A stretch of 64,000 bases of DNA from Treponema sp. OMZ 838 (GTDB taxonomy: Bacteria; Spirochaetota; Spirochaetia; Treponematales; Treponemataceae), in contig NZ_CP009227.1 in the NCBI RefSeq assembly GCF_000775995.1, positions 1,736,001 through 1,800,000 on the forward strand, written 5' to 3'. Numbering within the stretch: the stretch's first letter is position 1; each line of letters opens with the position of its first letter. Under the pieces are notes generated by a model. That model saw nothing but the letters and a program-made list of their open reading frames with translations. It had not been told where the DNA came from and made no database searches. Shown here piece by piece: positions 1 to 64,000 of this stretch. The position numbers and the translations under genes were made by a program.

Positions 1-619
1 TCCTGATAGCATCCTCTTGCTCATCATCTTGAAAGATATAATCACCATTCTTGATTTGTTCTTTAGTCAATTTTTTGGAACTAAACGGCTTCGCATTTCG
101 CCCTTTCGCTCTAAAAAAGTTACCGTCATAGTTGACCTCGTACCAACTATAGCCCTCAAAATGAAGGGCGGTATCTTCCAGCGGGCTTTTCATCCCCGGC
201 CCTTGGATATAGCCGTTTTGAAAGATTTTGATTAACAAATTATTGGTATACTGATTCGCTGATGCAACAGATTGGCTTATATGCTGTTTTACTTCTTCAG
301 TAAGTGCGATATTGCCCGTTTCACCTTTCAGATTTTTAAAAATAAAGTTGACATTTTTTTTAGCGCCTGCATCCGTTTCGACTACTTCTACGCTCGGCGT
401 TCCAACATTACTATCAACACTTGCCCGTATCTCGTTTATGCCTTCACAGCCAGATCCCGTCTTTCCGTTTTTTACTACAAAATGCTGCTGCGTATGATTG
501 GTAAGCGTTGCCGTAAAGACATTCTCTCCGCCGGATTCGTCGCTTGTTTTAGTCTGTTCGATACTCTGGATAAATATGCCTGTCGGGTATATCATTGGTA
601 TGAGGCATCCGTATTGCAT
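1..619 (-). CDS. Phage tail fibre-like protein, C-terminus outside window
   Basis: The frame is open from an ATG at 619 to the left edge, giving about 206 visible residues. The ATG lies four bases after the stop of the preceding phage gene, so the two are probably co-translated. Around the middle the text NFIFKNLKGETGN matches the collagen-like linker common in phage tail fibres and baseplate proteins. Further on, WYEVNYDGNFFRAKGRNA resembles the tail-fibre tip pattern in which a fibre end displays an aromatic-rich receptor-binding module. I infer a host-recognition role at the virion tail. The gene is incomplete here, so length and fold cannot be judged. Confidence 0.7.
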   Translation of the reverse strand, partial: MQYGCLIPMIYPTGIFIQSIEQTKTSDESGGENVFTATLTNHTQQHFVVKNGKTGSGCEGINEIRASVDSNVGTPSVEVVETDAGAKKNVNFIFKNLKGETGNIALTEEVKQHISQSVASANQYTNNLLIKIFQNGYIQGPGMKSPLEDTALHFEGYSWYEVNYDGNFFRAKGRNAKPFSSKKLTKEQIKNGDYIFQDDEQEDAIR

Positions 620-623
620 AGCA

Positions 624-980
624 TTACCCCGCAAAGCAGACGTTTATCACACGGTCTGCTTCTAAACAGGCAACCCGTACACCCGATACCGTGCCAATAA
701 TGGTAACAGTTGTATCATCATTAAATTCAAGCTTGTCATCCACTGCCGGCTTCCAAAACCCGCCGGTGCCGTCTTGACCTACCCTTGCGGGGCTGTTATA
801 TGTTCTTTCGATAGTAAAGCGGGCATGTCCTTTCCCCTCGGGGATAGTAATATCAACCGTAACCGTTGAAACCCTGTCCGGCGGCATAGCGAATATACCT
901 TGACCTGCTGCAACATCTTCATCGATATGCCAGCCGCTTGCACCGATATTACCGCGGGGAAACCCTTTTGTATATTTCAT
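624..980 (-). CDS. Hypothetical phage structural protein
   Basis: A 118-residue protein with no signal peptide or membrane segment. It is rich in beta-type sequence (TVTVDITIPEGKGHARFTIE) and Gly, as expected for a small virion decoration, adaptor or fibre-associated protein, but I recognise no family. It starts directly after the stop of the 53-codon gene (TAA then ATG) with a strong GGGGGAGG ribosome-binding site, and is followed four bases later by the tail-fibre gene. The structural role is inferred from position only. Confidence 0.6.
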   Translation of the reverse strand: MKYTKGFPRGNIGASGWHIDEDVAAGQGIFAMPPDRVSTVTVDITIPEGKGHARFTIERTYNSPARVGQDGTGGFWKPAVDDKLEFNDDTTVTIIGTVSGVRVACLEADRVINVCFAG

Positions 981-1142
981 TTAAGCCTCCCCCTCATCAT
1001 CACTTCCAGGCGTTCCACTAGGCGGCGTATCGCCTTGCTCCATCGGCTTACTCAACAAGAGCTTTTGAAAAAGCGATACCTTTTCGTCTTTTACAAAATG
1101 CGCAATAAGTGCGGCGTATAATTCATCTGTGATTATTCTCAT
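981..1142 (-). CDS. Small acidic phage protein (53 aa)
   Basis: An upstream ATG at 1178 is in frame, but it lies inside the stem of a rho-independent terminator, so I prefer the start at 1142 (MRIITDELYAALIAHF). The leader TGACTATAAGGGT abuts this ATG and is also found in front of the ParB-methyltransferase gene. The C-terminus is acidic and Gly/Pro rich (GTPGSDDEGEA). Function is unknown. It is the first gene of a small unit with the 118-residue protein and the tail fibre. Confidence 0.55.
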   Translation of the reverse strand: MRIITDELYAALIAHFVKDEKVSLFQKLLLSKPMEQGDTPPSGTPGSDDEGEA

Positions 1143-1165
1143 ACCCTTATAGTCAGGCTGAAATG

Positions 1166-1194
1166 AAAAAACCCGCAAAAAGATGCGGGTTTTT
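1166..1194 (-). terminator. Rho-independent terminator (usable on both strands)
   Basis: Perfect 12-bp stem: the arm starting AAAAACCCGCA pairs with the arm ending TGCGGGTTTTT around a six-base loop. It separates the head-gene transcript (ending at 1251) from the small unit leading into the tail fibre. Confidence 0.8.
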
Positions 1195-1250
1195 AAGAGA
1201 AATGTTTTATTTTTTTTGTTATAAATATTTAAAGTTGTTTTTGAGCTTTG

Positions 1251-1460
1251 CTATTTTGTCCGTCGACGGTGGTATACATAGCCGTGCTTTTTCATTGCCT
1301 CTTCCCATTCTTTTTCGTAGCGCTCTCTATCTTCCTGCGTTTCCTCTATCATATTTCCCATTGTTGAGATATGTCCCGTTGTTTTCCCCGTCCGTGTGTC
1401 GTATGTTTCAATGTCGCCGTCTTTTGAATATCTTATGCCTATATGATTTTCTTTGCTCAT
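1251..1460 (-). CDS. Small hypothetical phage protein (69 aa)
   Basis: A charged, soluble 69-residue protein (MSKENHIGIRYSKDGD...). Its ATG overlaps the stop of the minor capsid gene as ATGA, and an AGGAGG ribosome-binding site sits inside the end of that gene, so translation is coupled. It is the last gene before the terminator at 1166-1194. I do not recognise the family. Confidence 0.6.
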   Translation of the reverse strand: MSKENHIGIRYSKDGDIETYDTRTGKTTGHISTMGNMIEETQEDRERYEKEWEEAMKKHGYVYHRRRTK

Positions 1461-3433
1461 TCGTTTCCTCCTAGTAAAATGAGTTTTGTACGGTTTAATA
1501 TAACCATGTAATCAGCACGGAACGGACTTGGGATTGCTCGTATTACGTCATATCCCATAAGTGAGGCAAGAACGCCTTTATCACGATTCCTCCAGCCGTT
1601 ACTGATGATTTTATCGTTTATTTCTCTTGTTGAATAGCCTTGAGCCTTTAGCTCTTGCGTATATCGGTAAATAAATTCATTTACGACATTCGCTTCATCA
1701 ATGATCCGTGCGCTCGGATCTATTGTTAGTGTTTCGGTCATGGTGTAATGCTCCCCGCGTTGACTTGCTCCAATGTTTTGGTAATGCATCATCTCGTCAA
1801 TAACACGGCGCAAATCTTTACCTTTTGTATAATCCGCCGCTGCATACATCCCTTTTCCATGCGCCCTGCCGCCTGTTCTACAATCGACATAAAAATCGCC
1901 GCTTCGCAACATATTGATATACTCATCGAGTTTCTCTTTGCTTGGTGCCGTGTATGTCCGTTGCGCTATAAAGGTATCATCTTTTACTGCCTTTAAAAAT
2001 TCGGTTTTGTTAAGTACGGTTGGCTTGCCGTCAAATCCTTGCGCTTTTAATACCTCGTTTATATCTTTGAGGTCTCGTTTAACAAATAATCTCCCTGCTA
2101 AATCCTTTCCTTCTACTAGTTGTGCTCTTTGCAACGTTGTCATCGTTTGCGTGTGTTGCGCTTTTGTAACAAGGGTATCTAAACTGCTGCTTGCAACATA
2201 GAAGGTATCCGCTTTGGCGTTCATATCGGCTATCTTTTGTACAACCGTTTGATTGACCGGCTGCGATTGTGTAAATGCGTGCACTACTTGCGGCTTCAAC
2301 GCCTTCGGCTGTTTTTCTCCGTTCGGCATACCGATATACTCTCTTGCACGATCGCGCCTGATACCGGTTTGCTCGGTAAAGTCTCGCGCCTTTGCCTGCC
2401 ATTCGCCGATTTTGCAGCGGGCGGCGGTGTTGTCAACTCCGGTGGCTTCCTTTACCGCGGCTTCTTTTTTGTAGTGCCGTATCGTCCGTTCAATGCGCCT
2501 TAATTCTTGCTCGCCCTCATAACGGCTGTAGCTTTTGCCGTTGTAGTCTACCGTCTCCTTGCTCATTTCGTCTAAATCGTCTTGGCTGTAGTGTTTTTCC
2601 ATCCCTTCAAAATACGGATAAAAGGAATGTCGGCAGTTGATACCGCAGATACCATCCGCCTCTCCGTAACCGCATACACTAAACGGCAGGTATTTTTCGC
2701 TTTTGCCGCTTACGCTGTATACCTTACCCTGCCATTCTTCATGTTCAGGTCTTGCTCCTATATGCGCGGTAACCTCTACTAAATCGCAATCGAGCGCCTC
2801 GCAGTTATCCATCGTTTGCTGTGAAGCGGTTTGATTGACACCGGTTAGGATATTCATACGAACGGCGCTTTCAAGGCTGCGCCTTACCGGTCTTGCATCA
2901 CGGTTGTAGGTTATCATCGTGGTAACGCCGCTCTTTGCTATCTCGTTTGCCGCCATCTTCATTGCCGTATCGTAATCGAATGCGCCGCTTGTTACTTGCA
3001 TATAGGCGGCGTTTGCCTGTTTGAGAAAGGTTTTATTCGTTACCTCGGCGCTGGTAAGGGTAAGACGTGATAAATCTTCATGCGTTTTTTTTATTGTCGC
3101 AAGCATCATTTGCGCGTTATTATCGCTTATGGTGCGACCGGTCGCTTCAGCAAAAATGCGGTTATCGGCGCGGGCGTTTTTTATCAGGGCATCGTTAAAG
3201 ATTTCCTGTATCTCTTGAACAATGCGCTTATCGTATTTATGCAATATCCGCGCAATATCCTGTTTTAATCCGCCCGCCTCGGTTAATACTTGCGCTTGCC
3301 ATTTGGTTGCCTCGGTGATTTTACCTACCCGCGCAAGACGCCGCGCCATATCGCGGAGTATGTCAATTTCAAGTTGTGAATAAATTTCTATGAGGTCATC
3401 CGAAAGACCGGCAAGGTAGCGGGGAGAAAGCAT
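1457..3433 (-). CDS. Phage minor capsid protein fused to putative ADP-ribosyltransferase
   Basis: The first ~310 residues match the phage minor capsid protein 2 family. VEVTAHIGARPEHEEWQGK followed by CGYGEADGICGINCRHSFYP is its signature. Such proteins sit at the portal and help head assembly. Residues ~310-480 form a charged linker. The last ~170 residues look like an ADP-ribosyltransferase: a candidate NAD-binding Arg in AQRTYTAPS, the strand GGRAHGKGMYAAADY in the position of the family's GxGxY strand, and a possible catalytic Glu in TETLTIDPSARI. In other phages such capsid-borne enzymes are injected with DNA and modify host proteins. The capsid part is secure by motif; the enzyme part is inference. 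The gene lies three bases after the 159-residue gene. Confidence 0.8.
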   Translation of the reverse strand: MLSPRYLAGLSDDLIEIYSQLEIDILRDMARRLARVGKITEATKWQAQVLTEAGGLKQDIARILHKYDKRIVQEIQEIFNDALIKNARADNRIFAEATGRTISDNNAQMMLATIKKTHEDLSRLTLTSAEVTNKTFLKQANAAYMQVTSGAFDYDTAMKMAANEIAKSGVTTMITYNRDARPVRRSLESAVRMNILTGVNQTASQQTMDNCEALDCDLVEVTAHIGARPEHEEWQGKVYSVSGKSEKYLPFSVCGYGEADGICGINCRHSFYPYFEGMEKHYSQDDLDEMSKETVDYNGKSYSRYEGEQELRRIERTIRHYKKEAAVKEATGVDNTAARCKIGEWQAKARDFTEQTGIRRDRAREYIGMPNGEKQPKALKPQVVHAFTQSQPVNQTVVQKIADMNAKADTFYVASSSLDTLVTKAQHTQTMTTLQRAQLVEGKDLAGRLFVKRDLKDINEVLKAQGFDGKPTVLNKTEFLKAVKDDTFIAQRTYTAPSKEKLDEYINMLRSGDFYVDCRTGGRAHGKGMYAAADYTKGKDLRRVIDEMMHYQNIGASQRGEHYTMTETLTIDPSARIIDEANVVNEFIYRYTQELKAQGYSTREINDKIISNGWRNRDKGVLASLMGYDVIRAIPSPFRADYMVILNRTKLILLGGNE

Positions 3434-3436
3434 GGG

Positions 3437-3916
3437 TTATTCTTTCCCAACCATATCCGGATGTTGTATTGGAGAAAAAGGATCCTTTACAAGATCGTCT
3501 AGCATGTTTTGCCGCTGTTTCCTCATTGTCTCTAATGTGCGTGCATATTTCCCTGAAAAAGAAAATGCAAATAAATCTACTGCTAATGATAATTTTGATA
3601 CAAAGCATAGCAATCTGTCGGCATTCTTTTCTCTAAAGCAGGACTGCTTAAATCGGGTTATATCCATAATAACATCTGTACAATATGCTTCAAGTTTTTC
3701 AAGAATGCCATCTTTTCTAAGTTCTTGAAAAACCTTATGCAGTTTCTTCGTACAATCTTTTTCTTGCTTTTCAATCTTATTAAGATATATTGCAACATCA
3801 TGACATAACTCTGATGTTTTAGCGGCATATTGAGAATCATCATAAATAAGATGCAGTGCCGCGCGATTACATAATTCAAAAATAACATCATCAATATTAT
3901 CTTTTGTAATTTCCAT
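3437..3916 (-). CDS. Hypothetical phage protein between portal and minor capsid genes
   Basis: A 159-residue, mainly helical, Cys-containing protein with no recognised domain. The ribosome-binding site AGGAGGT precedes the ATG. It sits between the portal and minor capsid genes with almost no spacing, where head-completion or moron genes are common. Base composition is more AT-rich than its neighbours, which fits a late-acquired moron gene. This is an inference. Confidence 0.55.
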   Translation of the reverse strand: MEITKDNIDDVIFELCNRAALHLIYDDSQYAAKTSELCHDVAIYLNKIEKQEKDCTKKLHKVFQELRKDGILEKLEAYCTDVIMDITRFKQSCFREKNADRLLCFVSKLSLAVDLFAFSFSGKYARTLETMRKQRQNMLDDLVKDPFSPIQHPDMVGKE

Positions 3917-3932
3917 TTTATACCTCCTTCCT

Positions 3933-5318
3933 TTACGCTAAATCAAACGAACTGGATTGCACCGGTTCAATCGGTACATTCGCTTTAGCCGTTAGTTCAT
4001 CTTCTCCGAAAAAGTCTCGCCGATACTCCCATTTATCGCAAATGCCGGCGTTTATTTCGTTGATTTTAGTTATCTTTGCTCGCTCAATATCTTTCCGCGT
4101 AGCATCATCGTTCCATGTAACGGTAATATGGCTATCATTGCTCCCCAAGCCGTATGCGGCTGCCATATACGCAAAGACATCGGCGCACTGCTGATACTTT
4201 ACTTCTATTTCGTCTTCTATGCGGTCAATGATTGCGTAGAGTTCCTGCCTGCCGCCTGAATACTGCGTCGCGGTTTGCTGAACACTTTCCATATCGGAAA
4301 TCGTCCCCTTGCCGATATTGCAGGTAAGTTCAATGCGGCGCAATATCTGTTGGAACATTTCATTCTGTGAAGTGGTGCGGAGGTCGGGGGCGTGTTCGGT
4401 AATCTTCTTGCCGTCAGGGCTTCCGTCCCCGTCTATCATCGTAACAAGACGGTTAAGGCTTCTTGTCATTTTCACCCCAACCGTACCGCCGTCCCTTATC
4501 ACCCGCTTTTCAAACATGTCGCGGTCGGCAAATACCCGAAGCTCTCCGCCTTCCTGCTCCCAGTTCATCCGCTCATACTGTTCGTCTGCATCTCGTATCA
4601 GATTTTCAGCACCGGCAATAATTGCAACCGGTACATTTGAGCCGTCAATTTTATTGGTGCTGTGATTGCGAAACTCAATAATCATCGGCTGCTTAACGTG
4701 CTGCCATGTATAGGAAGGCGTTATATCGGCGGTTTGCTGGCAATCGGTTAGATTGACCTTATGCATACTTCCGAGGTCGTTACGGTATAAGGTGCATTCA
4801 ACCGAATGAGCGCCGTCTTTGTAGGTGTGCTGCTCTACCAGTAGATAGAGCTTTTTGCCGTCTACAATCTGCTTGAAAATGAGCGCGCCGGTTAGGGTGC
4901 CGTCAAAATCATAGCTTGTCGGTAAGTAGTTCCCTAATGGCAGTGCTTCATATTGGAGCTTGCCTGCACTGTAAATCGGGCGTATCAGGGCGCTGCCTAA
5001 AAGCGTGATATACTCAACGATTTTATCTATGTTTGCATCTAAATGCTCCAATACCGGTTTGATAGCCTCGCTTCGCACTTCGATGGCAATTTCACGTAAT
5101 ACCATCATGGCAAGCCGTCCCGCTATCTGGTCAAGCACGCCGCATGGTGGAGCTTTCTCGTTCCATGGAGCCTGTCCCGCGGCCATGTCAGCCCATAGCC
5201 TGATACGCTCATACATCACGCTTGAAATATGCGTATCGATACCGGTTACTTCTTTGATGGTATAACTTTTAAAGAGGTTCAGTATGTTCATAAAAAATCC
5301 TTTTATTGCTTCAAACAT
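3933..5318 (-). CDS. Phage portal protein
   Basis: A 461-residue protein between the large terminase and the head proteins, of the usual portal length. The overall pattern (helical N-terminus with MFEAIKGFFMNILNLFK, central region with ALIRPIYSAGKLQYEALPLGNYLP, C-terminal DDATRKDIERAKITKINEIN) resembles the SPP1/A118 Gp6-type portal family. The portal forms the ring through which the terminase packages DNA. The 27-base gap after the terminase stop holds the motif TGACTATAGGGAGTG, related to the leaders of two other genes of this phage. Confidence 0.8.
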   Translation of the reverse strand: MFEAIKGFFMNILNLFKSYTIKEVTGIDTHISSVMYERIRLWADMAAGQAPWNEKAPPCGVLDQIAGRLAMMVLREIAIEVRSEAIKPVLEHLDANIDKIVEYITLLGSALIRPIYSAGKLQYEALPLGNYLPTSYDFDGTLTGALIFKQIVDGKKLYLLVEQHTYKDGAHSVECTLYRNDLGSMHKVNLTDCQQTADITPSYTWQHVKQPMIIEFRNHSTNKIDGSNVPVAIIAGAENLIRDADEQYERMNWEQEGGELRVFADRDMFEKRVIRDGGTVGVKMTRSLNRLVTMIDGDGSPDGKKITEHAPDLRTTSQNEMFQQILRRIELTCNIGKGTISDMESVQQTATQYSGGRQELYAIIDRIEDEIEVKYQQCADVFAYMAAAYGLGSNDSHITVTWNDDATRKDIERAKITKINEINAGICDKWEYRRDFFGEDELTAKANVPIEPVQSSSFDLA

Positions 5319-5345
5319 TGTGCGTCTACACTCCCTATAGTCATC

Positions 5346-6650
5346 TTACGCCCCCGCCCGCCGGTACACTTTTTCCATTGCATACCGCACCGCGTCCATA
5401 CAGTGATCAGGCTGCCCATCAGGATAGCCCGTCATTACGTCTCCGCTCCGCTTGTCTATTTCGTACTCATAGAGGGTAAACTCATCGGCGGCGTGTGGAC
5501 ACCGTACCGGATCGATGATGATAGCGTCTAAGCCTTGCAGCCATTTATAACCAGCAGCCTTGCTACCTGCTCCTTTTAAAGCCTTGTGCATATTCGCTCC
5601 AAACGCCCGAAAGTCTGCGATACTTTTCGGCTCTTCACTATCGGCGGTAATGCGCTCTATTGCTATTCTGTCTTGCTCATCCTTTTGCCGTGTATCGAAC
5701 CGGTACCTGTCATACTGGTTATTCATGTGGTCTTTTAAGACATCGAACGCTTCTATGTTTCCGTGCTTATAAAGTCTTAACTCATCAAAAACATAAAGCG
5801 TTGCTTTTTGGTATGCGACTGCTACATACTGGAACGGATCGGGGTAATAGCCCCAGTCAACGCCGCGGTATAGGTAATCGAATGTTTTTATCTGGTCATC
5901 GGTAATCGGTTGCAGCTTGACATTTTCAAAGACGTTTAAGCCGGTGCCGGTTGCTTCTCCAAGGTAGATATTCTTGTATGCCCGCTCGTTCGTCTCTTTT
6001 GTATGCGCTATATCGTGTAGGATTGCTTCTCCCAGCCACGCCGCCGGTATGTCGAGATAGGTGGTGTGTATTACCATGCGGTTGCTATCGGAGGTGCGCG
6101 CTTCGATATTACACCAATGCCGTGTAGCACTCGGTGGGTTATAGCTTTCAAAGATATAAAATGTCTTGCCGCCGCGTAATGCCGATATACGGATATTCTG
6201 CAATTCATTTGCTGAAAATTCGGTCTTTTCCTCTACCCACAAAATAGCAAAATACCCCGATGCTGTTTTCAGTGATTTGATTTTCTCCGGATCATCGCAG
6301 CCTGCAAATAATATCCGCTGCTGTATGCCACCTCCGCGGTTGTAGATAATCGGCAAGGCAGCAGTTTGACTGCGCGGTATCTGGAAACGGCGCTCAAGAC
6401 CTAAAAGCCTTATTGCCCATACGATCTGTTCAAACACGGAACGGCGCAAGGTTTTAGCGGTCTTTCGGATAACGAGCGCGTTATAATCTGGAAACATAAC
6501 AATCAATAGGACAATGCAAATCGAGATAAACGACGATTTACAGCTTGCCCGCCCGCCGGTAAACGTATACCGCTCTTTTTTATGCGCCATAATTGCCCTG
6601 AATGCGCTATTGTATGCTTTTGCAAAAAGGGTACTACTCTGTAGTGTCAT
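5346..6650 (-). CDS. Phage terminase large subunit (PBSX type)
   Basis: The packaging motor ATPase and nuclease. The Walker A-like loop is GGRASCKSS near residue 32, the Walker B region is FAILWVEEKTEF near residue 135, and the nuclease half begins at RGVDWGYYPDPF, with its acidic residues continuing through ITADSEEPKSI and PDGQPDHCMDAVRYAME. Length (434 aa) is normal for the PBSX/Terminase_3 group. It overlaps the small subunit by 17 bases, consistent with coupled translation. Confidence 0.9.
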   Translation of the reverse strand: MTLQSSTLFAKAYNSAFRAIMAHKKERYTFTGGRASCKSSFISICIVLLIVMFPDYNALVIRKTAKTLRRSVFEQIVWAIRLLGLERRFQIPRSQTAALPIIYNRGGGIQQRILFAGCDDPEKIKSLKTASGYFAILWVEEKTEFSANELQNIRISALRGGKTFYIFESYNPPSATRHWCNIEARTSDSNRMVIHTTYLDIPAAWLGEAILHDIAHTKETNERAYKNIYLGEATGTGLNVFENVKLQPITDDQIKTFDYLYRGVDWGYYPDPFQYVAVAYQKATLYVFDELRLYKHGNIEAFDVLKDHMNNQYDRYRFDTRQKDEQDRIAIERITADSEEPKSIADFRAFGANMHKALKGAGSKAAGYKWLQGLDAIIIDPVRCPHAADEFTLYEYEIDKRSGDVMTGYPDGQPDHCMDAVRYAMEKVYRRAGA

Positions 6651-6990
6651 CTATCTCTATCCTCAACATGTTATCTTCTGGAGCAGTGCTTTCAGGCGGC
6701 GGGGCGTCTCCATACCCCCGCGCCCGTCCTTTGGTTGCAAGAATAAAGCGGATCATTGCTCCGTCTCCACCCCGCGCTTGCTCGAACGCCTTACCCTCTA
6801 CGAGGTCAAGCCCTGTTTCAAGCTCGTCTCTATACGCTTCCCGTGTTTCTTCGTGCCGGTCTATATTCGCCTTTGCCGTATGCCAATCGCAGCCAAGAGC
6901 AAGAGCTATTGTTGTAATTATGCCTCCTGAATTTTTTATCGCTTCAAGCAGTTCTTGTCTTTTGTAGTGCTTTTTCTTTCTGCCGCCCAT
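6634..6990 (-). CDS. Phage terminase small subunit
   Basis: A 118-residue DNA-binding protein expected to recognise the packaging site and load the large subunit. The N-terminus is basic (MGGRKKKHYKRQ), followed by a helix-turn-helix: the stretch GGIITTIALALGCDWHTAKA fits a homeodomain-like reader. The next block, RFILATKGRARGYGD, is a recurring small-terminase motif ahead of an acidic tail. It precedes and overlaps the large subunit gene, the standard packaging order. The start follows an AAGGGG ribosome-binding site. Confidence 0.8.
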   Translation of the reverse strand: MGGRKKKHYKRQELLEAIKNSGGIITTIALALGCDWHTAKANIDRHEETREAYRDELETGLDLVEGKAFEQARGGDGAMIRFILATKGRARGYGDAPPPESTAPEDNMLRIEIDDTTE

Positions 6991-7014
6991 GCCTACCCCT
7001 TCGGAATTTCGGAT

Positions 7015-8427
7015 TTATGAATAAAGATCGGGGAGTATGCAATTATCGGCCACGAAATCTCCTAAATCGGCGTTAGCCTGCTTGCTATTGCCTTTGAGAA
7101 ACACTAATACATTTTCGTGAATTTTTGCCGCCTTATCTGCATCACCTTTTACGAAGGCGAGGATATTTTGATGTACTTTTGCTATTTTTCTCGATTGTTT
7201 CGCATCGTGTCCGGCGGTGTACGCCTTGTTGCCTGCTACATTTAACAAGATAATTTCATTATAGTACGTCAAACCGGCATCCTCGAACGCCTTTATAGTG
7301 TCTGGAACAAAATTGTAATATGCGCCGGTCTTTTTATTGCGCACCTCGCCAACGACAAAAACAACAAAGCGATTATCGTTTAGATAGGTGCATGCTTTCC
7401 GAATAATTTCGCGATATGTTTGCATAAAGCGTGGATAGTCCATATTGGATATATCCCCTTCAATATCGCTATATGTTTCTAAATCTGCATACGGGGGGCA
7501 GCTAAAGAGGAAATCATAACGATCAAATTCGTTAAGCTGTGTGTCCATTTTCAAACTGTCGCAGCATATCCATCGAGGCGCATGCTTATTGCCATTACAG
7601 ATATAGAGCTGCTTTTCATTTGCTGCTATTTGCTCGGGGCGTATATCAAAACCGGTATAGTCCATCTGCTTATAACTTGCAACGATACCGCGTACGCTTC
7701 CGCCTGCGAATGGATCTAAAACCTTCCCATCCGGTGTGCAAAACCATGTATACATAGTCTCGCATAATACAGGATCAAAGATACTAAGTTCTGTTAAGGT
7801 GTTTGCGGTGCCGTTCACTTTTTCTGCATTTTTCTTTAGATGGGACAACATTTTATTATCGCGCCCCTCTTCGCTTTTTATGCCAATGCTTTTCCATTGC
7901 TTTTTTCTATCCTGCCAATATCCTTGGCGGGTATCTAATACGGAAAAAGGTGGAACGAGGAATTGTTCTCGGAGCGTTCGCTTTGTAATATCTTGTGTTT
8001 TTTTCTCAAGCGGGGCGAGGTCGATAGTTCCGCTAGGAAGTCGAATATCTTCAATCGCAATGTTTAAATCTTTGATAAAATCGCGGACAGTATCGGCAGT
8101 CATTGACCCGTATGTACTGTTTATACGAAGTAGTAAATTGCGCGCCGCGCTTTCGTCTTTACAATCAACATATACAACCGGCAGGGGTGGAATGATTTCT
8201 CCGGCATGCTGCATTGCCTTCAACGCCTTTACTCTGCCGTGTCCGTCAAGAACGTAGTTAGTAGCACCGTTCCGCCAGATAAAAAACGGCGTTGCAAATC
8301 CGTAATCGGCAATACTTTTCCGTATCTTTTCTATATCGCTTTCGTCTCTGATTTTTAATCCGCCTTGAAATTCGGTCAATTCTTCAAGCGCGAGAGTATG
8401 AAGCGTTTCACATGTAATGCGTATCAT
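7015..8427 (-). CDS. ParB-like domain fused to DNA methyltransferase
   Basis: Two modules in 470 residues. Residues ~10-130 form a ParB/sulfiredoxin-like domain with the signature VLDGHGRVKALKAM. Residues ~190-430 are an S-adenosylmethionine-dependent DNA methyltransferase with motif I DPFAGGSVRG before motif IV SCPPY, suggesting amino-methylation of adenine or cytosine. Such fusions are typical phage genes next to terminases and may protect phage DNA or guide packaging. The C-terminal ~50 residues hold a tandem duplication (KVHQNILAFVKGDADKA, then KIHENVLVFLKGNSKQA). The start ATG abuts the leader TGACTATAAGGGT. Confidence 0.85.
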   Translation of the reverse strand: MIRITCETLHTLALEELTEFQGGLKIRDESDIEKIRKSIADYGFATPFFIWRNGATNYVLDGHGRVKALKAMQHAGEIIPPLPVVYVDCKDESAARNLLLRINSTYGSMTADTVRDFIKDLNIAIEDIRLPSGTIDLAPLEKKTQDITKRTLREQFLVPPFSVLDTRQGYWQDRKKQWKSIGIKSEEGRDNKMLSHLKKNAEKVNGTANTLTELSIFDPVLCETMYTWFCTPDGKVLDPFAGGSVRGIVASYKQMDYTGFDIRPEQIAANEKQLYICNGNKHAPRWICCDSLKMDTQLNEFDRYDFLFSCPPYADLETYSDIEGDISNMDYPRFMQTYREIIRKACTYLNDNRFVVFVVGEVRNKKTGAYYNFVPDTIKAFEDAGLTYYNEIILLNVAGNKAYTAGHDAKQSRKIAKVHQNILAFVKGDADKAAKIHENVLVFLKGNSKQANADLGDFVADNCILPDLYS

Positions 8428-8480
8428 ACCCTTATAGTCATGCTCAAGGCGATTTTTAGGATGTTTTTAGATTTATTTGT

Positions 8481-8750
8481 TCATTTTAAAATATCCTTCA
8501 ATCCTTTCTTACTGTTTGGTTTTTTGACAAGATGTTTTTGCAACGCATCAAAGCAACAACAGCAGAGATAGTAAGATATATCTCTTTCTCCCCAGGTATC
8601 ACCTAAAAAATCCCGATACCTGTATGTTGTTTTTAATTCTTGGCAGCGTTTTATTTTTAGATCTGCGCTAGAGCCTATCTTATCACCGCAGGAATCGCAG
8701 TAATATATTTGCTCTTCTATGGGCATCATTCTTGTTTCTGTTTTAATCAT
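8481..8750 (-). CDS. Small Zn-ribbon-like phage protein
   Basis: An 89-residue protein with CDSC near residue 18 and a later CCCC cluster (YYLCCCCFDAL), consistent with a metal-binding ribbon. The remainder is basic, ending in a Lys-rich tail. Function unknown; possibly nucleic-acid binding. The ribosome-binding site GGAGGAATGAAAA precedes the ATG, inside the end of the upstream gene. Confidence 0.6.
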   Translation of the reverse strand: MIKTETRMMPIEEQIYYCDSCGDKIGSSADLKIKRCQELKTTYRYRDFLGDTWGERDISYYLCCCCFDALQKHLVKKPNSKKGLKDILK

Positions 8751-8753
8751 TTT

Positions 8754-9224
8754 TCATTCCTCCACCAATTCCCCGCAGGGGCTGCCGTCGTCGGCAAAGA
8801 CATAGTTGCTAAAGAGCTCACCTACTTCATACCAAACGATTCCCATCTGTATAGTCTCTTCCTCTCCTCCATCTATATCTATACCGCAAATAAAAAAGAA
8901 AGAACCATCTTCTTTATGTTGTACCCATCCGCCGTGTTTTTTAATTGCTTCCAGCACTTTTTTATTGCTTTCAAACGGCTTGTATTTCGGTTCGGCGGGC
9001 GGTTTGATAAGATAGGCAAATAAGTAAGCTACGTCAGCATATCCATATGAACCCATAAAGCGTTTGGGTGAACTTTCATCTCCTATGCTGGTCAATGTTG
9101 CTGGGCTCTTCGTTTTAACAAATGCTTTCAAATCTTGCACCGTATTCGCAAAAATACATTTACTCCCCACCTTCAATTCATCCGCATTAACCGCGGTGTA
9201 TACTCTCGATTTGTCAAATTCCAT
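8754..9224 (-). CDS. Hypothetical phage protein (156 aa)
   Basis: Soluble, mixed alpha/beta, with no signal peptide. The first ~50 residues (SRVYTAVNADELKVGSKC) look like a small beta domain often seen in accessory proteins of Firmicutes and spirochaete phages. No family is recognised with confidence. It ends three bases before the Zn-ribbon gene in a tightly packed minus-strand run of small genes (8481-10571). Confidence 0.55.
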   Translation of the reverse strand: MEFDKSRVYTAVNADELKVGSKCIFANTVQDLKAFVKTKSPATLTSIGDESSPKRFMGSYGYADVAYLFAYLIKPPAEPKYKPFESNKKVLEAIKKHGGWVQHKEDGSFFFICGIDIDGGEEETIQMGIVWYEVGELFSNYVFADDGSPCGELVEE

Positions 9225-9227
9225 GAT

Positions 9228-9542
9228 TTATGCCTCCTCATTTTTATAGTGCTTTTCAATACGGTTAAATACATCTTGCGCAGTTAAAAAACCAAGCACA
9301 TCATCGTCTGTGTCAAGTCTTTCCTTTTCAGTCATAAGACCTTGTATTTCAAGTAAATCCTTCCGACGACCATAGCTAAAGTCATGCTCAATGACAGAGC
9401 AGACCGCGCCATCAGAGCATGGATACACGATATGAAAACCGCCGTGCAGTTCGCTAAAATCAAAAGGTATCTTTGCTTTTTCAAGCATATCTTTTAGCTT
9501 AAAAATTTCATTGTATTTTTGTTTGTTCACCATTTCCTTCAT
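9228..9542 (-). CDS. Hypothetical phage protein (104 aa)
   Basis: A 104-residue soluble protein with a helical N-terminus and a beta-rich middle (HGGFHIVYPCSDGAVCSV). Two ATGs, at 9542 and 9533, are possible; the second has better spacing from the AGAGGG element. Function unknown. It belongs to the run of small genes between the replication and packaging blocks. Confidence 0.55.
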   Translation of the reverse strand: MKEMVNKQKYNEIFKLKDMLEKAKIPFDFSELHGGFHIVYPCSDGAVCSVIEHDFSYGRRKDLLEIQGLMTEKERLDTDDDVLGFLTAQDVFNRIEKHYKNEEA

Positions 9543-9548
9543 CCCTCT

Positions 9549-9749
9549 TTAAAGCGCTTTGTCAGGACATCCATGATAATTTCTCGTACTGCAAGAATAT
9601 TTTTTGTCTTGATAACTGCAATCTTCACCAGCAATACTGCGACCGTAATGGGTATAGCGGTGCGGAGCAAAACATGGACGCTTTACACATTCCTTGTCAG
9701 ACACATCACAAATAACTCTTTTCCCTTCTATTTTTATTTTAATCTCCAT
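9549..9749 (-). CDS. Small Cys-rich phage protein (66 aa)
   Basis: Six cysteines in 66 residues (C14, C21, C26, C44, C53, C61 approximately) suggest a metal site or a disulfide-rich fold, but the spacing matches no family I can name. There is no signal peptide. It is tightly packed between neighbours on both sides. Confidence 0.5.
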   Translation of the reverse strand: MEIKIKIEGKRVICDVSDKECVKRPCFAPHRYTHYGRSIAGEDCSYQDKKYSCSTRNYHGCPDKAL

Positions 9750-9752
9750 GAT

Positions 9753-10037
9753 TTATTCCTCCTCGCTTTTGTAAAAATCTTCATTATGCCTTGTTACCGT
9801 TGATTGTGCTTCCGCAATAGATTCAATCTCTTTTTCGCATAGTCCTAAATATACAGCCTCTGTGCTTCTCAAATTCTCAAATTCCATATTTGATAAGTCT
9901 TTAGTAGCTTCCAAAAGAATATCGAAGACATCATTCTTTTTCTTTGCCCAAACTTCTACTTCTTTGGTAGTGATCGTTTTTTGGATATACGCCGAATACC
10001 GCTTAAACCCTTTTGCTTTCATTTCTTCGATTGTCAT
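9753..10037 (-). CDS. Hypothetical phage protein (94 aa)
   Basis: A charged helical protein (MTIEEMKAKGFKRYSAYIQK...). The opening resembles small phage regulators that begin with an amphipathic helix, but no family is assignable. It ends three bases before the Cys-rich gene. Confidence 0.5.
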   Translation of the reverse strand: MTIEEMKAKGFKRYSAYIQKTITTKEVEVWAKKKNDVFDILLEATKDLSNMEFENLRSTEAVYLGLCEKEIESIAEAQSTVTRHNEDFYKSEEE

Positions 10038-10050
10038 TTTGTTTTTTCTC

Positions 10051-10242
10051 CTATTGTTTTATTCTGTTTCTTATTTGGTGCAGATATGCCGTTGGTAAAA
10101 ATACATGTTGAAGCATACATTCAGAACTGCAATAGTACAGTGGAATACGCAGTTTCCCATCAGCTGATACCCATTCGCCGCTTTCTTGCTTTCCTTTCGG
10201 AATAGGGCTGCCACAGATTGTGCAATATCGTTGTTTCATCAT
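10051..10242 (-). CDS. Small Zn-ribbon phage protein (63 aa)
   Basis: Contains CTICGSPIPKGK near the N-terminus and YYCSSECMLQH later, a four-cysteine ribbon similar to the MYND/TRASH-like metal sites seen in small phage proteins. Probably nucleic-acid or protein binding. It is followed on the minus strand by the 94-residue gene and preceded within three bases by the ASCH gene. Confidence 0.6.
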   Translation of the reverse strand: MMKQRYCTICGSPIPKGKQESGEWVSADGKLRIPLYYCSSECMLQHVFLPTAYLHQIRNRIKQ

Positions 10243-10244
10243 TT

Positions 10245-10571
10245 TTACTTTACCTCCGTAACATTAGTGATATGTATGGCATACACCGGTTTATCGATAT
10301 GTAAATCCGTATCTTTACCGTCTACAATTTCAATCTTTGTAATCCATGCCTTTAGTATTTCTTTTGTATAGCCTAAGCGAAAAATGCAGGGGGCAGGAAA
10401 ATTATCAAAGATATGTGGCTTCTTATCAAAATCCCAATGATGTTCCCCATATTTTAAAACAGTGAGGGAAATCCTTTGCGTCCAATACGGTTTTATTTCC
10501 CGATACTCTACCGTCTTCTCGCCGCTTTTGATTTTTTCATACCATTCTTTTTTCAGTGGAAAAGTTAGCAT
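10245..10571 (-). CDS. ASCH-domain protein
   Basis: The N-terminus LTFPLKKEWYEKIKSGEKT followed by VEYREIKPYW is the ASCH/PUA-like signature in which a Lys and the EYRE segment line an RNA- or nucleotide-binding cleft. Length (108 aa) is usual for the stand-alone phage form. Members bind RNA or hydrolyse modified nucleosides; which applies here cannot be told from sequence alone. It follows the DnaC-like loader in the early operon. Confidence 0.8.
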   Translation of the reverse strand: MLTFPLKKEWYEKIKSGEKTVEYREIKPYWTQRISLTVLKYGEHHWDFDKKPHIFDNFPAPCIFRLGYTKEILKAWITKIEIVDGKDTDLHIDKPVYAIHITNVTEVK

Positions 10572-10591
10572 TTTATTTTTTCTCCTCCTCT

Positions 10592-11350
10592 CTAAATCGC
10601 TTCCGCTTCCCGCAGCTTCGGCCGGTAGCTTTCCCAGAAGAAATTGAACGATTTACCCTTTTCTTTCAGTCGATCAATAACAGAACTGTCAAGCATTGTT
10701 TTTACCCACTCGTAATTACAATTACCCGCAAGCCAGAGCGGGCGATTGCGCTCATACCGTTCGCGGCAAATAAGCGATAAACAGCGCATCTTTGCATCTT
10801 CGTTTTTACCCTTATCGATTTCGTCGATAACAAGAAACGGAATGGTACAGAAATACATCGTCATCTGATATTCTGTTTTCTTTGCTGCATAGCTGTTATA
10901 CGTTGATCGAAGCCTTAGGTCTAAAAGTTCCCATGTTGTATATATTCCGTTGTTGAGTATCGCCGCCGAACTTGCAAGATGACTTTTACCGGTTCCGCCG
11001 TTCCCATACATCAAAACAAACGTATCGCGCGGATTTTTGGCAAGTTCATAAAGGTCATGAAGATATTGCGCCGCTTTTTCATTTACTGGCTCGTAGCTGC
11101 TAAAGCTCTCGTTAAAATATTTGTCTCGAATCCCGATTTTCAGCAGGTGCTTTATTCGCTGTTCCTCAAACTTTTCTCGTTTTTTTTGTTCTTCCCGCTC
11201 TTGCATACACAAAGGGCATTCTGGCGGCTTGGTCGCCCCGTCTAGGTGCATTACCTTCACATTCCCGTGCTTTTCGCAGTGAAAGACTCCCTCTTTGCCG
11301 TGAAAGAGCGGCGTATAGTTTTTTGCTTGCTTTATTTCACATGTACGCAT
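10592..11350 (-). CDS. DnaC-like helicase loader ATPase
   Basis: An AAA+ ATPase of 252 residues. Walker A is YGNGGTGKSHLA near residue 115 and Walker B is FLVIDEIDKG near residue 172. An N-terminal Cys/His cluster (FHCEKHG ... PPECPLC) forms a probable zinc-binding region, as in DnaC/phage loaders. The role is to load the replicative helicase at the phage origin. The gene directly follows a DnaD-like replisome organiser, the usual phage pairing. Confidence 0.85.
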   Translation of the reverse strand: MRTCEIKQAKNYTPLFHGKEGVFHCEKHGNVKVMHLDGATKPPECPLCMQEREEQKKREKFEEQRIKHLLKIGIRDKYFNESFSSYEPVNEKAAQYLHDLYELAKNPRDTFVLMYGNGGTGKSHLASSAAILNNGIYTTWELLDLRLRSTYNSYAAKKTEYQMTMYFCTIPFLVIDEIDKGKNEDAKMRCLSLICRERYERNRPLWLAGNCNYEWVKTMLDSSVIDRLKEKGKSFNFFWESYRPKLREAEAI

Positions 11351-11365
11351 AATTCCTCCTTGAGC

Positions 11366-12220
11366 TTAAAACGGCATCTCTTCTTGAGAGCCGGTTACGT
11401 TGTAGTCAAACCGCTTATTTTTTCCTTCCGGCGGGGATCGTGCGTATTGCTGTTGCATTTGTAAAAATACCTGCGGGTATTTTTTTCGCAATTTTGAGCC
11501 GGATATGATATTTGGGCACCAGAAATTATCCGCCGTTTTTGCCCAGCGGATTACTTTTTCAATGTCTTCATAGCTGCGTTTATCAATACGGCTGAGTTTT
11601 TCTATGTCTTTCGCCCATTGCGTAATATGCTTTTGACTGGTAGTGAAATGAGGGTCTGACTGCCGGTGTAGGTCATAGAGTAGGTGCGCTAAATGCTCCG
11701 CTTGTTCCGGAATTGTTTGTGTTTTTTTAACAGGCGAAGGGTTTACATCCCCGTCCGGTTCTTCCGGCGGGGATACTATTTCATTAACATCACCATTATC
11801 ATTAACATCTACATCTACATCAAGGTTTGTGGTATTCGATGAGGGTTTATAGTACGTGGTACCATAAACCTCTTTTTTAATTTTTGATACAACTTGTTGT
11901 GATACTCCATGTTTTTCAGCGGTTTCTTTTTGCGTTAGTCCATTTTTTAAGTCATCACAAATACTATCTTGTACTTCTTGCGGTATTTCAGGCCGTCCGC
12001 CTCTTTTCCCGTCTTCGGTGTTTTTTATGCGGCGGGCTTTGGCATTGTCTATAGCTTCTTGTATTGGAAGCCATGCGCACGCCTCAAGCCCTGTAAAATC
12101 AGGTTCCGTACCGTAAAGCCCGTATTCAATAATTGCTTCATAAAACTGATAGCGCAATTCTTTGTCTAATAGTTTTAATTGTTTTGCAAATGTTTCATAA
12201 AAGATAAAACTTTCCGCCAT
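11366..12220 (-). CDS. DnaD-like phage replication initiator
   Basis: A 284-residue protein. The N-terminal ~80 residues (SFIFYETFAKQLKLLDKELR, GLYGTEPDF) match the DUF6291-type domain at the start of many phage replisome organisers. A helix-turn-helix follows (GLTQKETAEKHGVSQQVVSK), then an acidic repeat linker (LDVDVDVNDNGDVNE) encoded by an ACATCT microsatellite, then a DnaD-like C-terminal domain with KVIRWAKTADNFWCPNIIS. I infer that it binds the phage origin and recruits the loader encoded next. Confidence 0.75.
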   Translation of the reverse strand: MAESFIFYETFAKQLKLLDKELRYQFYEAIIEYGLYGTEPDFTGLEACAWLPIQEAIDNAKARRIKNTEDGKRGGRPEIPQEVQDSICDDLKNGLTQKETAEKHGVSQQVVSKIKKEVYGTTYYKPSSNTTNLDVDVDVNDNGDVNEIVSPPEEPDGDVNPSPVKKTQTIPEQAEHLAHLLYDLHRQSDPHFTTSQKHITQWAKDIEKLSRIDKRSYEDIEKVIRWAKTADNFWCPNIISGSKLRKKYPQVFLQMQQQYARSPPEGKNKRFDYNVTGSQEEMPF

Positions 12221-12244
12221 ATTGAAACTCCATTATTTTATTGT

Positions 12245-13072
12245 TTACGCATTGATTAACGCTGCTGCGCGTCGTGCTTGCCTTTCTTTTTCTTGCGCCT
12301 CTAATTCTGCTTGAATAAAGAGGTCGCCTTGCGCAAGCGGCAAGAGCTTTTCATAAAAGCCTTTTACATACTCTCGTTTTATTTCAAAGCCGTATCCTTT
12401 CCGGCCGAGGTTTTTACAGGCGAGTAATGTTGTGCCGCTTCCGGCGCACGGATCGATTACGACATCGTTTATGTCGGTAAAGGTGCGGATTAAATGTTCC
12501 AGTAATTTAAGCGGTTTTTGCGTCGGGTGAATTTTCGGCGTTGCTGTATCGCGCTCAAAGTCCATGCAATTAAAAATCATCTTGCCGTTATTGTTGAATT
12601 TAGGCAGTTTATCCCGATAAAAAATGAGCCCATATTCACAATTACCGACAATACGCATATTCGCTTTTAATACTTGCGCGGAAAAATTCTTCCGAAATAC
12701 CAGATTGATATAATTGTTAAACCCGTACTGCTTTGCCGCTTCAATCAATTCAAATTGCTGTTCAAACGCGCAAAATAACATCATACACGGGGCTTTTCCT
12801 TTTGCTTTCGGCTCTTTGATTAAAAGATTGTTGCAAAAGTGGAAAAATTCAGCAATTCTAAAACCCGCCTTGCTATCGGTGTCAAAAAATGAAGAACGCG
12901 CGTTTTTACTTTCTCCGTTTTTATTGTCCCCGCCGATGTACCAACTTGGATTAGAACCGTATGCGTTCGCTCCAAGCTGATACGGTAAATCGGATAATAC
13001 GAGCTGTGCTTTTTCTATATAATGCGCTTTCCAATTTTGAAATGAATCATGATAGAGTTGTATCCGTTCCAT
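12245..13072 (-). CDS. Phage DNA methyltransferase (beta class)
   Basis: A 275-residue amino-methyltransferase. Motif IV comes first, as SDLPYQL rather than the usual (D/S)PPY, then a recognition region, then motif I DPCAGSGTTLLA near residue 222. IHPTQKPLKLLEHLI upstream of motif I is the standard phage/RM-type beta-class feature. It probably modifies adenine or cytosine to protect phage DNA. No restriction enzyme is adjacent, so it is an orphan. The C-terminus is a charged helix. Confidence 0.85.
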   Translation of the reverse strand: MERIQLYHDSFQNWKAHYIEKAQLVLSDLPYQLGANAYGSNPSWYIGGDNKNGESKNARSSFFDTDSKAGFRIAEFFHFCNNLLIKEPKAKGKAPCMMLFCAFEQQFELIEAAKQYGFNNYINLVFRKNFSAQVLKANMRIVGNCEYGLIFYRDKLPKFNNNGKMIFNCMDFERDTATPKIHPTQKPLKLLEHLIRTFTDINDVVIDPCAGSGTTLLACKNLGRKGYGFEIKREYVKGFYEKLLPLAQGDLFIQAELEAQEKERQARRAAALINA

Positions 13073-13140
13073 TTATTCGTATCCATTCACTTATTTTGAA
13101 ATACTCCCCGCCGATATAAAAGCAGCAGGGAGTAAAGGTG

Positions 13141-13881
13141 TTAAGCAATCACCGATACTTTGATATGTTCTTTCAAGTATGCAGCAATCCGTAAGCGCGC
13201 TTCATTGCGCCATGCTCCGCCATCAGCTTCGAACAACGCAGCTTGTACCGCTCCGTTATCACCAGTTCTGATACGCAATAAAAATTGACTTTCAGGCTGC
13301 GCAATTTCTCTGAATGTTCGATACGGAGAAAGACGAACAATCGGCTTTATCTCTCCCTTTTCTTTCAAGGCACCGCTCATGCCTCTTTTGACGGTTACAT
13401 GCTGCGTAATACCGTCATCATCCGTATCGGCCGTGTCAGCTTGCACTATTTTTGAAACCATCAGCGCAACATAATTAAAATCATCGCCCTCTTTCTTTTC
13501 AAAAAGAGAATGTAATTTGATGATAAATTCTTCTTGCGGCATAAACTGTCCAAATGGGAAAGTCTGCATGTAATTATCAAGCCTCGCGTTTACAAGCACC
13601 TCTCGAGCTCTCTCTTCTCCCGAAAGAGCAGAGCACAACATAACTCTTTCGGGATCGTCAACAACAGCAGTGTAATAATTTTCAAAATCGAGATCATCAA
13701 TATTCCTCTCGATAAAATCAACAAACCCTGTAAGTGTTGAAATCTCGATAGCAGACGCCTTAGGCTCATACAGTACGGGTTCTAAATCCTGCGCACTGTA
13801 TGTTTTACCATCTACCTGTACGGCATAGCTGTCTTTTACCAGCTGTTCAATCTTTTCGATTGCTTCTTTTCCAAAATCCAT
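13141..13881 (-). CDS. Hypothetical phage protein, DUF2303-like
   Basis: A 246-residue soluble protein. The plan (N-terminal helix, TGFVDFIERNID segment, then FPFGQFMPQEEFIIKLHSLF, then beta-rich C-terminus) resembles conserved proteins in early phage operons, often of the DUF2303 kind. Function is not known. It lies immediately after the 110-residue gene (4-base gap) and before the methyltransferase. Confidence 0.65.
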   Translation of the reverse strand: MDFGKEAIEKIEQLVKDSYAVQVDGKTYSAQDLEPVLYEPKASAIEISTLTGFVDFIERNIDDLDFENYYTAVVDDPERVMLCSALSGEERAREVLVNARLDNYMQTFPFGQFMPQEEFIIKLHSLFEKKEGDDFNYVALMVSKIVQADTADTDDDGITQHVTVKRGMSGALKEKGEIKPIVRLSPYRTFREIAQPESQFLLRIRTGDNGAVQAALFEADGGAWRNEARLRIAAYLKEHIKVSVIA

Positions 13882-13885
13882 ACGT

Positions 13886-14218
13886 TTAACCTCCTATGGC
13901 AGCTACTGTGCCAGCTTTAAAATCGAGCGATTGCTGCTTCGGATCATCTTCAAAAGCGGCAAGCTCCCCATTGTCGGTATCAAAGAAGATGACCGTTTCC
14001 GCCGGTTTAATCGGAGCGAGACTAGACGTAACCGATATATGTACGGTTGCTACTCGCCGCGTCTTTTCCGGTTTTACTTTCAACTCAATTTTGATACTTC
14101 GCGCTGCTTCCGGCTTGGTATTCTCATCGTTCACGTTTGCAAGTAGTTTTTCATACTCTGCATTGAACAAGTCGATCACCGCACCGCCATTAAGTGTTTG
14201 CAATGCGACCTTTTCCAT
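13886..14218 (-). CDS. Phage protein of the so-called 'replication terminator' family
   Basis: A 110-residue protein resembling a short phage family often annotated as replication terminator protein: LQTLNGGAVIDLFNAEYEKL at the start, RSIKIELKVKPEKTRR in the middle, TSSLAPIKPAETVIF later. The annotation is historical; no biochemical role is established as far as I know. GAGGGGG is the ribosome-binding site. It is paired with the DUF2303-like gene. Confidence 0.6.
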   Translation of the reverse strand: MEKVALQTLNGGAVIDLFNAEYEKLLANVNDENTKPEAARSIKIELKVKPEKTRRVATVHISVTSSLAPIKPAETVIFFDTDNGELAAFEDDPKQQSLDFKAGTVAAIGG

Positions 14219-14282
14219 AACACACCCCCTCGCCGTCTCATCCGGCGTGTACTATTTGTTTTATAACCCGCTTACGGAGTCG

Positions 14283-14462
14283 TTAAATCCTTCCGCTTTC
14301 TTCATTACGCGCAAGGAATGCAACATGGCGCATTTCTGCGATTTTGTTCTGATAGTGCCGATACACATTCCGCCAAAAGATGTACATATTCTCATCTTCA
14401 TGGAAGTAATTCATTTGCCGTATCGCATTATCACGATATGCAATTAAATAAGCCTGTGTCAT
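14283..14462 (-). CDS. Small hypothetical phage protein (59 aa)
   Basis: A complete frame of 59 codons from ATG at 14462 to TAA at 14283. A strong GAGGAG ribosome-binding site lies six bases upstream. The product is helical with many aromatic and Asn residues (MTQAYLIAYRDNAIRQMNYF...FWRNVYRHYQN). Function unknown. It directly follows the frameshifted gene and closes an otherwise empty gap of ~280 bases. Confidence 0.6.
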   Translation of the reverse strand: MTQAYLIAYRDNAIRQMNYFHEDENMYIFWRNVYRHYQNKIAEMRHVAFLARNEESGRI

Positions 14463-14475
14463 ACATTTCTCCTCG

Positions 14476-14966
14476 CTATGAATAAAGCGCGTTTGTCATA
14501 TCGCAGTAGATAATCGCTGCGTCGATTTTCCGATGATAAAAAAGTTCATACTGCACCCGTTTATAAAGGTATGCCGTGTAGCTTTTTTTATATAGAACGT
14601 CGGCCGCTTTAAGTATTGTTCGATAATGTAGCTTGAGGCGCTATGCGCTTTCTCGCTCCGCTCCATCCGCGCAAGGCTTTGAAGGTGCCGGTTCGATCCC
14701 GCGAACTTGTTAATCATTTTAAGCGCAACTCTCACCCCGAGCCGGTACATATCGGCAAGCGCTTTTGTATCGTTATCTATGATGTAGCGTTTTTGCATAT
14801 TCATAAATCTTTGATTGTCTGTTTGCGCTTCGCTGTAGTACGGAATATCGAACAATAACGGAAGCTGCCTACTGTCTATCCGTTTGATATTTGAGCGCCT
14901 CCCGCTCGTAAATCGCTTTACAAAGCGCAATACAAGCGCCCTCGTTTCGGCTAATGTCAAGCGCAC
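14476..14966 (-). pseudogene. Hypothetical phage gene interrupted by a homopolymer frameshift
   Basis: The zero frame (14496-14966) encodes a plausible helical protein up to ...EQYLKRPTFYIKK, reaches a run of seven A at about 14583-14589 (minus strand), and then ends in low-quality text. A -1 shift at A AAA AAA continues for 37 codons as protein-like sequence (SYTAYLYKRVQYELFYHRK) to a TAG at 14476, just before the next gene's ribosome-binding site. The run matches a slippery heptamer, so the cause could be programmed frameshifting, a mutation or a sequencing error. The start is uncertain: the ATG at 14966 overlaps the upstream gene by 98 bases, and a TTG at 14855 would avoid that. Function unknown. 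Confidence 0.5.
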
Positions 14967-15171
14967 CGTTGCACCGCAAGCTACACGTCATGCCGATATT
15001 TAAAATATGGTCGATAATAAAATCGCCGTATTTTGCACGGTTTGATTTTGTGTTGCCAATCCGGTGCGCCCCTTGCAACGCTCCACACAAAGGACGCTGC
15101 CAGCATACTTCACATACCCCGCCGCTTTTTGCCAGTGCATAGCGGCGCTGTTTTTCTTGCTGCTCTGTCAT
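14869..15171 (-). CDS. HNH-like phage protein
   Basis: A 100-residue protein with CEVCWQRPL, then QGAHRIGNTKSNRAKYG, then MTCSLRCNGALDISRN. This C-x2-C, His, C-x3-C-N order is what small HNH-type or zinc-ribbon nucleases show. A role in phage recombination or packaging is possible. The catalytic His-Asn-His set is only partly visible, so activity is uncertain. It lies in the recombination block, four bases after the 143-residue gene. Confidence 0.55.
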   Translation of the reverse strand: MTEQQEKQRRYALAKSGGVCEVCWQRPLCGALQGAHRIGNTKSNRAKYGDFIIDHILNIGMTCSLRCNGALDISRNEGACIALCKAIYEREALKYQTDRQ

Positions 15172-15174
15172 CTG

Positions 15175-15606
15175 TTATTCCTCTTTTAGGATAATGCCTA
15201 AATCAGCGGCTAATAAATGTGCTGCTTCTATTAGATACGCACATTCCTCTGTACTCGCTTTCGATTCACCTTGCGGAACAATCACGCCTTGAAACTCGGT
15301 ATACGGATAGCCGAAACTTTCGCAGGCTATCATTTTAACTGCTGTTTTTACCGTTTCGTAATCGTTGCCGGTGTCCGCGCATATCTGCATGATATGCCCG
15401 TTTAAGTGATGGTTTTGCGAGTGCTCTCCCGTACTGCGCGGCCGACGCGGAGGCGTCAGGGTAACGCTGACATAATCGTTTTTCTTATCGCGGCAATAAG
15501 AAAGGATTTGCCGTATTCCTTCCTTGTCTGCGAGGTTGTTGGGAAGCTCAAAACAAAGATGCCCTTTATTAAAAACTCTATGCAGCGTTACCGTGATGCT
15601 TTTCAT
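15175..15606 (-). CDS. Hypothetical recombination-block protein
   Basis: A 143-residue protein with PRRPRSTGEHSQNHHLNGHI, then VIVPQGESKASTEECAYLIE. The Arg-Ser-x-Gly-x-x-Ser-Gln segment and the conserved Glu/Cys helix recall proteins next to SSB and annealing genes in phages, possibly NinB/Orf-like, but the match is weak. It sits directly after the annealing protein gene, so a role in phage DNA recombination is inferred from context. Confidence 0.5.
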   Translation of the reverse strand: MKSITVTLHRVFNKGHLCFELPNNLADKEGIRQILSYCRDKKNDYVSVTLTPPRRPRSTGEHSQNHHLNGHIMQICADTGNDYETVKTAVKMIACESFGYPYTEFQGVIVPQGESKASTEECAYLIEAAHLLAADLGIILKEE

Positions 15607-15618
15607 GCCTACATTCTC

Positions 15619-16371
15619 TTAAAAAAGCTCCTCAGGCACACCCTTTTGACCTTCTGCAAGCCTCTGTTCATAACCAGCATAAAGAATATCGATCAACTCC
15701 TTTGCGGTGTACCGATCCCGCATTGCACTAAAATCTTTAATATCTTGCAGTGTAAAAACCGGTGTACCGTCTGCATGCTTGCTATGAAATAGCTCGTCCA
15801 GTTGCTCACGTTCGGCGGCAGTTGCTTCCCCACCTTTCAGAGTAAAACCTTGCGGGGCGGCTTGCTGCTTTTGTGGTGTATTCGATTGGCGTTGTGCTTG
15901 CGACTTGCTATTTGACGGCTCCGGCGAGTCGGTATACCTTGTTCCATCCCATCTGCCCTCATAGATTGCCGCTGCAACACCGAGCATTTTAAGGCTGGTA
16001 CTAAAGGCATCCGTTATCGCCATTTTAAACCCTTCATCATTGCTCACGAGCTGCCCTTTCTCAAGCTGAACGAGCTTTGAACCGCCAACACCGATAATAG
16101 GATCGCCCCATGTATCGCCGGTTTTAACGTATACGGCAACTTGCGCAAAACCTAATACTTCGCCGCCCGCTCCGGCTTCCGTCCAAAGCCGCATGATTTC
16201 GTACTTCCAACCGATACCGACAAGTCCGAATGTTTCACTCATTGCCTTATATCGCCATTGCGGATTTATATCTGTTTTACCGGATAATTTGCCGCCGGTG
16301 ATTTTTCGCAACATATTCGCAGGCGGGCGTGATAGCTTGTTATAGATTTCCATTGCGTCCATCATTACCAC
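15619..16371 (-). CDS. Rad52-like single-strand annealing protein
   Basis: A 250-residue protein with GGKLSGKTDINPQWRYKAMS followed by GLVGIGWKYEI, and later FKMAITDAFSTSLKMLGVAA. This is the pattern of the phage Rad52/Rad22 (Sak-type) annealing family. Such proteins coat ssDNA and anneal complementary strands during phage replication and recombination. A Gln/Ser-rich linker at ~160-180 leads to a small helical C-terminal domain. The SSB gene lies four bases upstream, a standard partnership. Confidence 0.7.
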   Translation of the reverse strand: MVMMDAMEIYNKLSRPPANMLRKITGGKLSGKTDINPQWRYKAMSETFGLVGIGWKYEIMRLWTEAGAGGEVLGFAQVAVYVKTGDTWGDPIIGVGGSKLVQLEKGQLVSNDEGFKMAITDAFSTSLKMLGVAAAIYEGRWDGTRYTDSPEPSNSKSQAQRQSNTPQKQQAAPQGFTLKGGEATAAEREQLDELFHSKHADGTPVFTLQDIKDFSAMRDRYTAKELIDILYAGYEQRLAEGQKGVPEELF

Positions 16372-16374
16372 CTC

Positions 16375-16776
16375 CTAAAACGGTATGCACTCGTAATCAT
16401 CTTCACCGGCAGCGGGCGGCGTGCTTACCATACCGCCCATATTGCCATCGCGGGCGCTTCCAAGAAGCTGGATTGTCTTTGCAATGATAACAATCTTGCT
16501 TTTTGTCTGCCCGTCTTTTTGCCAGCGCTGTTGTTGTAGTGTACCGGTAATAGCAACCTGCTTACCCTTATACAGATACCGACACAAACCCTCTCCCTGT
16601 CGTCCATAAAATAATATGTCAAAAAAGCTCGCTCTTTCGCTCCATGAGTTACCGTTTTTGACACTTTCATTTACCGCAAGGTTAAAATTCACAACCGCTG
16701 TACCGCTTTGCAAATATTTGATGTCGGCATCTTTCGCAAGACGCCCGACAAGCGCAACAGAATTAACATCGTTCAT
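16375..16776 (-). CDS. ssb: Single-stranded DNA-binding protein (phage)
   Basis: A 133-residue OB-fold SSB: NSVALVGRLAKDADIKYL at the start, SFFDILFYGRQGE in the middle, GKQVAITGTLQQQRW later. The C-terminus is short and acidic (GEDDYECIPF), with the usual partner-binding tip ending in Pro-Phe. It is phage-encoded, judging by its place between the Gp157-like and annealing protein genes. Confidence 0.92.
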   Translation of the reverse strand: MNDVNSVALVGRLAKDADIKYLQSGTAVVNFNLAVNESVKNGNSWSERASFFDILFYGRQGEGLCRYLYKGKQVAITGTLQQQRWQKDGQTKSKIVIIAKTIQLLGSARDGNMGGMVSTPPAAGEDDYECIPF

Positions 16777-16788
16777 AGCGCGCTCCTT

Positions 16789-17394
16789 TTACCGAATAAC
16801 AAGTGCATCGGGTTGATGCACATGAACAAAAGGCAATCGATCGCCACCCTTAAAAAACAGCTTGGTAATATTTTCCGCTCCGGGACGTTCCTCAAGGATG
16901 CCGTCTTTTAATGCGTCAAGGATCGCCTTTTTATTTGGTTCTCTCGGCATTAAAAATTCTTCCGGCAGCTTTGAAAAATCCGCTCCACTTTCAAAGTCGA
17001 TTGTCTTACCGCCGACATTTTGAATCCCAGCGCTGAAGAAATCAGTCTTGTATTTTTTCAACTCAAGACGCTCCATACCCCAGCGCAAAAGTTCCGTTAC
17101 ACATTTCGCACGGTTGGTAAATGCTTTTGACCGCTTAGTCAACCGGTCGGATTCTGCTTTAAAATTCTTTTTTTCTGCCTCCGCATTTTCAGCAGATAAC
17201 CGCAAATTTTTGATAAACCGGCAGTAGCTATCAAACTTCTTTTTGAAAGCCTCTTCACTTTCAGTAAACCATGCTTTCATAGCTTCAAACTCTTCAGCTG
17301 TCGGTTCTCGCGGATCTCCGTTTTCGTCTACAATACTTTCCATCAGGGTATAAAGACTTTTTAAGTCTCCGGTTATTTCATACAATGTTGACAT
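16789..17394 (-). CDS. Siphovirus Gp157-like protein
   Basis: A 201-residue, strongly helical protein. MSTLYEITGDLKSLYTLMES with a later ERLELKKYKTDFFSAGIQN is characteristic of the Sipho_Gp157 family, which has been linked to phage resistance functions in lactococcal phage systems. The start at 17394 has a GAGGAGG ribosome-binding site nine bases upstream; the longer frame to 17415 would run over that site. The middle third is a likely coiled coil (residues ~50-105). Confidence 0.75.
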   Translation of the reverse strand: MSTLYEITGDLKSLYTLMESIVDENGDPREPTAEEFEAMKAWFTESEEAFKKKFDSYCRFIKNLRLSAENAEAEKKNFKAESDRLTKRSKAFTNRAKCVTELLRWGMERLELKKYKTDFFSAGIQNVGGKTIDFESGADFSKLPEEFLMPREPNKKAILDALKDGILEERPGAENITKLFFKGGDRLPFVHVHQPDALVIR

Positions 17395-17398
17395 ACTG

Positions 17399-17581
17399 TT
17401 ATTCCTCCTCTCCATTTTCTGCTTCTAACTGCTCCGGTGTTTTTTGCACTGCAATTTTCAATGTCCAATACGACACGCCGTCTGTACCGATTTCTTTTCG
17501 TGCCTCAACAACATCGAACGATACATCGCCGCCTGCATACGCAAATCTTGACGCAATCTCGAAAAATTCATTTATAGCCAT
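17399..17581 (-). CDS. Small hypothetical phage protein (60 aa)
   Basis: A 60-residue acidic protein (MAINEFFEIASRFAYAGGDV...AENGEEE). GAGGAG precedes the ATG at close spacing. It ends four bases before the preferred start of the Gp157-like gene, so co-translation is likely. No family recognised. Confidence 0.55.
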   Translation of the reverse strand: MAINEFFEIASRFAYAGGDVSFDVVEARKEIGTDGVSYWTLKIAVQKTPEQLEAENGEEE

Positions 17582-17660
17582 ACTCCTCGTATAAAGTTTT
17601 TAAGCTCTTTAGACGGCCGTCTTTTAGCTTATAAGATGCGCGGGGCTTGCACCCGTTCAA
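17568..17660 (-). CDS. Possible tiny phage ORF (30 aa, TTG start)
   Basis: The 100-base gap upstream of the 60-residue gene carries a frame that reads as basic, protein-like text (CKPRASYKLKDGRLKSLK) from a TTG at 17660 to a TGA at 17568, overlapping the start of the next gene. A GGAAGGGAA element precedes the TTG. The product looks like part of a small helix-turn-helix. The call is tentative because no ATG exists. Confidence 0.25.
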   Translation of the reverse strand: MNGCKPRASYKLKDGRLKSLKTLYEEYGYK

Positions 17661-17680
17661 TTCCCTTCCGGTGCATCTCT

Positions 17681-18043
17681 TTATATACAGCCCGCGTTTT
17701 TCAGCTGCTGTAATGCGGCTTCTCCACTCGTTACCACGAATGCAACGCCGCCTTTTTTGTTTATGTCGTTAATTCTGTGCTTTTGCTCTGCCGATAAACG
17801 TCCGCCAACCGGACGCTTGCACTCGATACCGACGAACCGTCCGCGGTTATCGTAACCTTCAAAATCGAGCGTTCCTTTATTTGCTGTGCGGATAAAGCGG
17901 CGGGCTTTGCCGGTGCCGATTGCAAAAGCACCGGTGTTTATTCGCTGGATTGCAAGACCGGTTAATTCGATTACGGCTTTTACCTCGCGGATTACCGCAT
18001 CTTCTGTAATTGCTTTGTTGAGCATAGAACTATTCTTTTTCAT
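17681..18043 (-). CDS. VRR-NUC domain nuclease
   Basis: A 120-residue protein. KGTLDFEGYDNRGRFVGIEC then KRPVGGRLSAEQKHRI is the VRR-NUC core (PD-(D/E)xK type), with the acidic residues and Lys of the active site visible as D...E-C-K. These small phage nucleases are thought to act on branched DNA. It is near the right end of the visible early operon. Confidence 0.85.
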   Translation of the reverse strand: MKKNSSMLNKAITEDAVIREVKAVIELTGLAIQRINTGAFAIGTGKARRFIRTANKGTLDFEGYDNRGRFVGIECKRPVGGRLSAEQKHRINDINKKGGVAFVVTSGEAALQQLKNAGCI

Positions 18044-18212
18044 ACGCTGTCTTTAGACTCTCAAGTTCTGCATCTGAAATCTCAAAAAGCTGAACATCCG
18101 GCATAAACCGACGCTTTTGATCTTCGAGTGTGTCGCAGAATCCAAAGGCGCATAAGTGTTCCCGCCTAGTCCCTTTATCATCAAAATAGACTTCTACAGC
18201 CTTATAGTTCAT
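18030..18212 (-). CDS. Small hypothetical phage protein (60 aa), first early gene seen
   Basis: A 60-residue acidic protein (MNYKAVEVYFDDKGTRREHL...) with a strong GGGAGGT ribosome-binding site. It overlaps the VRR-NUC gene by 14 bases. It is the right-most phage gene in the window and lies just downstream of a terminator-like hairpin (18238-18280). Function unknown. Confidence 0.55.
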   Translation of the reverse strand: MNYKAVEVYFDDKGTRREHLCAFGFCDTLEDQKRRFMPDVQLFEISDAELESLKTAYEKE

Positions 18213-18237
18213 TCTTTTACCTCCCGCTGTTTAGCGC

Positions 18238-18280
18238 AAAAAAAAAGCACGTAAGGTTGACTTGCGGTTTCCCTACGTGC
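18238..18280 (-). terminator. Terminator-like hairpin in early-operon leader
   Basis: On the minus strand, GCACGTAGGG pairs with the CCTTACGTGC arm across an internal segment and is followed by nine T. It sits 26 bases upstream of the first early gene, so it would stop upstream transcripts unless antitermination occurs. Confidence 0.6.
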
Positions 18281-18602
18281 TTCCGGAGTGCTTATGGCTA
18301 TCCGTCTCGCGTTTTAAGCGATTAAACAGACAACCGCAATAACCTGTTTAACCGCTCAAAAACAACCGATGTAATCGGCTTTTCTGATTGATGGCAAGGC
18401 AAGCCGTTTGCAAGCCAGCCGTAACATGGTCTTGCGCGTCTTACCTTTACTCTTACAGTTAGAGGTTATTGATTCGTAATGTGGTGCTGTGATAATCTGT
18501 TAAGGTATGTACTGGAGGCTATCTAGTGCATTTTTTTGAAATTTTGGCACACAATTATTCTGCGGGGATGCTAAGAAACAACCTGATGCGTTTGCACGGG
18601 GC

Positions 18603-18631
18603 TTGACTTTCTTTTGAAATTATGGAATACT
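18603..18631 (+). promoter_or_regulatory. Sigma70-like promoter of the tRNA operon
   Basis: TTGACT, a 17-base spacer and AATACT lie about 30 bases before tRNA-Lys. Confidence 0.55.
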
Positions 18632-18661
18632 CGTTCAGTCTTGCTAAGACGGTTATGTAAC

Positions 18662-18734
18662 GGGCCATTAGCTCAGCTGGTAGAGCAACAGACTCTTAAT
18701 CTGTGGGTCGCAGGTTCGAAGCCTGCATGGCTCA
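18662..18734 (+). tRNA. tRNA-Lys (CTT)
   Basis: A 73-base cloverleaf. The acceptor GGGCCAT pairs with ATGGCTC, the anticodon loop is CTCTTAA in an ACAGA/TCTGT stem, and the T-loop GGTTCGAAG is standard. CCA is not encoded. First of three tRNAs read to the right. Confidence 0.93.
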
Positions 18735-18818
18735 GATGAATAGGAGGTTAAGTAGCCTAAAGGCTAGGACTTGACATTCCTAAGAATCATCGGTATATTG
18801 TTTCGACTCACTTTGTGA

Positions 18819-18898
18819 GCGAGAGTGGTGGAATTGGCAGACACGCCAGACTTAGGATCTGGTGCCTCGGCGTGAGGGTTCAAGTCCCTCCTCTCGCA
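18819..18898 (+). tRNA. tRNA-Leu (TAG)
   Basis: The acceptor GCGAGAG pairs with CTCTCGC. The anticodon loop CTTAGGA in a CCAGA/TCTGG stem gives TAG. A variable arm (TGCCTCGGCGTG) and T-loop GGTTCAAGT are present, as expected for a class II tRNA-Leu. Confidence 0.92.
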
Positions 18899-18934
18899 GG
18901 ATTCCACAACAGTACATACCGAGCGATATATTTT

Positions 18935-19006
18935 GCGGGAATAGCTCAGTGGTAGAGCGCCACCTTGCCAAGGTGGATGTCGCGGGTTCAATCCCCGTTT
19001 CCCGCT
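18935..19006 (+). tRNA. tRNA-Gly (GCC)
   Basis: The acceptor GCGGGAA pairs with TTCCCGC. The anticodon loop TTGCCAA in a CCACC/GGTGG stem gives GCC. T-loop GGTTCAATC is present. A terminator follows nine bases downstream. Confidence 0.93.
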
Positions 19007-19014
19007 CTTACAGA

Positions 19015-19047
19015 AGCGATTCGGTACACCCGAATCGCTTTTTTTTT
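19015..19047 (+). terminator. Terminator of the tRNA operon
   Basis: The stem GCGATTCGG/CCGAATCGC with a five-base loop is followed by nine T. Confidence 0.9.
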
Positions 19048-19077
19048 AACCGGAAGTTGCCGGTGAAGAATCAACAA

Positions 19078-19161
19078 CCCCGACGCGAGCGTCGGGGTAT
19101 GTTGTTCTCATAAGGTGGTTGCAGTCGGCTTTAATACCCTTGTTACGACTAGGTATTAAAG
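19078..19161 (+). promoter_or_regulatory. Two consecutive hairpins ahead of tig
   Basis: A perfect stem CCCCGACG/CGTCGGGG (19078-19097) flanked by AACAA/TTGTT, and a perfect 10-bp stem CTTTAATACC/GGTATTAAAG (19129-19161), lie in the leader of the trigger factor gene. The first may be a second terminator. The second has a 13-base loop and no T run, so it could be a leader element. Confidence 0.45.
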
Positions 19162-19220
19162 CCTCCGCACGAATAAAGTTCTCTTGCGAGAAACCCTTTT
19201 AGTACCATAAGGATATGCCA

Positions 19221-20612
19221 ATGAATTTTACGAAAGAATTTACCCCTATCGAAAAGTCTCGGATGAAACTTTCGATTACCGTTAAGCAGGATGAGGTGCA
19301 AAACCGATATGCGCTTTTAACGAAAAAATATGCGAAACAGCTCCAAATACCGGGCTTTCGTAAAGGCAAAGTACCGGTAAAAGTCCTTGAACAGAAATTC
19401 GGTGATACATTGCGCGCTGAAACGTATGACGAAGTAATTCAGAATGTATTGGAAGAAGTATTTGAATCTGCGGATAAATATTCGCGGCCGTTACCGTATT
19501 CACAGCCTGAACTTGACGGTACGCCCGATTTCAAACTTGACTCCGACTTGGTGTTTACTGTTCTCTATGATGTACTTCCCAAAGTAGAAATAGCAAAGAC
19601 GGAAGGTTTTACGGTATCCGTACCCGAAGTATCCGTTACCGATACTGATATCGAAAAAGAATTGGCGTTGATACAGGAACGCAACGCGCTTGTCATCGAT
19701 TGCGGTGAGGGCGATACTGTAAAAAATGATAATATCGTAACCATTAACTATGTGCAGCTTGATGATGCCGATGCGGAAATCGAAAGTTCAAAACGCAACG
19801 ATTTTGTATTTACCGTCGGTAAGGGACAGTTCCATTACGGTGTAGATGATGAGCTTATCGGTATGAAGAAAGGCGAAGAAAAGGTTATCTCCAAGACATA
19901 TCCTGCCGAACATATCGACAAACAGTTGGCCGGAAAAACAATCAAGCTAAAGGTTAGCGTAACTGCATTAAAACGTAAAGATTTGCCTGCTATCGATGAT
20001 GATCTCGCGCAGGACGTAAGCGAAAAATACAAGACACTTGCCGATTTAAAAGCTGACATCTCAAAAAATCTTACACGCCAGGTAGAAGATGTTCTGAATC
20101 GGAAAAAGACCGACAACCTGCTGAAGCAAATGGCAGAAGCCAATCCCATTGAGCTGCCTGAGTCTATGGTTAAGGCAGAACTCGAAGGCCGGTGGGCTAT
20201 GTTGGCACAGCGCTTGGGAATGTCTCCCGAAAGTTTGGAAAAATTGACAATCGATATAAACGGTAAATTATCAAAAGCATCCGCGATGACTGAATGGCGG
20301 GCAGAGGCTGAACTCCGGCTTAAGACTCGTATCATCGTTGAAAAACTGATGGAAGAGCGGGGCATTACCGCGTCTCCGGAAGATGTTGAAGCGGAATACG
20401 CCTCAATAGCAGAGCGCACGGGAGCATCCGCAGAAGAAGTTAAAAAGCATTATGACGGGAATCCTCGTGAAAAAGAGTATGTGATCGACGATATTAAGGA
20501 AAAGAAACTCTATACTCAGCTTTTTGAAAAATCAACGGTAAAACCGGGTGAAAAACTGACGGTAGAACAATTGCTTGGAGAGGGAGCTGCTGATGTCGGA
20601 ACAGATGCATAG
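19221..20612 (+). CDS. tig: Trigger factor (ribosome-bound chaperone, peptidyl-prolyl isomerase)
   Basis: A 463-residue trigger factor: N-terminal ribosome-binding domain with the signature [17 protein letters not shown], a central FKBP-like isomerase domain ([10 protein letters not shown] ... [20 protein letters not shown]), and a helical C-terminal chaperone domain. It folds nascent chains at the ribosome exit. The start at 19221 (MNFTKEF) is preferred over 19215 because AAGGA is seven bases upstream of it. The 3' end overlaps clpP, forming a tig-clpP-clpX operon. Confidence 0.95.
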
Positions 20613-21198
20613 CCTTGTTCCTTATGTTATTGAGCAGACGGGAAACGGGGAACGCAGCTACGATATTTTTTCGCGCCTGTTAAAAGACCGTATTATCTTT
20701 GTTGATGGTGAAATAACCGATGCAACCGCCGATTTGGTTGTTGCACAGTTGCTTTTTCTGGAATCACAGAACCCCGATAAAGATATCAGCCTTTATATTA
20801 ACAGCCCCGGCGGTTCGGTAACGGCTGGGCTTGCCGTTTACGATACGATGCAGCATATTCATCCTCATGTACAAACCATCTGTCTGGGACAGGCGGCCAG
20901 TATGGCTGCTGTTCTGTTGGCAGGGGGAAGCAAAGGAAAACGCTTTGCACTGCCTTCTTCCCGTGTGATGATTCATCAGCCGTGGGGCGGCGCACAGGGA
21001 CAAGCCAGCGATATTACCATACAGGCACGGGAAATACTCCGGTTAAAAAAATTGATTATCCAATATTGCGCCCATCACACCGGAAAAACGGAAAAGGCGG
21101 TTGCCGAAGACATGGAACGGGATTTCTTTATGTCTGCGCAAGAGGCCTGCGAATACGGCATCGTCGATATGGTCATGGATAGGAGAAAAAATGCCTAA
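20593..21198 (+). CDS. clpP: ATP-dependent Clp protease proteolytic subunit
   Basis: A 201-residue serine protease chamber subunit. The catalytic Ser is in [14 protein letters not shown] (residue ~103) and the His in VMIHQPWGG (~128). [19 protein letters not shown] forms the oxyanion and handle region. The start at 20593 has a GGGAG site six bases upstream and lies inside the tig 3' end; a later in-frame ATG at 20605 is a possible alternative. ClpX is encoded next and overlaps by eight bases. Confidence 0.96.
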
Positions 21199-22435
21199 AT
21201 TAAGAAGTGATTCTTCTTTAATCTGCTCTTTCTGCGGTAAGCGGGAAGATGCAGGCCGAAAAATAGTACCGGGACCGGGAGTCGCTATCTGCGATCATTG
21301 TATCCAGCTTTGTAAAGAATATTTGACCGCTTATAAGATGGCTACGCCTTTACAGCTTTCAGGGGATATTCCGACACCGATGGAATTAAAGACCTACCTT
21401 GACGAATATGTTATCGGGCAAGAGAAAGCAAAACGGGTATTATCGGTTGCCGTCTATAATCATTACAAGCGGATTATGCATCCGCCGGCTGACCGAAATG
21501 CCGTTGTTATTGAAAAATCCAATGTCTTACTGATAGGCCCGACCGGTTCGGGAAAAACGCTGTTAGCACGGACGCTTGCACAAAAGATGAAGGTTCCCTT
21601 CGCTATTGCGGATGCGACTACTTTAACCGAAGCAGGTTATGTCGGTGAGGATGTTGAAAATATCCTGTTAAAACTTATCCAGAATGCAGACGGCGATATT
21701 GCCCGTGCGGAACGCGGTATTATTTTTATTGATGAAATTGATAAGATTGCGCGGAAAAGTGAAAACGTGTCGATTACCCGCGATGTTTCGGGTGAAGGTG
21801 TGCAACAGGCTCTGTTAAAAATTGTTGAAGGAACCGTTGCTTCGGTGCCTCCGCAGGGAGGACGCAAACACCCGAATCAGGATATGTTGAAGATCGATAC
21901 GTCCAATATTCTGTTTATCTGCGGTGGTGCCTTTGTCGGGCTTGATACGATCATTCAGACACGGGTTGCAGAAAATCCGATGGGGTTCGGAGCCGATGTA
22001 CGGTCTTCAAAAGAAAAGGATTTGCAGGAGTTGTACGACAAGCTTATCCCCGATGATTTAGTAAAATTCGGTATTATCCCCGAATTGATCGGGCGGCTTC
22101 CTATCAGTGTTTCGCTCAGCGATTTAAAGCTTGCAGACTTGCGCCGTATTCTTGTTGAACCTAAGAACGCGATTATCAAACAGTTCCAAGAATCGTTTAA
22201 GCTAGATAACGTTAAGCTGACTTTTGATGATGCCGCCCTTGACGCTATTTCTCAGCAAGCGCTGGATCAAAATACCGGTGCACGAGGCCTTCGTTCTATC
22301 GTAGAGAAGCTGATGCTTGATGCGATGTTCGAGGCTCCGTCGATGAAAGGTCAAAAGGCCTTGCATATCACAAAGAAGGTTATTGAAGAAACAGAGAAGC
22401 CTGAGTTAAAGCTGATTTCGGAAAAAACGGCATAG
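21191..22435 (+). CDS. clpX: ATP-dependent Clp protease ATP-binding subunit
   Basis: A 414-residue AAA+ unfoldase. An N-terminal zinc finger ([11 protein letters not shown] ... CDHCIQLC) is followed by Walker [12 protein letters not shown], Walker [12 protein letters not shown], and the pore and sensor region [19 protein letters not shown]. It hands substrates to ClpP. The start at 21191 overlaps the end of clpP and has AGGAG upstream; the longer frame beginning at 21101 is a shadow within clpP. Confidence 0.96.
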
Positions 22436-22489
22436 TTTGTCGAATTGTATTTTGTTTGACTTATTCTTTAGATAACATCAAATACCATA

Positions 22490-22555
22490 AAAAAAGAGCC
22501 GGTGCATTAAACGGGCGGAAGCTAAAACTTCAACCGTTAGCGCCGGCTCTTTTTA
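22490..22555. terminator. Bidirectional terminator after clpX
   Basis: AAAAAGAGCCGG (22491-22502) pairs with CCGGCTCTTTTT (22543-22554); an inner CGGAAG/CTTC stem lies between them. It separates convergent clpX and the DoxX-like gene. Confidence 0.85.
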
Positions 22556-22593
22556 TATTCGTGCCGCTTTAATTAAAAAAAATGAGTTGCGGT

Positions 22594-23013
22594 TTAGTTG
22601 CGATATTGTACGCAGATGAGGGCACCCAGTACCATCAGGTGAGCGGAGAGCTGCTGCAGGTAGGTTAGTAAACCGTGCACACCATGTATGCCGCTGTTAA
22701 ATGTTCCGATAAAATCAATCAAAATAATATTGATGATCCATAAAACGATAAAAATAATTAAGATTACATTTAAAATTTGAGGGGAGAACGTAAAGAGCCC
22801 CATCAGCAGGAAAAAACCGGCGATAAGTTCACATACGGCAATCGCGATGATGATGATTGTGCTTATTGTTGAACTTTTTACCAGCTGTGTAAGAAAGGTA
22901 ACCACCGGATTTAAATTACCGGCGCTGGATTGCATAAGACCTGTTACTCCGCTGACCAGTAAGAAAAAAACAAGTGCAATTTGTAAGATGGTGATACCCA
23001 TACTTCGTCTCAT
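22594..23013 (-). CDS. DoxX-like small membrane protein
   Basis: A 139-residue protein with four hydrophobic segments (about 10-30, 48-72, 75-98 and 113-135) in the DoxX/TQO small-subunit layout. Its exact role is unknown; DoxX-like proteins have been linked to redox homeostasis and membrane complexes. The start at 23013 has GGAGG five bases upstream. The longer frame to 23025 would translate the ribosome-binding site. Confidence 0.65.
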   Translation of the reverse strand: MRRSMGITILQIALVFFLLVSGVTGLMQSSAGNLNPVVTFLTQLVKSSTISTIIIIAIAVCELIAGFFLLMGLFTFSPQILNVILIIFIVLWIINIILIDFIGTFNSGIHGVHGLLTYLQQLSAHLMVLGALICVQYRN

Positions 23014-23040
23014 AAGAACCTCCAAGTATCTTCTGTAAGC

Positions 23041-23073
23041 GACATCCTAAAACTTCGGTTTTCTAAAGATGTC
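23041..23073. repeat. Interspersed hairpin (TTCG loop)
   Basis: GACATC-C-TAAAAC and GTTTT-C-TA-AA-GATGTC pair around a TTCG loop. It is one of a set of similar TAAAAC/GTTTTA hairpins in the chromosomal half of the window (also near 23236, 27440 and 33271). Confidence 0.55.
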
Positions 23074-23235
23074 TTGTATAATATCGGCGGATAGCGTCAG
23101 ACTTTTACGGTATTGGTAATTGAAAATGGTGGAAATTGTTTGCGCAATTCGGATTCTAAATCATTTATGAATTATTTCTCCCTCTTGCCTGAATATGTCC
23201 CGCCGTTTATACTTCCCAAAATCAAATCTAAGAAA

Positions 23236-23265
23236 AACCTCTAAAGGCTGAGGTTTTTAGAGGTT
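23236..23265 (+). promoter_or_regulatory. Hairpin containing the murE ribosome-binding site
   Basis: AACCTCTAAA (23236-23245) pairs with TTTAGAGGTT (23256-23265). The GAGG that serves murE is in the 3' arm, four bases before the ATG, so the hairpin could hide the site. It belongs to the TTTTAGAGGTTC repeat family. Confidence 0.5.
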
Positions 23266-23268
23266 CAC

Positions 23269-24867
23269 ATGTGTAATAACCGCTATGCAAAATCAATTCT
23301 TCAATGTCTTTTTTCTATAGAGCCGATAGAAGTGCGCGGGGCAGATGTTACGGTGCATTCGCTTTCGTATGATTCGCGTGAGGTACGGACAGGCGCCGCT
23401 TTTTTTGCCTTGCCCGGCGTGCATACCGATGGTTCAAAGTTTATCGATGCAGCTATTGCGAAGGGCGCCGTTGCGGTTATTCATGAAACAACACTACCAT
23501 TATATCAAGAGCATATTTGTTACGTTCAAGTGCCGGATGTTCGTGCCGCAATGGCCGCTGCTGCTGCCGTTTTTTTTGAGGAACCTTCCAAAGACTTGGC
23601 AACAATCGGAGTAACCGGTACGGAAGGAAAAACCAGTACCGTTGATTTTATCTGGCAGCTGCTGCGGCTTGCAGGGAAAAAAGCGGGCTTTTCTTCGACC
23701 GTATCTTTTTCATTTGGAGATGAGCCGGTCGCCAATCCGGCGCATCAGACAACGCCCGAATCGGTTACAGTGCAGGAACGGCTTGCCCGTATGCGGGATA
23801 ACGGCTGTGAATATGCAGTGGTGGAAGCATCTTCTCACGGGCTTTCTCCCCGAACGGCACGGTTATTGCATGTTCAGTTCGATGCAGGCGTATTTATGAA
23901 TGTGACGCAGGAACATTTGGAATTTCACGGTACCTTTGAACAATACCGCTACGATAAAGCGAATTTATTCCGCTCATTAGATAGCCATGATCATAAGAAA
24001 AAAAACGGAACGGTTGCGGCCTTCGGCATTGTCAATCTTGAAGACCCATCTGCCGCTTATTTTGCACAGGCGACAAAGCAGCCCGTATTCGGATTTTCCG
24101 TACAGAAGCATACCGGTGCTGCTGGGGCTGTTTCGTTCTCAAACTTTGCAGGCGGCTTATCTGCCGATAACGTGCATGAAGGGGCAAACGGTTTAACCTT
24201 TACCATTCACGCAGCGTTTAACGGAGTGCAGAAAACGTATAAGGCCGCCGCTCCGGTAACCGGCTTTTTTAATGTGTACAATATCCTTGCTGCTCTGATC
24301 GCCGTTCATAATTTAACGGGACTGCCGTTTGATATGCTGGTGCCGTTGCTCAATCGGCTTATGCCGGTAAGGGGGAGAATGTGCCGTGTCGAAGCGGGGC
24401 AGGGCTTTGAGGTGCTTATCGACTATGCGCATACGCCGTCATCATTCCAAGTAATTATGCCGTCTGTCCGAGACCGTGTTAAAGCGAAAGGCGGTCGTGT
24501 GATTGCCGTATTCGGTTCGGGCGGAGAGCGCGATACCGTTAAGCGACCGGAGCAGGGAAGAATTGCCGGAGAATACTGCGATACGATCATCCTCACCGAC
24601 GAAGACCCCCGCGGCGAAGACCCTGTCGAGCTTTTGGAGATGATTGCCGCAGGTTGTTCTAACAAGAAGCGCGGCGAAGAACTGTTTATCATTCCCGACC
24701 GGCCGGCTGCCGTCCGTAAAGCTTTTTCCCTTGCGCAACCGAATGATACGGTATTGTTGCTGGGGAAAGGGCACGAAAATTCGATTATCGGAAAGAACGG
24801 CGCCGTACCCTATGACGAGTACACCGAAGCGCAAAATGCCCTGCGGGAATTGCGGAGGACACGATAG
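23269..24867 (+). CDS. murE: UDP-MurNAc-tripeptide synthetase (Mur ligase E)
   Basis: A 532-residue Mur ligase. The N-terminal MurNAc domain is followed by the ATP site GVTGTEGKTSTVDFIWQLL (~residue 108), the carbamylated-Lys and Glu/His region (EASSHGLSPRTARLLHV, FMNVTQEHLEFHG), and the C-terminal domain with IDYAHTPSSFQ. The substrate motif reads DEDPRGEDP where mDAP enzymes have DNPR. Ornithine is the third residue in treponemal peptidoglycan, so this enzyme probably adds L-ornithine to UDP-MurNAc-Ala-Glu. It is cytoplasmic. Confidence 0.9.
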   Translation: MCNNRYAKSILQCLFSIEPIEVRGADVTVHSLSYDSREVRTGAAFFALPGVHTDGSKFIDAAIAKGAVAVIHETTLPLYQEHICYVQVPDVRAAMAAAAAVFFEEPSKDLATIGVTGTEGKTSTVDFIWQLLRLAGKKAGFSSTVSFSFGDEPVANPAHQTTPESVTVQERLARMRDNGCEYAVVEASSHGLSPRTARLLHVQFDAGVFMNVTQEHLEFHGTFEQYRYDKANLFRSLDSHDHKKKNGTVAAFGIVNLEDPSAAYFAQATKQPVFGFSVQKHTGAAGAVSFSNFAGGLSADNVHEGANGLTFTIHAAFNGVQKTYKAAAPVTGFFNVYNILAALIAVHNLTGLPFDMLVPLLNRLMPVRGRMCRVEAGQGFEVLIDYAHTPSSFQVIMPSVRDRVKAKGGRVIAVFGSGGERDTVKRPEQGRIAGEYCDTIILTDEDPRGEDPVELLEMIAAGCSNKKRGEELFIIPDRPAAVRKAFSLAQPNDTVLLLGKGHENSIIGKNGAVPYDEYTEAQNALRELRRTR

Positions 24868-25028
24868 AAAACCATCAATAATTCTGATGCAGAGTGCCGA
24901 GAGCTGTTGATTTTTTGTTGGGGTTTCCAAAGGGAATACCTTTTGGAAATGCGCGGAAAAAGGATAGGGTTGTAAGGGAATGGAAAAAACACCACTCTGA
25001 ACGGGGGAGGGAGCACTTCCCCTTAAAC

Positions 25029-25850
25029 TCAAAACAGCTTATCCAGCTCCACTGAAGGGGATATGTCGTAGATAAATCCGTTGCGCTTGCAATATGCTTT
25101 TATTTCTTTTGTCAGTTTTTTCGTTGCGCCGTATTCGAGTAAATAGACGGTGAGTCCATACGTTTTACATTGAGCCAGATATTCCATAAAATATGCTCTG
25201 TCGTCTACAGGTTTTGCTCCAAACGTATTATTCTTAAAATGTATTTCGGTAAATACGCTTTCTTGATTGACCCCGTGTACCATTCCTTTAATGGAATTTT
25301 GCTGCATCGCTTCGGTGATAAACGTATCTCCGCCGTTAATGATAATGGGTTTATTCTCCGTATGTATTTCGCGTAAGAGAGCCATCAGTCCTTGATATAT
25401 TTCGGATGTGTGATAATGATAATAAACGTCAGCGTTATCAAGAAAAAAACCGTCTATGCCTTTTTGAGACAAAAGCTGCGCTTTGTGTTTTATCCTTTTT
25501 TGCCATCTTTTATCCGCAACATTTACCCATTGTTCTTCGTCCCAATTTTCATAGTGTCCTAAAGCAATATCCGCAAATGCTGCATAGTCATCGCGGAATG
25601 TTTCGATAGAGCCGATGTTTAAATAAGAAAATATATGGACGTTTCCGTTTTTGTGAAGCTGCGCGATATCTTCTTGAGAAAAAAATTCCGCATCGATTAC
25701 CAGTGTTTTAATTTCTTTAAGCTGCATCACTTTTTCATGATCCATACCAATCAGCACTTTATAATCTTTGGTGCTTTCTGCGGATATACCGTTTATTACA
25801 ACAACTGCAAAAAAAATTACAAACAAGCAAGCGAGCTTTTGATTTCTCAT
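25029..25850 (-). CDS. Secreted GH114 family protein (endo-alpha-1,4-polygalactosaminidase-like)
   Basis: A 273-residue protein with an N-terminal signal peptide (MRNQKLACLFVIFFAVVV). Then follow the GH114 markers: FSYLNIGSIETFRDDYAAF, then KGIDGFFLDNADVYYH with the acidic pair of the active site, then YGLTVYLLEYGA. The fold is a TIM barrel that cleaves alpha-1,4-galactosamine polymers such as Pel-type exopolysaccharide. A biofilm role is inferred from the family. No glycan operon is adjacent. Confidence 0.8.
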   Translation of the reverse strand: MRNQKLACLFVIFFAVVVINGISAESTKDYKVLIGMDHEKVMQLKEIKTLVIDAEFFSQEDIAQLHKNGNVHIFSYLNIGSIETFRDDYAAFADIALGHYENWDEEQWVNVADKRWQKRIKHKAQLLSQKGIDGFFLDNADVYYHYHTSEIYQGLMALLREIHTENKPIIINGGDTFITEAMQQNSIKGMVHGVNQESVFTEIHFKNNTFGAKPVDDRAYFMEYLAQCKTYGLTVYLLEYGATKKLTKEIKAYCKRNGFIYDISPSVELDKLF

Positions 25851-25888
25851 AAATAAACCTTATATTGAGAATTACGGAATTATTCCGC

Positions 25889-26608
25889 TTATTTCTTCGC
25901 TGTATACACTACAGCGTAATCCTCTGCACTGCTTTTAGTAAAGTTGTAATCCGAATAAGCGGCAACGGATTGGAATCCTGCTTGTTCAAATAAAGCTAAC
26001 AGTGTTTGGTGCTGTAACGGATGCAACACCGTAAAGTCCGAACTTACGGTATTGCGCTGCTTGTCGGTAAACTCTATGGTAAACTTGATATTCCCATCCG
26101 GTAAAAAATCATAGCGCCGTTTAAAAATAAAGACGTCCGTTTCTTTATCTTTAAAGTCCATTTTTTTCTCGGCAAGGATGCGGTCGTAATTGAGGACTTC
26201 AACAATAAAAACACCGTGCTCTTGTAAAGCCTGATACACGGAGCTAAAAAAACGGCGGAGTGCTGTTTCATCAGGCAAATGCGGGAGCGTATTGCCGAAA
26301 CACAGTACGCCGTTACAGGTACCGAATTGCAGAATATCGGCGATGTTCGCTTGATGAAATGCCAATTCTCCGGATGTGCGGATACCCGAAGCTTTCTGTT
26401 CTGCGATCCCAATCATTTTTGCATTTAAGTCGAGCCCGTATATATCGTATCCTTCTTTGTACAACCCCACCGCAAGGTCGCCGGTTGCGCAGCCTGCATC
26501 ACACAATCTGCCCGGCAACGGACAAAGGCGTCCGATAAAATCAAGCTTTTCCGCCTCAAGCGGGAAAAGTTCGCTGTAATGTTCTGCAATCAAATCGTAT
26601 ACGTTCAT
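25889..26608 (-). CDS. Class I SAM-dependent methyltransferase
   Basis: A 239-residue Rossmann methyltransferase. Motif I is RLCDAGCATGDLAVGLYKEG near residue 35; the acidic loop YGLDLNAKMIGIAEQKA follows, then GVLCFGNTLPHL. The substrate cannot be predicted. Ribosome-binding site GGAGAAAAGCGA precedes the ATG. Confidence 0.8.
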   Translation of the reverse strand: MNVYDLIAEHYSELFPLEAEKLDFIGRLCPLPGRLCDAGCATGDLAVGLYKEGYDIYGLDLNAKMIGIAEQKASGIRTSGELAFHQANIADILQFGTCNGVLCFGNTLPHLPDETALRRFFSSVYQALQEHGVFIVEVLNYDRILAEKKMDFKDKETDVFIFKRRYDFLPDGNIKFTIEFTDKQRNTVSSDFTVLHPLQHQTLLALFEQAGFQSVAAYSDYNFTKSSAEDYAVVYTAKK

Positions 26609-26768
26609 TCGCTTTTCTCCATCGCTGTGATTATGGTATACTATATCGATATAATATGCTATGGGAGAACGGTATGATCAAAATGACGAAACGGCTTATA
26701 ACCTAATTTGCAGCTATGATAGATAACAGATATGGGGTGATTGTAAGGAATAAAGCTACTGCGGAAAG

Positions 26769-27395
26769 TTAAGCTGCAATGCTGTTTCCCCACAAATAAT
26801 AATACACTCCGATGTTCCAAAGACCGTGTGCTACGGCTACCAATGCAATACTTACAGCCGGATGAAACACCTGTTTGAGCTTGAGATAGGCAATGCGGAA
26901 TACGATTCCTGCTCCTGCGGCGAATATCATGGAAGAAAGTCCGAGGTAACGGTGCGCCAGTGTGAAGAGGAGGTGGGCGGGAAATTCGGTCAGGAGCAAC
27001 TCAAAAGCTGCAGTAGTGTTAAATGCAGCAGTGTGAAATGCAGCGGATTTTTTATATCGACATTGCTGATGCGCTTTAGACGACTGCGGCAAATCTACGG
27101 CGTTTTCCGAATTGCTTTCCGATGTCTCCCAATTTTCCTGCAGCCGTGGTTCGATATAACCGGTATAAATGCAGTGCAGCCGATTCGGAGTATAGAGCCG
27201 GTATAGTATTTCTTCATACGCGGCTGCAAACACTGTATAAAAGTAGAAAACACACTGCGCATACAATCCGATCGGCTTGGGCGGAAGGGTAAACGGCACC
27301 GCTGAAAACAGTGGAGGAAGCAATAAAAAAGCAAATACCGCTGCAAATTCAATAAAGAGGAGTGCATCGTTTTTATTAAAGCCGTTCCATTTCAT
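26769..27395 (-). CDS. CPBP family intramembrane metalloprotease
   Basis: A 208-residue membrane protein with the three CPBP motifs: EEILYR (~residue 61), FTLAHRY (~145) and HGLWN (~190), which form the metal site. Family members process prenylated or toxic peptides, or have unknown substrates. A hydrophilic insert of ~60 residues (PRLQENWETSESNS ... CRYKKSAAFHTAAFNTTAAF) separates motif 1 from motif 2, with a short tandem repeat at its end. That is longer than usual for this family. Confidence 0.8.
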   Translation of the reverse strand: MKWNGFNKNDALLFIEFAAVFAFLLLPPLFSAVPFTLPPKPIGLYAQCVFYFYTVFAAAYEEILYRLYTPNRLHCIYTGYIEPRLQENWETSESNSENAVDLPQSSKAHQQCRYKKSAAFHTAAFNTTAAFELLLTEFPAHLLFTLAHRYLGLSSMIFAAGAGIVFRIAYLKLKQVFHPAVSIALVAVAHGLWNIGVYYYLWGNSIAA

Positions 27396-27439
27396 CCCGT
27401 TATTTTATCGTCATTTTTTCTTTAAAACGAGGTTACCGC

Positions 27440-27460
27440 TTCTCGTGAACCTCTAAAACC
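27440..27460. repeat. TTTTAGAGGTTC-type repeat after the lipase-like gene
   Basis: On the minus strand, immediately after the hydrolase stop, the sequence TGAGGTTTTAGAGGTTCAC matches the murE leader (TGAGGTTTTTAGAGGTTCAC) except for one T. Confidence 0.5.
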
Positions 27461-28390
27461 TCATCGAGTTTTGAGCGATGCTCTATTCTCTATCCATCCC
27501 AAGATATCGGCTTTTACTTCCTCTTTATTTGTTTCATTCAAAATTTCGTGCCGGCCGTTCTCGTATAGTTTTAACGTTACGTCCTGCATTCCGATGTCCT
27601 GATAGATACGGTAAAGGTTTTTTAGCGTTTTGCCTCCGTTTGAAACGGGATCTTCCGAACCGGCGGTAATTAAAACAGGAAGATCGGCCGGTATACCTTT
27701 TAAAGCCTCCTGCGTATGCAGTCTTTTAAGCCCGCGTATAAAATCCTGAAAAAAGCCTGCGGTGCAGACAAATCCGCAGTATTCATCGTCGATATATTTT
27801 TTTACTTCGTTTTCATCCCTCGAAAGCCAATCAAAGGCTGTGTGAGGATTTTTGATTTTGTTGTTATATGAGCCGAACACCAATGCATTCATAAACTTGG
27901 CAACGGATTTCCTTCCTTTAAATGTGCAGTTAAGGCTTGCTAGCAGCGAGGCAACGGATACGCTTAGGTTGGGGCCTGCCGAACCGATGAGAACTGCCGC
28001 TTTTACCGTTGTACCGAACCGTTCGATGTATTCCTGCGTTACAAAAGAACCGAACGAATGCCCGACGATAATAACCGGAAGAGTAGGATAGTGTTTTTGT
28101 ATTTCCTCATTGATTTCTTTTTGATCTTCGACAACACGTCTGAATCCGTCTCCATCGGCAAGGTATCCCATTAAGCCGCTTTTTGAACCGGTCTTTCCGT
28201 GACCGCGGTGGTCGGAGGCAACTACGGCAAAGCCTTTTTTACATGCCGTTTTTGCAAAATCATCATACCGGAGGGCGTGTTCCGCCATTCCGTGCACGAT
28301 ATGCAGCACTGCTTTCGGTTGTTGTTCCGGGAGCCATGTATAAACGGCGAGAGAAGCACCGTCGCTCATTGTCTGATATACAGTTTGCAT
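27461..28390 (-). CDS. Alpha/beta hydrolase, monoacylglycerol lipase-like
   Basis: A 309-residue serine hydrolase of the Hydrolase_4 family. The oxyanion region is LHIVHGMAEHALRYDDFA, the nucleophile elbow GHSFGSFVTQEYIERFG (Ser ~115), with a likely Asp in ITAGSEDPVSNGG and His in GRHEILNETNKEEV. Predicted to cleave monoacylglycerol or lysophospholipid. It lacks an obvious signal peptide. Ribosome-binding site GGGGG precedes the ATG. Confidence 0.85.
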   Translation of the reverse strand: MQTVYQTMSDGASLAVYTWLPEQQPKAVLHIVHGMAEHALRYDDFAKTACKKGFAVVASDHRGHGKTGSKSGLMGYLADGDGFRRVVEDQKEINEEIQKHYPTLPVIIVGHSFGSFVTQEYIERFGTTVKAAVLIGSAGPNLSVSVASLLASLNCTFKGRKSVAKFMNALVFGSYNNKIKNPHTAFDWLSRDENEVKKYIDDEYCGFVCTAGFFQDFIRGLKRLHTQEALKGIPADLPVLITAGSEDPVSNGGKTLKNLYRIYQDIGMQDVTLKLYENGRHEILNETNKEEVKADILGWIENRASLKTR

Positions 28391-28407
28391 TGTCTTTGTC
28401 CCCCATA

Positions 28408-28549
28408 AAAAGTCAAGAAGAAAGTATCAACTTTCGATTGACTTTTTACGCACGTTCACAACGAAGTGAGAACGTGCAGATGATATACAAGTTTGCGTTT
28501 GAGCAAACTTGAGTAAATAAAAGCCGTGCCATTTGTACGGCTTTTATTT
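28408..28549. terminator. Cluster of four perfect hairpins between two minus-strand genes
   Basis: Four stems in a row: AAAAGTCAA/TTGACTTTT with inner GAAAGT/ACTTTC (28408-28446), GCACGTTC/GAACGTGC (28450-28477), CAAGTTTGC/GCAAACTTG (28488-28511), and AAATAAAAGCCGT/ACGGCTTTTATTT (28515-28549). The last is a classic bidirectional terminator; the others may be redundant terminators or processing signals. Confidence 0.7.
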
Positions 28550-28565
28550 TACACTCCTTTTTACC

Positions 28566-30509
28566 TTACCACGTTTCTCGGCAGGCGGTCATAATACGTA
28601 AGGCACGGTTATAGCGCACTGCTTGCGGTTCGAGCATTTTATCCGATTCAGGGCATGGATCAAGCCGTTCTTCTTCAAGCTCATCGATTTGTGTAATCTT
28701 ACCCTGTATGTAATCGGTTAGCACTTCCTGTGTAACTTCCAGCCGTATCAGCATTGCGCCGAAGCGGTGATCCAACACCTCTGAACCGAATCCGCGGCAT
28801 TCTTCCGTCCATACTCGCCGACGCGCCTTCGCTGTTTCGGCTAACACCGTTTTTAGCGGCTTTATCTTATTTTCGATTAATGCCTGCAATGCTTTTTTAT
28901 CCGTTCCCTTATACGCCTCCCAAATATCCAAGGGGAGCCGCCACTTATAGTAAAGCGTTTTCATCATCAATGCATAAAATTCGGCAATGCTGCGCTGCAA
29001 GGGATTAGCCGTGTTGGCTGCATCCTCGATAAAGGCTTGCTCCAGTTTCTTATAGACGGCATTCATATCGGTTGTCAGCGTCCGTATGTAATACAGAAAT
29101 TTTGAACCGAGCGGGTCTTGATATAACAGATACTTTGACGGCGTTATATCATAATTGTTACCGGTTGTTCCTTCAAACAAATCCGGTTCACCCTGCCGCA
29201 TCCATTCATCAAGCCCCATGCCGGTATAGAGTTTTAGATACTGCGCAAATTCTTCCTCTTGATATTTGATATGGCAGTCAAGGTAGGCAAAAAGTACCAA
29301 GCCGAACATACAGGTATAAAGCGGAGCTTCGCTGCCGTCATCACTCCATGAAGTAACGATAACTTCTTTGACTTTTTCCTTTCGGCAAGCCTCAATAGCG
29401 GCAAGCGTTGCTTCAAGTGTTTTCTTATGATGCGGTATATATCCCGTCCAGCGCCATGCACCGCCGGCAAACATGGTCTTTTTTGTGAGCGCTCGGCATG
29501 CTTGCAGGTGGTCGCGGTAATGGTTGGTCAAGCAGCTATAGTAATCCCAATACATCAATCCTACCTGATTGGGAATAACCGGCTCAACATCTTCTTTGTT
29601 ATTGGAATAGCGGCCGAAGAACATATCATCCCAAACGATGGGTTTAAAGCCGTATGTTGTACAGAGGGTTTTCATAAAAGTAAGGTGATCTTGCATAATT
29701 TCCCTCTTTTCTTTGAGTCCGTTTTCATCCAAATAACGCCCGCGGCCTAGGTTATGCGCTTCGTCCATTCCGATATGGATAATATCCGAAGAAAATGCTT
29801 TACGTAACGATGCAATCATCCGGGTGAGCAGGGTTCGTACTTCAGCATTGCCGACATTAAAGATGTTATCAATATCCTTATACTTGTATTCTATGGCTTC
29901 CCACATAAAATACTGATCCATGTGAGCAAGGGTCTGAATACACGGTACCAACTGTATGCCGAAAATCTTGGCATAGCGGTCAACTTCCTGTAAATCTTTT
30001 ATAGAGTACCGTCCGCGTAATGCACCGAAATAGGGAGCTCCTTCGACTTCGTACACATCTTCCATGTAGAGCATAAACCACGAATGTCCCATAAATGCCA
30101 TTTCGCGAATAAACTGCTTCAGCATATCGATATGTGCAACCGCATTACGGGAAAGATCGAGCATTAAGCCGTTCTTTTCAAAAACATGATCCATGCGGAA
30201 TTCCAATAAACGCTGCGCATCCCGCCTTGTATAGATTTTTGAATCTTCGATTGTTTGACTTTTAAGCAACAGCATCGACAGCGCAAAATAAAAATGCGGT
30301 GCAGAATCCGCTTCAATTTCGCATACACCGTTTCTAAAGGTTGCGGAAATTTCGGAACTCTTCACTTTTTTGAACGTAATGGGGATACCATCTTCGCTAA
30401 TTCTGAGCGGATAGCTTTTCCGCAGCTCTGCAACTGCGAGCGTCATTTTCTTGTCAAGATCGGATAGATCGAGTTTTAAAGGTTTCAATGGTTTTTTTGC
30501 CGTACACAT
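28566..30509 (-). CDS. GH20 family beta-N-acetylhexosaminidase
   Basis: A 647-residue glycoside hydrolase. The TIM-barrel part shows FRMDHVFEKNGLMLDLSRN, then MAFMGHSWFMLYMEDVYEVE, then the catalytic Asp-Glu pair in HIGMDEAHNLGRGRY (~residue 250). It has an extended helical C-terminal region (~residue 420 on), as in GH20 members of the exo-beta-hexosaminidase type. It removes terminal GlcNAc or GalNAc, likely for host glycan or peptidoglycan scavenging. No signal peptide is visible, so it may act in the cytoplasm on imported sugars. Confidence 0.85.
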   Translation of the reverse strand: MCTAKKPLKPLKLDLSDLDKKMTLAVAELRKSYPLRISEDGIPITFKKVKSSEISATFRNGVCEIEADSAPHFYFALSMLLLKSQTIEDSKIYTRRDAQRLLEFRMDHVFEKNGLMLDLSRNAVAHIDMLKQFIREMAFMGHSWFMLYMEDVYEVEGAPYFGALRGRYSIKDLQEVDRYAKIFGIQLVPCIQTLAHMDQYFMWEAIEYKYKDIDNIFNVGNAEVRTLLTRMIASLRKAFSSDIIHIGMDEAHNLGRGRYLDENGLKEKREIMQDHLTFMKTLCTTYGFKPIVWDDMFFGRYSNNKEDVEPVIPNQVGLMYWDYYSCLTNHYRDHLQACRALTKKTMFAGGAWRWTGYIPHHKKTLEATLAAIEACRKEKVKEVIVTSWSDDGSEAPLYTCMFGLVLFAYLDCHIKYQEEEFAQYLKLYTGMGLDEWMRQGEPDLFEGTTGNNYDITPSKYLLYQDPLGSKFLYYIRTLTTDMNAVYKKLEQAFIEDAANTANPLQRSIAEFYALMMKTLYYKWRLPLDIWEAYKGTDKKALQALIENKIKPLKTVLAETAKARRRVWTEECRGFGSEVLDHRFGAMLIRLEVTQEVLTDYIQGKITQIDELEEERLDPCPESDKMLEPQAVRYNRALRIMTACRETW

Positions 30510-30603
30510 ACCTTTTCCATTAATTGTGATATAATAAGTTTCATTATACCACAGTTATACTGAAATGGTAGTATAAATTTCCAATATATGGGGGCAGGCT
30601 GCT

Positions 30604-31278
30604 ATGAAATGTATTATCGATAAAAGTATCGTTGAGCTTGGGATTACAAGCGTTGTAATTGGTGTTGCGAAAAATATAGATCCGCACGCAAAATTATCCG
30701 ATTCATTTTTAAAGAAGCAAAAAAAGATGGAAGATTGGGCATTGCAGTGCGATGTTGATGAAGTTTTGAATAATCCGATTACTCAAGGTTACGCCGATTT
30801 GTTGCAAAATGTCGGGCGCAGTATCAAAAAGTATCCGCCGACCGTTCCCGCATTTATTCGGAATATTCAGCGCCGCGGTTCTATGCCGCACATCAATAGT
30901 GTTATCGATATCTATAATGTTGAGTCATTACATTCGCTTTTAGCGATTGGCGGGCATGATCTTGATAAAATAGACGGGCAGATAGAGTTTACCGTCAATA
31001 AAGAAGCGGGAGTTTTTCTTCCGATTTCATCGACGGAAAAGCATGTTGCCGAAACCGATTATGTATACCGCGACCCTAAAGGTATTATCGCATGGCTTGG
31101 TGTCCGCGACGGTGAAAATTATAAATTTGATGACGGAACAAAAAATGCAATCTTTATTATCCAAGGGAATGCCAATACCTCTGTTGAAATACGTGTAGAA
31201 GCGCTCAAGCGGATTCAAAGCGATTTAGCGGAGTGTATGCCCCAGTTGGAGTTTGAAATACAGGTTATCGAGGGGTAG
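30604..31278 (+). CDS. B3/B4 tRNA-binding domain protein
   Basis: A 224-residue stand-alone PheT B3/B4-type protein. The C-terminal half GSMPHINSVIDIYNVESLHS ... ITQ-type loop and HDLDKIDGQIEFTV is characteristic of COG3382, whose members resemble the editing region of phenylalanyl-tRNA synthetase. A role in trans-editing of mischarged tRNA is possible but unproven. It is cytoplasmic and divergent from the GH20 gene. Confidence 0.8.
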   Translation: MKCIIDKSIVELGITSVVIGVAKNIDPHAKLSDSFLKKQKKMEDWALQCDVDEVLNNPITQGYADLLQNVGRSIKKYPPTVPAFIRNIQRRGSMPHINSVIDIYNVESLHSLLAIGGHDLDKIDGQIEFTVNKEAGVFLPISSTEKHVAETDYVYRDPKGIIAWLGVRDGENYKFDDGTKNAIFIIQGNANTSVEIRVEALKRIQSDLAECMPQLEFEIQVIEG

Positions 31279-31288
31279 CGCTCAACCG

Positions 31289-33094
31289 CTATTCGCTTTT
31301 GGTTTTAAGCACCGACAAGAAGGCTGACTGCGGTAACTCAACATCGCCAACCATCTTCATGCGCTTCTTTCCCTCTTTCTGCTTTTCAAGGAGCTTGCGT
31401 TTGCGGGTAATGTCGCCGCCGTAGCACTTCGCCAACACGTCTTTGCGCACCGGATTAACCGTTTCCCGTGCAATGACTTGGCTGCCGATTGCCCCCTGAA
31501 TGGCGATTTTAAACTGCTGCCGCGTAATTTCTTCTTTTAACTGCTCGCACACGTGGCGCGCCTTGTTATAGGCGTTAGGCTTATACGAAAGCTGCGCAAG
31601 GGCATCCACCGGCTTGCCGTTCAGCAGAATATCGATTTTTACCAGCTCGGTTGGACGCATTTCGATTACTTCGTATTCAAACGACGCATAGCCGCGGCTG
31701 ATGCTTTTGAGCCGGTCGTAAAACTCAAACAGTACTTCCGCAAGCGGCATTTCGTAGGTAACCTCCACCCGCTTTTGGTCGAGGTAGTTCATATTGGTTT
31801 GCACGCCGCGTTTTTCGATGCAGAGGGAGATGATATTACCGAGGTATTCCGTCGGGGTGATGATATTCGCTCTGATATACGGTTCATCAGCAGAGGCAAT
31901 CTTGCCTTCCTCCGGGTATTCGGCAGGGTTGTCGCAGATCATGGTTTCACCGCTCCGCAGATGGAGACGGTACCGCACAGACGGTGCCGTAAAGATAACC
32001 GCCTGGTCAAACTCCCGTTCGAGCCGTTCCTGCACAATCTCCAAATGGAGCAGCCCCAAAAAGCCGCAGCGGAACCCGTGTCCAAGCGCAACCGAAGAAT
32101 CTTTTTCGTAGGTGAGGCTTGCGTCATTGAGCTTGAGTTTTTCAAAGGCATCGCGCAGCTGCTCGTAGTCGTTGGTATCTACCGGGTACACGGAAGAAAA
32201 CACCACGGGCTTTACAGCCTTGAACCCGGCACGGGGTTCCGCACAGGGACGATCCGCATCGGTGAGGGTGTCGCCGACTTGCACATCAGACACGGTTTTA
32301 ATACCCGCAATGATGTAGCCGACCTCTCCTGCACGGAGAGAATCCCGCTGCACAAGGTCGAGAATAAACACGCCTGTCTCTTCTACGCGGTATTCCGCAT
32401 TGCTGTGCATAAAGCGGATGGTCATGCCGGGCTTTATCGTCCCTTCAAACACCCGCAGGTGGATGATAACCCCGCGGTATGCGTCGTAGTGGCAGTCGAA
32501 GATGAGCGCCTGCAAGGGGGCTTCGGCAGAACCGGTCGGCGGCGGGAAGTGCTTCACAATGGCTTCAAAAAGCGCATCGATGTTTTTGCCGGTTTTTGCC
32601 GAAACCGCAACGGCAATATCGGAATCAAGCCCTAAATCGTGGTCAATTTGAGCAGACACCGCCGGAATATCCGCCGCCGGTAAGTCAATCTTATTGATGA
32701 CCGGTAAAATTTCGAGGTTGTGCTCAAGCGCAAGGTACATATTGGAAAGCGTCTGAGATTCCACCCCCTGCGTTGCGTCCACAATCAAAATTGCCCCCTC
32801 GCAGGAAGCAATGGCGCGGGACACCTCATACGTAAAGTCTACGTGTCCGGGTGTGTCAACAAAGTTTAAAAGATAATCCTGCCCGTCGGCGGCGTGGTAC
32901 GGAATGGTAACCGCTTGGCTTTTAATGGTGATGCCGCGTTCCCGTTCAATATCCATGTTATCGGTCATCTGCGCCCGATAATAGCGTTCGTCGATAACCT
33001 TGGCTTTTTCAATAAGACGGTCGGCAAGCGTTGACTTCCCGTGATCGATATGAGCAACAATACAAAAATTGCGGATATGGTCAATTGAATACAT
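31289..33094 (-). CDS. lepA: Elongation factor 4
   Basis: A 601-residue LepA GTPase. The G1 loop is AHIDHGKSTLADRLIE, G3 is VDTPGHVDFTYE, and G4 is NKIDLP. The C-terminus (CYGGDITRKRKLLEKQKEGK) is the family-specific lysine-rich domain that contacts the ribosome. LepA acts on stalled or back-translocated ribosomes. Ribosome-binding site GAGAACCT precedes the ATG. Confidence 0.96.
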   Translation of the reverse strand: MYSIDHIRNFCIVAHIDHGKSTLADRLIEKAKVIDERYYRAQMTDNMDIERERGITIKSQAVTIPYHAADGQDYLLNFVDTPGHVDFTYEVSRAIASCEGAILIVDATQGVESQTLSNMYLALEHNLEILPVINKIDLPAADIPAVSAQIDHDLGLDSDIAVAVSAKTGKNIDALFEAIVKHFPPPTGSAEAPLQALIFDCHYDAYRGVIIHLRVFEGTIKPGMTIRFMHSNAEYRVEETGVFILDLVQRDSLRAGEVGYIIAGIKTVSDVQVGDTLTDADRPCAEPRAGFKAVKPVVFSSVYPVDTNDYEQLRDAFEKLKLNDASLTYEKDSSVALGHGFRCGFLGLLHLEIVQERLEREFDQAVIFTAPSVRYRLHLRSGETMICDNPAEYPEEGKIASADEPYIRANIITPTEYLGNIISLCIEKRGVQTNMNYLDQKRVEVTYEMPLAEVLFEFYDRLKSISRGYASFEYEVIEMRPTELVKIDILLNGKPVDALAQLSYKPNAYNKARHVCEQLKEEITRQQFKIAIQGAIGSQVIARETVNPVRKDVLAKCYGGDITRKRKLLEKQKEGKKRMKMVGDVELPQSAFLSVLKTKSE

Positions 33095-33267
33095 AGGTTC
33101 TCTATACTATTGGAAATACGGGCGGCTGTCCAGAGCGTTTTTTCGGTTAGATTTAACGTGATGCAATGCGGTCTCTTGCACTAAGCGGCGGAATTTTCTA
33201 TACTAACAAGAGCCTCTTAAAAATCGATAGTTCCGGAGGTTCTTCCTAAATCAGAAACACAAAGGCA

Positions 33268-33293
33268 TCTCTAAAACCGAAAGTTTTAGCGGT
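33268..33293. repeat. CTAAAAC/GTTTTAG hairpin ahead of argS
   Basis: CTAAAAC (33271-33277) and GTTTTAG (33283-33289) pair around CGAAA, followed by a CGGTTCC variant of the repeat core. A second degenerate copy is near 33208 (AGCCTCTTAAAAATC). It is probably another member of the dispersed hairpin family. Confidence 0.45.
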
Positions 33294-33312
33294 TCCTATA
33301 AGTGAGGTAATT

Positions 33313-35076
33313 ATGAACGATATACGGTTATTATGGAAAGAAAGTATTGCACGCGCACTCACATCGATGCAGCCTGAAGGAGCTGAGGCCGTTACTGCAG
33401 AACGGATTGCAATGGAAACACCGCCCGATCCGACTCTGGGTGATTTAGGTTTTCCGCTTTTCAGTTTTGCAAAGGTATTACGCTCTGCCCCTGCTAAAAT
33501 TGCGACGGAACTGTTACCTAAGCTGCAAGCTGATTCTGCACTCAAGGGAAAAGGTGAGGTGAAAGCGGTAGGTCCGTATATCAACGTCTTTTTACCCAAG
33601 GGTGAAACAGCTGCGCAAATCCTCAATGCAATTATTAGCGGAAATGAAAACTACGGAAAAACAACTACCCTTGCCGGTAAGAAAATCATGGTTGAGTTTT
33701 CAAGCCCCAATACCAATAAACCGCTGCACCTCGGACACTTGCGCAATGACGCTATCGGAGAGAGCCTCTCTCGTATTCTCCAGTTCAGCGGAGCGGATGT
33801 CTATAAAACCAACATCATCAACGACCGCGGTGTACACATCTGTAAATCGATGCTTGCATATAAGCTCTTCGGAAACGGTATCGATCCCGTAAAAGAAGGT
33901 ATAAAACCCGATAAGTTTGTCGGTGATATGTATGTTCAGTTCCATAAATACAGCAAAGATCATCCTGAAGCGGAAGATGACGCGCAGGAAATGCTGCGGA
34001 AATGGGAAGCGGGTGATCCTGAAACGATGCAGCTGTGGAAGACAATGAACGGCTGGGCGCTGCAAGGTATTCAGCAAACATATAGCCGCACAGGAGTTTC
34101 ATTCGATAAGCTTTTCTTTGAAAGCGATGTGTTCCGCAAGGGTCGCGACGAAATTATGGAAGGCTTAAAAAAAGGTATCTTTTATAAAGACGAGGACGGT
34201 TCCATTTGGGTTGACCTTAAATCGATCGGATTTGAAAAGAAACTGCTGCTGCGTGGAGACGGAACGTCGGTATACATCACACAGGATATCGGACTTGCGA
34301 TAACCCGCCATGGTGAGTGGCCGTTTGACAAGCTTATCTACGTAGTCGGTAACGAACAAATTTATCATTTTAAAGTGCTCTTCTATATTATGAAGCTGCT
34401 CGGCTATGATTGGTACACCGGTTTGTATCACCTCGCTTATGGTATGGTGAACTTGCCGGAAGGCAAAATGAAAAGCCGCGAGGGCACCGTTGTCGATGCG
34501 GACGATCTGATTACAGAGCTCAAGAATAGTGCATTAAAAGAGATTGCCTCCAAAGGCCGCGAAGATGCGGTAGGAAATCCCGAAGAAGTTGCGGAAAAGG
34601 TCGCGCTCGGTGCATTGCACTACTTCTTGCTCCAAGTAGACACGATAAAAGATATGCTGTTCAACGCTTCCGAGTCTCTTTCGTTCAACGGCAATACCGG
34701 CCCCTATATCCAATACATGGGTGCGCGTATTTCTTCTATTTTACGCAAGGCTGATACGGAAGAAGGCAAAAAAGCAAAGACAGGTGTTTGCAAGCCCGAG
34801 CTGCTTAACTCCGATATAGAATGGGAATTACTGAAAAAACTCGAAGAATTCCCCGCTCAAGTAGATAAGGCCGCCGCTCAGTATGCACCGATGCTGATAA
34901 CCAGCTATCTGTACGATCTTTGTAAGCTGTTCAGTCGTTTCTATCATGACTGTCCCATCCTCGGTGCGGAAAACGCCGATGTTGCCGCGACCCGGCTTGC
35001 GCTTGCGAAAGCAGTATACATCGTACTGAAAAACGCAACAGGACTGGTGATTGTTCCTTTCCTTGAGGTTATGTAA
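33313..35076 (+). CDS. argS: Arginyl-tRNA synthetase
   Basis: A 587-residue class I tRNA synthetase. The HIGH-like motif is PNTNKPLHLGHLRND and the KMSKS-type loop is KMKSREGTVVDAD; the C-terminal anticodon domain ends in FYHDCPILGAENADVAATR. It charges tRNA-Arg in the cytosol. A dispersed hairpin and GTGAGGT (ribosome-binding site) precede the ATG. It is divergent from lepA. Confidence 0.95.
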   Translation: MNDIRLLWKESIARALTSMQPEGAEAVTAERIAMETPPDPTLGDLGFPLFSFAKVLRSAPAKIATELLPKLQADSALKGKGEVKAVGPYINVFLPKGETAAQILNAIISGNENYGKTTTLAGKKIMVEFSSPNTNKPLHLGHLRNDAIGESLSRILQFSGADVYKTNIINDRGVHICKSMLAYKLFGNGIDPVKEGIKPDKFVGDMYVQFHKYSKDHPEAEDDAQEMLRKWEAGDPETMQLWKTMNGWALQGIQQTYSRTGVSFDKLFFESDVFRKGRDEIMEGLKKGIFYKDEDGSIWVDLKSIGFEKKLLLRGDGTSVYITQDIGLAITRHGEWPFDKLIYVVGNEQIYHFKVLFYIMKLLGYDWYTGLYHLAYGMVNLPEGKMKSREGTVVDADDLITELKNSALKEIASKGREDAVGNPEEVAEKVALGALHYFLLQVDTIKDMLFNASESLSFNGNTGPYIQYMGARISSILRKADTEEGKKAKTGVCKPELLNSDIEWELLKKLEEFPAQVDKAAAQYAPMLITSYLYDLCKLFSRFYHDCPILGAENADVAATRLALAKAVYIVLKNATGLVIVPFLEVM

Positions 35077-35169
35077 GAGCGCAACCTTTTAACGGCTGTA
35101 TGAGAATCGGACGTCTGCATAGGTATTTGCAAAGCAGCGGCCGATTCCTGATACCCGGATACGAGGCAG

Positions 35170-36096
35170 ATGAAAACCGGTTATTTAGCGGAACGGTCAA
35201 AACAGTTACAGCTGGCGGCGCTCTCCATTGCGCAGGGAATGCAAGCCGGAAGCTTCCGGAGTCATTTCCGGGGCAGGGGCATTGAGTTTGATTCGCTGCG
35301 GGAATACGAAGCGGGGGATGATATCCGCAGTATTGACTGGAACTTGATGGCACGAAGCGGCAAAACCTTTGTGAAACTGTACCGTGAAGAACGCGACCTG
35401 CGGCTTTTTTTGATTGTCGATGTGTCGGCTTCGATGGAAGCAGGCAGTACCGTTAATGCACCGCAAGAAAAAGCTTTGGAAGCGGCAGCGCTGATCACTT
35501 TTGCTGCGGAACATTTACACAGTTATACGGGGCTCCTCGCTTTTGACGGAAAGGTCGCGCGGGTATTCCAGCTCCGGCGCGGCAGAGAACCAAGTCTGCA
35601 TATTCTGAGCGCTCTGGAACGGATTACCGTTTCGGGCAGCAAAAGCAAAGGAACCGCATTGGCGCCTGCGCTTGAAGCGGCGGGAAAACTGTTGCGGCAG
35701 CGGGCGCTCGTCATTATTCTATCCGATTTTAAAGTAGAAAATTTTGAAAAAGAGTTGGGGGTATTAGCACGCCGTCATGACGTTGCAGCTATCCGCATTA
35801 CCGCGCCTTATGATGAAGCGCTTCCCGCCGCAGGGATATTGCGCTTTACCGACCCCGAAACGGGACTGGAGCGGCTCTTGCCGACCAATTCGCATCAGTT
35901 CCGGCAAGATCGTATCCGTCGTATAACCGAAGATACCCAACAATGGGAAAATACCTGTATACGCTGCGGAGTATATCCGCTTGTATTGCCCTACGACGGT
36001 AATACGGTAAAGCTCTTAAACCAGTTTTTTTTGACCGGCAAATACGGTATTCAACCCTTTAGCCGATACCGGCCTCAGGCGGATACGGTATTATGA
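35170..36096 (+). CDS. DUF58 domain protein
   Basis: A 308-residue DUF58 protein: FRSHFRGRGIEFDSLREYEA then GDDIRSIDWNLMARSGKTFV is the family core, and FLIVDVSASMEAGST is a MIDAS-like metal site of a von Willebrand A fold. DUF58 proteins usually travel with MoxR ATPases and BatD proteins; here only the BatD-like partner follows (overlap ATGA), and no MoxR gene is adjacent. A role in assembly or stress tolerance is inferred. Confidence 0.85.
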   Translation: MKTGYLAERSKQLQLAALSIAQGMQAGSFRSHFRGRGIEFDSLREYEAGDDIRSIDWNLMARSGKTFVKLYREERDLRLFLIVDVSASMEAGSTVNAPQEKALEAAALITFAAEHLHSYTGLLAFDGKVARVFQLRRGREPSLHILSALERITVSGSKSKGTALAPALEAAGKLLRQRALVIILSDFKVENFEKELGVLARRHDVAAIRITAPYDEALPAAGILRFTDPETGLERLLPTNSHQFRQDRIRRITEDTQQWENTCIRCGVYPLVLPYDGNTVKLLNQFFLTGKYGIQPFSRYRPQADTVL

Positions 36097-37121
36097 ACGG
36101 GGTTCTCATTCCTCAGCGTATCTTTGTCGGCGATACGGCACAGTTTCTTTTTCCGCTATCCGAAAAAGAATACAAAACATTAACCGGCAGCGGCTTTACC
36201 GTTGCCGTCCCTATTCCGCTTAAAAACATGACACAAAACGATGTGATGACAATCAACGAAATCAAGATTGTTACACGGGAATCACGGTATTACCTCGCTA
36301 TTACATTTGTCCCATGGGAAACAGGCGAAATTGAGTTTCCGTCTCTTACTTTCTTACAGCTACACACTAAACTTCCGGCGATTCCCGTTGATTCGCTCTT
36401 GGGAACCGGTGAACGGGTAAGCCTCCAGCCGCCGAAGCCGCCGCTGTTGCCGCCGGGAACTGACTTTCTATTATACGGCGCAGCAGTTTTAGGTGTTGGG
36501 TTGTTGGGAGTGTTAGCTGTCGGAGTGCGGCTGCTTTTGAGAAAGCTGCGGAGAAGAACGCTTGGAACGGCAAGAAAGCGGCTTACCGCACTTCGTAAAC
36601 AGTTAAAACGGCTTTACAAAGCAGCAAAGAAAATTCAAAAAGACTTACCTCCGCCCGGTGCGGCTTTCGCTACAAATCCGATTTCTGCGGATACGAACGC
36701 GATCGCCGCCGGAGAAATTCAAGAAAATACGGACAACAGGAAAGCTTCAAGCCTTACGGATGAAATCTCAAGGAATACGAAAAATACCATAGAAAGCTGG
36801 TATGCGGGCATTGACCGCTGTCTCCGCGAATATATACGGGCTTTGTATATGGACAACACCCTTGAAGCCTTAACAAAGGATGAAGCATATTTTTTAAGTG
36901 CGACATACGCAGAGTTGACGGAGACCCTTACAGAATTGTTTGCTCCGAAACGGAATATAGCCGATCTGTTTTGCATCTTTTATGCTATGTTGGAACAACA
37001 GCGCTTTGCAAGCACTCTTTCCGATTTAATCCGCAACTATACTGCCGTTTCGCAGGATATGCTTAAACAAGTTCCGCGTATTGCCGAAAAAGCAGAAGCC
37101 GAATACGCCTTACTCACCTAA
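36093..37121 (+). CDS. BatD-like membrane protein
   Basis: A 342-residue protein beginning within the stop of the DUF58 gene. The N-terminal ~110 residues are beta-type. A single transmembrane segment lies at ~125-148 (FLLYGAAVLGVGLLGVLAVG), followed by a cytoplasmic helical domain with many Lys/Arg. This is the layout of the BatD partner of DUF58/MoxR systems, although shorter than the usual BatD. It presumably tethers the DUF58 protein at the membrane. Confidence 0.6.
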   Translation: MNGVLIPQRIFVGDTAQFLFPLSEKEYKTLTGSGFTVAVPIPLKNMTQNDVMTINEIKIVTRESRYYLAITFVPWETGEIEFPSLTFLQLHTKLPAIPVDSLLGTGERVSLQPPKPPLLPPGTDFLLYGAAVLGVGLLGVLAVGVRLLLRKLRRRTLGTARKRLTALRKQLKRLYKAAKKIQKDLPPPGAAFATNPISADTNAIAAGEIQENTDNRKASSLTDEISRNTKNTIESWYAGIDRCLREYIRALYMDNTLEALTKDEAYFLSATYAELTETLTELFAPKRNIADLFCIFYAMLEQQRFASTLSDLIRNYTAVSQDMLKQVPRIAEKAEAEYALLT

Positions 37122-37174
37122 ATAATTCATCATTTTGAATTATGAATTTGCTCTAATTTTATTGTAAATTTTGC

Positions 37175-37202
37175 TTGCATTTAAAAAAAACTGTGCTATA
37201 AT
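37175..37202 (+). promoter_or_regulatory. Sigma70 promoter of arcA
   Basis: TTGCAT, a 16-base spacer and the perfect TATAAT lie about 110 bases before arcA. Confidence 0.75.
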
Positions 37203-37310
37203 TATTCCTATCTTTTGCAGGGAGACTCGGCTGATAGTGTTTTTCTACGCGAAGCAGCCTTTTGACGGTTTTTTTACCGTATCCTGCACTATAAGTTATA
37301 GGAGGCTTAT

Positions 37311-38537
37311 ATGTCCGTATTAAGTGTTACCAGTGAAATTAAAACACTGCGTAAAGTATTGCTTCATAGGCCTGGTGCCGAACTACTTCATTTAACTCCC
37401 GACACCTTAGGCGAACTGCTGTTTGACGACATTCCGTTCCTTAAAGTCGCTCAAGCAGAACATGACGCCTTTGCCAAGATTTTGAGAGATAACGGAGCTG
37501 AAGTTCTGTACCTCGAAGACCTTGCTGCTGAAGCAATTAAAAAACCGGAAATTAGAACAAAGTTTATTGAACAGTTTATTAACGAAAGCGATGTTTATTC
37601 CGAAAAACACAAAGAAAGCATCCGCGAACTGTTGAACAACATCAAAGATAATAAACAGCTGATTTTAAAAACGATGGAAGGCATTGATATTAAAGAACTT
37701 AATGTCAAAGGCAATGCTTCATTGGTAGACTTCGTTGCCGATTCCGATTCGTCAATGGTTGTCAACCCTATGCCGAACCTGTATTTTACCCGCGATCCTT
37801 TTGCTACAATTGGAAACGGCATAAGCTTAAATAGAATGTTCTCCGTTACCCGTAACCGTGAAACGATCTATGCCGAATACATTTTTAATCATCATCCCGA
37901 TTATGCCGGTAAAGTACCCAAGTTCTATGATCGCTATGATCCGCCCCACATTGAAGGCGGTGATATCCTCAATATAAATGAAAAAGTTTTGGCTATCGGT
38001 ATTTCTCAGCGAACCAGCGCAAACGCTATCGATGTTATCGCAAAGAAGATCTTCTTTAACAGCGAATCAAAGATCGAAACAATCCTTGCGTTTGATATTC
38101 CGGTAAGCCGCGCATTCATGCACTTGGATACGGTATTTACCCAGATCGATCACGACAAGTTCACAATCCATCCCGGTATTCTCGGCCCGCTCCGCGTATT
38201 CACCATCACCAAAGGTGCTGCAAAAGGCGAGTTGAAGATTGTACAAAATGATACGACGCTCGAAAAAACACTTGCACAGTACACCGGTACCGGCCATGCA
38301 GAGCTTATTCAGTGTGCAGGCGGCGACAGGATTGCAGCAGCACGCGAGCAGTGGAACGACGGTTCGAATACGCTGTGTATCAGCCCCGGAACAATCGTTG
38401 TATACGAAAGAAACGATGTTACCAATGAGCTTCTCACAAAGCACGGACTGAAGGTTCTGACAATGCCGAGCGCGGAGCTTTCACGCGGACGCGGCGGTCC
38501 CCGCTGTATGAGTATGCCGCTTGTACGCGACAACTAA
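37311..38537 (+). CDS. arcA: Arginine deiminase
   Basis: A 408-residue arginine deiminase. It converts arginine to citrulline and ammonia, the first step of the arginine deiminase energy pathway. Visible motifs: [24 protein letters not shown] and [13 protein letters not shown] contribute substrate residues; the catalytic Cys is in [16 protein letters not shown] (~residue 399). AGGAGG precedes the ATG. Promoter at 37175-37202. Partner genes follow at 38870-42403. Confidence 0.96.
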
Positions 38538-38869
38538 GCCGTACATTGCCATAGAGTGCCGACACGTTCTTTCCCGTTAGATCGGATAAACAGACAGGTG
38601 TCGGTCTCTGCTATTTTTGTACCACGGTACTCCATGTAGACTGCGGATTACCGCATTGCTGCTTGGAACGGCTGATATCTTGTCAGTGTTGTGTTGCTTG
38701 TCAAATTAAAAAGGCTGTGGTACAATTTTTGCATGGGAAGCGTCTGCATACAGATAAGTATTGAAGGCGTTTCCCATATTATTTCATTACTGGGACTGTC
38801 AAAAAACTGAATTTTTTGAACGGTTTCCTTAATTTTTTAAACGCTATTAAATAATAGCAAGGAGTTTTT
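38538..38869. other. Long leader between arcA and the ornithine carbamoyltransferase gene
   Basis: About 330 bases. A CCGACAC/GTGTCGG stem at 38571-38606 followed by a T-rich tail may end the arcA transcript. A promoter (TTGTCA, 17, TACAAT) lies at 38698-38726. A GCTATT/AATAGC hairpin at 38844-38859 lies just ahead of the AAGGAG ribosome-binding site. No ORF was seen. Confidence 0.5.
38698..38726 (+). promoter_or_regulatory. Sigma70 promoter of the argF-arcC unit
   Basis: TTGTCA, a 17-base spacer and TACAAT. Confidence 0.7.
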
Positions 38870-39862
38870 ATGGGTGTGAATCTTTTAGGACGCAGCTTCT
38901 TAAAGTTGTTGGATTTCAGCTCAGCAGAAATCAGGTATTTGTTGGATCTTTCAAAAGAATTAAAAAAATTGAAGATGACACATACCCCGCACGATCACTT
39001 AAAAGGAAAAAACATCGTATTATTGTTTGAAAAAACTTCAACACGCACACGTTGTTCTTTTGAAGTTGCCGCTATGGATTTAGGTATGGGTTCAACCTTC
39101 CTTGATCCTGCAAGCTCTCAGATGGGGCATAAGGAAAGCATCGAAGACACCGCACGGGTTTTGGGTCGTATGTACGACGGTATCGAATACCGCGGATTTA
39201 GCCAAGAAATCGTTGAAAAACTGGCAAAATATGCAGGCGTACCGGTTTGGAACGGTTTAACCAATGAATTCCATCCCACTCAGATGCTTGCAGACGTGCT
39301 CACCGTTGAAGAGCACTTCGGCCATTTGAAGGGTATCAAACTGACGTTTGTCGGCGATGCACGCAACAACGTTGCTAATTCGCTGATGATTGTATGCGCA
39401 AAGATGGGTATGCACTTTACCGCATGCGGCCCCAAGGAGCTGTTCCCCGCAGCCGACCTTGTAAAGACTGCTGAAGCGATTGCAAAGGAAACCGGTGCAA
39501 CCATTACGCTTACCGATGATGTAGAAAAAGGCTGTAAAAACGCAGACGTATTGTACACCGACATTTGGGTATCGATGGGTGAACCCGACAGCGTATGGGA
39601 ATCCCGCATTAAGCTGTTGAGCAAGTATCAGGTGAACAAGAAGATGATGGCTCTTGCCAACCACAATGCTATCTTCTTGCACTGCTTGCCTTCATTCCAC
39701 GACTTGAATACGAAAGTCGGACGCGAAGTGAACGAGAAATTCGGTATTCCTGAAATGGAAGTAAGCAACGAAGTCTTTGAATCTGCACAGTCAAAAGTGT
39801 TCGATCAGGCTGAAAACCGCATGCATACTATTAAAGCAGTTATGTATGCAACCTTAAAATAA
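38870..39862 (+). CDS. argF: Ornithine carbamoyltransferase
   Basis: A 330-residue enzyme. The carbamoyl-phosphate motif is [13 protein letters not shown] near residue 55, the ornithine region [15 protein letters not shown], and the catalytic Cys/His motif HCLPSFHD near residue 275. In the arginine deiminase pathway it runs catabolically, cleaving citrulline to ornithine and carbamoyl phosphate, so arcB is an equally good name. AAGGAG precedes the ATG. arcC follows 19 bases later. Confidence 0.95.
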
Positions 39863-39881
39863 AGCGAGCGTTACTACGAAT

Positions 39882-40826
39882 ATGAAAAAAGAAAGAATTG
39901 TTGTAGCGCTTGGCGGAAATGCACTTGGGAATAATCCGCAGGAGCAGCTCGCTTTAGTAAAAGAAACGGCAAAATCGATTGTTGCATTGGCAGAAAGCGG
40001 CTATGAAATCGTTATCGGACACGGTAATGGGCCGCAGGTCGGTATGATTAATTTGGCAATGGACTATGCTGCAAATGGAAGTGCGGGAACTCCTGCAATG
40101 CCGTTTGCTGAATGCGGCGCCATGAGCCAAGGATATATCGGCTATCACTTGCAGCAGGCAATCGGCGACGAACTGAAACGACGGAATGTTAAACGCGAAG
40201 TCGTATGCGTTATCACGCAGGTTTTGGTATCGGAAAACGATCCCGCGTTCACAAACCCCAGTAAGCCTATCGGTATGTTCTATACAAAAGAACAGGCTGA
40301 TAAAATTAAGGCTGAAAAACCGGATCAGACATTTGTTGAGGATGCAGGCAGAGGCTACCGCCGTGTTGTTCCGTCACCGCAGCCGGTCGCAATTGTCGAA
40401 CGCCCCGTTATCGAAGAGTTGGTTGCCGCAGGGCATATCGTTATTACTGTCGGAGGCGGCGGTATTCCGGTTCTGCAAAAAGCAGACGGCTTACACGGCG
40501 TTGATGCAGTTATCGACAAGGATAAATCCTGTGCAAAACTCGCAGCGGATGTTAAGGCTGATAAACTGGTTATCTTAACGGCGGTTGATCAGGTTTGTAT
40601 CAATTTTAACAAACCCAATCAGCAGGCTTTAAGCAAACTGAACATTGCCGAGGCAGAAAAATACATTGCCGAAGGGCATTTTGCAAAAGGCAGTATGCTC
40701 CCCAAGGTGGAAGCATGTTTACAGTTTGTCCGCAATCACAAAGAAGGACAGGCTGTTATTACCTCATTGGCTAATGCAGGCAATGCGCTGAAAGGCGGTA
40801 ACAGTACGGTTATTACCGCTAACTAA
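39882..40826 (+). CDS. arcC: Carbamate kinase
   Basis: A 314-residue kinase that makes ATP from carbamoyl phosphate, the energy-yielding step of the pathway. Visible are VALGGNALGNNPQEQL at the start, IGHGNGPQVGMINLA, and the Lys/Asp-rich core VIDKDKSCAKLAADVKADKL. It is probably translated from the same mRNA as argF. A strong stem (GTGCTGCGG/CCGCAGCAC) follows the stop. Confidence 0.95.
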   Translation: MKKERIVVALGGNALGNNPQEQLALVKETAKSIVALAESGYEIVIGHGNGPQVGMINLAMDYAANGSAGTPAMPFAECGAMSQGYIGYHLQQAIGDELKRRNVKREVVCVITQVLVSENDPAFTNPSKPIGMFYTKEQADKIKAEKPDQTFVEDAGRGYRRVVPSPQPVAIVERPVIEELVAAGHIVITVGGGGIPVLQKADGLHGVDAVIDKDKSCAKLAADVKADKLVILTAVDQVCINFNKPNQQALSKLNIAEAEKYIAEGHFAKGSMLPKVEACLQFVRNHKEGQAVITSLANAGNALKGGNSTVITAN

Positions 40827-40828
40827 TT

Positions 40829-40866
40829 TACGGTGCTGCGGATAAATACACGTTATTTACCGCAGC
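40829..40866. terminator. Stem-loop after arcC
   Basis: GTGCTGCGG with TAAATA pairs with TATTTA and CCGCAGCAC around a short loop. No T run follows, so it may be a processing or attenuating hairpin rather than a full terminator. Confidence 0.5.
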
Positions 40867-40981
40867 ACTGCCGGTATTCCGGTTAGTATGACGTTGTCTT
40901 CTAACCGGAGCTTGCATCATATATTGTATAAAAACTGTATAATCATGCAAACCGGCTTTTAAATAAATTGGAGGAAAAAAA

Positions 40982-42403
40982 ATGGGAAAAGATAAAAAAA
41001 AGAGGTCATCTCTCTCCGCATTCTCGATTTTGTATATCATTTTGTTTGTATTGGCGATAATCACATGGATTATCCCCGATGTTAAAAGTGCAACACTCGG
41101 AACCATCGTTATGGCATCCTACAATGGATTTTCCAATGCGCTTGACGTTTGTTTCTTCGTATTGGTACTCGGCGGTTTCTTGGGTATTGTAACAAAAACC
41201 GGTGCTCTTAACGCAGGTATTACTCACCTTGTAAAAAAATTAAAGGGCAATGAGCTTATCCTTATTCCGATTCTGATGACACTGTTCTCAATCGGCGGTA
41301 CAACGTATGGTATGGCTGAAGAGACGGTTGCTTTCTACGGACTGTTGGCAGCAACGATGGTTGCAGCCGGTTTTGATTCGGTTGTCGGTGCCGCTACGGT
41401 ATTGCTCGGTGCGGGTGTCGGCGTTCTCGGTTCAACGGTAAACCCCTTTGCAACCGGTATCGCTATTGACAGTATCAACAAAAGTTTTGAAGAACTCGGT
41501 ATTCAGAGCAGCGTAAATAACGGTATTGTTATTGCATTGGGTATTGTTCTATGGCTTTCATCTCTCATCATTGCATGTGCATTTGTAATGTCCTATGCAA
41601 AGAAAGTAAAGAGAGATAAGGGTTCCACCATCCTTTCCTTGCAAGAACAAGAAATCATGAATGCGGAATTCACAAAGAAAGATACGGACGTTGCAGTTGA
41701 ATATACCGGAAAAATGAAGCTTACAATGGGCATCTTCGCATTCGGTTTCTTCGTGATGATTATTTCCGTCATTCCGTGGGATAAATTCAATGTTACCATA
41801 TTCCAGGGCTGGTCGTCATTCTTAACCGGTGCTGCAATCGGTGAATGGTGGTTCGGTGAATTGGGTATGTGGTTCTTCATCATCGGTTTGATCATTGCAT
41901 TTATCAATAGGTTTACCGAAAATGAAATCGTTTCCGCATTTATGGAAGGCGCAAAGGATATCATGAGCGTTGTTCTCGTTATCGCTGTTGCACGCGGTGC
42001 TTCCGTATTAATGGGTGAAACCGGTTTGGATAAGTACGTTCTTGAACATGCTTCAAAAGCATTGGAAGGTTTGCCGGCATTTGCATTTGCACCGCTTTCA
42101 TACATCTTGTATGCCTTGCTGTCATTCGTTATCCCGTCAACCTCAGGTTTGGCAACCGTATCAATGCCGATTATGGGACCGCTTGCACAGAACTTAGGCT
42201 ACAACCCCGCTGTTATGGTTATGATTTTCTCTGCAGCATCCGGTATCCTGAACCTCTTTACCCCCACGAGCGGTGTTGTTATGGGCGGTCTCGCGAGCGC
42301 ACGTATCGAATACAGCACATGGCTCAAGTTTGTCGGTAAAGTGCTTGCCGTACTGTTTATCGTCAACCTCGTCGTTCTGACTGTGGGAATGATGGTTCTT
42401 TAA
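40982..42403 (+). CDS. YfcC/ArcD2-type amino acid carrier (arginine/ornithine exchange likely)
   Basis: A 473-residue polytopic membrane protein with about 12 hydrophobic segments. It begins with a charged N-terminus and FLAIITWIIPD-type helix. The segments TTYGMAEETVAFYGLLAATM and PFATGIAIDSI fit the PF03606 (C4-dicarboxylate anaerobic carrier / YfcC) group, which includes ArcD2-type antiporters. Next to arcA-argF-arcC, arginine/ornithine antiport is the obvious inference. A TATAAT at 40938-40943 suggests its own promoter. A terminator follows at 42485-42524. Confidence 0.85.
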   Translation: MGKDKKKRSSLSAFSILYIILFVLAIITWIIPDVKSATLGTIVMASYNGFSNALDVCFFVLVLGGFLGIVTKTGALNAGITHLVKKLKGNELILIPILMTLFSIGGTTYGMAEETVAFYGLLAATMVAAGFDSVVGAATVLLGAGVGVLGSTVNPFATGIAIDSINKSFEELGIQSSVNNGIVIALGIVLWLSSLIIACAFVMSYAKKVKRDKGSTILSLQEQEIMNAEFTKKDTDVAVEYTGKMKLTMGIFAFGFFVMIISVIPWDKFNVTIFQGWSSFLTGAAIGEWWFGELGMWFFIIGLIIAFINRFTENEIVSAFMEGAKDIMSVVLVIAVARGASVLMGETGLDKYVLEHASKALEGLPAFAFAPLSYILYALLSFVIPSTSGLATVSMPIMGPLAQNLGYNPAVMVMIFSAASGILNLFTPTSGVVMGGLASARIEYSTWLKFVGKVLAVLFIVNLVVLTVGMMVL

Positions 42404-42484
42404 AAATAAGCTTTGGGCGTAAAAGTCTGAGACAGTAGGCACCTAAAAATTTAGATTTTTCCGTGCCTATCATATTTAATAACA

Positions 42485-42524
42485 AAAACGGCCTATTAAC
42501 CCGTTCGGATTAATAGGCCGTTTT
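42485..42524. terminator. Terminator between the carrier and lipoprotein genes
   Basis: AAAACGGCCTATTAA pairs with TTAATAGGCCGTTTT around a nine-base loop, bidirectional. A weaker TAGGCAC/GTGCCTA hairpin lies just upstream at 42436-42469. Confidence 0.85.
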
Positions 42525-42540
42525 GTATTTATACCTGCCG

Positions 42541-43179
42541 TTATTGATAAATCTCGATGGTAGCTTTATCCGTCAAAAGAAGTATAATCGGTATATCGAT
42601 CATATATTCATCGTATAAATCCAGATAACCTACTTCGGTTGATTTTTTTGCCGTTTTCAGAAGAACTCTTTTGATGGACGGCATACATGTCTTGCTTATC
42701 AATAATCGGTATTTACTGCTTGCTAAAAATAATTGCAGCATTTCGTTGTCGGTTTTTGAATAATCATCATCTTGCAGCGAACCGACATAAATCGTCATTT
42801 TCTTTTTCCCATATTTTGGGATAAGGTCAATATCCTCTGCATTGATTGCTTTGAGTATGTCTTTATCTTTGTAGTTGATATTCATGTCGATTAGGTATCC
42901 GGCATTGACTTGATCGTTTATTTTTGTCATTTTTGCACCGAATTGTTCGTATTCTTCCATGTCCGATGTGTTGAACTCAGCAAAAAGATCATCGTAATTG
43001 ACGGATGGATTCCCCTGCATCGATGCCAACATCTCAATAACTGCCTTTGTGGCAGTGATGCTGATGGTGTTCTGCTCCGTCCCGTCGCTTTTACGGGTAA
43101 TATGCTGCACGATATCGATACAGCCTGTCAAGCTGAGACAACATAACCCGATACAAATTAATAGTGTTATTTTTTTCAT
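42541..43179 (-). CDS. Lipoprotein of unknown function
   Basis: A 212-residue protein with a lipoprotein signal: KKITLLICIGLCCLSLTGC, the lipobox Cys being residue 19. The mature part is mixed alpha/beta with a Lys/Ile-rich C-terminus. No family is recognised. A perfect TTGACA-17-TAGAAT promoter lies at 43198-43226. Confidence 0.7.
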   Translation of the reverse strand: MKKITLLICIGLCCLSLTGCIDIVQHITRKSDGTEQNTISITATKAVIEMLASMQGNPSVNYDDLFAEFNTSDMEEYEQFGAKMTKINDQVNAGYLIDMNINYKDKDILKAINAEDIDLIPKYGKKKMTIYVGSLQDDDYSKTDNEMLQLFLASSKYRLLISKTCMPSIKRVLLKTAKKSTEVGYLDLYDEYMIDIPIILLLTDKATIEIYQ

Positions 43180-43197
43180 AGAGAACTCCTTCTCTTA

Positions 43198-43226
43198 ATT
43201 CTATAAGGAGCTGGAGGGTATGTCAA
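43198..43226 (-). promoter_or_regulatory. Promoter of the lipoprotein gene
   Basis: On the minus strand, TTGACA, a 17-base spacer and TAGAAT, at the 3' edge of murD. Confidence 0.75.
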
Positions 43227-43258
43227 TCAAAAAAATAGGGTGGAGCAGTGCATCCGCA

Positions 43259-44689
43259 TTAGACGTTGGGCCAGCATTGCCGCACTGCTTCTTTAAAGCG
43301 GAGACCGCGGTCGAACTCGTTTTTGAACATACCGAAGCTCGTAGCGCCTGGGGAAAATACAACGATTTCTTTTGCTGCAGCATTGTTATTTTGCAGTGCC
43401 GGTTCGCATTCTCTGCGGACTGCTTCGAGCAGTGTAGAAAGATCTTGAAAGGGACCGAAGTACGGGGTGCGTTGCGCTTGTAGTAGCGGTATTAATTTAT
43501 CGGTACCTGTGCCGGCAAGTAAAAACAATGCTTTTGCCTTTTTAAGTTCCGGTGCAAGTGCGGTAAAGTCAAGTTTTTTGTCGGTACCCCCGGTGATGAG
43601 AATAACCGGCTTTTCAAAGGCATTCACCGCTGCCGCCGCCGCTTCGGGAATCGTTGCTGCAGAATCATTATAGAATTTGAAGTGTTCCGTTTCGTAAAAA
43701 AATTCAAGCCGGTGGGGAATACCACCGTAGCTTTTCATAACGGATGGAATCTGTTGCAGATCGGCGCCGTATAACGCAAGGGCAAGCGAGGCTGCCATGA
43801 CATTTTGCTTGAGTGCTGCGCCGGGCACTGTAATTCGGGAGGGCAGCAGCAGGCGGTCATCGCCCGGTGTCAGCCGTATGCGAGCTGAACCGTCGGAAGC
43901 TATCCATGCACCGGTGAGGTTCGGCGGCAACGGATGTGTACTGTACCAAAAAACCTGTCCGGCTGTTTCCTGCGCAAAAACCTTTCCCCAGCCGTCATCG
44001 TAGTTGCAGATTGTGTAATCGGTCTTATCTTGGTTGTGGTAGATAATTTTTTTGTCGGCTACATAGCGTTCCATCGAACCGTACCAGTTTTGATGATCGG
44101 GCATAATATGAGTGATAAGTGCTATTTTCGGTTTTAGCTGCGGACGGTGCGCAAGGTCGCCGAGCTGCCAGCTGGAAAGCTCCAACACAACCGGCGTGTC
44201 GGCGTGTGTTTCTGTTAAGAAGGTGAGTGGGCTTACCGTGATGTTACCGCCGAGAAATGCCCGTATGCCGCATTGCTGCAGTCCGTAGTACAGCGCGCTG
44301 ACGGTTGACGATTTTCCTTTACTGCCGGTTACGGCAAGCACCGGCGCATCACTCAGCTGTAAAAAAATCGAGATATCCGTTTCGATGCAGTGTGCTGCAG
44401 CAAGGTAGGGATTCCCCTCCAATTTTACGCCGGGATTTTTAATCACCATATCAGCCGTACGGAAATCTTCAATATTGTGGCCGCCGAGAGCAAAACGCAC
44501 ATTAGGATATTGCTGCAATTCTTCAACAGAAGGTGCAAGCTCCTCTTCGGTTTTCATGTCGGTTACGATCACCTCTTTTGCACCGTGTTCTGCAAAAAAA
44601 CGCGCGGAAGCAAGTCCTCCACCGTTTAATCCAAGTCCCATAATCGTTACCGAAAGCCCTGCAATATCGTTCAAATTCCGTATCATCAT
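43259..44689 (-). CDS. murD: UDP-N-acetylmuramoylalanine-D-glutamate ligase
   Basis: A 476-residue Mur ligase D. The N-terminal NAD-like fold IMGLGLNGGGLASARFFA is followed by the ATP site AVTGSKGKSSTVSALYYGL (~residue 117) and the Glu/His region LELSSWQLGDL ... THIMPDHQNWYGS; the C-terminal domain holds SYGGIPHRLEFFYE. It adds D-glutamate to UDP-MurNAc-Ala. No clear ribosome-binding site is seen, and the second ATG at 44686 is equally possible. Divergent from apt. Confidence 0.93.
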   Translation of the reverse strand: MMIRNLNDIAGLSVTIMGLGLNGGGLASARFFAEHGAKEVIVTDMKTEEELAPSVEELQQYPNVRFALGGHNIEDFRTADMVIKNPGVKLEGNPYLAAAHCIETDISIFLQLSDAPVLAVTGSKGKSSTVSALYYGLQQCGIRAFLGGNITVSPLTFLTETHADTPVVLELSSWQLGDLAHRPQLKPKIALITHIMPDHQNWYGSMERYVADKKIIYHNQDKTDYTICNYDDGWGKVFAQETAGQVFWYSTHPLPPNLTGAWIASDGSARIRLTPGDDRLLLPSRITVPGAALKQNVMAASLALALYGADLQQIPSVMKSYGGIPHRLEFFYETEHFKFYNDSAATIPEAAAAAVNAFEKPVILITGGTDKKLDFTALAPELKKAKALFLLAGTGTDKLIPLLQAQRTPYFGPFQDLSTLLEAVRRECEPALQNNNAAAKEIVVFSPGATSFGMFKNEFDRGLRFKEAVRQCWPNV

Positions 44690-44855
44690 TCGGCAATAAT
44701 ATCAAAAAAAAGTATTTAGAAAAGAATGCGTATTTTTGATTAGCATCTGCCAAATGTATCTTTTGGAAAAAATGTGTTCTTAAATTGTCCTCAGCTGCAA
44801 TTGCCGTGCTTCTCCTTGCCTTGACTATTATACCCTGTAAAGTTAAAATGTTAAT

Positions 44856-45386
44856 ATGAGAGATACATTGATAGATAGTGCCGTTCGCAAGATTCCTGAT
44901 TTTCCTAAGAAGGGAATTTTGTTTTATGATATTACGGGGCTTCTGATAAATCCTGAAGCGTTTCACTATTGTTTGGATAAGCTTACGGGCTTTTATAAGG
45001 ATGAAAAAATCGATGCGGTTGCAGCGATCGAATCGCGCGGTTTTATTTTTGCGGCTCCCTTTGCAGATAGACTCGGTATCCCGTTGATTCTTATCAGAAA
45101 GAAGGGAAAGTTGCCGGGCGATACCTATTCCTGCTCATACGACCTCGAATACGGGCAAGCAACGATCGAAGTGCACACCTCCGATATACAAAAGGGGCAG
45201 CGGATATTGCTGCTCGATGATCTGATTGCAACCGGCGGCACGCTGAATGCGGCGCGGAAAATGCTGAATCAGGGCGGCGCCGAGGTGGTCGGTTTTTGCG
45301 GCGTTATCGGATTGCCGTTTTTGCACTATGACAAGATTATCGGTGATTTACCGATTAAAACACTGATCGAATACGACAGCGAATAG
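44856..45386 (+). CDS. apt: Adenine phosphoribosyltransferase
   Basis: A 176-residue enzyme that salvages adenine to AMP. The PRPP motif is ILLLDDLIATGGTLNAA (~residue 115) and the dimer/substrate region AIESRGFIFAAPFADRLG. The start of IPDFPKKGILFYDITGLL is the usual family N-terminus. asnS begins 15 bases later, forming an operon. Confidence 0.95.
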   Translation: MRDTLIDSAVRKIPDFPKKGILFYDITGLLINPEAFHYCLDKLTGFYKDEKIDAVAAIESRGFIFAAPFADRLGIPLILIRKKGKLPGDTYSCSYDLEYGQATIEVHTSDIQKGQRILLLDDLIATGGTLNAARKMLNQGGAEVVGFCGVIGLPFLHYDKIIGDLPIKTLIEYDSE

Positions 45387-45401
45387 GGATGAGATTTTAA
45401 A

Positions 45402-46823
45402 ATGATTACATTAATTAAAGATATACTGACGCAGAAACCGGACGGGCAGGAGGTTGCCGTCTACGGATGGGTGCGTACCAAACGTGAGACAAAGAACCTC
45501 ATTTTTATTCAGGTAAACGACGGTTCATGCTTTGCGTCGATTCAGCTCACCTTTGACCGCGATAAGGGGATCGATGCGCAAACCGAAAAAGAATTAAGCA
45601 GGATTACGACCGGCGCTTCCATTAAAGCGATCGGAGCATTGATTGAATCTCCCGCATCGGGACAGGCAGTAGAGGTCGCCGCAAAAACGATTTTTGTGTA
45701 CGGCGAGGCTTCCGGAGAAACCTATCCGTTGCAAAAAAAACGGCATACGTTTGAGTTTTTACGCGACATAGCTCACTTACGCGCCCGTACCAATACGTTC
45801 GGAGCGGTTGCCCGTGTACGGAATCAAATGGCTTTTGCCGTGCATAACTTCTTTCAAGAACATGGGTTCCAGTACGTGCATACGCCGCTGATTACCGCCT
45901 CCGATTGCGAAGGCGCCGGCGAGATGTTTCAGGTAACTACGCTTAATATGCAGGAGATTATCCGCAAGGCCTTAAAAGATAAAGTTGATCCTGCCACCTT
46001 TGCAGTTGATTACAAACAGGACTTCTTTGAACGCGAGGCCTATTTGACAGTTTCCGGTCAGCTGGAAATAGAAACGTATGCAACCGCTCTTTCACGGGTC
46101 TATACCTTTGGCCCGACCTTCCGTGCGGAAAACTCAAACACGACGCGGCACCTCTCCGAATTTTGGATGATAGAACCGGAGATGTCGTTTTTCCGGCTTG
46201 AGGACAACATGGATTTAGCGGAGAAATTTGTTGTCTATCTCCTTAAATGGGCGTTAACTCATTGCAGAGCCGACCTTGAGTTTTTTAATGCACAGATTAA
46301 ACCGGGTCTTATCGAAACGCTGGAACACGTGGTGGAGTCCAAGTTTACCCGCATCACCTATACCGATGCGGTGAAGGAACTTGAAAAGCATGCTTCCGAG
46401 TTTGAGTTTAAACCGTTCTGGGGTTGCGATCTTCAAAGCGAGCACGAAAAATATTTGACCGAGCAGGTCTTTCAAGGCCCCGTTATCGTAACGGATTATC
46501 CCAAGGAAATAAAAGCCTTCTATATGAAGCAAAACGATGACGGTAAAACGGTGCGGGCGATGGATGTGCTGGTGCCGGGACTCGGCGAGATTATCGGCGG
46601 TTCCGAACGGGAAGACAACCTTGCCGCGCTGGAAACCCGTATGACCGATCTCGGCCTTGATGTCAAAAACTACTGGTGGTATTTGGATTTGCGCCGCTAC
46701 GGAACCGTACCGCATTCGGGATTTGGGCTTGGATTTGACCGGCTGCTCCTCTATGTTACCGGTATGGCGAATATCCGCGATGTTATTCCGTATCCGCGGA
46801 CTCCGAAATCTGCGGAATTTTAA
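45402..46823 (+). CDS. asnS: Asparaginyl-tRNA synthetase
   Basis: A 473-residue class II enzyme: an N-terminal OB-fold (VYGWVRTKRETKNLIFIQV), motif 2 GPTFRAENSNTTRHLSEFWM, and motif 3 GFGLGFDRLLLYVTG. It has Asn-type features (EPEMSFF region and an inserted C-terminal half). It charges tRNA-Asn. A repeat-rich spacer separates it from recO. Confidence 0.93.
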   Translation: MITLIKDILTQKPDGQEVAVYGWVRTKRETKNLIFIQVNDGSCFASIQLTFDRDKGIDAQTEKELSRITTGASIKAIGALIESPASGQAVEVAAKTIFVYGEASGETYPLQKKRHTFEFLRDIAHLRARTNTFGAVARVRNQMAFAVHNFFQEHGFQYVHTPLITASDCEGAGEMFQVTTLNMQEIIRKALKDKVDPATFAVDYKQDFFEREAYLTVSGQLEIETYATALSRVYTFGPTFRAENSNTTRHLSEFWMIEPEMSFFRLEDNMDLAEKFVVYLLKWALTHCRADLEFFNAQIKPGLIETLEHVVESKFTRITYTDAVKELEKHASEFEFKPFWGCDLQSEHEKYLTEQVFQGPVIVTDYPKEIKAFYMKQNDDGKTVRAMDVLVPGLGEIIGGSEREDNLAALETRMTDLGLDVKNYWWYLDLRRYGTVPHSGFGLGFDRLLLYVTGMANIRDVIPYPRTPKSAEF

Positions 46824-46826
46824 CCC

Positions 46827-46946
46827 CGGTAGCGTGGTGTACCGCAACGCTGCGTACTTATACGGGATGTACCGGTATGCAGCGTACCGGTACATGATGC
46901 GTTTGTATGTACCGTACTTACACGTTCCGACCGTAAAACCGGTAGT
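46827..46946. repeat. TACCGG/GTAC-rich degenerate repeat spacer
   Basis: The 120 bases between asnS and recO are built from variants of TACCGGTA, GCGTAC and TATACGGGATG, repeated six to eight times. There is no reading frame with its own start. It is a low-complexity, palindromic spacer that recO translation must cross. Confidence 0.5.
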
Positions 46947-47858
46947 ATGAGTAATCGTTCTTGGAATACCGAGGCGCTTGTGCTGTCGGTTTCTTCTTTT
47001 AGCAGCGACCACCGGAACGTGTTGCTCCTTGTGCCGCAGGAGCACGGGTGTACCATTGTACCGGCAACCCTGTTCGGCGGCGCGCGGAGTAAACTGCGGG
47101 GGATGGTTTCTACCTATCAGAGCGGGCAAGTCTGGCTCTATTCAAACCCAATAAAAAATTCAAACAAAATTACCGATTTTTCAGTGAGCGCCTACCGGAT
47201 GGAGCTGCGCGAAAGTTTAGCCCGCAGCTGGTGCGCTGCCGTGTGCAGCGAAATCACGATAAAGACCTGCGGTACGGTGAATTGGCAGCTGGTAAACGCT
47301 TTTTTGGATGGGCTGTGCGTTTCCGACGATGAAGGATGCGAGCGCGGGCTCCTGCGCTTTTTATGGCGGCTGTTGCAGACCGCAGGCGTTGCCCCCGATA
47401 TATTCCACTGCGGCACGTGCGGTATCGAGATTGCACGTAGCGCCGGGGTTGTAACCGGCAGTGCGGAAATTGTAAGCGTCGGTGCGGGGAGCGGCGGCAG
47501 GAGTGTAACCAATGCTACGGGGTGGAGGAACAGCGGCACATGCGGCGTCGAGATTGCAGTCGACGCTGAAATTGCGGCAAACGCCGCGTCCTGCCCGGCG
47601 GAAACGTGTTGTGCCGTGTATAGCCCCGCAGAGGATGAATGCTTTTGTAGTGCCTGCCGCCGGTTCGATGCCTATACGTTTCCGCTTTCTGCAGAGGCTT
47701 TCAGGTATCTGTATGCCGTAACGGAAAAAGCTCCCGGCTATTCACGGCACTTGCCGCTCAGCCCCGCGGCCTATGGGGAGCTCAAGCGGTTCCTCTTCTT
47801 CTTAACCGAAAAGATGGCAGGGGCACCGCTCAAAACCTTTCAGATGGGGTATGTGTAA
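46947..47858 (+). CDS. recO: DNA repair protein RecO
   Basis: A 303-residue RecO: N-terminal OB-fold (TEALVLSVSSFSSDHRNVLL, VPATLFGGARSKLRG), helical middle, and zinc-binding C-terminus. RecO loads RecA with RecR in gap repair. It is longer than usual RecO (~240-250 aa) because the zinc region is expanded: CGTCGIEIARSAG is echoed 60 residues later by CGVEIAVDAEIAANA, then a Cys cluster (CPAETCC ... CFCSACRRF). The duplication is seen directly. Confidence 0.8.
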   Translation: MSNRSWNTEALVLSVSSFSSDHRNVLLLVPQEHGCTIVPATLFGGARSKLRGMVSTYQSGQVWLYSNPIKNSNKITDFSVSAYRMELRESLARSWCAAVCSEITIKTCGTVNWQLVNAFLDGLCVSDDEGCERGLLRFLWRLLQTAGVAPDIFHCGTCGIEIARSAGVVTGSAEIVSVGAGSGGRSVTNATGWRNSGTCGVEIAVDAEIAANAASCPAETCCAVYSPAEDECFCSACRRFDAYTFPLSAEAFRYLYAVTEKAPGYSRHLPLSPAAYGELKRFLFFLTEKMAGAPLKTFQMGYV

Positions 47859-47928
47859 TCATAAACACTCGCTTGATTTGCCGGTACGTTACTATGATAC
47901 ATGATCTATCACACAGAAAAATGTTATC

Positions 47929-48318
47929 TTAGCCCCAAAATTTGTCTTCTGCCGATTGTTGTTCGGCAAAAGTCCATACTTCTTGTATCTTGCCATTTTC
48001 TATTTTGAATAAATCGATCCCCGGATCATTGAGCTTATCCGCACCTTTCTCCGCTACGGAAACAACACTTGCAGCAACAAAACACTCGTTACTTGCAGCC
48101 CAATTGGTAATAACTTTAAATGTGCCGCCGCTCCTTTTTGCGAATTCTCCTAGACGCTCACCCAACGCCTGTTTCCCTATAATCGTACCTGAAAGCGAAC
48201 TTTCGCCTCCCATGTGCCATACAACAGTATCGGACATTGTTGCAAAAGCTCCCGCAAAATCGCCCTTTTCCAGTGCATCTCGATAAGCATCAAAGACCTT
48301 CATTACTTCATGTTTCAT
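47929..48318 (-). CDS. SnoaL/NTF2-like protein
   Basis: A 129-residue alpha+beta barrel protein. VFDAYRDALEKGDFAGAF followed by VVWHMGGESSLSGTIIGK is the SnoaL-like pattern; the C-terminus (GKIQEVWTFAEQQ) closes the cone. Members are ketosteroid-isomerase-like enzymes or binding proteins. GGAGG precedes the ATG. It is divergent from an HxlR regulator that may control it. Confidence 0.8.
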   Translation of the reverse strand: MKHEVMKVFDAYRDALEKGDFAGAFATMSDTVVWHMGGESSLSGTIIGKQALGERLGEFAKRSGGTFKVITNWAASNECFVAASVVSVAEKGADKLNDPGIDLFKIENGKIQEVWTFAEQQSAEDKFWG

Positions 48319-48449
48319 AACATTCCTCCAGTAAATATTTAGAAGTTTCTCACTTCTCTAAGTATTATTATAGCCTTTAGTCTTGATTTTGTAAGTACGA
48401 ACATTTATAATACATAGTATCAAATATAATACTTGAGAGGTTTTTTACA

Positions 48450-48791
48450 ATGTCGATTTATGATAAGTGTCCTTTCGCTACTACTCAAAGAGTATTGCAA
48501 GGAAAATGGGCGATTATAATTTTATATCACCTGAGTACGGGTACAAAAAGGTTTAATGAACTCGAAAGATTAATGCCCACAACAACTCGAACTGTTTTAA
48601 CAAGACAGCTCCGCCAGCTTGAAAGAGATAAACTAATCGACCGCAAAGTCTTTGCCGAAGTCCCGCCTCATGTTGAATACTCTTTGAGTAAATTGGGAGC
48701 TCAGTTTCAAAAAGTATTAGACGAGATTGAGGTTTTTGGTCTGAATTATATCGCCGAATTAAATAAAATACAAAAAGGAAAAAGCGAGTAG
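48450..48791 (+). CDS. HxlR family transcriptional regulator
   Basis: A 113-residue winged helix protein. CPFATTQRVLQGKWAIIILY then LERLMPTTTRTVLTRQLRQL is the HxlR recognition helix region. HxlR proteins sense electrophiles or redox state through an N-terminal Cys (here Cys7). The SnoaL-like gene is divergent from it, a common target arrangement. Its 3' end is the left boundary of the integron cassette array. Confidence 0.88.
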   Translation: MSIYDKCPFATTQRVLQGKWAIIILYHLSTGTKRFNELERLMPTTTRTVLTRQLRQLERDKLIDRKVFAEVPPHVEYSLSKLGAQFQKVLDEIEVFGLNYIAELNKIQKGKSE

Positions 48792-48806
48792 ATTATGTGT
48801 GTTTTA

Positions 48807-49524
48807 CTATATTATACTAATATATGATAAAAAATAATTAAATTTATCAAATTCAAAAATTGTCGCCGTTTTCAATTTATTCATATTTTCTTTGGTTATT
48901 TTATATTCATAAATTAAATCAGGATCATCTTTTATTACATCTGAAAAAATAAATTCTAATTTAAAAAAAATCAATTTCAGTATCTTCTGTACATATCAGA
49001 TTTCCAGTTGTTTTATCAAAACAATGTATTTCTCTCTTATATCTATTAATCCTAAGATTTTCATAATTAAAAGTTACCATTGGATAATACAAACCTTTTC
49101 TAACCTTATTTCCAAATAAAATCAAAGTTACATATTTTTTTCCATTATCTTCGTAAAATTCTTCGTATCCATACTCTCGAGGTTTATATTTTTTATTTAA
49201 TCTGGAAATATGACCGGTTTCATTTACAGTGTTCCAAGATAAAATCTTAGCTTTTTCAAAAATAATATCAAAATAAACTAACTTCTTTTCTTCTGAATCA
49301 TAAGTCTTAACTTTTATTACAACGTTTCCATTAGTTTGTTTCAGATGGATTTTTGTATCATGCAAATATTTATATATTTTTATGAAATCAGATTTCTCAA
49401 AATTTTTTATTATACTCTTATTATATTCACGTAATGCTTTTCGATACTCATCATCATTGTAATCAGATAAATAAATATATTTTAAGAATTTTGATTTTTT
49501 TATATTTCCATAAGTTAATAACAT
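48807..49524 (-). pseudogene. Cassette 6 gene, frameshifted at an eight-T run
   Basis: The frame from ATG 49524 (good AAAGGA site) runs to a TAA at 48961, immediately at a run of eight T (48963-48970). Removing one T continues the same style of protein for ~50 residues (FKLEFIFSDVIKDDPDLIYE ... FDKFNYFL) to a TAG at 48807. The intact product would be ~240 residues: GKKYVTLILFGNK, GLYYPMVTFNYENL and GNLICTEDTEIDFF look like a small immunity-type or DUF fold. The cause may be phase variation, decay or sequencing error. Its own attC is missing at the left edge. Confidence 0.55.
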
Positions 49525-49556
49525 TTTTAATCCTTTCTCAATACTTTGCATTGTGC

Positions 49557-49622
49557 ACATAACATTGTTTTAAACGACATTGCAGATTGACCGCAATATC
49601 GGCTTTTGATATGGTGTTATGT
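49557..49622 (-). other. attC site A (66 bp), after cassette 5
   Basis: Outer cores ACATAAC (49557-49563, plus strand) and GTTATGT (49616-49622) with inner arms TTTAAACGACATTGC and GCAATATCGGCTTTTGA. Cassette 5 starts TTATGT, complementary to its outer core. Confidence 0.8.
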
Positions 49623-49632
49623 GTTTTTTCAA

Positions 49633-50643
49633 TTACAGTGAATCAACTTTTTTCTGATGTTCTTCCATAATCGGATCCCAATAATCACGATATTCCTGTT
49701 CGTATTGTGTGTTTTTTGCAGAAATCCCATACGCAATCAGTTTTGAAATTAGACAATATCTTAATTCAAAAAGACTTTGTGTTTCTTTCCAATAGCTAAA
49801 AACAGATGTGCTGACTCCTTTAATTATGTTTAGCGGTAAATTATCATCCGAATATGCGATTTTATATATTAAAGGCATTTTAACTACATCTGAATAATGC
49901 CAATGATATCTATGTACAAAAGGCTTGTTTAAATATCGTTTACCGTTAATATAACACTGAGCCTCATCAATAGGCTCAATTTCCAAAATTTCTATTTCAT
50001 CAATTGATTTCGGAATATACCAATGAATTTCTACCTGATGATTATTCAACACTTTCCATGTGCTTTGGTTGTCGTCATCGCCATAGTTTTGGAAAAACCA
50101 AGCTTTATCGGAGTCAACAACTTCTTTGTCCTTTAAATCCGGCTCTCTTGATCTTGAATAGGTGTAGGTATACTTTGTATAAAAATTAAAGTGATTATCT
50201 TCTCTATAACCTTCACTGGAATATGTGTTCTTATCCGGAAGAGACCAGTTTCCGCATTTTAAATATTCTTTTAATTGATTTGCCGTTTTTGGTTTAATAA
50301 ATTCAAGTTGAAAATGCGATAAGTAACCGCCGAACACCCAACCGTATTCAGCTTTATCGTCTTTCCATTCATAAGGCGAAATTAAAATTTCAAGCCATGG
50401 GGCCATAATTTCGTCGATTGTTTCTTCTTTCCCAATAGCAATAATTTTTACAGGTAATCTGTGCGGTAATCCGCAAAGACGATTTGATTTTAAAGACGGA
50501 TAGCCTCTCACTTTTAATCCTTCTTTTGAATTAACATACATTGTATCAATCACTTTGCCGTTTTCATAAAAATTATTTTTGTCCGCAAAAACCGATGTAA
50601 TTATTAAAATCAATACTAATAAAGTTAAAAAAAATTGTTTCAT
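49633..50643 (-). CDS. Secreted SH3-domain protein (cassette 5)
   Basis: A 336-residue protein with a signal peptide (MKQFFLTLLVLILIITSVFA), followed by a bacterial SH3 domain at ~30-110 (MYVNSKEGLKVRGYPSLKS ... AEYGWVFGGYL). The remainder is a Trp/Tyr-rich domain of unknown fold. SH3 cassette proteins of this type are frequent in oral treponemes. The start at 50643 (TTGGAG upstream) is preferred to 50682, which lies in attC sequence. Confidence 0.75.
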   Translation of the reverse strand: MKQFFLTLLVLILIITSVFADKNNFYENGKVIDTMYVNSKEGLKVRGYPSLKSNRLCGLPHRLPVKIIAIGKEETIDEIMAPWLEILISPYEWKDDKAEYGWVFGGYLSHFQLEFIKPKTANQLKEYLKCGNWSLPDKNTYSSEGYREDNHFNFYTKYTYTYSRSREPDLKDKEVVDSDKAWFFQNYGDDDNQSTWKVLNNHQVEIHWYIPKSIDEIEILEIEPIDEAQCYINGKRYLNKPFVHRYHWHYSDVVKMPLIYKIAYSDDNLPLNIIKGVSTSVFSYWKETQSLFELRYCLISKLIAYGISAKNTQYEQEYRDYWDPIMEEHQKKVDSL

Positions 50644-50678
50644 ATTTTTTTTCTCCAAAATTACGCCGTGTAATGTAC

Positions 50679-50742
50679 ACATAACTACTGCTTAGCCTGC
50701 ATTTGCTGCAAAGAAAATATCGGGTTGAAACAGGTGTATTTT
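50679..50742 (-). other. attC site B, partly decayed
   Basis: The ACATAAC core (50679-50685) and inner arm GCTTAGCCTGCATTTG are intact. The opposite inner arm is AAATATCGGGTTGAAAC, but the outer core has become GTATTTT instead of GTTATAT. This site may no longer recombine. Confidence 0.65.
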
Positions 50743-51009
50743 ATTCTTTATAGTTATAGAAAACATAATCTGAATATCTATTTTTCAATATCCATTCATC
50801 TCTTGCTTTTATGCATTCTTTACATATATATTTTTTTCATATCTTTTCTCTTTAACTACACAACCTCCAAGTATAATATCATTACAATTTGGAAAATGAT
50901 TTTCCCTAATATTTTCTACATAATCAAGATCAAGGAATTTTATAAGTCCGTATAAGATTGGTATATTATGTTTTTCCATTTTGCATTTATGTATAATACA
51001 AAGATGCAT
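50741..51009 (-). pseudogene. Cassette 4 Cys/His protein, frameshifted at a seven-A run
   Basis: The frame 50809-51009 encodes MHLCIIHKCKMEKHNIPILY ... FPNCNDIILGGCVVKEKRYE, a small Cys/His protein that looks like a ribbon, then breaks at a run of seven A (50833-50839). Reading -1 from A AAA AAT restores YICKECIKARDEWILKNRYS to a stop at 50741, completing a second CxxC. The intact product would be ~90 residues with CxxH/CxxC metal pairs. It could be a programmed shift, a mutation or a sequence error. The upstream 57-residue membrane frame overlaps its start. Confidence 0.5.
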
Positions 51010-51113
51010 ATCATTAGCGGAAATAATATTTTTTCTTTATCAATCCATATTAGTTGAGATGCTGTAAATTGTACTAATAGAAATATTATGATACTAATTT
51101 CAACTTTCTTCAT
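50940..51113 (-). CDS. Possible small membrane protein (57 aa, cassette 4)
   Basis: A frame of 57 codons from ATG 51113 to TAA 50940 with two hydrophobic segments (ISIIIFLLVQFTASQLIW and ILFPLMICIFVLYI). It begins 45 bases into the cassette, the usual place for a cassette gene, and overlaps the start of the Cys/His frame. A weak AAAAGA site precedes it. A small membrane protein paired with a zinc-type protein would fit a toxin-antitoxin or holin-like pair, but that is speculation. Confidence 0.4.
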   Translation of the reverse strand: MKKVEISIIIFLLVQFTASQLIWIDKEKILFPLMICIFVLYINAKWKNIIYQSYTDL

Positions 51114-51152
51114 TCTTTTCTTTTACCCAATCGCCCCAGTGTGGGCGTCTAC

Positions 51153-51219
51153 ATATAACTTCTCGTTTAATCTGTATTTGCGGTTTGTCTGCAATGTCAG
51201 GTTGAAGCAGGTGTTATTG
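51153..51219 (-). other. attC site C (67 bp), after the restriction-modification cassette
   Basis: Outer cores ATATAAC (51153-51159) and GTTATTG (51213-51219). Inner arms CGTTTAATCTGTATTTGC and GCAATGTCAGGTTGAAG form the paired stem around a short loop. Confidence 0.75.
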
Positions 51220-51224
51220 TGTTA

Positions 51225-52106
51225 TTATTCTATCAGTAAATCAATACCGTAATAGATTTTCGTTTCTCGTATTTGAATAATATCATTTATTTTCCGATCT
51301 GAATACTTCAAAATTTTTTCTCTATATTGAGATTTTATTTTTATATCCTCTATTTCTTTTCTTCTTTTAACAGACAAATCAAGAAAGCCTATGTCTTTAT
51401 CTATTCCTAAAAAATTTCTTTCTAAAAGATTGGCAGCGATTCCAGTTGTTGAACTTCCCGTAAAAGGGTCTAGAATCCATGCATTTTCTTTTGTGGAAGC
51501 AAGAATTATTCTTGCAAGTAAAGGTAAAGGTTTTTGAGTTGGATGTTTGCCAAATGCTTTTTCCCATCTTGCGATTGCCGGTAAAGTCCAAATATCCCTC
51601 ATTTGTGTTCCGCCATTGATTTCTTTCATAAGTTCGTAATTGAAGTAATGTTTTGATTTCTCAGATTTCCTTGCCCATAAAATAAATTCTGTAGAATGTG
51701 TAAAATAACGACAACTCAAATTGGGTGGCGGATTTGTTTTTTGCCAAGTTATACAGTTTAGAATTTTATAGCCGATTTCTTTCATAGACTGAGCGATTGA
51801 AAAAATGTTGTGAAATGTTCCTGAAACCCAAATTGTTCCAGAATCTGATAATTTTTCTCTGCACAAGGAAAGCCATTTTTTGTTGAATTCGTTATCTGCT
51901 TCAAATCCTTTTGATTTGTCCCAGATACCTTTGTTTACAGAAACTTGTTTTCCAGATTTAACAGAAACGCCATCATTACTTAAAAAATAAGGCGGATCTG
52001 CAAAAATCATATCAAATTTAAAATCGAATTGAGGCAATATTTCTGTACAATCGGCTTGTACCAATGTGAAATCATGATTTTCTGATTTAAAATATGATTG
52101 AAGCAT
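51225..52106 (-). CDS. DpnA-like DNA adenine methyltransferase (cassette 3)
   Basis: A 293-residue beta-class enzyme. Motif IV MIFADPPYFLSNDGVSVKSG precedes motif I WILDPFTGSSTTGIAAN. HPTQKPLPLLARIILAS is in place. In DpnII-type systems the second methylase (DpnA) methylates GATC in single- as well as double-stranded DNA. The start ATG follows the REase stop directly (TAA ATG). The neighbours are the DpnII-like endonuclease, a Zn-ribbon protein and a Dam-like methylase, all inside one integron cassette. Confidence 0.88.
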   Translation of the reverse strand: MLQSYFKSENHDFTLVQADCTEILPQFDFKFDMIFADPPYFLSNDGVSVKSGKQVSVNKGIWDKSKGFEADNEFNKKWLSLCREKLSDSGTIWVSGTFHNIFSIAQSMKEIGYKILNCITWQKTNPPPNLSCRYFTHSTEFILWARKSEKSKHYFNYELMKEINGGTQMRDIWTLPAIARWEKAFGKHPTQKPLPLLARIILASTKENAWILDPFTGSSTTGIAANLLERNFLGIDKDIGFLDLSVKRRKEIEDIKIKSQYREKILKYSDRKINDIIQIRETKIYYGIDLLIE

Positions 52107-52985
52107 TTATTTGAAAATTTCTTTCATTACACCATTTTCGATATCGGCAATGTTGTAAATTGTATCTAATACATCAAATGTTTCTTCTAAATTATGGCGG
52201 GCACTTTTCCAGCCTGAACCATCTGTGAACCAAACAAAAGTTACGCCTTTAATTGTTGCAACTTCATGGGCGAGTGTCTTATAGCTTCTTGAAGTTTCAT
52301 TAAGTTTCGAACCTCCTGAACCATAAAAGTTTGTTTCGATTACATAAATTTGCTTGTTAGTCTTTACAACATAATCAAAGCGTTTTTCCATTTTTCCTTG
52401 ATTTGAAATTGCAGATAAATCAGTATTCCACTTTTCTGTAATTTCATGGATGTACATTTCTTTGAAGTAATTTTTATCTTTAATAAAACCTGCTCTTTGA
52501 ATGTAACTTTCAATCAAGTCTTCCATCAAATGACCGCCACGATTTTTGCGGCCATTTGAATCTAGCCCAATTTCAACACCTGTAACATAATCAAACAGAT
52601 TGCTTATTAAATGGTTGGCAAGCAAGTCAAACAATCCTGATTTTTCCATAAAATTTACATATTCTTTTGCTGTGTAATTTGCTTTTACAAAATTGAATGA
52701 AAAACTTCCGTTTATGTCTATTACAGGAATTTTTGAAGTTCTTACAGCAAGCAAAATCGGAATACATTTTAAAGTTTCAGGATATTTTGTAAGAATTGCT
52801 TCGAAATCTGATTTTATATTTTTGGAACCGATAAGAGAATTTAAAATACTAAGTTCAATTTTTATAGAATCCACATTTACGAAAACTTTTTCAAAGTCTA
52901 TGTAATATGAATAAGTTGCAATACTTTCCCTAAAAGTACGAAACCATAGATTAAAATTACGCTTCATTTGAAGTTTCATTCTCAT
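52107..52985 (-). CDS. DpnII-type type II restriction endonuclease (cassette 3)
   Basis: A 292-residue protein matching the DpnII family: SGLFDLLANHLISNLFDYVT, then the catalytic region KRFDYVVKTNKQIYVIETNF (D...E-x-N instead of the typical E-x-K) and GSGGSKLNETSRSYK. The predicted site is GATC by family, not shown here. The start is uncertain: ATG 52985 overlaps the Zn-ribbon gene by 29 bases, and ATG 52967 is an alternative. Two cognate methylases flank it. Confidence 0.85.
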   Translation of the reverse strand: MRMKLQMKRNFNLWFRTFRESIATYSYYIDFEKVFVNVDSIKIELSILNSLIGSKNIKSDFEAILTKYPETLKCIPILLAVRTSKIPVIDINGSFSFNFVKANYTAKEYVNFMEKSGLFDLLANHLISNLFDYVTGVEIGLDSNGRKNRGGHLMEDLIESYIQRAGFIKDKNYFKEMYIHEITEKWNTDLSAISNQGKMEKRFDYVVKTNKQIYVIETNFYGSGGSKLNETSRSYKTLAHEVATIKGVTFVWFTDGSGWKSARHNLEETFDVLDTIYNIADIENGVMKEIFK

Positions 52986-53142
52986 TGTTTATAGGAAAAC
53001 GACAATCTCTACAGTAGGATTGAGGTATGATTTTACCATTCCCCATATTCCGATAACCAAAAAGTTCTTCAATCTGAGCTTTACCTATCGCTATTTTTTC
53101 ACAATTAGGGCATTTTGCATAATCATCTTTTCCGTATGGCAT
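52957..53142 (-). CDS. Zn-ribbon protein of the DpnII-like cassette
   Basis: A 61-residue protein with KCPNCEKIAIG and YCRDCRFPI, a four-cysteine ribbon. Similar small proteins accompany restriction-modification genes and may act in regulation or as DNA-binding accessories; the role here is inferred from position between the Dam-like methylase and the endonuclease. Confidence 0.65.
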   Translation of the reverse strand: MPYGKDDYAKCPNCEKIAIGKAQIEELFGYRNMGNGKIIPQSYCRDCRFPINNENETSNEA

Positions 53143-53168
53143 TTTTTATAGTACCTCCAAATAAAAAA

Positions 53169-54056
53169 TTATAAGCAAGCAACTATTAATTCCGTAATTT
53201 TACCACGTTCGCTTGCCTTGCTGTTTATCATGCGTGAAGCATTTACTCTATGAATCTGATACGGTCTATATAAATCGTCAAAAAAATTATCTTGAGAATT
53301 TACATTTTTGGGATCTGAATTACTAAGCAAAATTTTTGCACCTTTCGCATGAATTTCGTTTACAAAGTTTCCAAGTTCAATCTGTTCTTTATCACCGAAT
53401 TTTTTTTCTGAATATGCTGTAAAAAATGAAGATTCTGTGAGCGGACGATAGGGAGGATCAATGTAAACAAAGGTATTTGAATCAATAAAATTTTTAGTTT
53501 GCTTGTAGTCGCCGGTTCTTATTTCTATATTCTGAAGAACGTCGCTTATGGCAATCAAATTATCTTCATTGCAGATTGCCGGATTTTTATAAACGCCGCT
53601 CGGGACATTGAATAAACCTTTCGAATTTACTCTGTAAAGTCCGTTAAAACAGGTTTTGTTTAAGTAAATCATCAAAGCGGCTTTTTCTAAGGAATTTTCT
53701 TTAGCTTTTATTAAATCGTTAAATCTTTCTCGTTTTTTAAAATAAGTTGTTTTTCTTTCTTCTTGAGTCTGTTTCTGATATTGGTTTTGCCAATTTGAAA
53801 GCAAATTAATTAAGTCCTCTGGAGCATTTTTTATTTGATGATAACAGTTTGTCAGTTCAGGATTTATGTCATTTATTAAAATTTCTTTTGGGCGAAATTT
53901 TAAAAGTACATCAAATAAAACTGCCCCGCCACCAACAAAAGGTTCACAATATTTTTCAATCTTTTGAGGATAAAAATTCCCTATTTCGGAAAGCAGCTGA
54001 CTTTTTCCACCTGCCCATTTCAGAAAAGGCTTTACATCTGTAATCGTACTTCTCAT
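53169..54056 (-). CDS. Dam-like DNA adenine methylase (DpnM type, cassette 3)
   Basis: A 295-residue alpha-class methylase: FLKWAGGKSQLLSEI and motif I CEPFVGGGAVLFDVLL at the N-terminus, then a recognition domain, then motif IV FVYIDPPYRPL. It is the first enzyme of a DpnII-type system and likely methylates GATC. I prefer the ATG at 54056 (MRSTITDVKPFLKWAGGK); the frame extends to a TTG at 54116. No strong ribosome-binding site is seen upstream of either. Confidence 0.9.
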   Translation of the reverse strand: MRSTITDVKPFLKWAGGKSQLLSEIGNFYPQKIEKYCEPFVGGGAVLFDVLLKFRPKEILINDINPELTNCYHQIKNAPEDLINLLSNWQNQYQKQTQEERKTTYFKKRERFNDLIKAKENSLEKAALMIYLNKTCFNGLYRVNSKGLFNVPSGVYKNPAICNEDNLIAISDVLQNIEIRTGDYKQTKNFIDSNTFVYIDPPYRPLTESSFFTAYSEKKFGDKEQIELGNFVNEIHAKGAKILLSNSDPKNVNSQDNFFDDLYRPYQIHRVNASRMINSKASERGKITELIVACL

Positions 54057-54185
54057 TTCTTTAATATAGCAAATTTTTGGATGTTTTTCTATAGCTTCTT
54101 TGTTTTCTCTTTTCAAGAGGAGGTTACCTCACTTTCTCCCATAATAGTCATGTCTCTCTCGGCGGTTCACTGCATAGCAGTATCA

Positions 54186-54339
54186 CAGTAACATTCGCTT
54201 AACCTGCATTTGTACCTTTGCCGACGCGCTTAGCGGCGGCAAAGTTGGCACGAAAGTTGCATAAAAAAAGGGAGCCGTAGGCGACCGTCCAAGCAACTTC
54301 CGTGCCAAAACAAATGTCAGGTTGAAGCAGATGTTAGCT
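54186..54339 (-). other. attC site D (154 bp), after the SIR2-like cassette
   Basis: Outer cores CAGTAAC (54186-54192) and GTTAGCT (54333-54339). The inner arms TCGCTTAACCTGCATTTG and CAAATGTCAGGTTGAAGCAG pair with a few spacer bases. A long middle segment contains CTTTGCCGACGCGCTTAGCG and GGCGGCAAAGTTGGCACG. It is close in sequence to site E. Confidence 0.85.
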
Positions 54340-54344
54340 GATGG

Positions 54345-55388
54345 CTACTTAACTGTCCAAAAACTATTAAGGGTATGATTCGAATTCTGCCTTTCATCAA
54401 TAAACAATTTATCATAATAATTATGAATATCATCCCATGTCATATTTTGTCTGATAGCACCATCTGGATTTAACCACATACAATTCATAAGATTATCAAA
54501 AACACATTCACATGTCCGCCTTGGGAAATTACTTAATAATGAGTTATAGAACGTATCGGTTGTTTGATAATGATGAGTATGTATAAATGGCTGCCATGTT
54601 TTTCTAAGTTCATCTTCTTTTTTGATATCTATTATTTCTATTTGTTCCAAATTTCTTTCTTCACTATTTCCCCATGCTTCTTTAAGCATTCCTATTGCTT
54701 CAATGTCTGATAGTGGGGCACTGTATCCAAATATCGTAACAATATACGCTTTCCTTAAATAATGTTTTAATACATTCCAAGAATCACGAGTATACAAATC
54801 ACTATTATAATTTTTTTGCTTGATAGGATAAAGTAATTTTATTGGTTTCAATGGCTGACCACATACACTACATAAATTTGTAATTAATCCACCACGCTTA
54901 TGCTCTTCACATAAACCAACTGCAACATTGCCATGTAAGAATGATAGTTCAGGTAGATTATCCGTGAATCGTAATGCTCTTTGGTATGCTTGCAAAAGTA
55001 ATGGATCCCAATTAAATGTTGCAACTAAATCTTTCGATCTAAGTGAAAGTAATAATAAATCATATATAGTCGGCTCATTCGGTATTTTTAAATTACTAAA
55101 GTATTCATATATTGTGCTTTCAACTTCTAACTTGACATCACTCAATTCAGGTCTATCATATAATTCAGTATATATATCTTCAATATTGTCTGATTTTGTC
55201 TTTAAATCTACTCCTTTTATTAATTTTTCGAGGCAAAGCTTCTTTAGAAATCCATTCATAACACTGATTTTATTGTTGTTTAAATCACCATTTGGAATTG
55301 TGGCTACTGATGCACCAGCTCCAAGAATTACTATATGAGGTCTATTTTTCATTAGTTTCTCGTATTTCTCAATTTCTTCTTTTTTCAT
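54345..55388 (-). CDS. SIR2-like protein, candidate anti-phage defence (cassette 2)
   Basis: A 347-residue protein with SIR2-type features: the nucleotide-binding loop VILGAGASVATIPNGD (~residue 20), then ATFNWDPLLLQAYQ, LHGNVAVG and a C-x-x-H ... C-x-x-C zinc-like pair (GLCEEHKRGG, LCSVCGQP), and finally FGYSAPLSDIEAIG, which matches the family's GYS...D motif. SIR2-like proteins are used by several bacterial anti-phage systems that deplete NAD. Here the gene is the sole gene of an integron cassette. The family call is likely; the defence role is inference. Confidence 0.7.
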   Translation of the reverse strand: MKKEEIEKYEKLMKNRPHIVILGAGASVATIPNGDLNNNKISVMNGFLKKLCLEKLIKGVDLKTKSDNIEDIYTELYDRPELSDVKLEVESTIYEYFSNLKIPNEPTIYDLLLLSLRSKDLVATFNWDPLLLQAYQRALRFTDNLPELSFLHGNVAVGLCEEHKRGGLITNLCSVCGQPLKPIKLLYPIKQKNYNSDLYTRDSWNVLKHYLRKAYIVTIFGYSAPLSDIEAIGMLKEAWGNSEERNLEQIEIIDIKKEDELRKTWQPFIHTHHYQTTDTFYNSLLSNFPRRTCECVFDNLMNCMWLNPDGAIRQNMTWDDIHNYYDKLFIDERQNSNHTLNSFWTVK

Positions 55389-55415
55389 AATTTATCCTCT
55401 ACCTCGAAAGTATTC

Positions 55416-55570
55416 AGCTAACATTCGCTTAACCTGCATTTGTGGCTTTGCCGGCGCGTAAAGCGGCGGCAAAGTTGGCGCAAAAGTTGCATAAAAAAGG
55501 GAGCTGCAACAGCAGCGACCGCCAAAGCAACTTTCGTGCCAAAACAAATGAGGTTGAGCGGGTGTTAGAT
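55416..55570 (-). other. attC site E (155 bp), after the lipoprotein cassette
   Basis: Outer cores AGCTAAC (55416-55422) and GTTAGAT (55564-55570), the latter perfect for GTTRRRY. Inner arms TCGCTTAACCTGCATTTG and CAAATGAGGTTGAGCGGG, with a middle segment nearly identical to that of site D. Confidence 0.87.
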
Positions 55571-55585
55571 TTTTATTTTTAAATA

Positions 55586-56461
55586 TTAAAATCCAACCAC
55601 TATGGTGTCGTCTTCTGCATCCCCTTCATATACAGTGTACAGTATCTCTTTTTTTAATCCGAAATAGGCAGATGAGCCAATTTCCCATTCAACTGCACTA
55701 CCATCAACTGTTTCAACTTTCAGTTCTACTCCTTCTAAAATTTTACTACCAGATGTTACACTTATATTAGTTGTTTGATTAGTACATTTCACTTTACTTG
55801 CATTAAATTGAATCGTTATTTCTTTTTTATCCTTCTCAGAATAATCTAATTTAATTTCATTTAAATTATTTGCATCGGAAACTTTAACATTATACCACAA
55901 ATAATTAAATTCATATAATTGCTCAATATTTTTTATTTTCCATACAGCAACTTTATCAGAGGGAATATTTTTAGGAGTGAACTCCAACCCGTCCTGTTCA
56001 AGAACTTCAGAGTTTTTTTCTATCTCGCTATCATCCTTTTTACATATAACTTTTGTATCATCAAAAACTATTTTTAACTTTGCTGGGATTTTCAGAGTAT
56101 AACTTACATTGATGGTATTTCCTTCTGCATCATTTTTTGAAATCTTATACCATATACCGGAAGATGTGGCATTTTCTATTTTCTTACCAATCATCCATTT
56201 ATCAACGATCTTCCCAGTGGGAATATTTATTGCAGTAAACCACACCACAGCACCTTCAGCAACCATCATATCACTTGGTATCTCTGCATTATTACTGCCA
56301 TCAAAACACTTTATCTTTGTTTTGTCAAATTTTATTACTATAGTATTCGGATTGCTTGAATTGCCTGAACCAGCGGGATTTTGACATCCTGTTATCACAA
56401 GTACTGCACTAATTATTAAAACTAATGCGCCAATTATTGAAACTACTTTCCTCTGTTTCAT
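55586..56461 (-). CDS. Repeat lipoprotein (cassette 1)
   Basis: A 291-residue lipoprotein. The signal is MKQRKVVSIIGALVLIISAV with lipobox ITGC at residue 26. The mature part contains three copies of a ~85-residue unit, each opening with a beta strand and Lys-x-Lys-Cys: IVIKFDKTKIKCFDGSN, LKIVFDDTKVICKKDDS, ITIQFNASKVKCTNQT. A surface location is inferred. GGAAGG precedes the ATG. Confidence 0.75.
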   Translation of the reverse strand: MKQRKVVSIIGALVLIISAVLVITGCQNPAGSGNSSNPNTIVIKFDKTKIKCFDGSNNAEIPSDMMVAEGAVVWFTAINIPTGKIVDKWMIGKKIENATSSGIWYKISKNDAEGNTINVSYTLKIPAKLKIVFDDTKVICKKDDSEIEKNSEVLEQDGLEFTPKNIPSDKVAVWKIKNIEQLYEFNYLWYNVKVSDANNLNEIKLDYSEKDKKEITIQFNASKVKCTNQTTNISVTSGSKILEGVELKVETVDGSAVEWEIGSSAYFGLKKEILYTVYEGDAEDDTIVVGF

Positions 56462-56563
56462 GTCAACCTTCCTTTCGCAATGTCTTTTTCCATTGCGAGT
56501 TCTATTTCTCAGTCGAATGCCTGTTTCGATTGATTCTGTGCTCGCTTGCCTCTAGGCAGGTCA

Positions 56564-56570
56564 ATCTAAC
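56564..56570 (-). other. Candidate attI core
   Basis: GTTAGAT fits GTTRRRY perfectly and lies at the start of cassette 1. The bases to its left (TTAGAT) complement the outer core ATCTAAC of that cassette's attC. Confidence 0.65.
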
Positions 56571-56589
56571 ATCTTTTCGGCCCTTCCTC

Positions 56590-56618
56590 ATAATATCATA
56601 CGAACGCCCCATCTGTAA
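56590..56618 (-). promoter_or_regulatory. Candidate Pc promoter driving cassettes
   Basis: On the minus strand TTACAG (56613-56618), 17-base spacer, TATTAT (56590-56595), pointing into cassette 1 and just upstream of the core. Confidence 0.55.
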
Positions 56619-56739
56619 GCTAAACTGTTACAAGATAAGAAATTAAATTTTTCTTCCATAATAAACACCGGAACACATCATCAACAACCAGATTAGGCCT
56701 ATCTTCGCTAAATGGGATAAAGGCGAATCGGTGTACTTG

Positions 56740-56812
56740 AGGAAACACCCATTGCCATGCCCACGCTTTACCTGCAGCGGGATATTTTTTTGCAAGGGCA
56801 GAGGGAAGATTA
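56740..56812 (-). pseudogene. intI: Scar of an integron integrase (IntI-specific segment)
   Basis: The minus strand reads NLPSALAKKYPAAGKAWAWQ followed by WVFPQ, which matches the extra helix region found only in integron integrases (pattern LP.AL..KYP.A...W.WQWVFP) between the two tyrosine-recombinase boxes. Sequence identity stops on both sides: the upstream half is replaced by the SAP-domain gene, and the RHH and catalytic Tyr region are not found. It reads towards the cassettes, as in the T. denticola integron. Confidence 0.7.
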
Positions 56813-56820
56813 AAGTTTCT

Positions 56821-57411
56821 CTATATATTTATCTCTGCGTCAGGGGTGTTGATTTTTTTCCACGTTATATAATCTTTTTTGACTTTCATATCTTTTAGCT
56901 TATTCCATGCCTCTAAAGCATCTTCTCTTGTTGCATTTTTTTCATTTGCCAGATAATCACTGATGAAGTTATTAAATTTACAGGATGGAATTTGAGGAAG
57001 CTTTCCTTCCGTTTTGTTTAACCGAATGTATTCACAAATGACATCATTATACGTTATTTTTTCACCATGAGAAAGTTTGACTTCAATCCATCGATTAAGC
57101 CAATATTTTGCCCCTGATTTCGGTTTTAATCCTCGAACTCGTTTATCCATTTCACTATGTATGAATTCCCATGTTTCTTTTTTGTTGCTAAAATTTTCAA
57201 CATAAGTATGACTATTCAATATGTCTCTATTCCGGCTTTTACTCCGATAACAATTCTTTTTATTCACCGTTCCGGTTTCCAAAAACTGAATAATCATCTC
57301 TTCAAGCTGATCCTTTCGTATTTTTGAATCAAAAGGAATTTCAAGCGATTTTGCTAATGCTTTGAGTTCACTCATGTACCAATATTTATTCTCAAATGCT
57401 TGTATTGTCAT
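56821..57411 (-). CDS. SAP-domain protein (DUF6434-like)
   Basis: A 196-residue protein. The N-terminal ~50 residues (YWYMSELKALAKSLEIPFDS) with KIRKDQLEEMI and a following TGTVNKK resemble the DUF6434/SAP-type DNA-binding helix pair. The rest is basic and helical. It ends seven codons before the integrase scar. A palindrome with CTGT-N8-ACAG at 57448-57463 lies 37 bases upstream, suggesting SOS-type control. It is not obviously a cassette: there is no attC after its stop. Confidence 0.7.
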   Translation of the reverse strand: MTIQAFENKYWYMSELKALAKSLEIPFDSKIRKDQLEEMIIQFLETGTVNKKNCYRSKSRNRDILNSHTYVENFSNKKETWEFIHSEMDKRVRGLKPKSGAKYWLNRWIEVKLSHGEKITYNDVICEYIRLNKTEGKLPQIPSCKFNNFISDYLANEKNATREDALEAWNKLKDMKVKKDYITWKKINTPDAEINI

Positions 57412-57443
57412 AGAGCTTTTTTCTTATGTACCGTGATTATTGT

Positions 57444-57467
57444 ATAACTGTATGCATTAACAGTTAT
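57444..57467 (-). promoter_or_regulatory. LexA-like palindrome upstream of the SAP gene
   Basis: ATAACTGT-ATGCATTA-ACAGTTAT is a perfect 8+8 palindrome containing CTGT-N8-ACAG, the enterobacterial LexA consensus spacing. A TATACA/TACAAT -10 candidate overlaps its downstream side. Confidence 0.55.
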
Positions 57468-57528
57468 CATACTATCATCAATACTGATATCCTGATTTCT
57501 GTGCACGCCGCGTCCGGCTAACACCCCA

Positions 57529-58776
57529 TTACTGCACCGTAACTTCTGCGGTGATTGGTTCCGTCAAGGAACGTATTTTTTCGGTGCTCAACGGTATGTT
57601 GATCATTTCGGAGGGAATCATGCGGGCAATCCGTTTTGTTGCAAGCACCGTGTTGCCCGATTTTACCGATACGATTGAGTTTTGGTAGATGGCATCCACC
57701 CGCATGGACAGGTTCACCCCGTCGGGCATGTGCGTCAACACCTTGCGCGGCATCACATAGCGGATACCTTTGCCGAGCGTACAGGGAACGGAAGCCGAAT
57801 CGGTCAGCGCGCCGAGCGCGTACAGTCCTGCGTGTTTACCGGCGATTCTGCTTTCCCGTGTTACAAAATCGACGATGTCGTGTACATGCAGCACATTACC
57901 GCAGGCGAATATTCCCGGTATCTCTGTTTGCATCGCGCTGTCAACCATCGGTCCGTTGGTAATCGGGTCGAGTGTGACACCGGCTTTTACCGAAAGTTCG
58001 TTTTCAGGGATCAGACCTACCGAAAGGAGGAGTGTGTCGCAGGGATAATATGTTTGTGTGCCTTCAATTTCGTTAAAATGCGAATCGATTTGCGAAACGG
58101 TAACGCCTGCCAACCGGTTCTTTCCGTGGATAAAGCTGATATTATGGCTTAACAAAAGCGGTATACCGTAATCCTCCAAACATTGGGCGATATTCCGGTT
58201 GAGTCCGCTCGAAAAAGGCATAATCTCTACGACGGCTTTTACCTTTGCACCTTCGAGTGTCATGCGCCGCGCCATAATCAATCCGATGTCGCCGGAGCCG
58301 TAAATGACAACCTCGCGCCCCATGCGGCAGCCTTCCATGTTCATCATCCGCTGTGCCATGCCCGCAGTATATACACCCGCCGGACGGTACCCTTTTACGG
58401 CAATCGCGCCCGCAGTGCGTTCGCGGCAACCCATCGCAAGCACAACGGCTCCGGCCTGTATGGTTTTAAGCCCGTCCATCCCTGCCGCAGTGATAAGCCG
58501 CTCCGGCGAAATATCGAGTACCATTGTATTCAGCATTACCTGAATATCCGTTTGTGCAGTCTGCATAATAAAGCGCTGCGCATATTCCGGCCCGGTCAGT
58601 TCTTCTTTAAATTCATGCAAGCCGAAGCCGGCGTGGATACATTGATTGAGGATGCCGCCCAATTCGCGGTCGCGTTCGATAATCAAAATTTTTTTTACGC
58701 CGGTTTCCCGCGCGGCGAGGGCTGCTGCCAAACCTGCGGGGCCGCCCCCGATCACTACAACATCATATTTCATCAT
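57529..58776 (-). CDS. FAD-dependent oxidoreductase of the glycerol operon
   Basis: A 415-residue flavoprotein. The FAD site is VVVIGGGPAGLAAALAARE at residues ~5-25, the second Rossmann site VVIYGSGDIGLIMARRM at ~165, and GIFACGNVLHVHDIVDF near the C-terminus. It is the usual partner of GlpA-type glycerol-3-phosphate dehydrogenase in treponemes and clostridia. The start at 58776 has GGAAAAAGAG upstream; the longer frame would begin inside the previous gene. A third gene (DUF1667) that normally follows is absent here. Confidence 0.8.
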   Translation of the reverse strand: MMKYDVVVIGGGPAGLAAALAARETGVKKILIIERDRELGGILNQCIHAGFGLHEFKEELTGPEYAQRFIMQTAQTDIQVMLNTMVLDISPERLITAAGMDGLKTIQAGAVVLAMGCRERTAGAIAVKGYRPAGVYTAGMAQRMMNMEGCRMGREVVIYGSGDIGLIMARRMTLEGAKVKAVVEIMPFSSGLNRNIAQCLEDYGIPLLLSHNISFIHGKNRLAGVTVSQIDSHFNEIEGTQTYYPCDTLLLSVGLIPENELSVKAGVTLDPITNGPMVDSAMQTEIPGIFACGNVLHVHDIVDFVTRESRIAGKHAGLYALGALTDSASVPCTLGKGIRYVMPRKVLTHMPDGVNLSMRVDAIYQNSIVSVKSGNTVLATKRIARMIPSEMINIPLSTEKIRSLTEPITAEVTVQ

Positions 58777-58789
58777 GCTCTTTTTCCAT

Positions 58790-60337
58790 TTAAGATTTTG
58801 AGGAATTACCGCTGCGGATTTCACTCTCTGCGGTGTTCTTTAACCTTCCCAATACGATCTCCGTACCCTTGTCCGATTTGGCGATGTTTTCCATCGGCAG
58901 CTGTAATTCCCTGCTGAGGATTTCCAAAACGCGCGGCGTACAAAAGCCTCCTTGACAGCGTCCGGTTCCGGGACGTACCCGCCGCTTAACACCGTCAACG
59001 GTACGCGCTCCGGCAGGACGGCGGATTGCTTCGATGATTTCCGCCTCCGTTACCGTTTCGCAGCGGCAGATGATCCGTCCGTAGAGCGGATTTTCCGCAA
59101 TCAGGGCTGCCCGCTCTTCGTTGGAAAGGGCGGAAAACTGACTGATACCTTTCCGTGCAGTAACAACCTGCGGCTTTTTTATCAGCTCCGCTCCTGCATA
59201 TTGCAAAAGCTCCACAACGTATTCGGCAATTGCCGGCGCCGAGCTCAATCCGGGAGATTCGATACCTCCGGCGTGAATAAATCCCTTTGCATGCTTTGAA
59301 GCATAGATCATAAAGTCGCCGGTACTTGGACGGGCGCGCACACCGGTAAAGGTGCGTATGGTTTTTCGGAAGTCGAGCGCCGGTACCGATTTTTTTGCGG
59401 AACTGTCAATCTTGTTCAGACCGGCAAGCGTTGTCGAAGTATCCTCGCGGTCGTCAACGTCCTGTGCCGTCGGTCCTGCCAAAAGGTTGTTATCATAGGT
59501 GGGAGTTACCAGAACACCCTTGCCCATTTTGGTCGGCGCCTGAAAGATAACGTGATGCACCAGATCGCCGCATACCTTATCCAACACACGGTACTCACCT
59601 TTGCGGGGATTGATAGTGTAATCGCAATCGCCGATCATCGCGGCAATCTTATCCGCGTAGAGTCCTGCGGCATTGATAACATACCGCGCGGTAAAAACTC
59701 CCTGCGATGTCGTTACGGAAAAAGTATGTTCTTGCACCAACGTTTGTGCAGTTACAGCGTGAACGGCGGTATCCTGTGTTGGCGCATGTTGAATATCCTC
59801 ATCTATTTTTTGTATGCCGGTTACCTCGGCATTGCATATCAGCTCAACGCCGTTTTCTACCGCATTTTCGATAAAGGCATACGTCATCCCAAAGGGACAC
59901 ACGATACCGGCAGTCCCGCAAAATAGTGCTCCCTTCGTCTCGGGCGAAAGGTTCGGCTCTTCCGCTAAAGTCTTTTCCCTATCCCAGATCTCAAGCTCCG
60001 GCACACCGTTTGCAATGCCCCGTTCATAGAGCTTTTTAACTTCCTCCATATCTTCATCGGAGAAAGCAACAACTAACGAACCTATCTGCTTAAAATGAAA
60101 TTGCAGCTGCGGCGCAAGGCGGCGGATCAATTCATTTCCGCGTACATTGAGGCGGGCTTTTAATGTGCCCGGTTTTGCGTCAAAGCCTCCGTGCACAATA
60201 GCGCTGTTTGCCTTGGAGGAACCTTCGCAAACTTCCGAATGTTTTTCGAGCAGAGCAATGCTCAGCCGGTACTGCGACAACTCGCGTGCAATAGCACACC
60301 CGACAACACCCCCGCCGATTATAATCACATCATACAT
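58790..60337 (-). CDS. GlpA-type FAD-dependent glycerol-3-phosphate dehydrogenase
   Basis: A 515-residue enzyme. The FAD fold starts IIIGGGVVGCAIARELSQY. Downstream, FTGVRARPSTGDFMIYAS and HAGGIESPGLSSAPAIAEYV belong to the DAO fold. A BFD-like [2Fe-2S] domain ends the protein: CRCETVTEAEII ... GRCQGGFCTPRVLE with four Cys. It oxidises glycerol-3-phosphate and passes electrons on. It lies between glpK and the FAD oxidoreductase, with a 3-base gap to glpK. Confidence 0.87.
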   Translation of the reverse strand: MYDVIIIGGGVVGCAIARELSQYRLSIALLEKHSEVCEGSSKANSAIVHGGFDAKPGTLKARLNVRGNELIRRLAPQLQFHFKQIGSLVVAFSDEDMEEVKKLYERGIANGVPELEIWDREKTLAEEPNLSPETKGALFCGTAGIVCPFGMTYAFIENAVENGVELICNAEVTGIQKIDEDIQHAPTQDTAVHAVTAQTLVQEHTFSVTTSQGVFTARYVINAAGLYADKIAAMIGDCDYTINPRKGEYRVLDKVCGDLVHHVIFQAPTKMGKGVLVTPTYDNNLLAGPTAQDVDDREDTSTTLAGLNKIDSSAKKSVPALDFRKTIRTFTGVRARPSTGDFMIYASKHAKGFIHAGGIESPGLSSAPAIAEYVVELLQYAGAELIKKPQVVTARKGISQFSALSNEERAALIAENPLYGRIICRCETVTEAEIIEAIRRPAGARTVDGVKRRVRPGTGRCQGGFCTPRVLEILSRELQLPMENIAKSDKGTEIVLGRLKNTAESEIRSGNSSKS

Positions 60338-60340
60338 GAG

Positions 60341-61894
<1,554 letters not shown>

Positions 61895-62042
61895 TTACCG
61901 GATAAAAATGTTGCCCCCTCTTGACTTAAAATCTCAATTGAATTTGTATATGTAATAAACAGGAATGGAGCATTTAGAGTGTTAAAAAACAGAGATCTTA
62001 GATTTTTCAGCATTTCCTGTCAGAGTCTGAGCGGAGGTAATT

Positions 62043-62852
62043 ATGAATGAATTTAACGGCGTGGCCGATACGATGCTGATACCGATGGCTGCGCGGATCT
62101 ATGCGTCTAAACATTTTCCTGAATATTTTTATGATGAAACGGCTTTGTCGTTGGAATCAAAAATTCCGGCGGGAACATTTGAGCGGATTTGGAAATCATC
62201 GTCTCAATATACGATGCTGGCTTCGGTCGCTCGCTATTATAATTTTGACGAGATGATAAAAAATTTTTATGCCAAGCATGAAAAATGTAATATCATTAAT
62301 CTTGGAGCCGGATTGGAAACTGCCGCGTTTAGATTACCTGAAATCAAAGCTCCGTTTTACGAAATTGACTTACCCGAAGTGATAGCGTTGCGTAAAAATA
62401 TTTTGAATACGAGAGAAAACGAAATGCTGATCGATGCGGATATTTTTAAGCTGGAGTGGACGGATGGTATTGACACTTCTATCCCGTCCTTGTTGATTGT
62501 ATCCGGCGTCTTTCAGTATTTCCGCGAAGAAAAAGTGCTGGCTTTTTTATCCGCGATTAAGGAGCGCTTCCCGAAGGGGGAAGTAATTTTTGATGCGACA
62601 AATGCAATCGGTATAAAGTATGCCAATAAGTATGTACAAAAAACAGGTAACACTTCGGCGCAGATGTATTTTTATGTAGATGACGGTTCTGCCTTTGCAC
62701 AAAAATGCGGCATGGAACTCATAGAACAGCGTTCCTTTTATACTACCGCACGGAAGATGTTAAAGCGTAAATTAAAGCTGTATACCCGTATCGCGATGAA
62801 AGTGTGTGACGATGGGGGCAGAACCATTATTCTGCATTTAAAACTGAATTAA
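62043..62852 (+). CDS. Leucine carboxyl methyltransferase-like SAM-dependent methyltransferase
   Basis: A 269-residue protein of the LCM/TcmP O-methyltransferase group. NIINLGAGLETAAFRLPEIK is motif I with the family's long insertion, FYEIDLPEVIALRKNIL the acidic loop, and SGVFQYFREEKVLAFLS the catalytic region. The substrate is unknown; bacterial members O-methylate polyketides or small acids. GCGGAGG precedes the ATG. Confidence 0.8.
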   Translation: MNEFNGVADTMLIPMAARIYASKHFPEYFYDETALSLESKIPAGTFERIWKSSSQYTMLASVARYYNFDEMIKNFYAKHEKCNIINLGAGLETAAFRLPEIKAPFYEIDLPEVIALRKNILNTRENEMLIDADIFKLEWTDGIDTSIPSLLIVSGVFQYFREEKVLAFLSAIKERFPKGEVIFDATNAIGIKYANKYVQKTGNTSAQMYFYVDDGSAFAQKCGMELIEQRSFYTTARKMLKRKLKLYTRIAMKVCDDGGRTIILHLKLN

Positions 62853-62972
62853 GCGGATACGGTAATGACTTCCTTATAAAATAAACCGATAGACTTGCCG
62901 GTTTATGGGTATCCACAAACTTTAAGCTTTCCTCTTGTTCAATTAGAAAAAGTATGCGATAATAAAAAGCAA

Positions 62973-64000
62973 ATGGCTGTTAGTGTAAGACTCCCGGATA
63001 TTTTGCGCACTTATGCTTTGCGTTTTAATAGTCCATTTGTGGGGATTAGCGAATTAACCGATTATTTACGAAAGTATGCTCAAAGAAATATAGCTGAAAA
63101 GCCGGATCTTGCTTCTTTCATTGATATATCGGAAACAAGATTGGTAACGGAACTGGAAGCTCTTGAATCGGAAGGAAAAGTAGAGCTTATTGACGATAAA
63201 CGGAAGGGTAAAGTTGTCTTTGTTCCGTTCTATTTCCTCGATAAGGTAACCCGTCAATACGAGACGATTCGGGAAAAGCCGGAATTGCCTTTTCCGCTTG
63301 CCAGCGCGATACCGCAGAATTTTTCCAAACGGTTTCTTCGTTATATCAGGATTAATACCGATTTTACCGAACTGCAGCCGGAAGCTGAAAACAATACCTT
63401 TCTGTATCAACTTATGTTTCCGGATGACACACCTCCGCTTATCTTCCCGGGGAATTTTTCTACCGATCAGATGCTTGATCTTGCGATTGCAAAATTACGC
63501 TTCTTTTTTCAGAAGGATGAATTACGGGATTTTATTCAAAAGAAGTTGATAACAGCAAACCCCGGAAAAGAATATTCCATTAGAAAGTTTATTCTTACGA
63601 TTCAAGCCCATTCTTCCGAAGCCATGTATACGTTGAAAAAATCAGGCGATGTATATTTGTATTGGAGCTATCTTTGCTCGGTTGTAAAACAGGAATTTTC
63701 GAAGAAAACCGAAAAAATGAGCGATGAAATCACCATTTTGCAGGCTATCTTTATTATTGAATACCTGAATAACTATTACCGGAATAAGACGCAGCAGTCG
63801 CTTCAACGGGAAACTGCACTAAAGAATCTTGATTTGGCACTTCAAAAGCCTCCATATTATTTTAATAAGGCTGCCATTGTTAATTTTAAAGATTCCCGCG
63901 GGGTACCGCTGCTCGGGCAATATAGTCAAGAGGATCTTGAAGAATATATACAGGAAAAAACTGCTGCTGACGGCGATACTAATTTACCCGACCTTCTTAG
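62973..64000 (+). CDS. Hypothetical protein, C-terminus outside window
   Basis: An open frame of 342 codons to the right edge, from the ATG at 62973 (MAVSVRLPDILRTYALRFN). The same frame is open upstream to 62880 and reads like protein (LPVYGYPQTLSFPLVQLEK), so the true start may be a non-ATG codon near 62895; no ribosome-binding site is clear for either. The text is soluble and mixed alpha/beta. No family is recognised. Confidence 0.6.
   Translation, partial: MAVSVRLPDILRTYALRFNSPFVGISELTDYLRKYAQRNIAEKPDLASFIDISETRLVTELEALESEGKVELIDDKRKGKVVFVPFYFLDKVTRQYETIREKPELPFPLASAIPQNFSKRFLRYIRINTDFTELQPEAENNTFLYQLMFPDDTPPLIFPGNFSTDQMLDLAIAKLRFFFQKDELRDFIQKKLITANPGKEYSIRKFILTIQAHSSEAMYTLKKSGDVYLYWSYLCSVVKQEFSKKTEKMSDEITILQAIFIIEYLNNYYRNKTQQSLQRETALKNLDLALQKPPYYFNKAAIVNFKDSRGVPLLGQYSQEDLEEYIQEKTAADGDTNLPDLL

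What the first reader, a model, noticed from the sequence alone, without database searches (positions are those of the whole stretch)
54192..55421. SIR2-like protein as a single-gene cassette, a candidate mobile anti-phage defence
GAGAS loop, FNWDPLL, LHG and GYS...D motifs with a C-x2-H/C-x2-C pair are visible. SIR2-like NADases are common effectors of abortive infection, and cassette arrays are reported to carry defence genes.
Basis: partly seen in the sequence, partly recalled or inferred. Interest (0 to 1): 0.7.

Follow-up and report, generated by a model that had tools for sequence, protein, structure and literature searches.

The report
Zinc-finger SIR2 enzyme in integron cassette
A spirochaete's gene-capture array holds a complete, stand-alone enzyme of the SIR2 (NAD-consuming) type, from an unnamed family that travels with anti-virus genes and prophages and combines the core of bacterial immune SIR2 proteins with the kind of zinc module that ordinary sirtuin deacylases carry; it is probably a one-gene anti-phage defence, but this is untested.

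Summary
Window 54192-55421 is exactly one integron cassette: one 347-aa ORF (54345-55388, minus) whose boundaries are two matching attC sites, in a Treponema-type array whose integrase survives only as a fragment (56728-56808). The upstream cassette encodes a lipoprotein-like protein; the downstream one carries a DpnII-type restriction-modification system.

The protein has no Pfam, NCBIfam or PADLOC match, but its confident model (pLDDT 89) matches SIR2 structures. In about 40 homologues from many phyla, plasmids and prophages, catalytic Asn126 and His152 are invariant. The nearest profile is SIR2_2 (immune sirtuins), yet the family also has a C-x2-H...C-x2-C zinc module, exactly where canonical sirtuins have theirs and where the 11 sampled SIR2_2 proteins have none. 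No neighbour is conserved, so the gene probably acts alone. The surroundings are rich in defence genes compared with those of canonical sirtuins.

Best reading: a single-gene abortive-infection NADase with a zinc module, stranded in a dead integron (about 0.55). The main rival is a NAD-dependent deacylase or ADP-ribosyl transferase. SIR2 fold and cassette status are shown; NADase activity and anti-phage action are inferred. A new variant of a known kind.

The parts
54345..55388 (-). SIR2-like gene, 347 aa; catalytic N126 and H152; zinc module C160-x2-H163...C173-x2-C176; Shine-Dalgarno-like AGAGGA before ATG
   Evidence: ORF; family alignment; AF2 model pLDDT 88.9, pTM 0.89; Foldseek to SIR2 structures
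54186..54339 (-). attC site of the SIR2 cassette (R'' AGCTAAC ... R' GTTACTG), long type
   Evidence: matches 12 other places in the genome; DNA fold z -8.1/-8.4; sequence
55416..55569 (-). attC site of the upstream cassette (R' GTTAGCT); its crossover point is the 5' end of the SIR2 cassette, about 30 nt before the SIR2 ATG
54192..55421 (-). whole SIR2 cassette between the two G^TT crossover points, 1230 bp
55422..56569 (-). first cassette of the array; gene 55586-56461 (291 aa, N-terminal lipoprotein-like signal by eye, no Pfam family)
56564..56570 (-). attI-like GTTAGAT junction between integrase remnant and first cassette (inferred)
   Evidence: sequence
56728..56808 (-). remnant of integron integrase (LPSALAKKYPAAGKAWAWQWVFPQVHR), 92.6% identical to a congener's IntI; rest lost
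   Evidence: TIGR02249 positions 190-223; tblastn with relatives' IntI
51159..54191 (-). downstream cassette with a DpnII-type restriction-modification system (MethyltransfD12 53169-54116, DpnII 52107-52985, N6_N4_Mtase 51225-52106), short attC at about 51153-51217
   Evidence: Pfam; sequence
50680..50744 (-). further short attC-like site, end of the next small cassette
   Evidence: sequence pattern only; fold not better than shuffles

Best explanation
A promoterless integron cassette carrying a stand-alone SIR2-type enzyme of an unnamed family. The enzyme binds NAD+ in a Rossmann/SIR2 core and uses Asn126 and His152 to break the nicotinamide bond. A zinc module sits next to the active site, between LHG and the K-x-Y motif. 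Most likely it works as a one-gene abortive-infection defence: quiet in the healthy cell, switched on during infection (through the zinc module, the C-terminal helices or oligomerisation), depleting NAD+ and stopping phage growth. Shown here: cassette, SIR2 fold, conserved catalytic residues, absence of a conserved partner gene, defence-rich and prophage neighbourhoods. Inferred: NAD+ hydrolysis, phage trigger, zinc binding, abortive outcome.
For: The fold search gives 63 PDB hits at E<=1e-3; all of the 50 listed are SIR2/sirtuin entries, best SIR2/HerA antiphage 8wld (4e-10), also Avs5, ThsA and DSR2. Profile-profile comparison: SIR2_2 97.5% (6.8e-12), canonical sirtuin 70.6% (3.9e-5), unrelated control 3%. 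Catalytic N and H are invariant in 42 rows. No neighbour family is shared by 3 or more of 40 loci, so it is solo. PADLOC families at E<=1e-10: 193 among 130 proteins within 2 genes and 103 among 144 further out (HerA-SIR2, MADS, Cas1/7/8, Gabija, DSR1, AbiL, DRT), against 3 among 83 neighbours of canonical sirtuins. Copies sit in prophages: in L041 beside ninB/ninG, Q and lysis genes; in L014 upstream of terminase and portal; 7 IMG/VR contigs. The next cassette is a DpnII R-M system. Integrons are reported as anti-phage stores (Darracq 2025, Getz 2025, Kieffer 2025, as cited in PMC12444791).
Against: No PADLOC model matches the query, and member hits are weak. The zinc module is a deacylase trait and is missing from the characterised NADase sirtuins (PMC12700824; 0 of 11 sampled SIR2_2 proteins). 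There is no recognisable sensor domain. The PADLOC counts are redundant (many models per protein) and the control comes from other genomes. Some homologues sit among metal-resistance genes. With IntI dead and no proven promoter, expression in this strain is not shown.
Confidence: 0.55

Rival explanations
1. It is a NAD+-dependent protein deacylase or mono-ADP-ribosyl transferase: the zinc module and LLYP segment bind a protein substrate, and NAD+ is a cosubstrate, not the target. It could still serve defence by modifying a phage or host protein, or serve another accessory role.
For: Zinc module at the canonical place (C160-EEH/C173-SVC aligned on the sirtuin C-x2-C pairs), found in 41 of 42 members and 25 of 25 canonical sirtuins but 0 of 11 SIR2_2. 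Canonical sirtuins are Foldseek ranks 2-18. PMC12700824 states the zinc module is required for deacetylation in canonical sirtuins.
Against: No SGIPDFR after GAG-S and no FGE after the zinc module. Zinc-excised tree places the family away from canonical sirtuins (p-AU 0.0136 against one zinc-bearing clade). Profile closer to SIR2_2. The genome already has a canonical sirtuin.
Confidence: 0.25
2. An intact NAD-consuming toxin of another kind of conflict (toxin-antitoxin, anti-plasmid or cassette-stabilising function) with no role against phage.
For: Cassette arrays often carry toxin-antitoxin genes (established knowledge); homologues on plasmids and in mixed mobile contexts.
Against: No conserved second gene that could be an antitoxin in 40 loci, and little room for one in this cassette (the ORF fills 1044 of 1230 bp).
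Confidence: 0.12
3. A silent, passive cassette: the protein is intact but not expressed in this strain, because the integrase platform is dead and no promoter lies in the cassette.
For: IntI reduced to a fragment; only about 30 nt between attC and the ATG.
Against: ORF fully intact with all conserved residues, which suggests recent arrival or continued selection; the Pc region or the upstream cassette may still drive it.
Confidence: 0.08

Closest known systems
SIR2_2 (PF13289) immune sirtuins: ThsA, DSR1/DSR2, Avs5, SIR2 of SIR2-HerA, FAM118
   Same: Core profile (hhalign 97.5%), [ST]xN[YW]D and LHG catalytic motifs, K/D-x-Y after LHG, GYS...D motif; mobile, defence-island distribution
   Different: No Pfam hit; carries a zinc module that SIR2_2 proteins lack; no STAND, TPR, SLOG/STALD, HerA or pAgo partner; single domain plus short helical tail
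Canonical sirtuins (PF02146: CobB, Sir2Tm, SIRT1-7)
   Same: SIR2 fold; catalytic N and H; zinc module inserted right after HG (C-x2-C/H ... C-x2-C then L-x-P)
   Different: Fourth ligand is H/D/C and so on rather than always C; shorter spacer (about 9-10 residues); no SGIPDFR, no FGE; zinc-free tree does not group them
Solo SIR2-like proteins with TFNYD / LHGSxNW / GFSxPxxD motifs (L122, L123 here)
   Same: Join the family in both trees (support 98/96 and 99/99); similar ORF size (355-382 aa), same W..A...L..A..I.IIGFS / FGYS pattern
   Different: The two sampled members lack the zinc cysteines; sequence identity is low and their branches are long
Integron-borne anti-phage cassettes (Vibrio sedentary integrons; mobile integrons)
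   Same: Single small gene between attC sites, not predicted by defence models, next to another defence cassette
   Different: Treponema-type integron with a dead integrase; no phage assay done; no SIR2 of this family found described in the papers read

Membership tests
Integron gene cassette | Gene bounded by attC sites with R''/R' boxes and a foldable single strand | tested here: met
Integron gene cassette | Gene orientation 5'->3' towards its own attC, in line with the array | tested here: met
   Gene, upstream cassette and R-M cassette all on minus with attC downstream; IntI remnant in the same direction, as reported for Treponema (PMC3607928)
Integron gene cassette | Functional integrase in the same genome (needed for mobility, not for being a cassette) | tested here: not met
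   Only a 27-aa fragment beside the array; no hit over the TIGR02249 cut-off in the genome, while congeners G033, G043, G057 have one
SIR2 superfamily (fold) | Rossmann/SIR2 fold with catalytic Asn and His | tested here: met
   AF2 pLDDT 88.9; Foldseek; N126 and H152 invariant and aligned to SIR2_2 N and H
Canonical sirtuin PF02146 | Reaches the Pfam model; SGIPDFR and FGE motifs | tested here: not met
   No PF02146 hit for the query or any of 34 members; motifs absent
Canonical sirtuin PF02146 | Zinc module after HG | tested here: met
   41 of 42 members by pattern, with a variable fourth ligand; aligned on the sirtuin cysteines. Actual zinc binding not tested
SIR2_2 PF13289 | Reaches the Pfam model | tested here: not met
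   only profile-profile similarity
SIR2_2 PF13289 | No zinc module | tested here: not met
   PMC12700824 for the definition
Thoeris ThsA | C-terminal SLOG/STALD domain and a ThsB (TIR) neighbour | tested here: not met
   347 aa with only a short tail; no conserved neighbour
DSR1/DSR2, Avs5 | Large C-terminal sensor region | tested here: not met
   ORF length 347 aa; solved relatives are 833-981 aa
SIR2-HerA | Adjacent HerA gene | tested here: not met
   None in the cassette; among homologues' neighbours two proteins match HerA and two match PADLOC SIR2 models of their own; whether these are the same loci was not checked
Short pAgo-SIR2 (SPARSA) | Adjacent or fused pAgo | tested here: not met
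   No pAgo in this cassette; a separate SIR2 protein with a Piwi-like end lies elsewhere in the genome
Anti-phage defence system | Reduces phage infection | not testable with these tools
   Needs a plaque assay
NADase effector | Hydrolyses NAD+ | not testable with these tools
   Needs an enzyme assay; only catalytic residues checked

The most novel reading that the evidence does not exclude
The family is a distinct type of sirtuin: an immune-type (SIR2_2-like) NADase that acquired a sirtuin-like zinc module independently of canonical sirtuins, and uses that module as its phage sensor or protein-target binder in a one-gene defence system. It would be a natural intermediate between immune NADases and protein deacylases.
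Probability: 0.25. Interest if true: 0.75.

Novelty: new variant of a known kind. Interest (0 to 1): 0.5.

Why it matters
The defence and family models searched here (PADLOC, Pfam, NCBIfam) do not see this family, although it is spread over many phyla and sits in defence islands, prophages, plasmids and an integron. If it protects against phage, it adds a compact one-gene defence that was invisible to annotation, and extends integron-borne anti-phage cassettes to spirochaetes. A recent structural paper (PMC12700824) proposes that the zinc module marks the evolutionary shift from NADase to deacylase. A family with an immune-type core plus a zinc module makes that proposal directly testable by assaying both activities and mutating the cysteines.

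Tried and rejected
Pfam, NCBIfam, PADLOC and PDB sequence searches with the single protein and with the profile or its members: no meaningful hit. attC sites as the usual carrier of homologues: direct flanking repeats were found only in L020 and L023, so homologues elsewhere are mostly not cassettes; the two relatives in the same bacterial family (L130, L131) have no convincing attC-like site and no intact IntI. A conserved partner gene: none. Phage-genome collection and E. coli genomes: no hit. A relative of the zinc-less sister branch in viral contigs: none found. Folding of the two short attC sites as single strands was not better than shuffles, so those two rest on sequence pattern only. 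The first attempt at the second tree failed for a grouping error and was rerun.

Full report
WHAT IS THERE. The window is 1736001-1800000 of a single-contig 2.7-Mb genome. Its attC types and intI orientation fit the Treponema integrons described by Wu et al. 2013 (PMC3607928). Two attC sites, 85-92% identical to one another, lie at about 54187-54339 and 55417-55568. Both strands of each fold far better than 200 shuffles (z -5.9 to -8.4). R'' and R' boxes are readable: AGCTAAC...GTTACTG for the SIR2 cassette, and a site ending in GTTAGCT for the cassette before it. The distance from the upstream crossover to the ATG is about 30 nt, so the cassette carries no obvious promoter but does carry a Shine-Dalgarno-like AGAGGA.

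THE ARRAY. Reading along the minus strand: integrase remnant (56728-56808), attI-like GTTAGAT (56570), a cassette with a lipoprotein-like gene (55586-56461), the SIR2 cassette, a cassette with a DpnII-type restriction-modification system (three Pfam-confirmed genes) ending in a short attC near 51153-51217, then another short site near 50682-50740. The remnant is 27 residues, 92.6% identical to the IntI of a congener, and includes the IntI-specific segment (TIGR02249 positions 190-223). No IntI over the curated cut-off exists in the genome, while congeners G033, G043 and G057 have intact ones. The integron therefore looks dead in this genome, and the cassette cannot be moved in cis. Attachment-like sites occur at about a dozen further places in the genome.

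WHAT THE PROTEIN IS. Neither single-sequence nor profile searches hit Pfam, NCBIfam, PADLOC or PDB meaningfully. Relatives exist in 36 genome loci from many phyla (best-segment identity 36-58%), six plasmid records, seven predicted viral contigs and two further genomes of the same family of bacteria, one copy being broken. In an alignment of 42, T124, F125, N126, W127, D128, L151, H152, G153 and C176 are invariant, and C160 and C173 are in 41. The AlphaFold2 model from 34 sequences has mean pLDDT 88.9 and pTM 0.89. Foldseek gives 63 PDB matches at E <= 0.001; all those listed are SIR2/sirtuin entries, headed by the SIR2 of SIR2-HerA (4e-10), then canonical sirtuins, with Avs5, ThsA and DSR2 also present. 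TM-scores are moderate (about 0.35-0.55), so the nearest subfamily cannot be read from structure alone.

WHERE IT SITS AMONG SIR2 PROTEINS. Profile-profile comparison with alignments built here gives SIR2_2 97.5% (E 6.8e-12), canonical sirtuins 70.6% (3.9e-5) and an unrelated integrase control 3% (E-values for a one-profile search). The SIR2_2 alignment leaves a gap exactly where the family has C160-x2-H163...C173-x2-C176; the canonical alignment places these residues on the sirtuin zinc cysteines. A pattern count finds the module in 41 of 42 family members, 25 of 25 canonical sirtuins with a readable HG, and 0 of 11 SIR2_2 proteins. Trees built with the zinc segment removed place the family with two zinc-less SIR2-like proteins (L122, L123; motifs) at support 98/96 and 99/99, away from canonical sirtuins. 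Holding all zinc-bearing rows together is rejected at p-AU 0.0136. Branches are long and sampling is small, so independent gain of the module is a lead, not a result. The paper on FAM118 sirtuins states that SIR2_2 proteins lack the module, that it is needed for deacetylation in canonical sirtuins, and suggests it came with the shift from NADase to deacylase (PMC12700824).

WHAT IT PROBABLY DOES. Catalytic residues are complete, so NAD+ cleavage is likely (inference from the family mechanism). No gene family is shared by three or more of 40 loci: it probably acts alone. Neighbours within two genes match 193 PADLOC models at E <= 1e-10 (130 proteins), farther neighbours 103 (144 proteins), and neighbours of canonical sirtuins 3 (83 proteins). 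Models are redundant, so these are not protein counts, but the difference is large. In L041 the gene sits in a lambda-like prophage between ninB/ninG, Q and lysis genes on one side and a phage DNA methyltransferase on the other; in L014 it lies upstream of terminase and portal genes. In L020 the gene alone is bracketed by 30-bp repeats that look like a tRNA 3' end, again a one-gene unit. Together with the R-M cassette next door and published reports of integrons as anti-phage stores (cited in PMC12444791), single-gene anti-phage defence is the best reading. Whether it acts by NAD+ depletion, as ThsA and DSR2 do, or by modifying a protein, as the zinc module might suggest, is open; I put 0.55 on NADase defence and 0.25 on deacylase/ADP-ribosyl transferase.

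LIMITS. No enzyme, zinc or phage data. One genome per species is held, so strain-level mobility of the cassette could not be examined. Short attC sites rest on sequence pattern. The defence enrichment uses a control from other genomes and counts models rather than proteins.

Noticed in passing
G000:C1:2184751-2187891 (L132:1752-4892): A 1046-aa protein with an N-terminal SIR2_2 domain and a C-terminal part that looks Piwi/pAgo-like by eye (not domain-tested), next to a DUF262/GmrSD-like ORF: a second SIR2 defence candidate in the same genome.
   Followed up: partly
51159-54191: A complete DpnII-type restriction-modification system (two methyltransferases plus DpnII endonuclease) appears to be one large multi-gene integron cassette.
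   Followed up: partly
56728-57411: Integron integrase reduced to a 27-aa fragment, with an ORF carrying a SAP-like domain (56821-57411) lying where the N-terminal part of IntI would be.
   Followed up: partly
L020:4683-6052: A homologue in a Candidatus Anammoxibacter contig is bracketed by a 30-bp direct repeat resembling a tRNA 3' end, 1.34 kb apart, as if a single-gene unit had inserted there; ARAGORN finds no whole tRNA gene.
   Followed up: partly
L023:4161-6162: A homologue bracketed by a 65-bp, 98% identical direct repeat containing a terminator-like hairpin.
   Followed up: no
L038:1034-3652: Homologue in another genome of the same bacterial family flanked by an HNH nuclease ORF and an AAA_21/AAA_15 ATPase; in a further relative (L039/L040) the gene is split between two frames.
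   Followed up: no
G000:C1 near 566003, 643652-646218, 1151665-1162725, 1474432-1479464: attC-like sites scattered over several chromosomal places away from the integrase remnant, suggesting cassette clusters without integrase.
   Followed up: no
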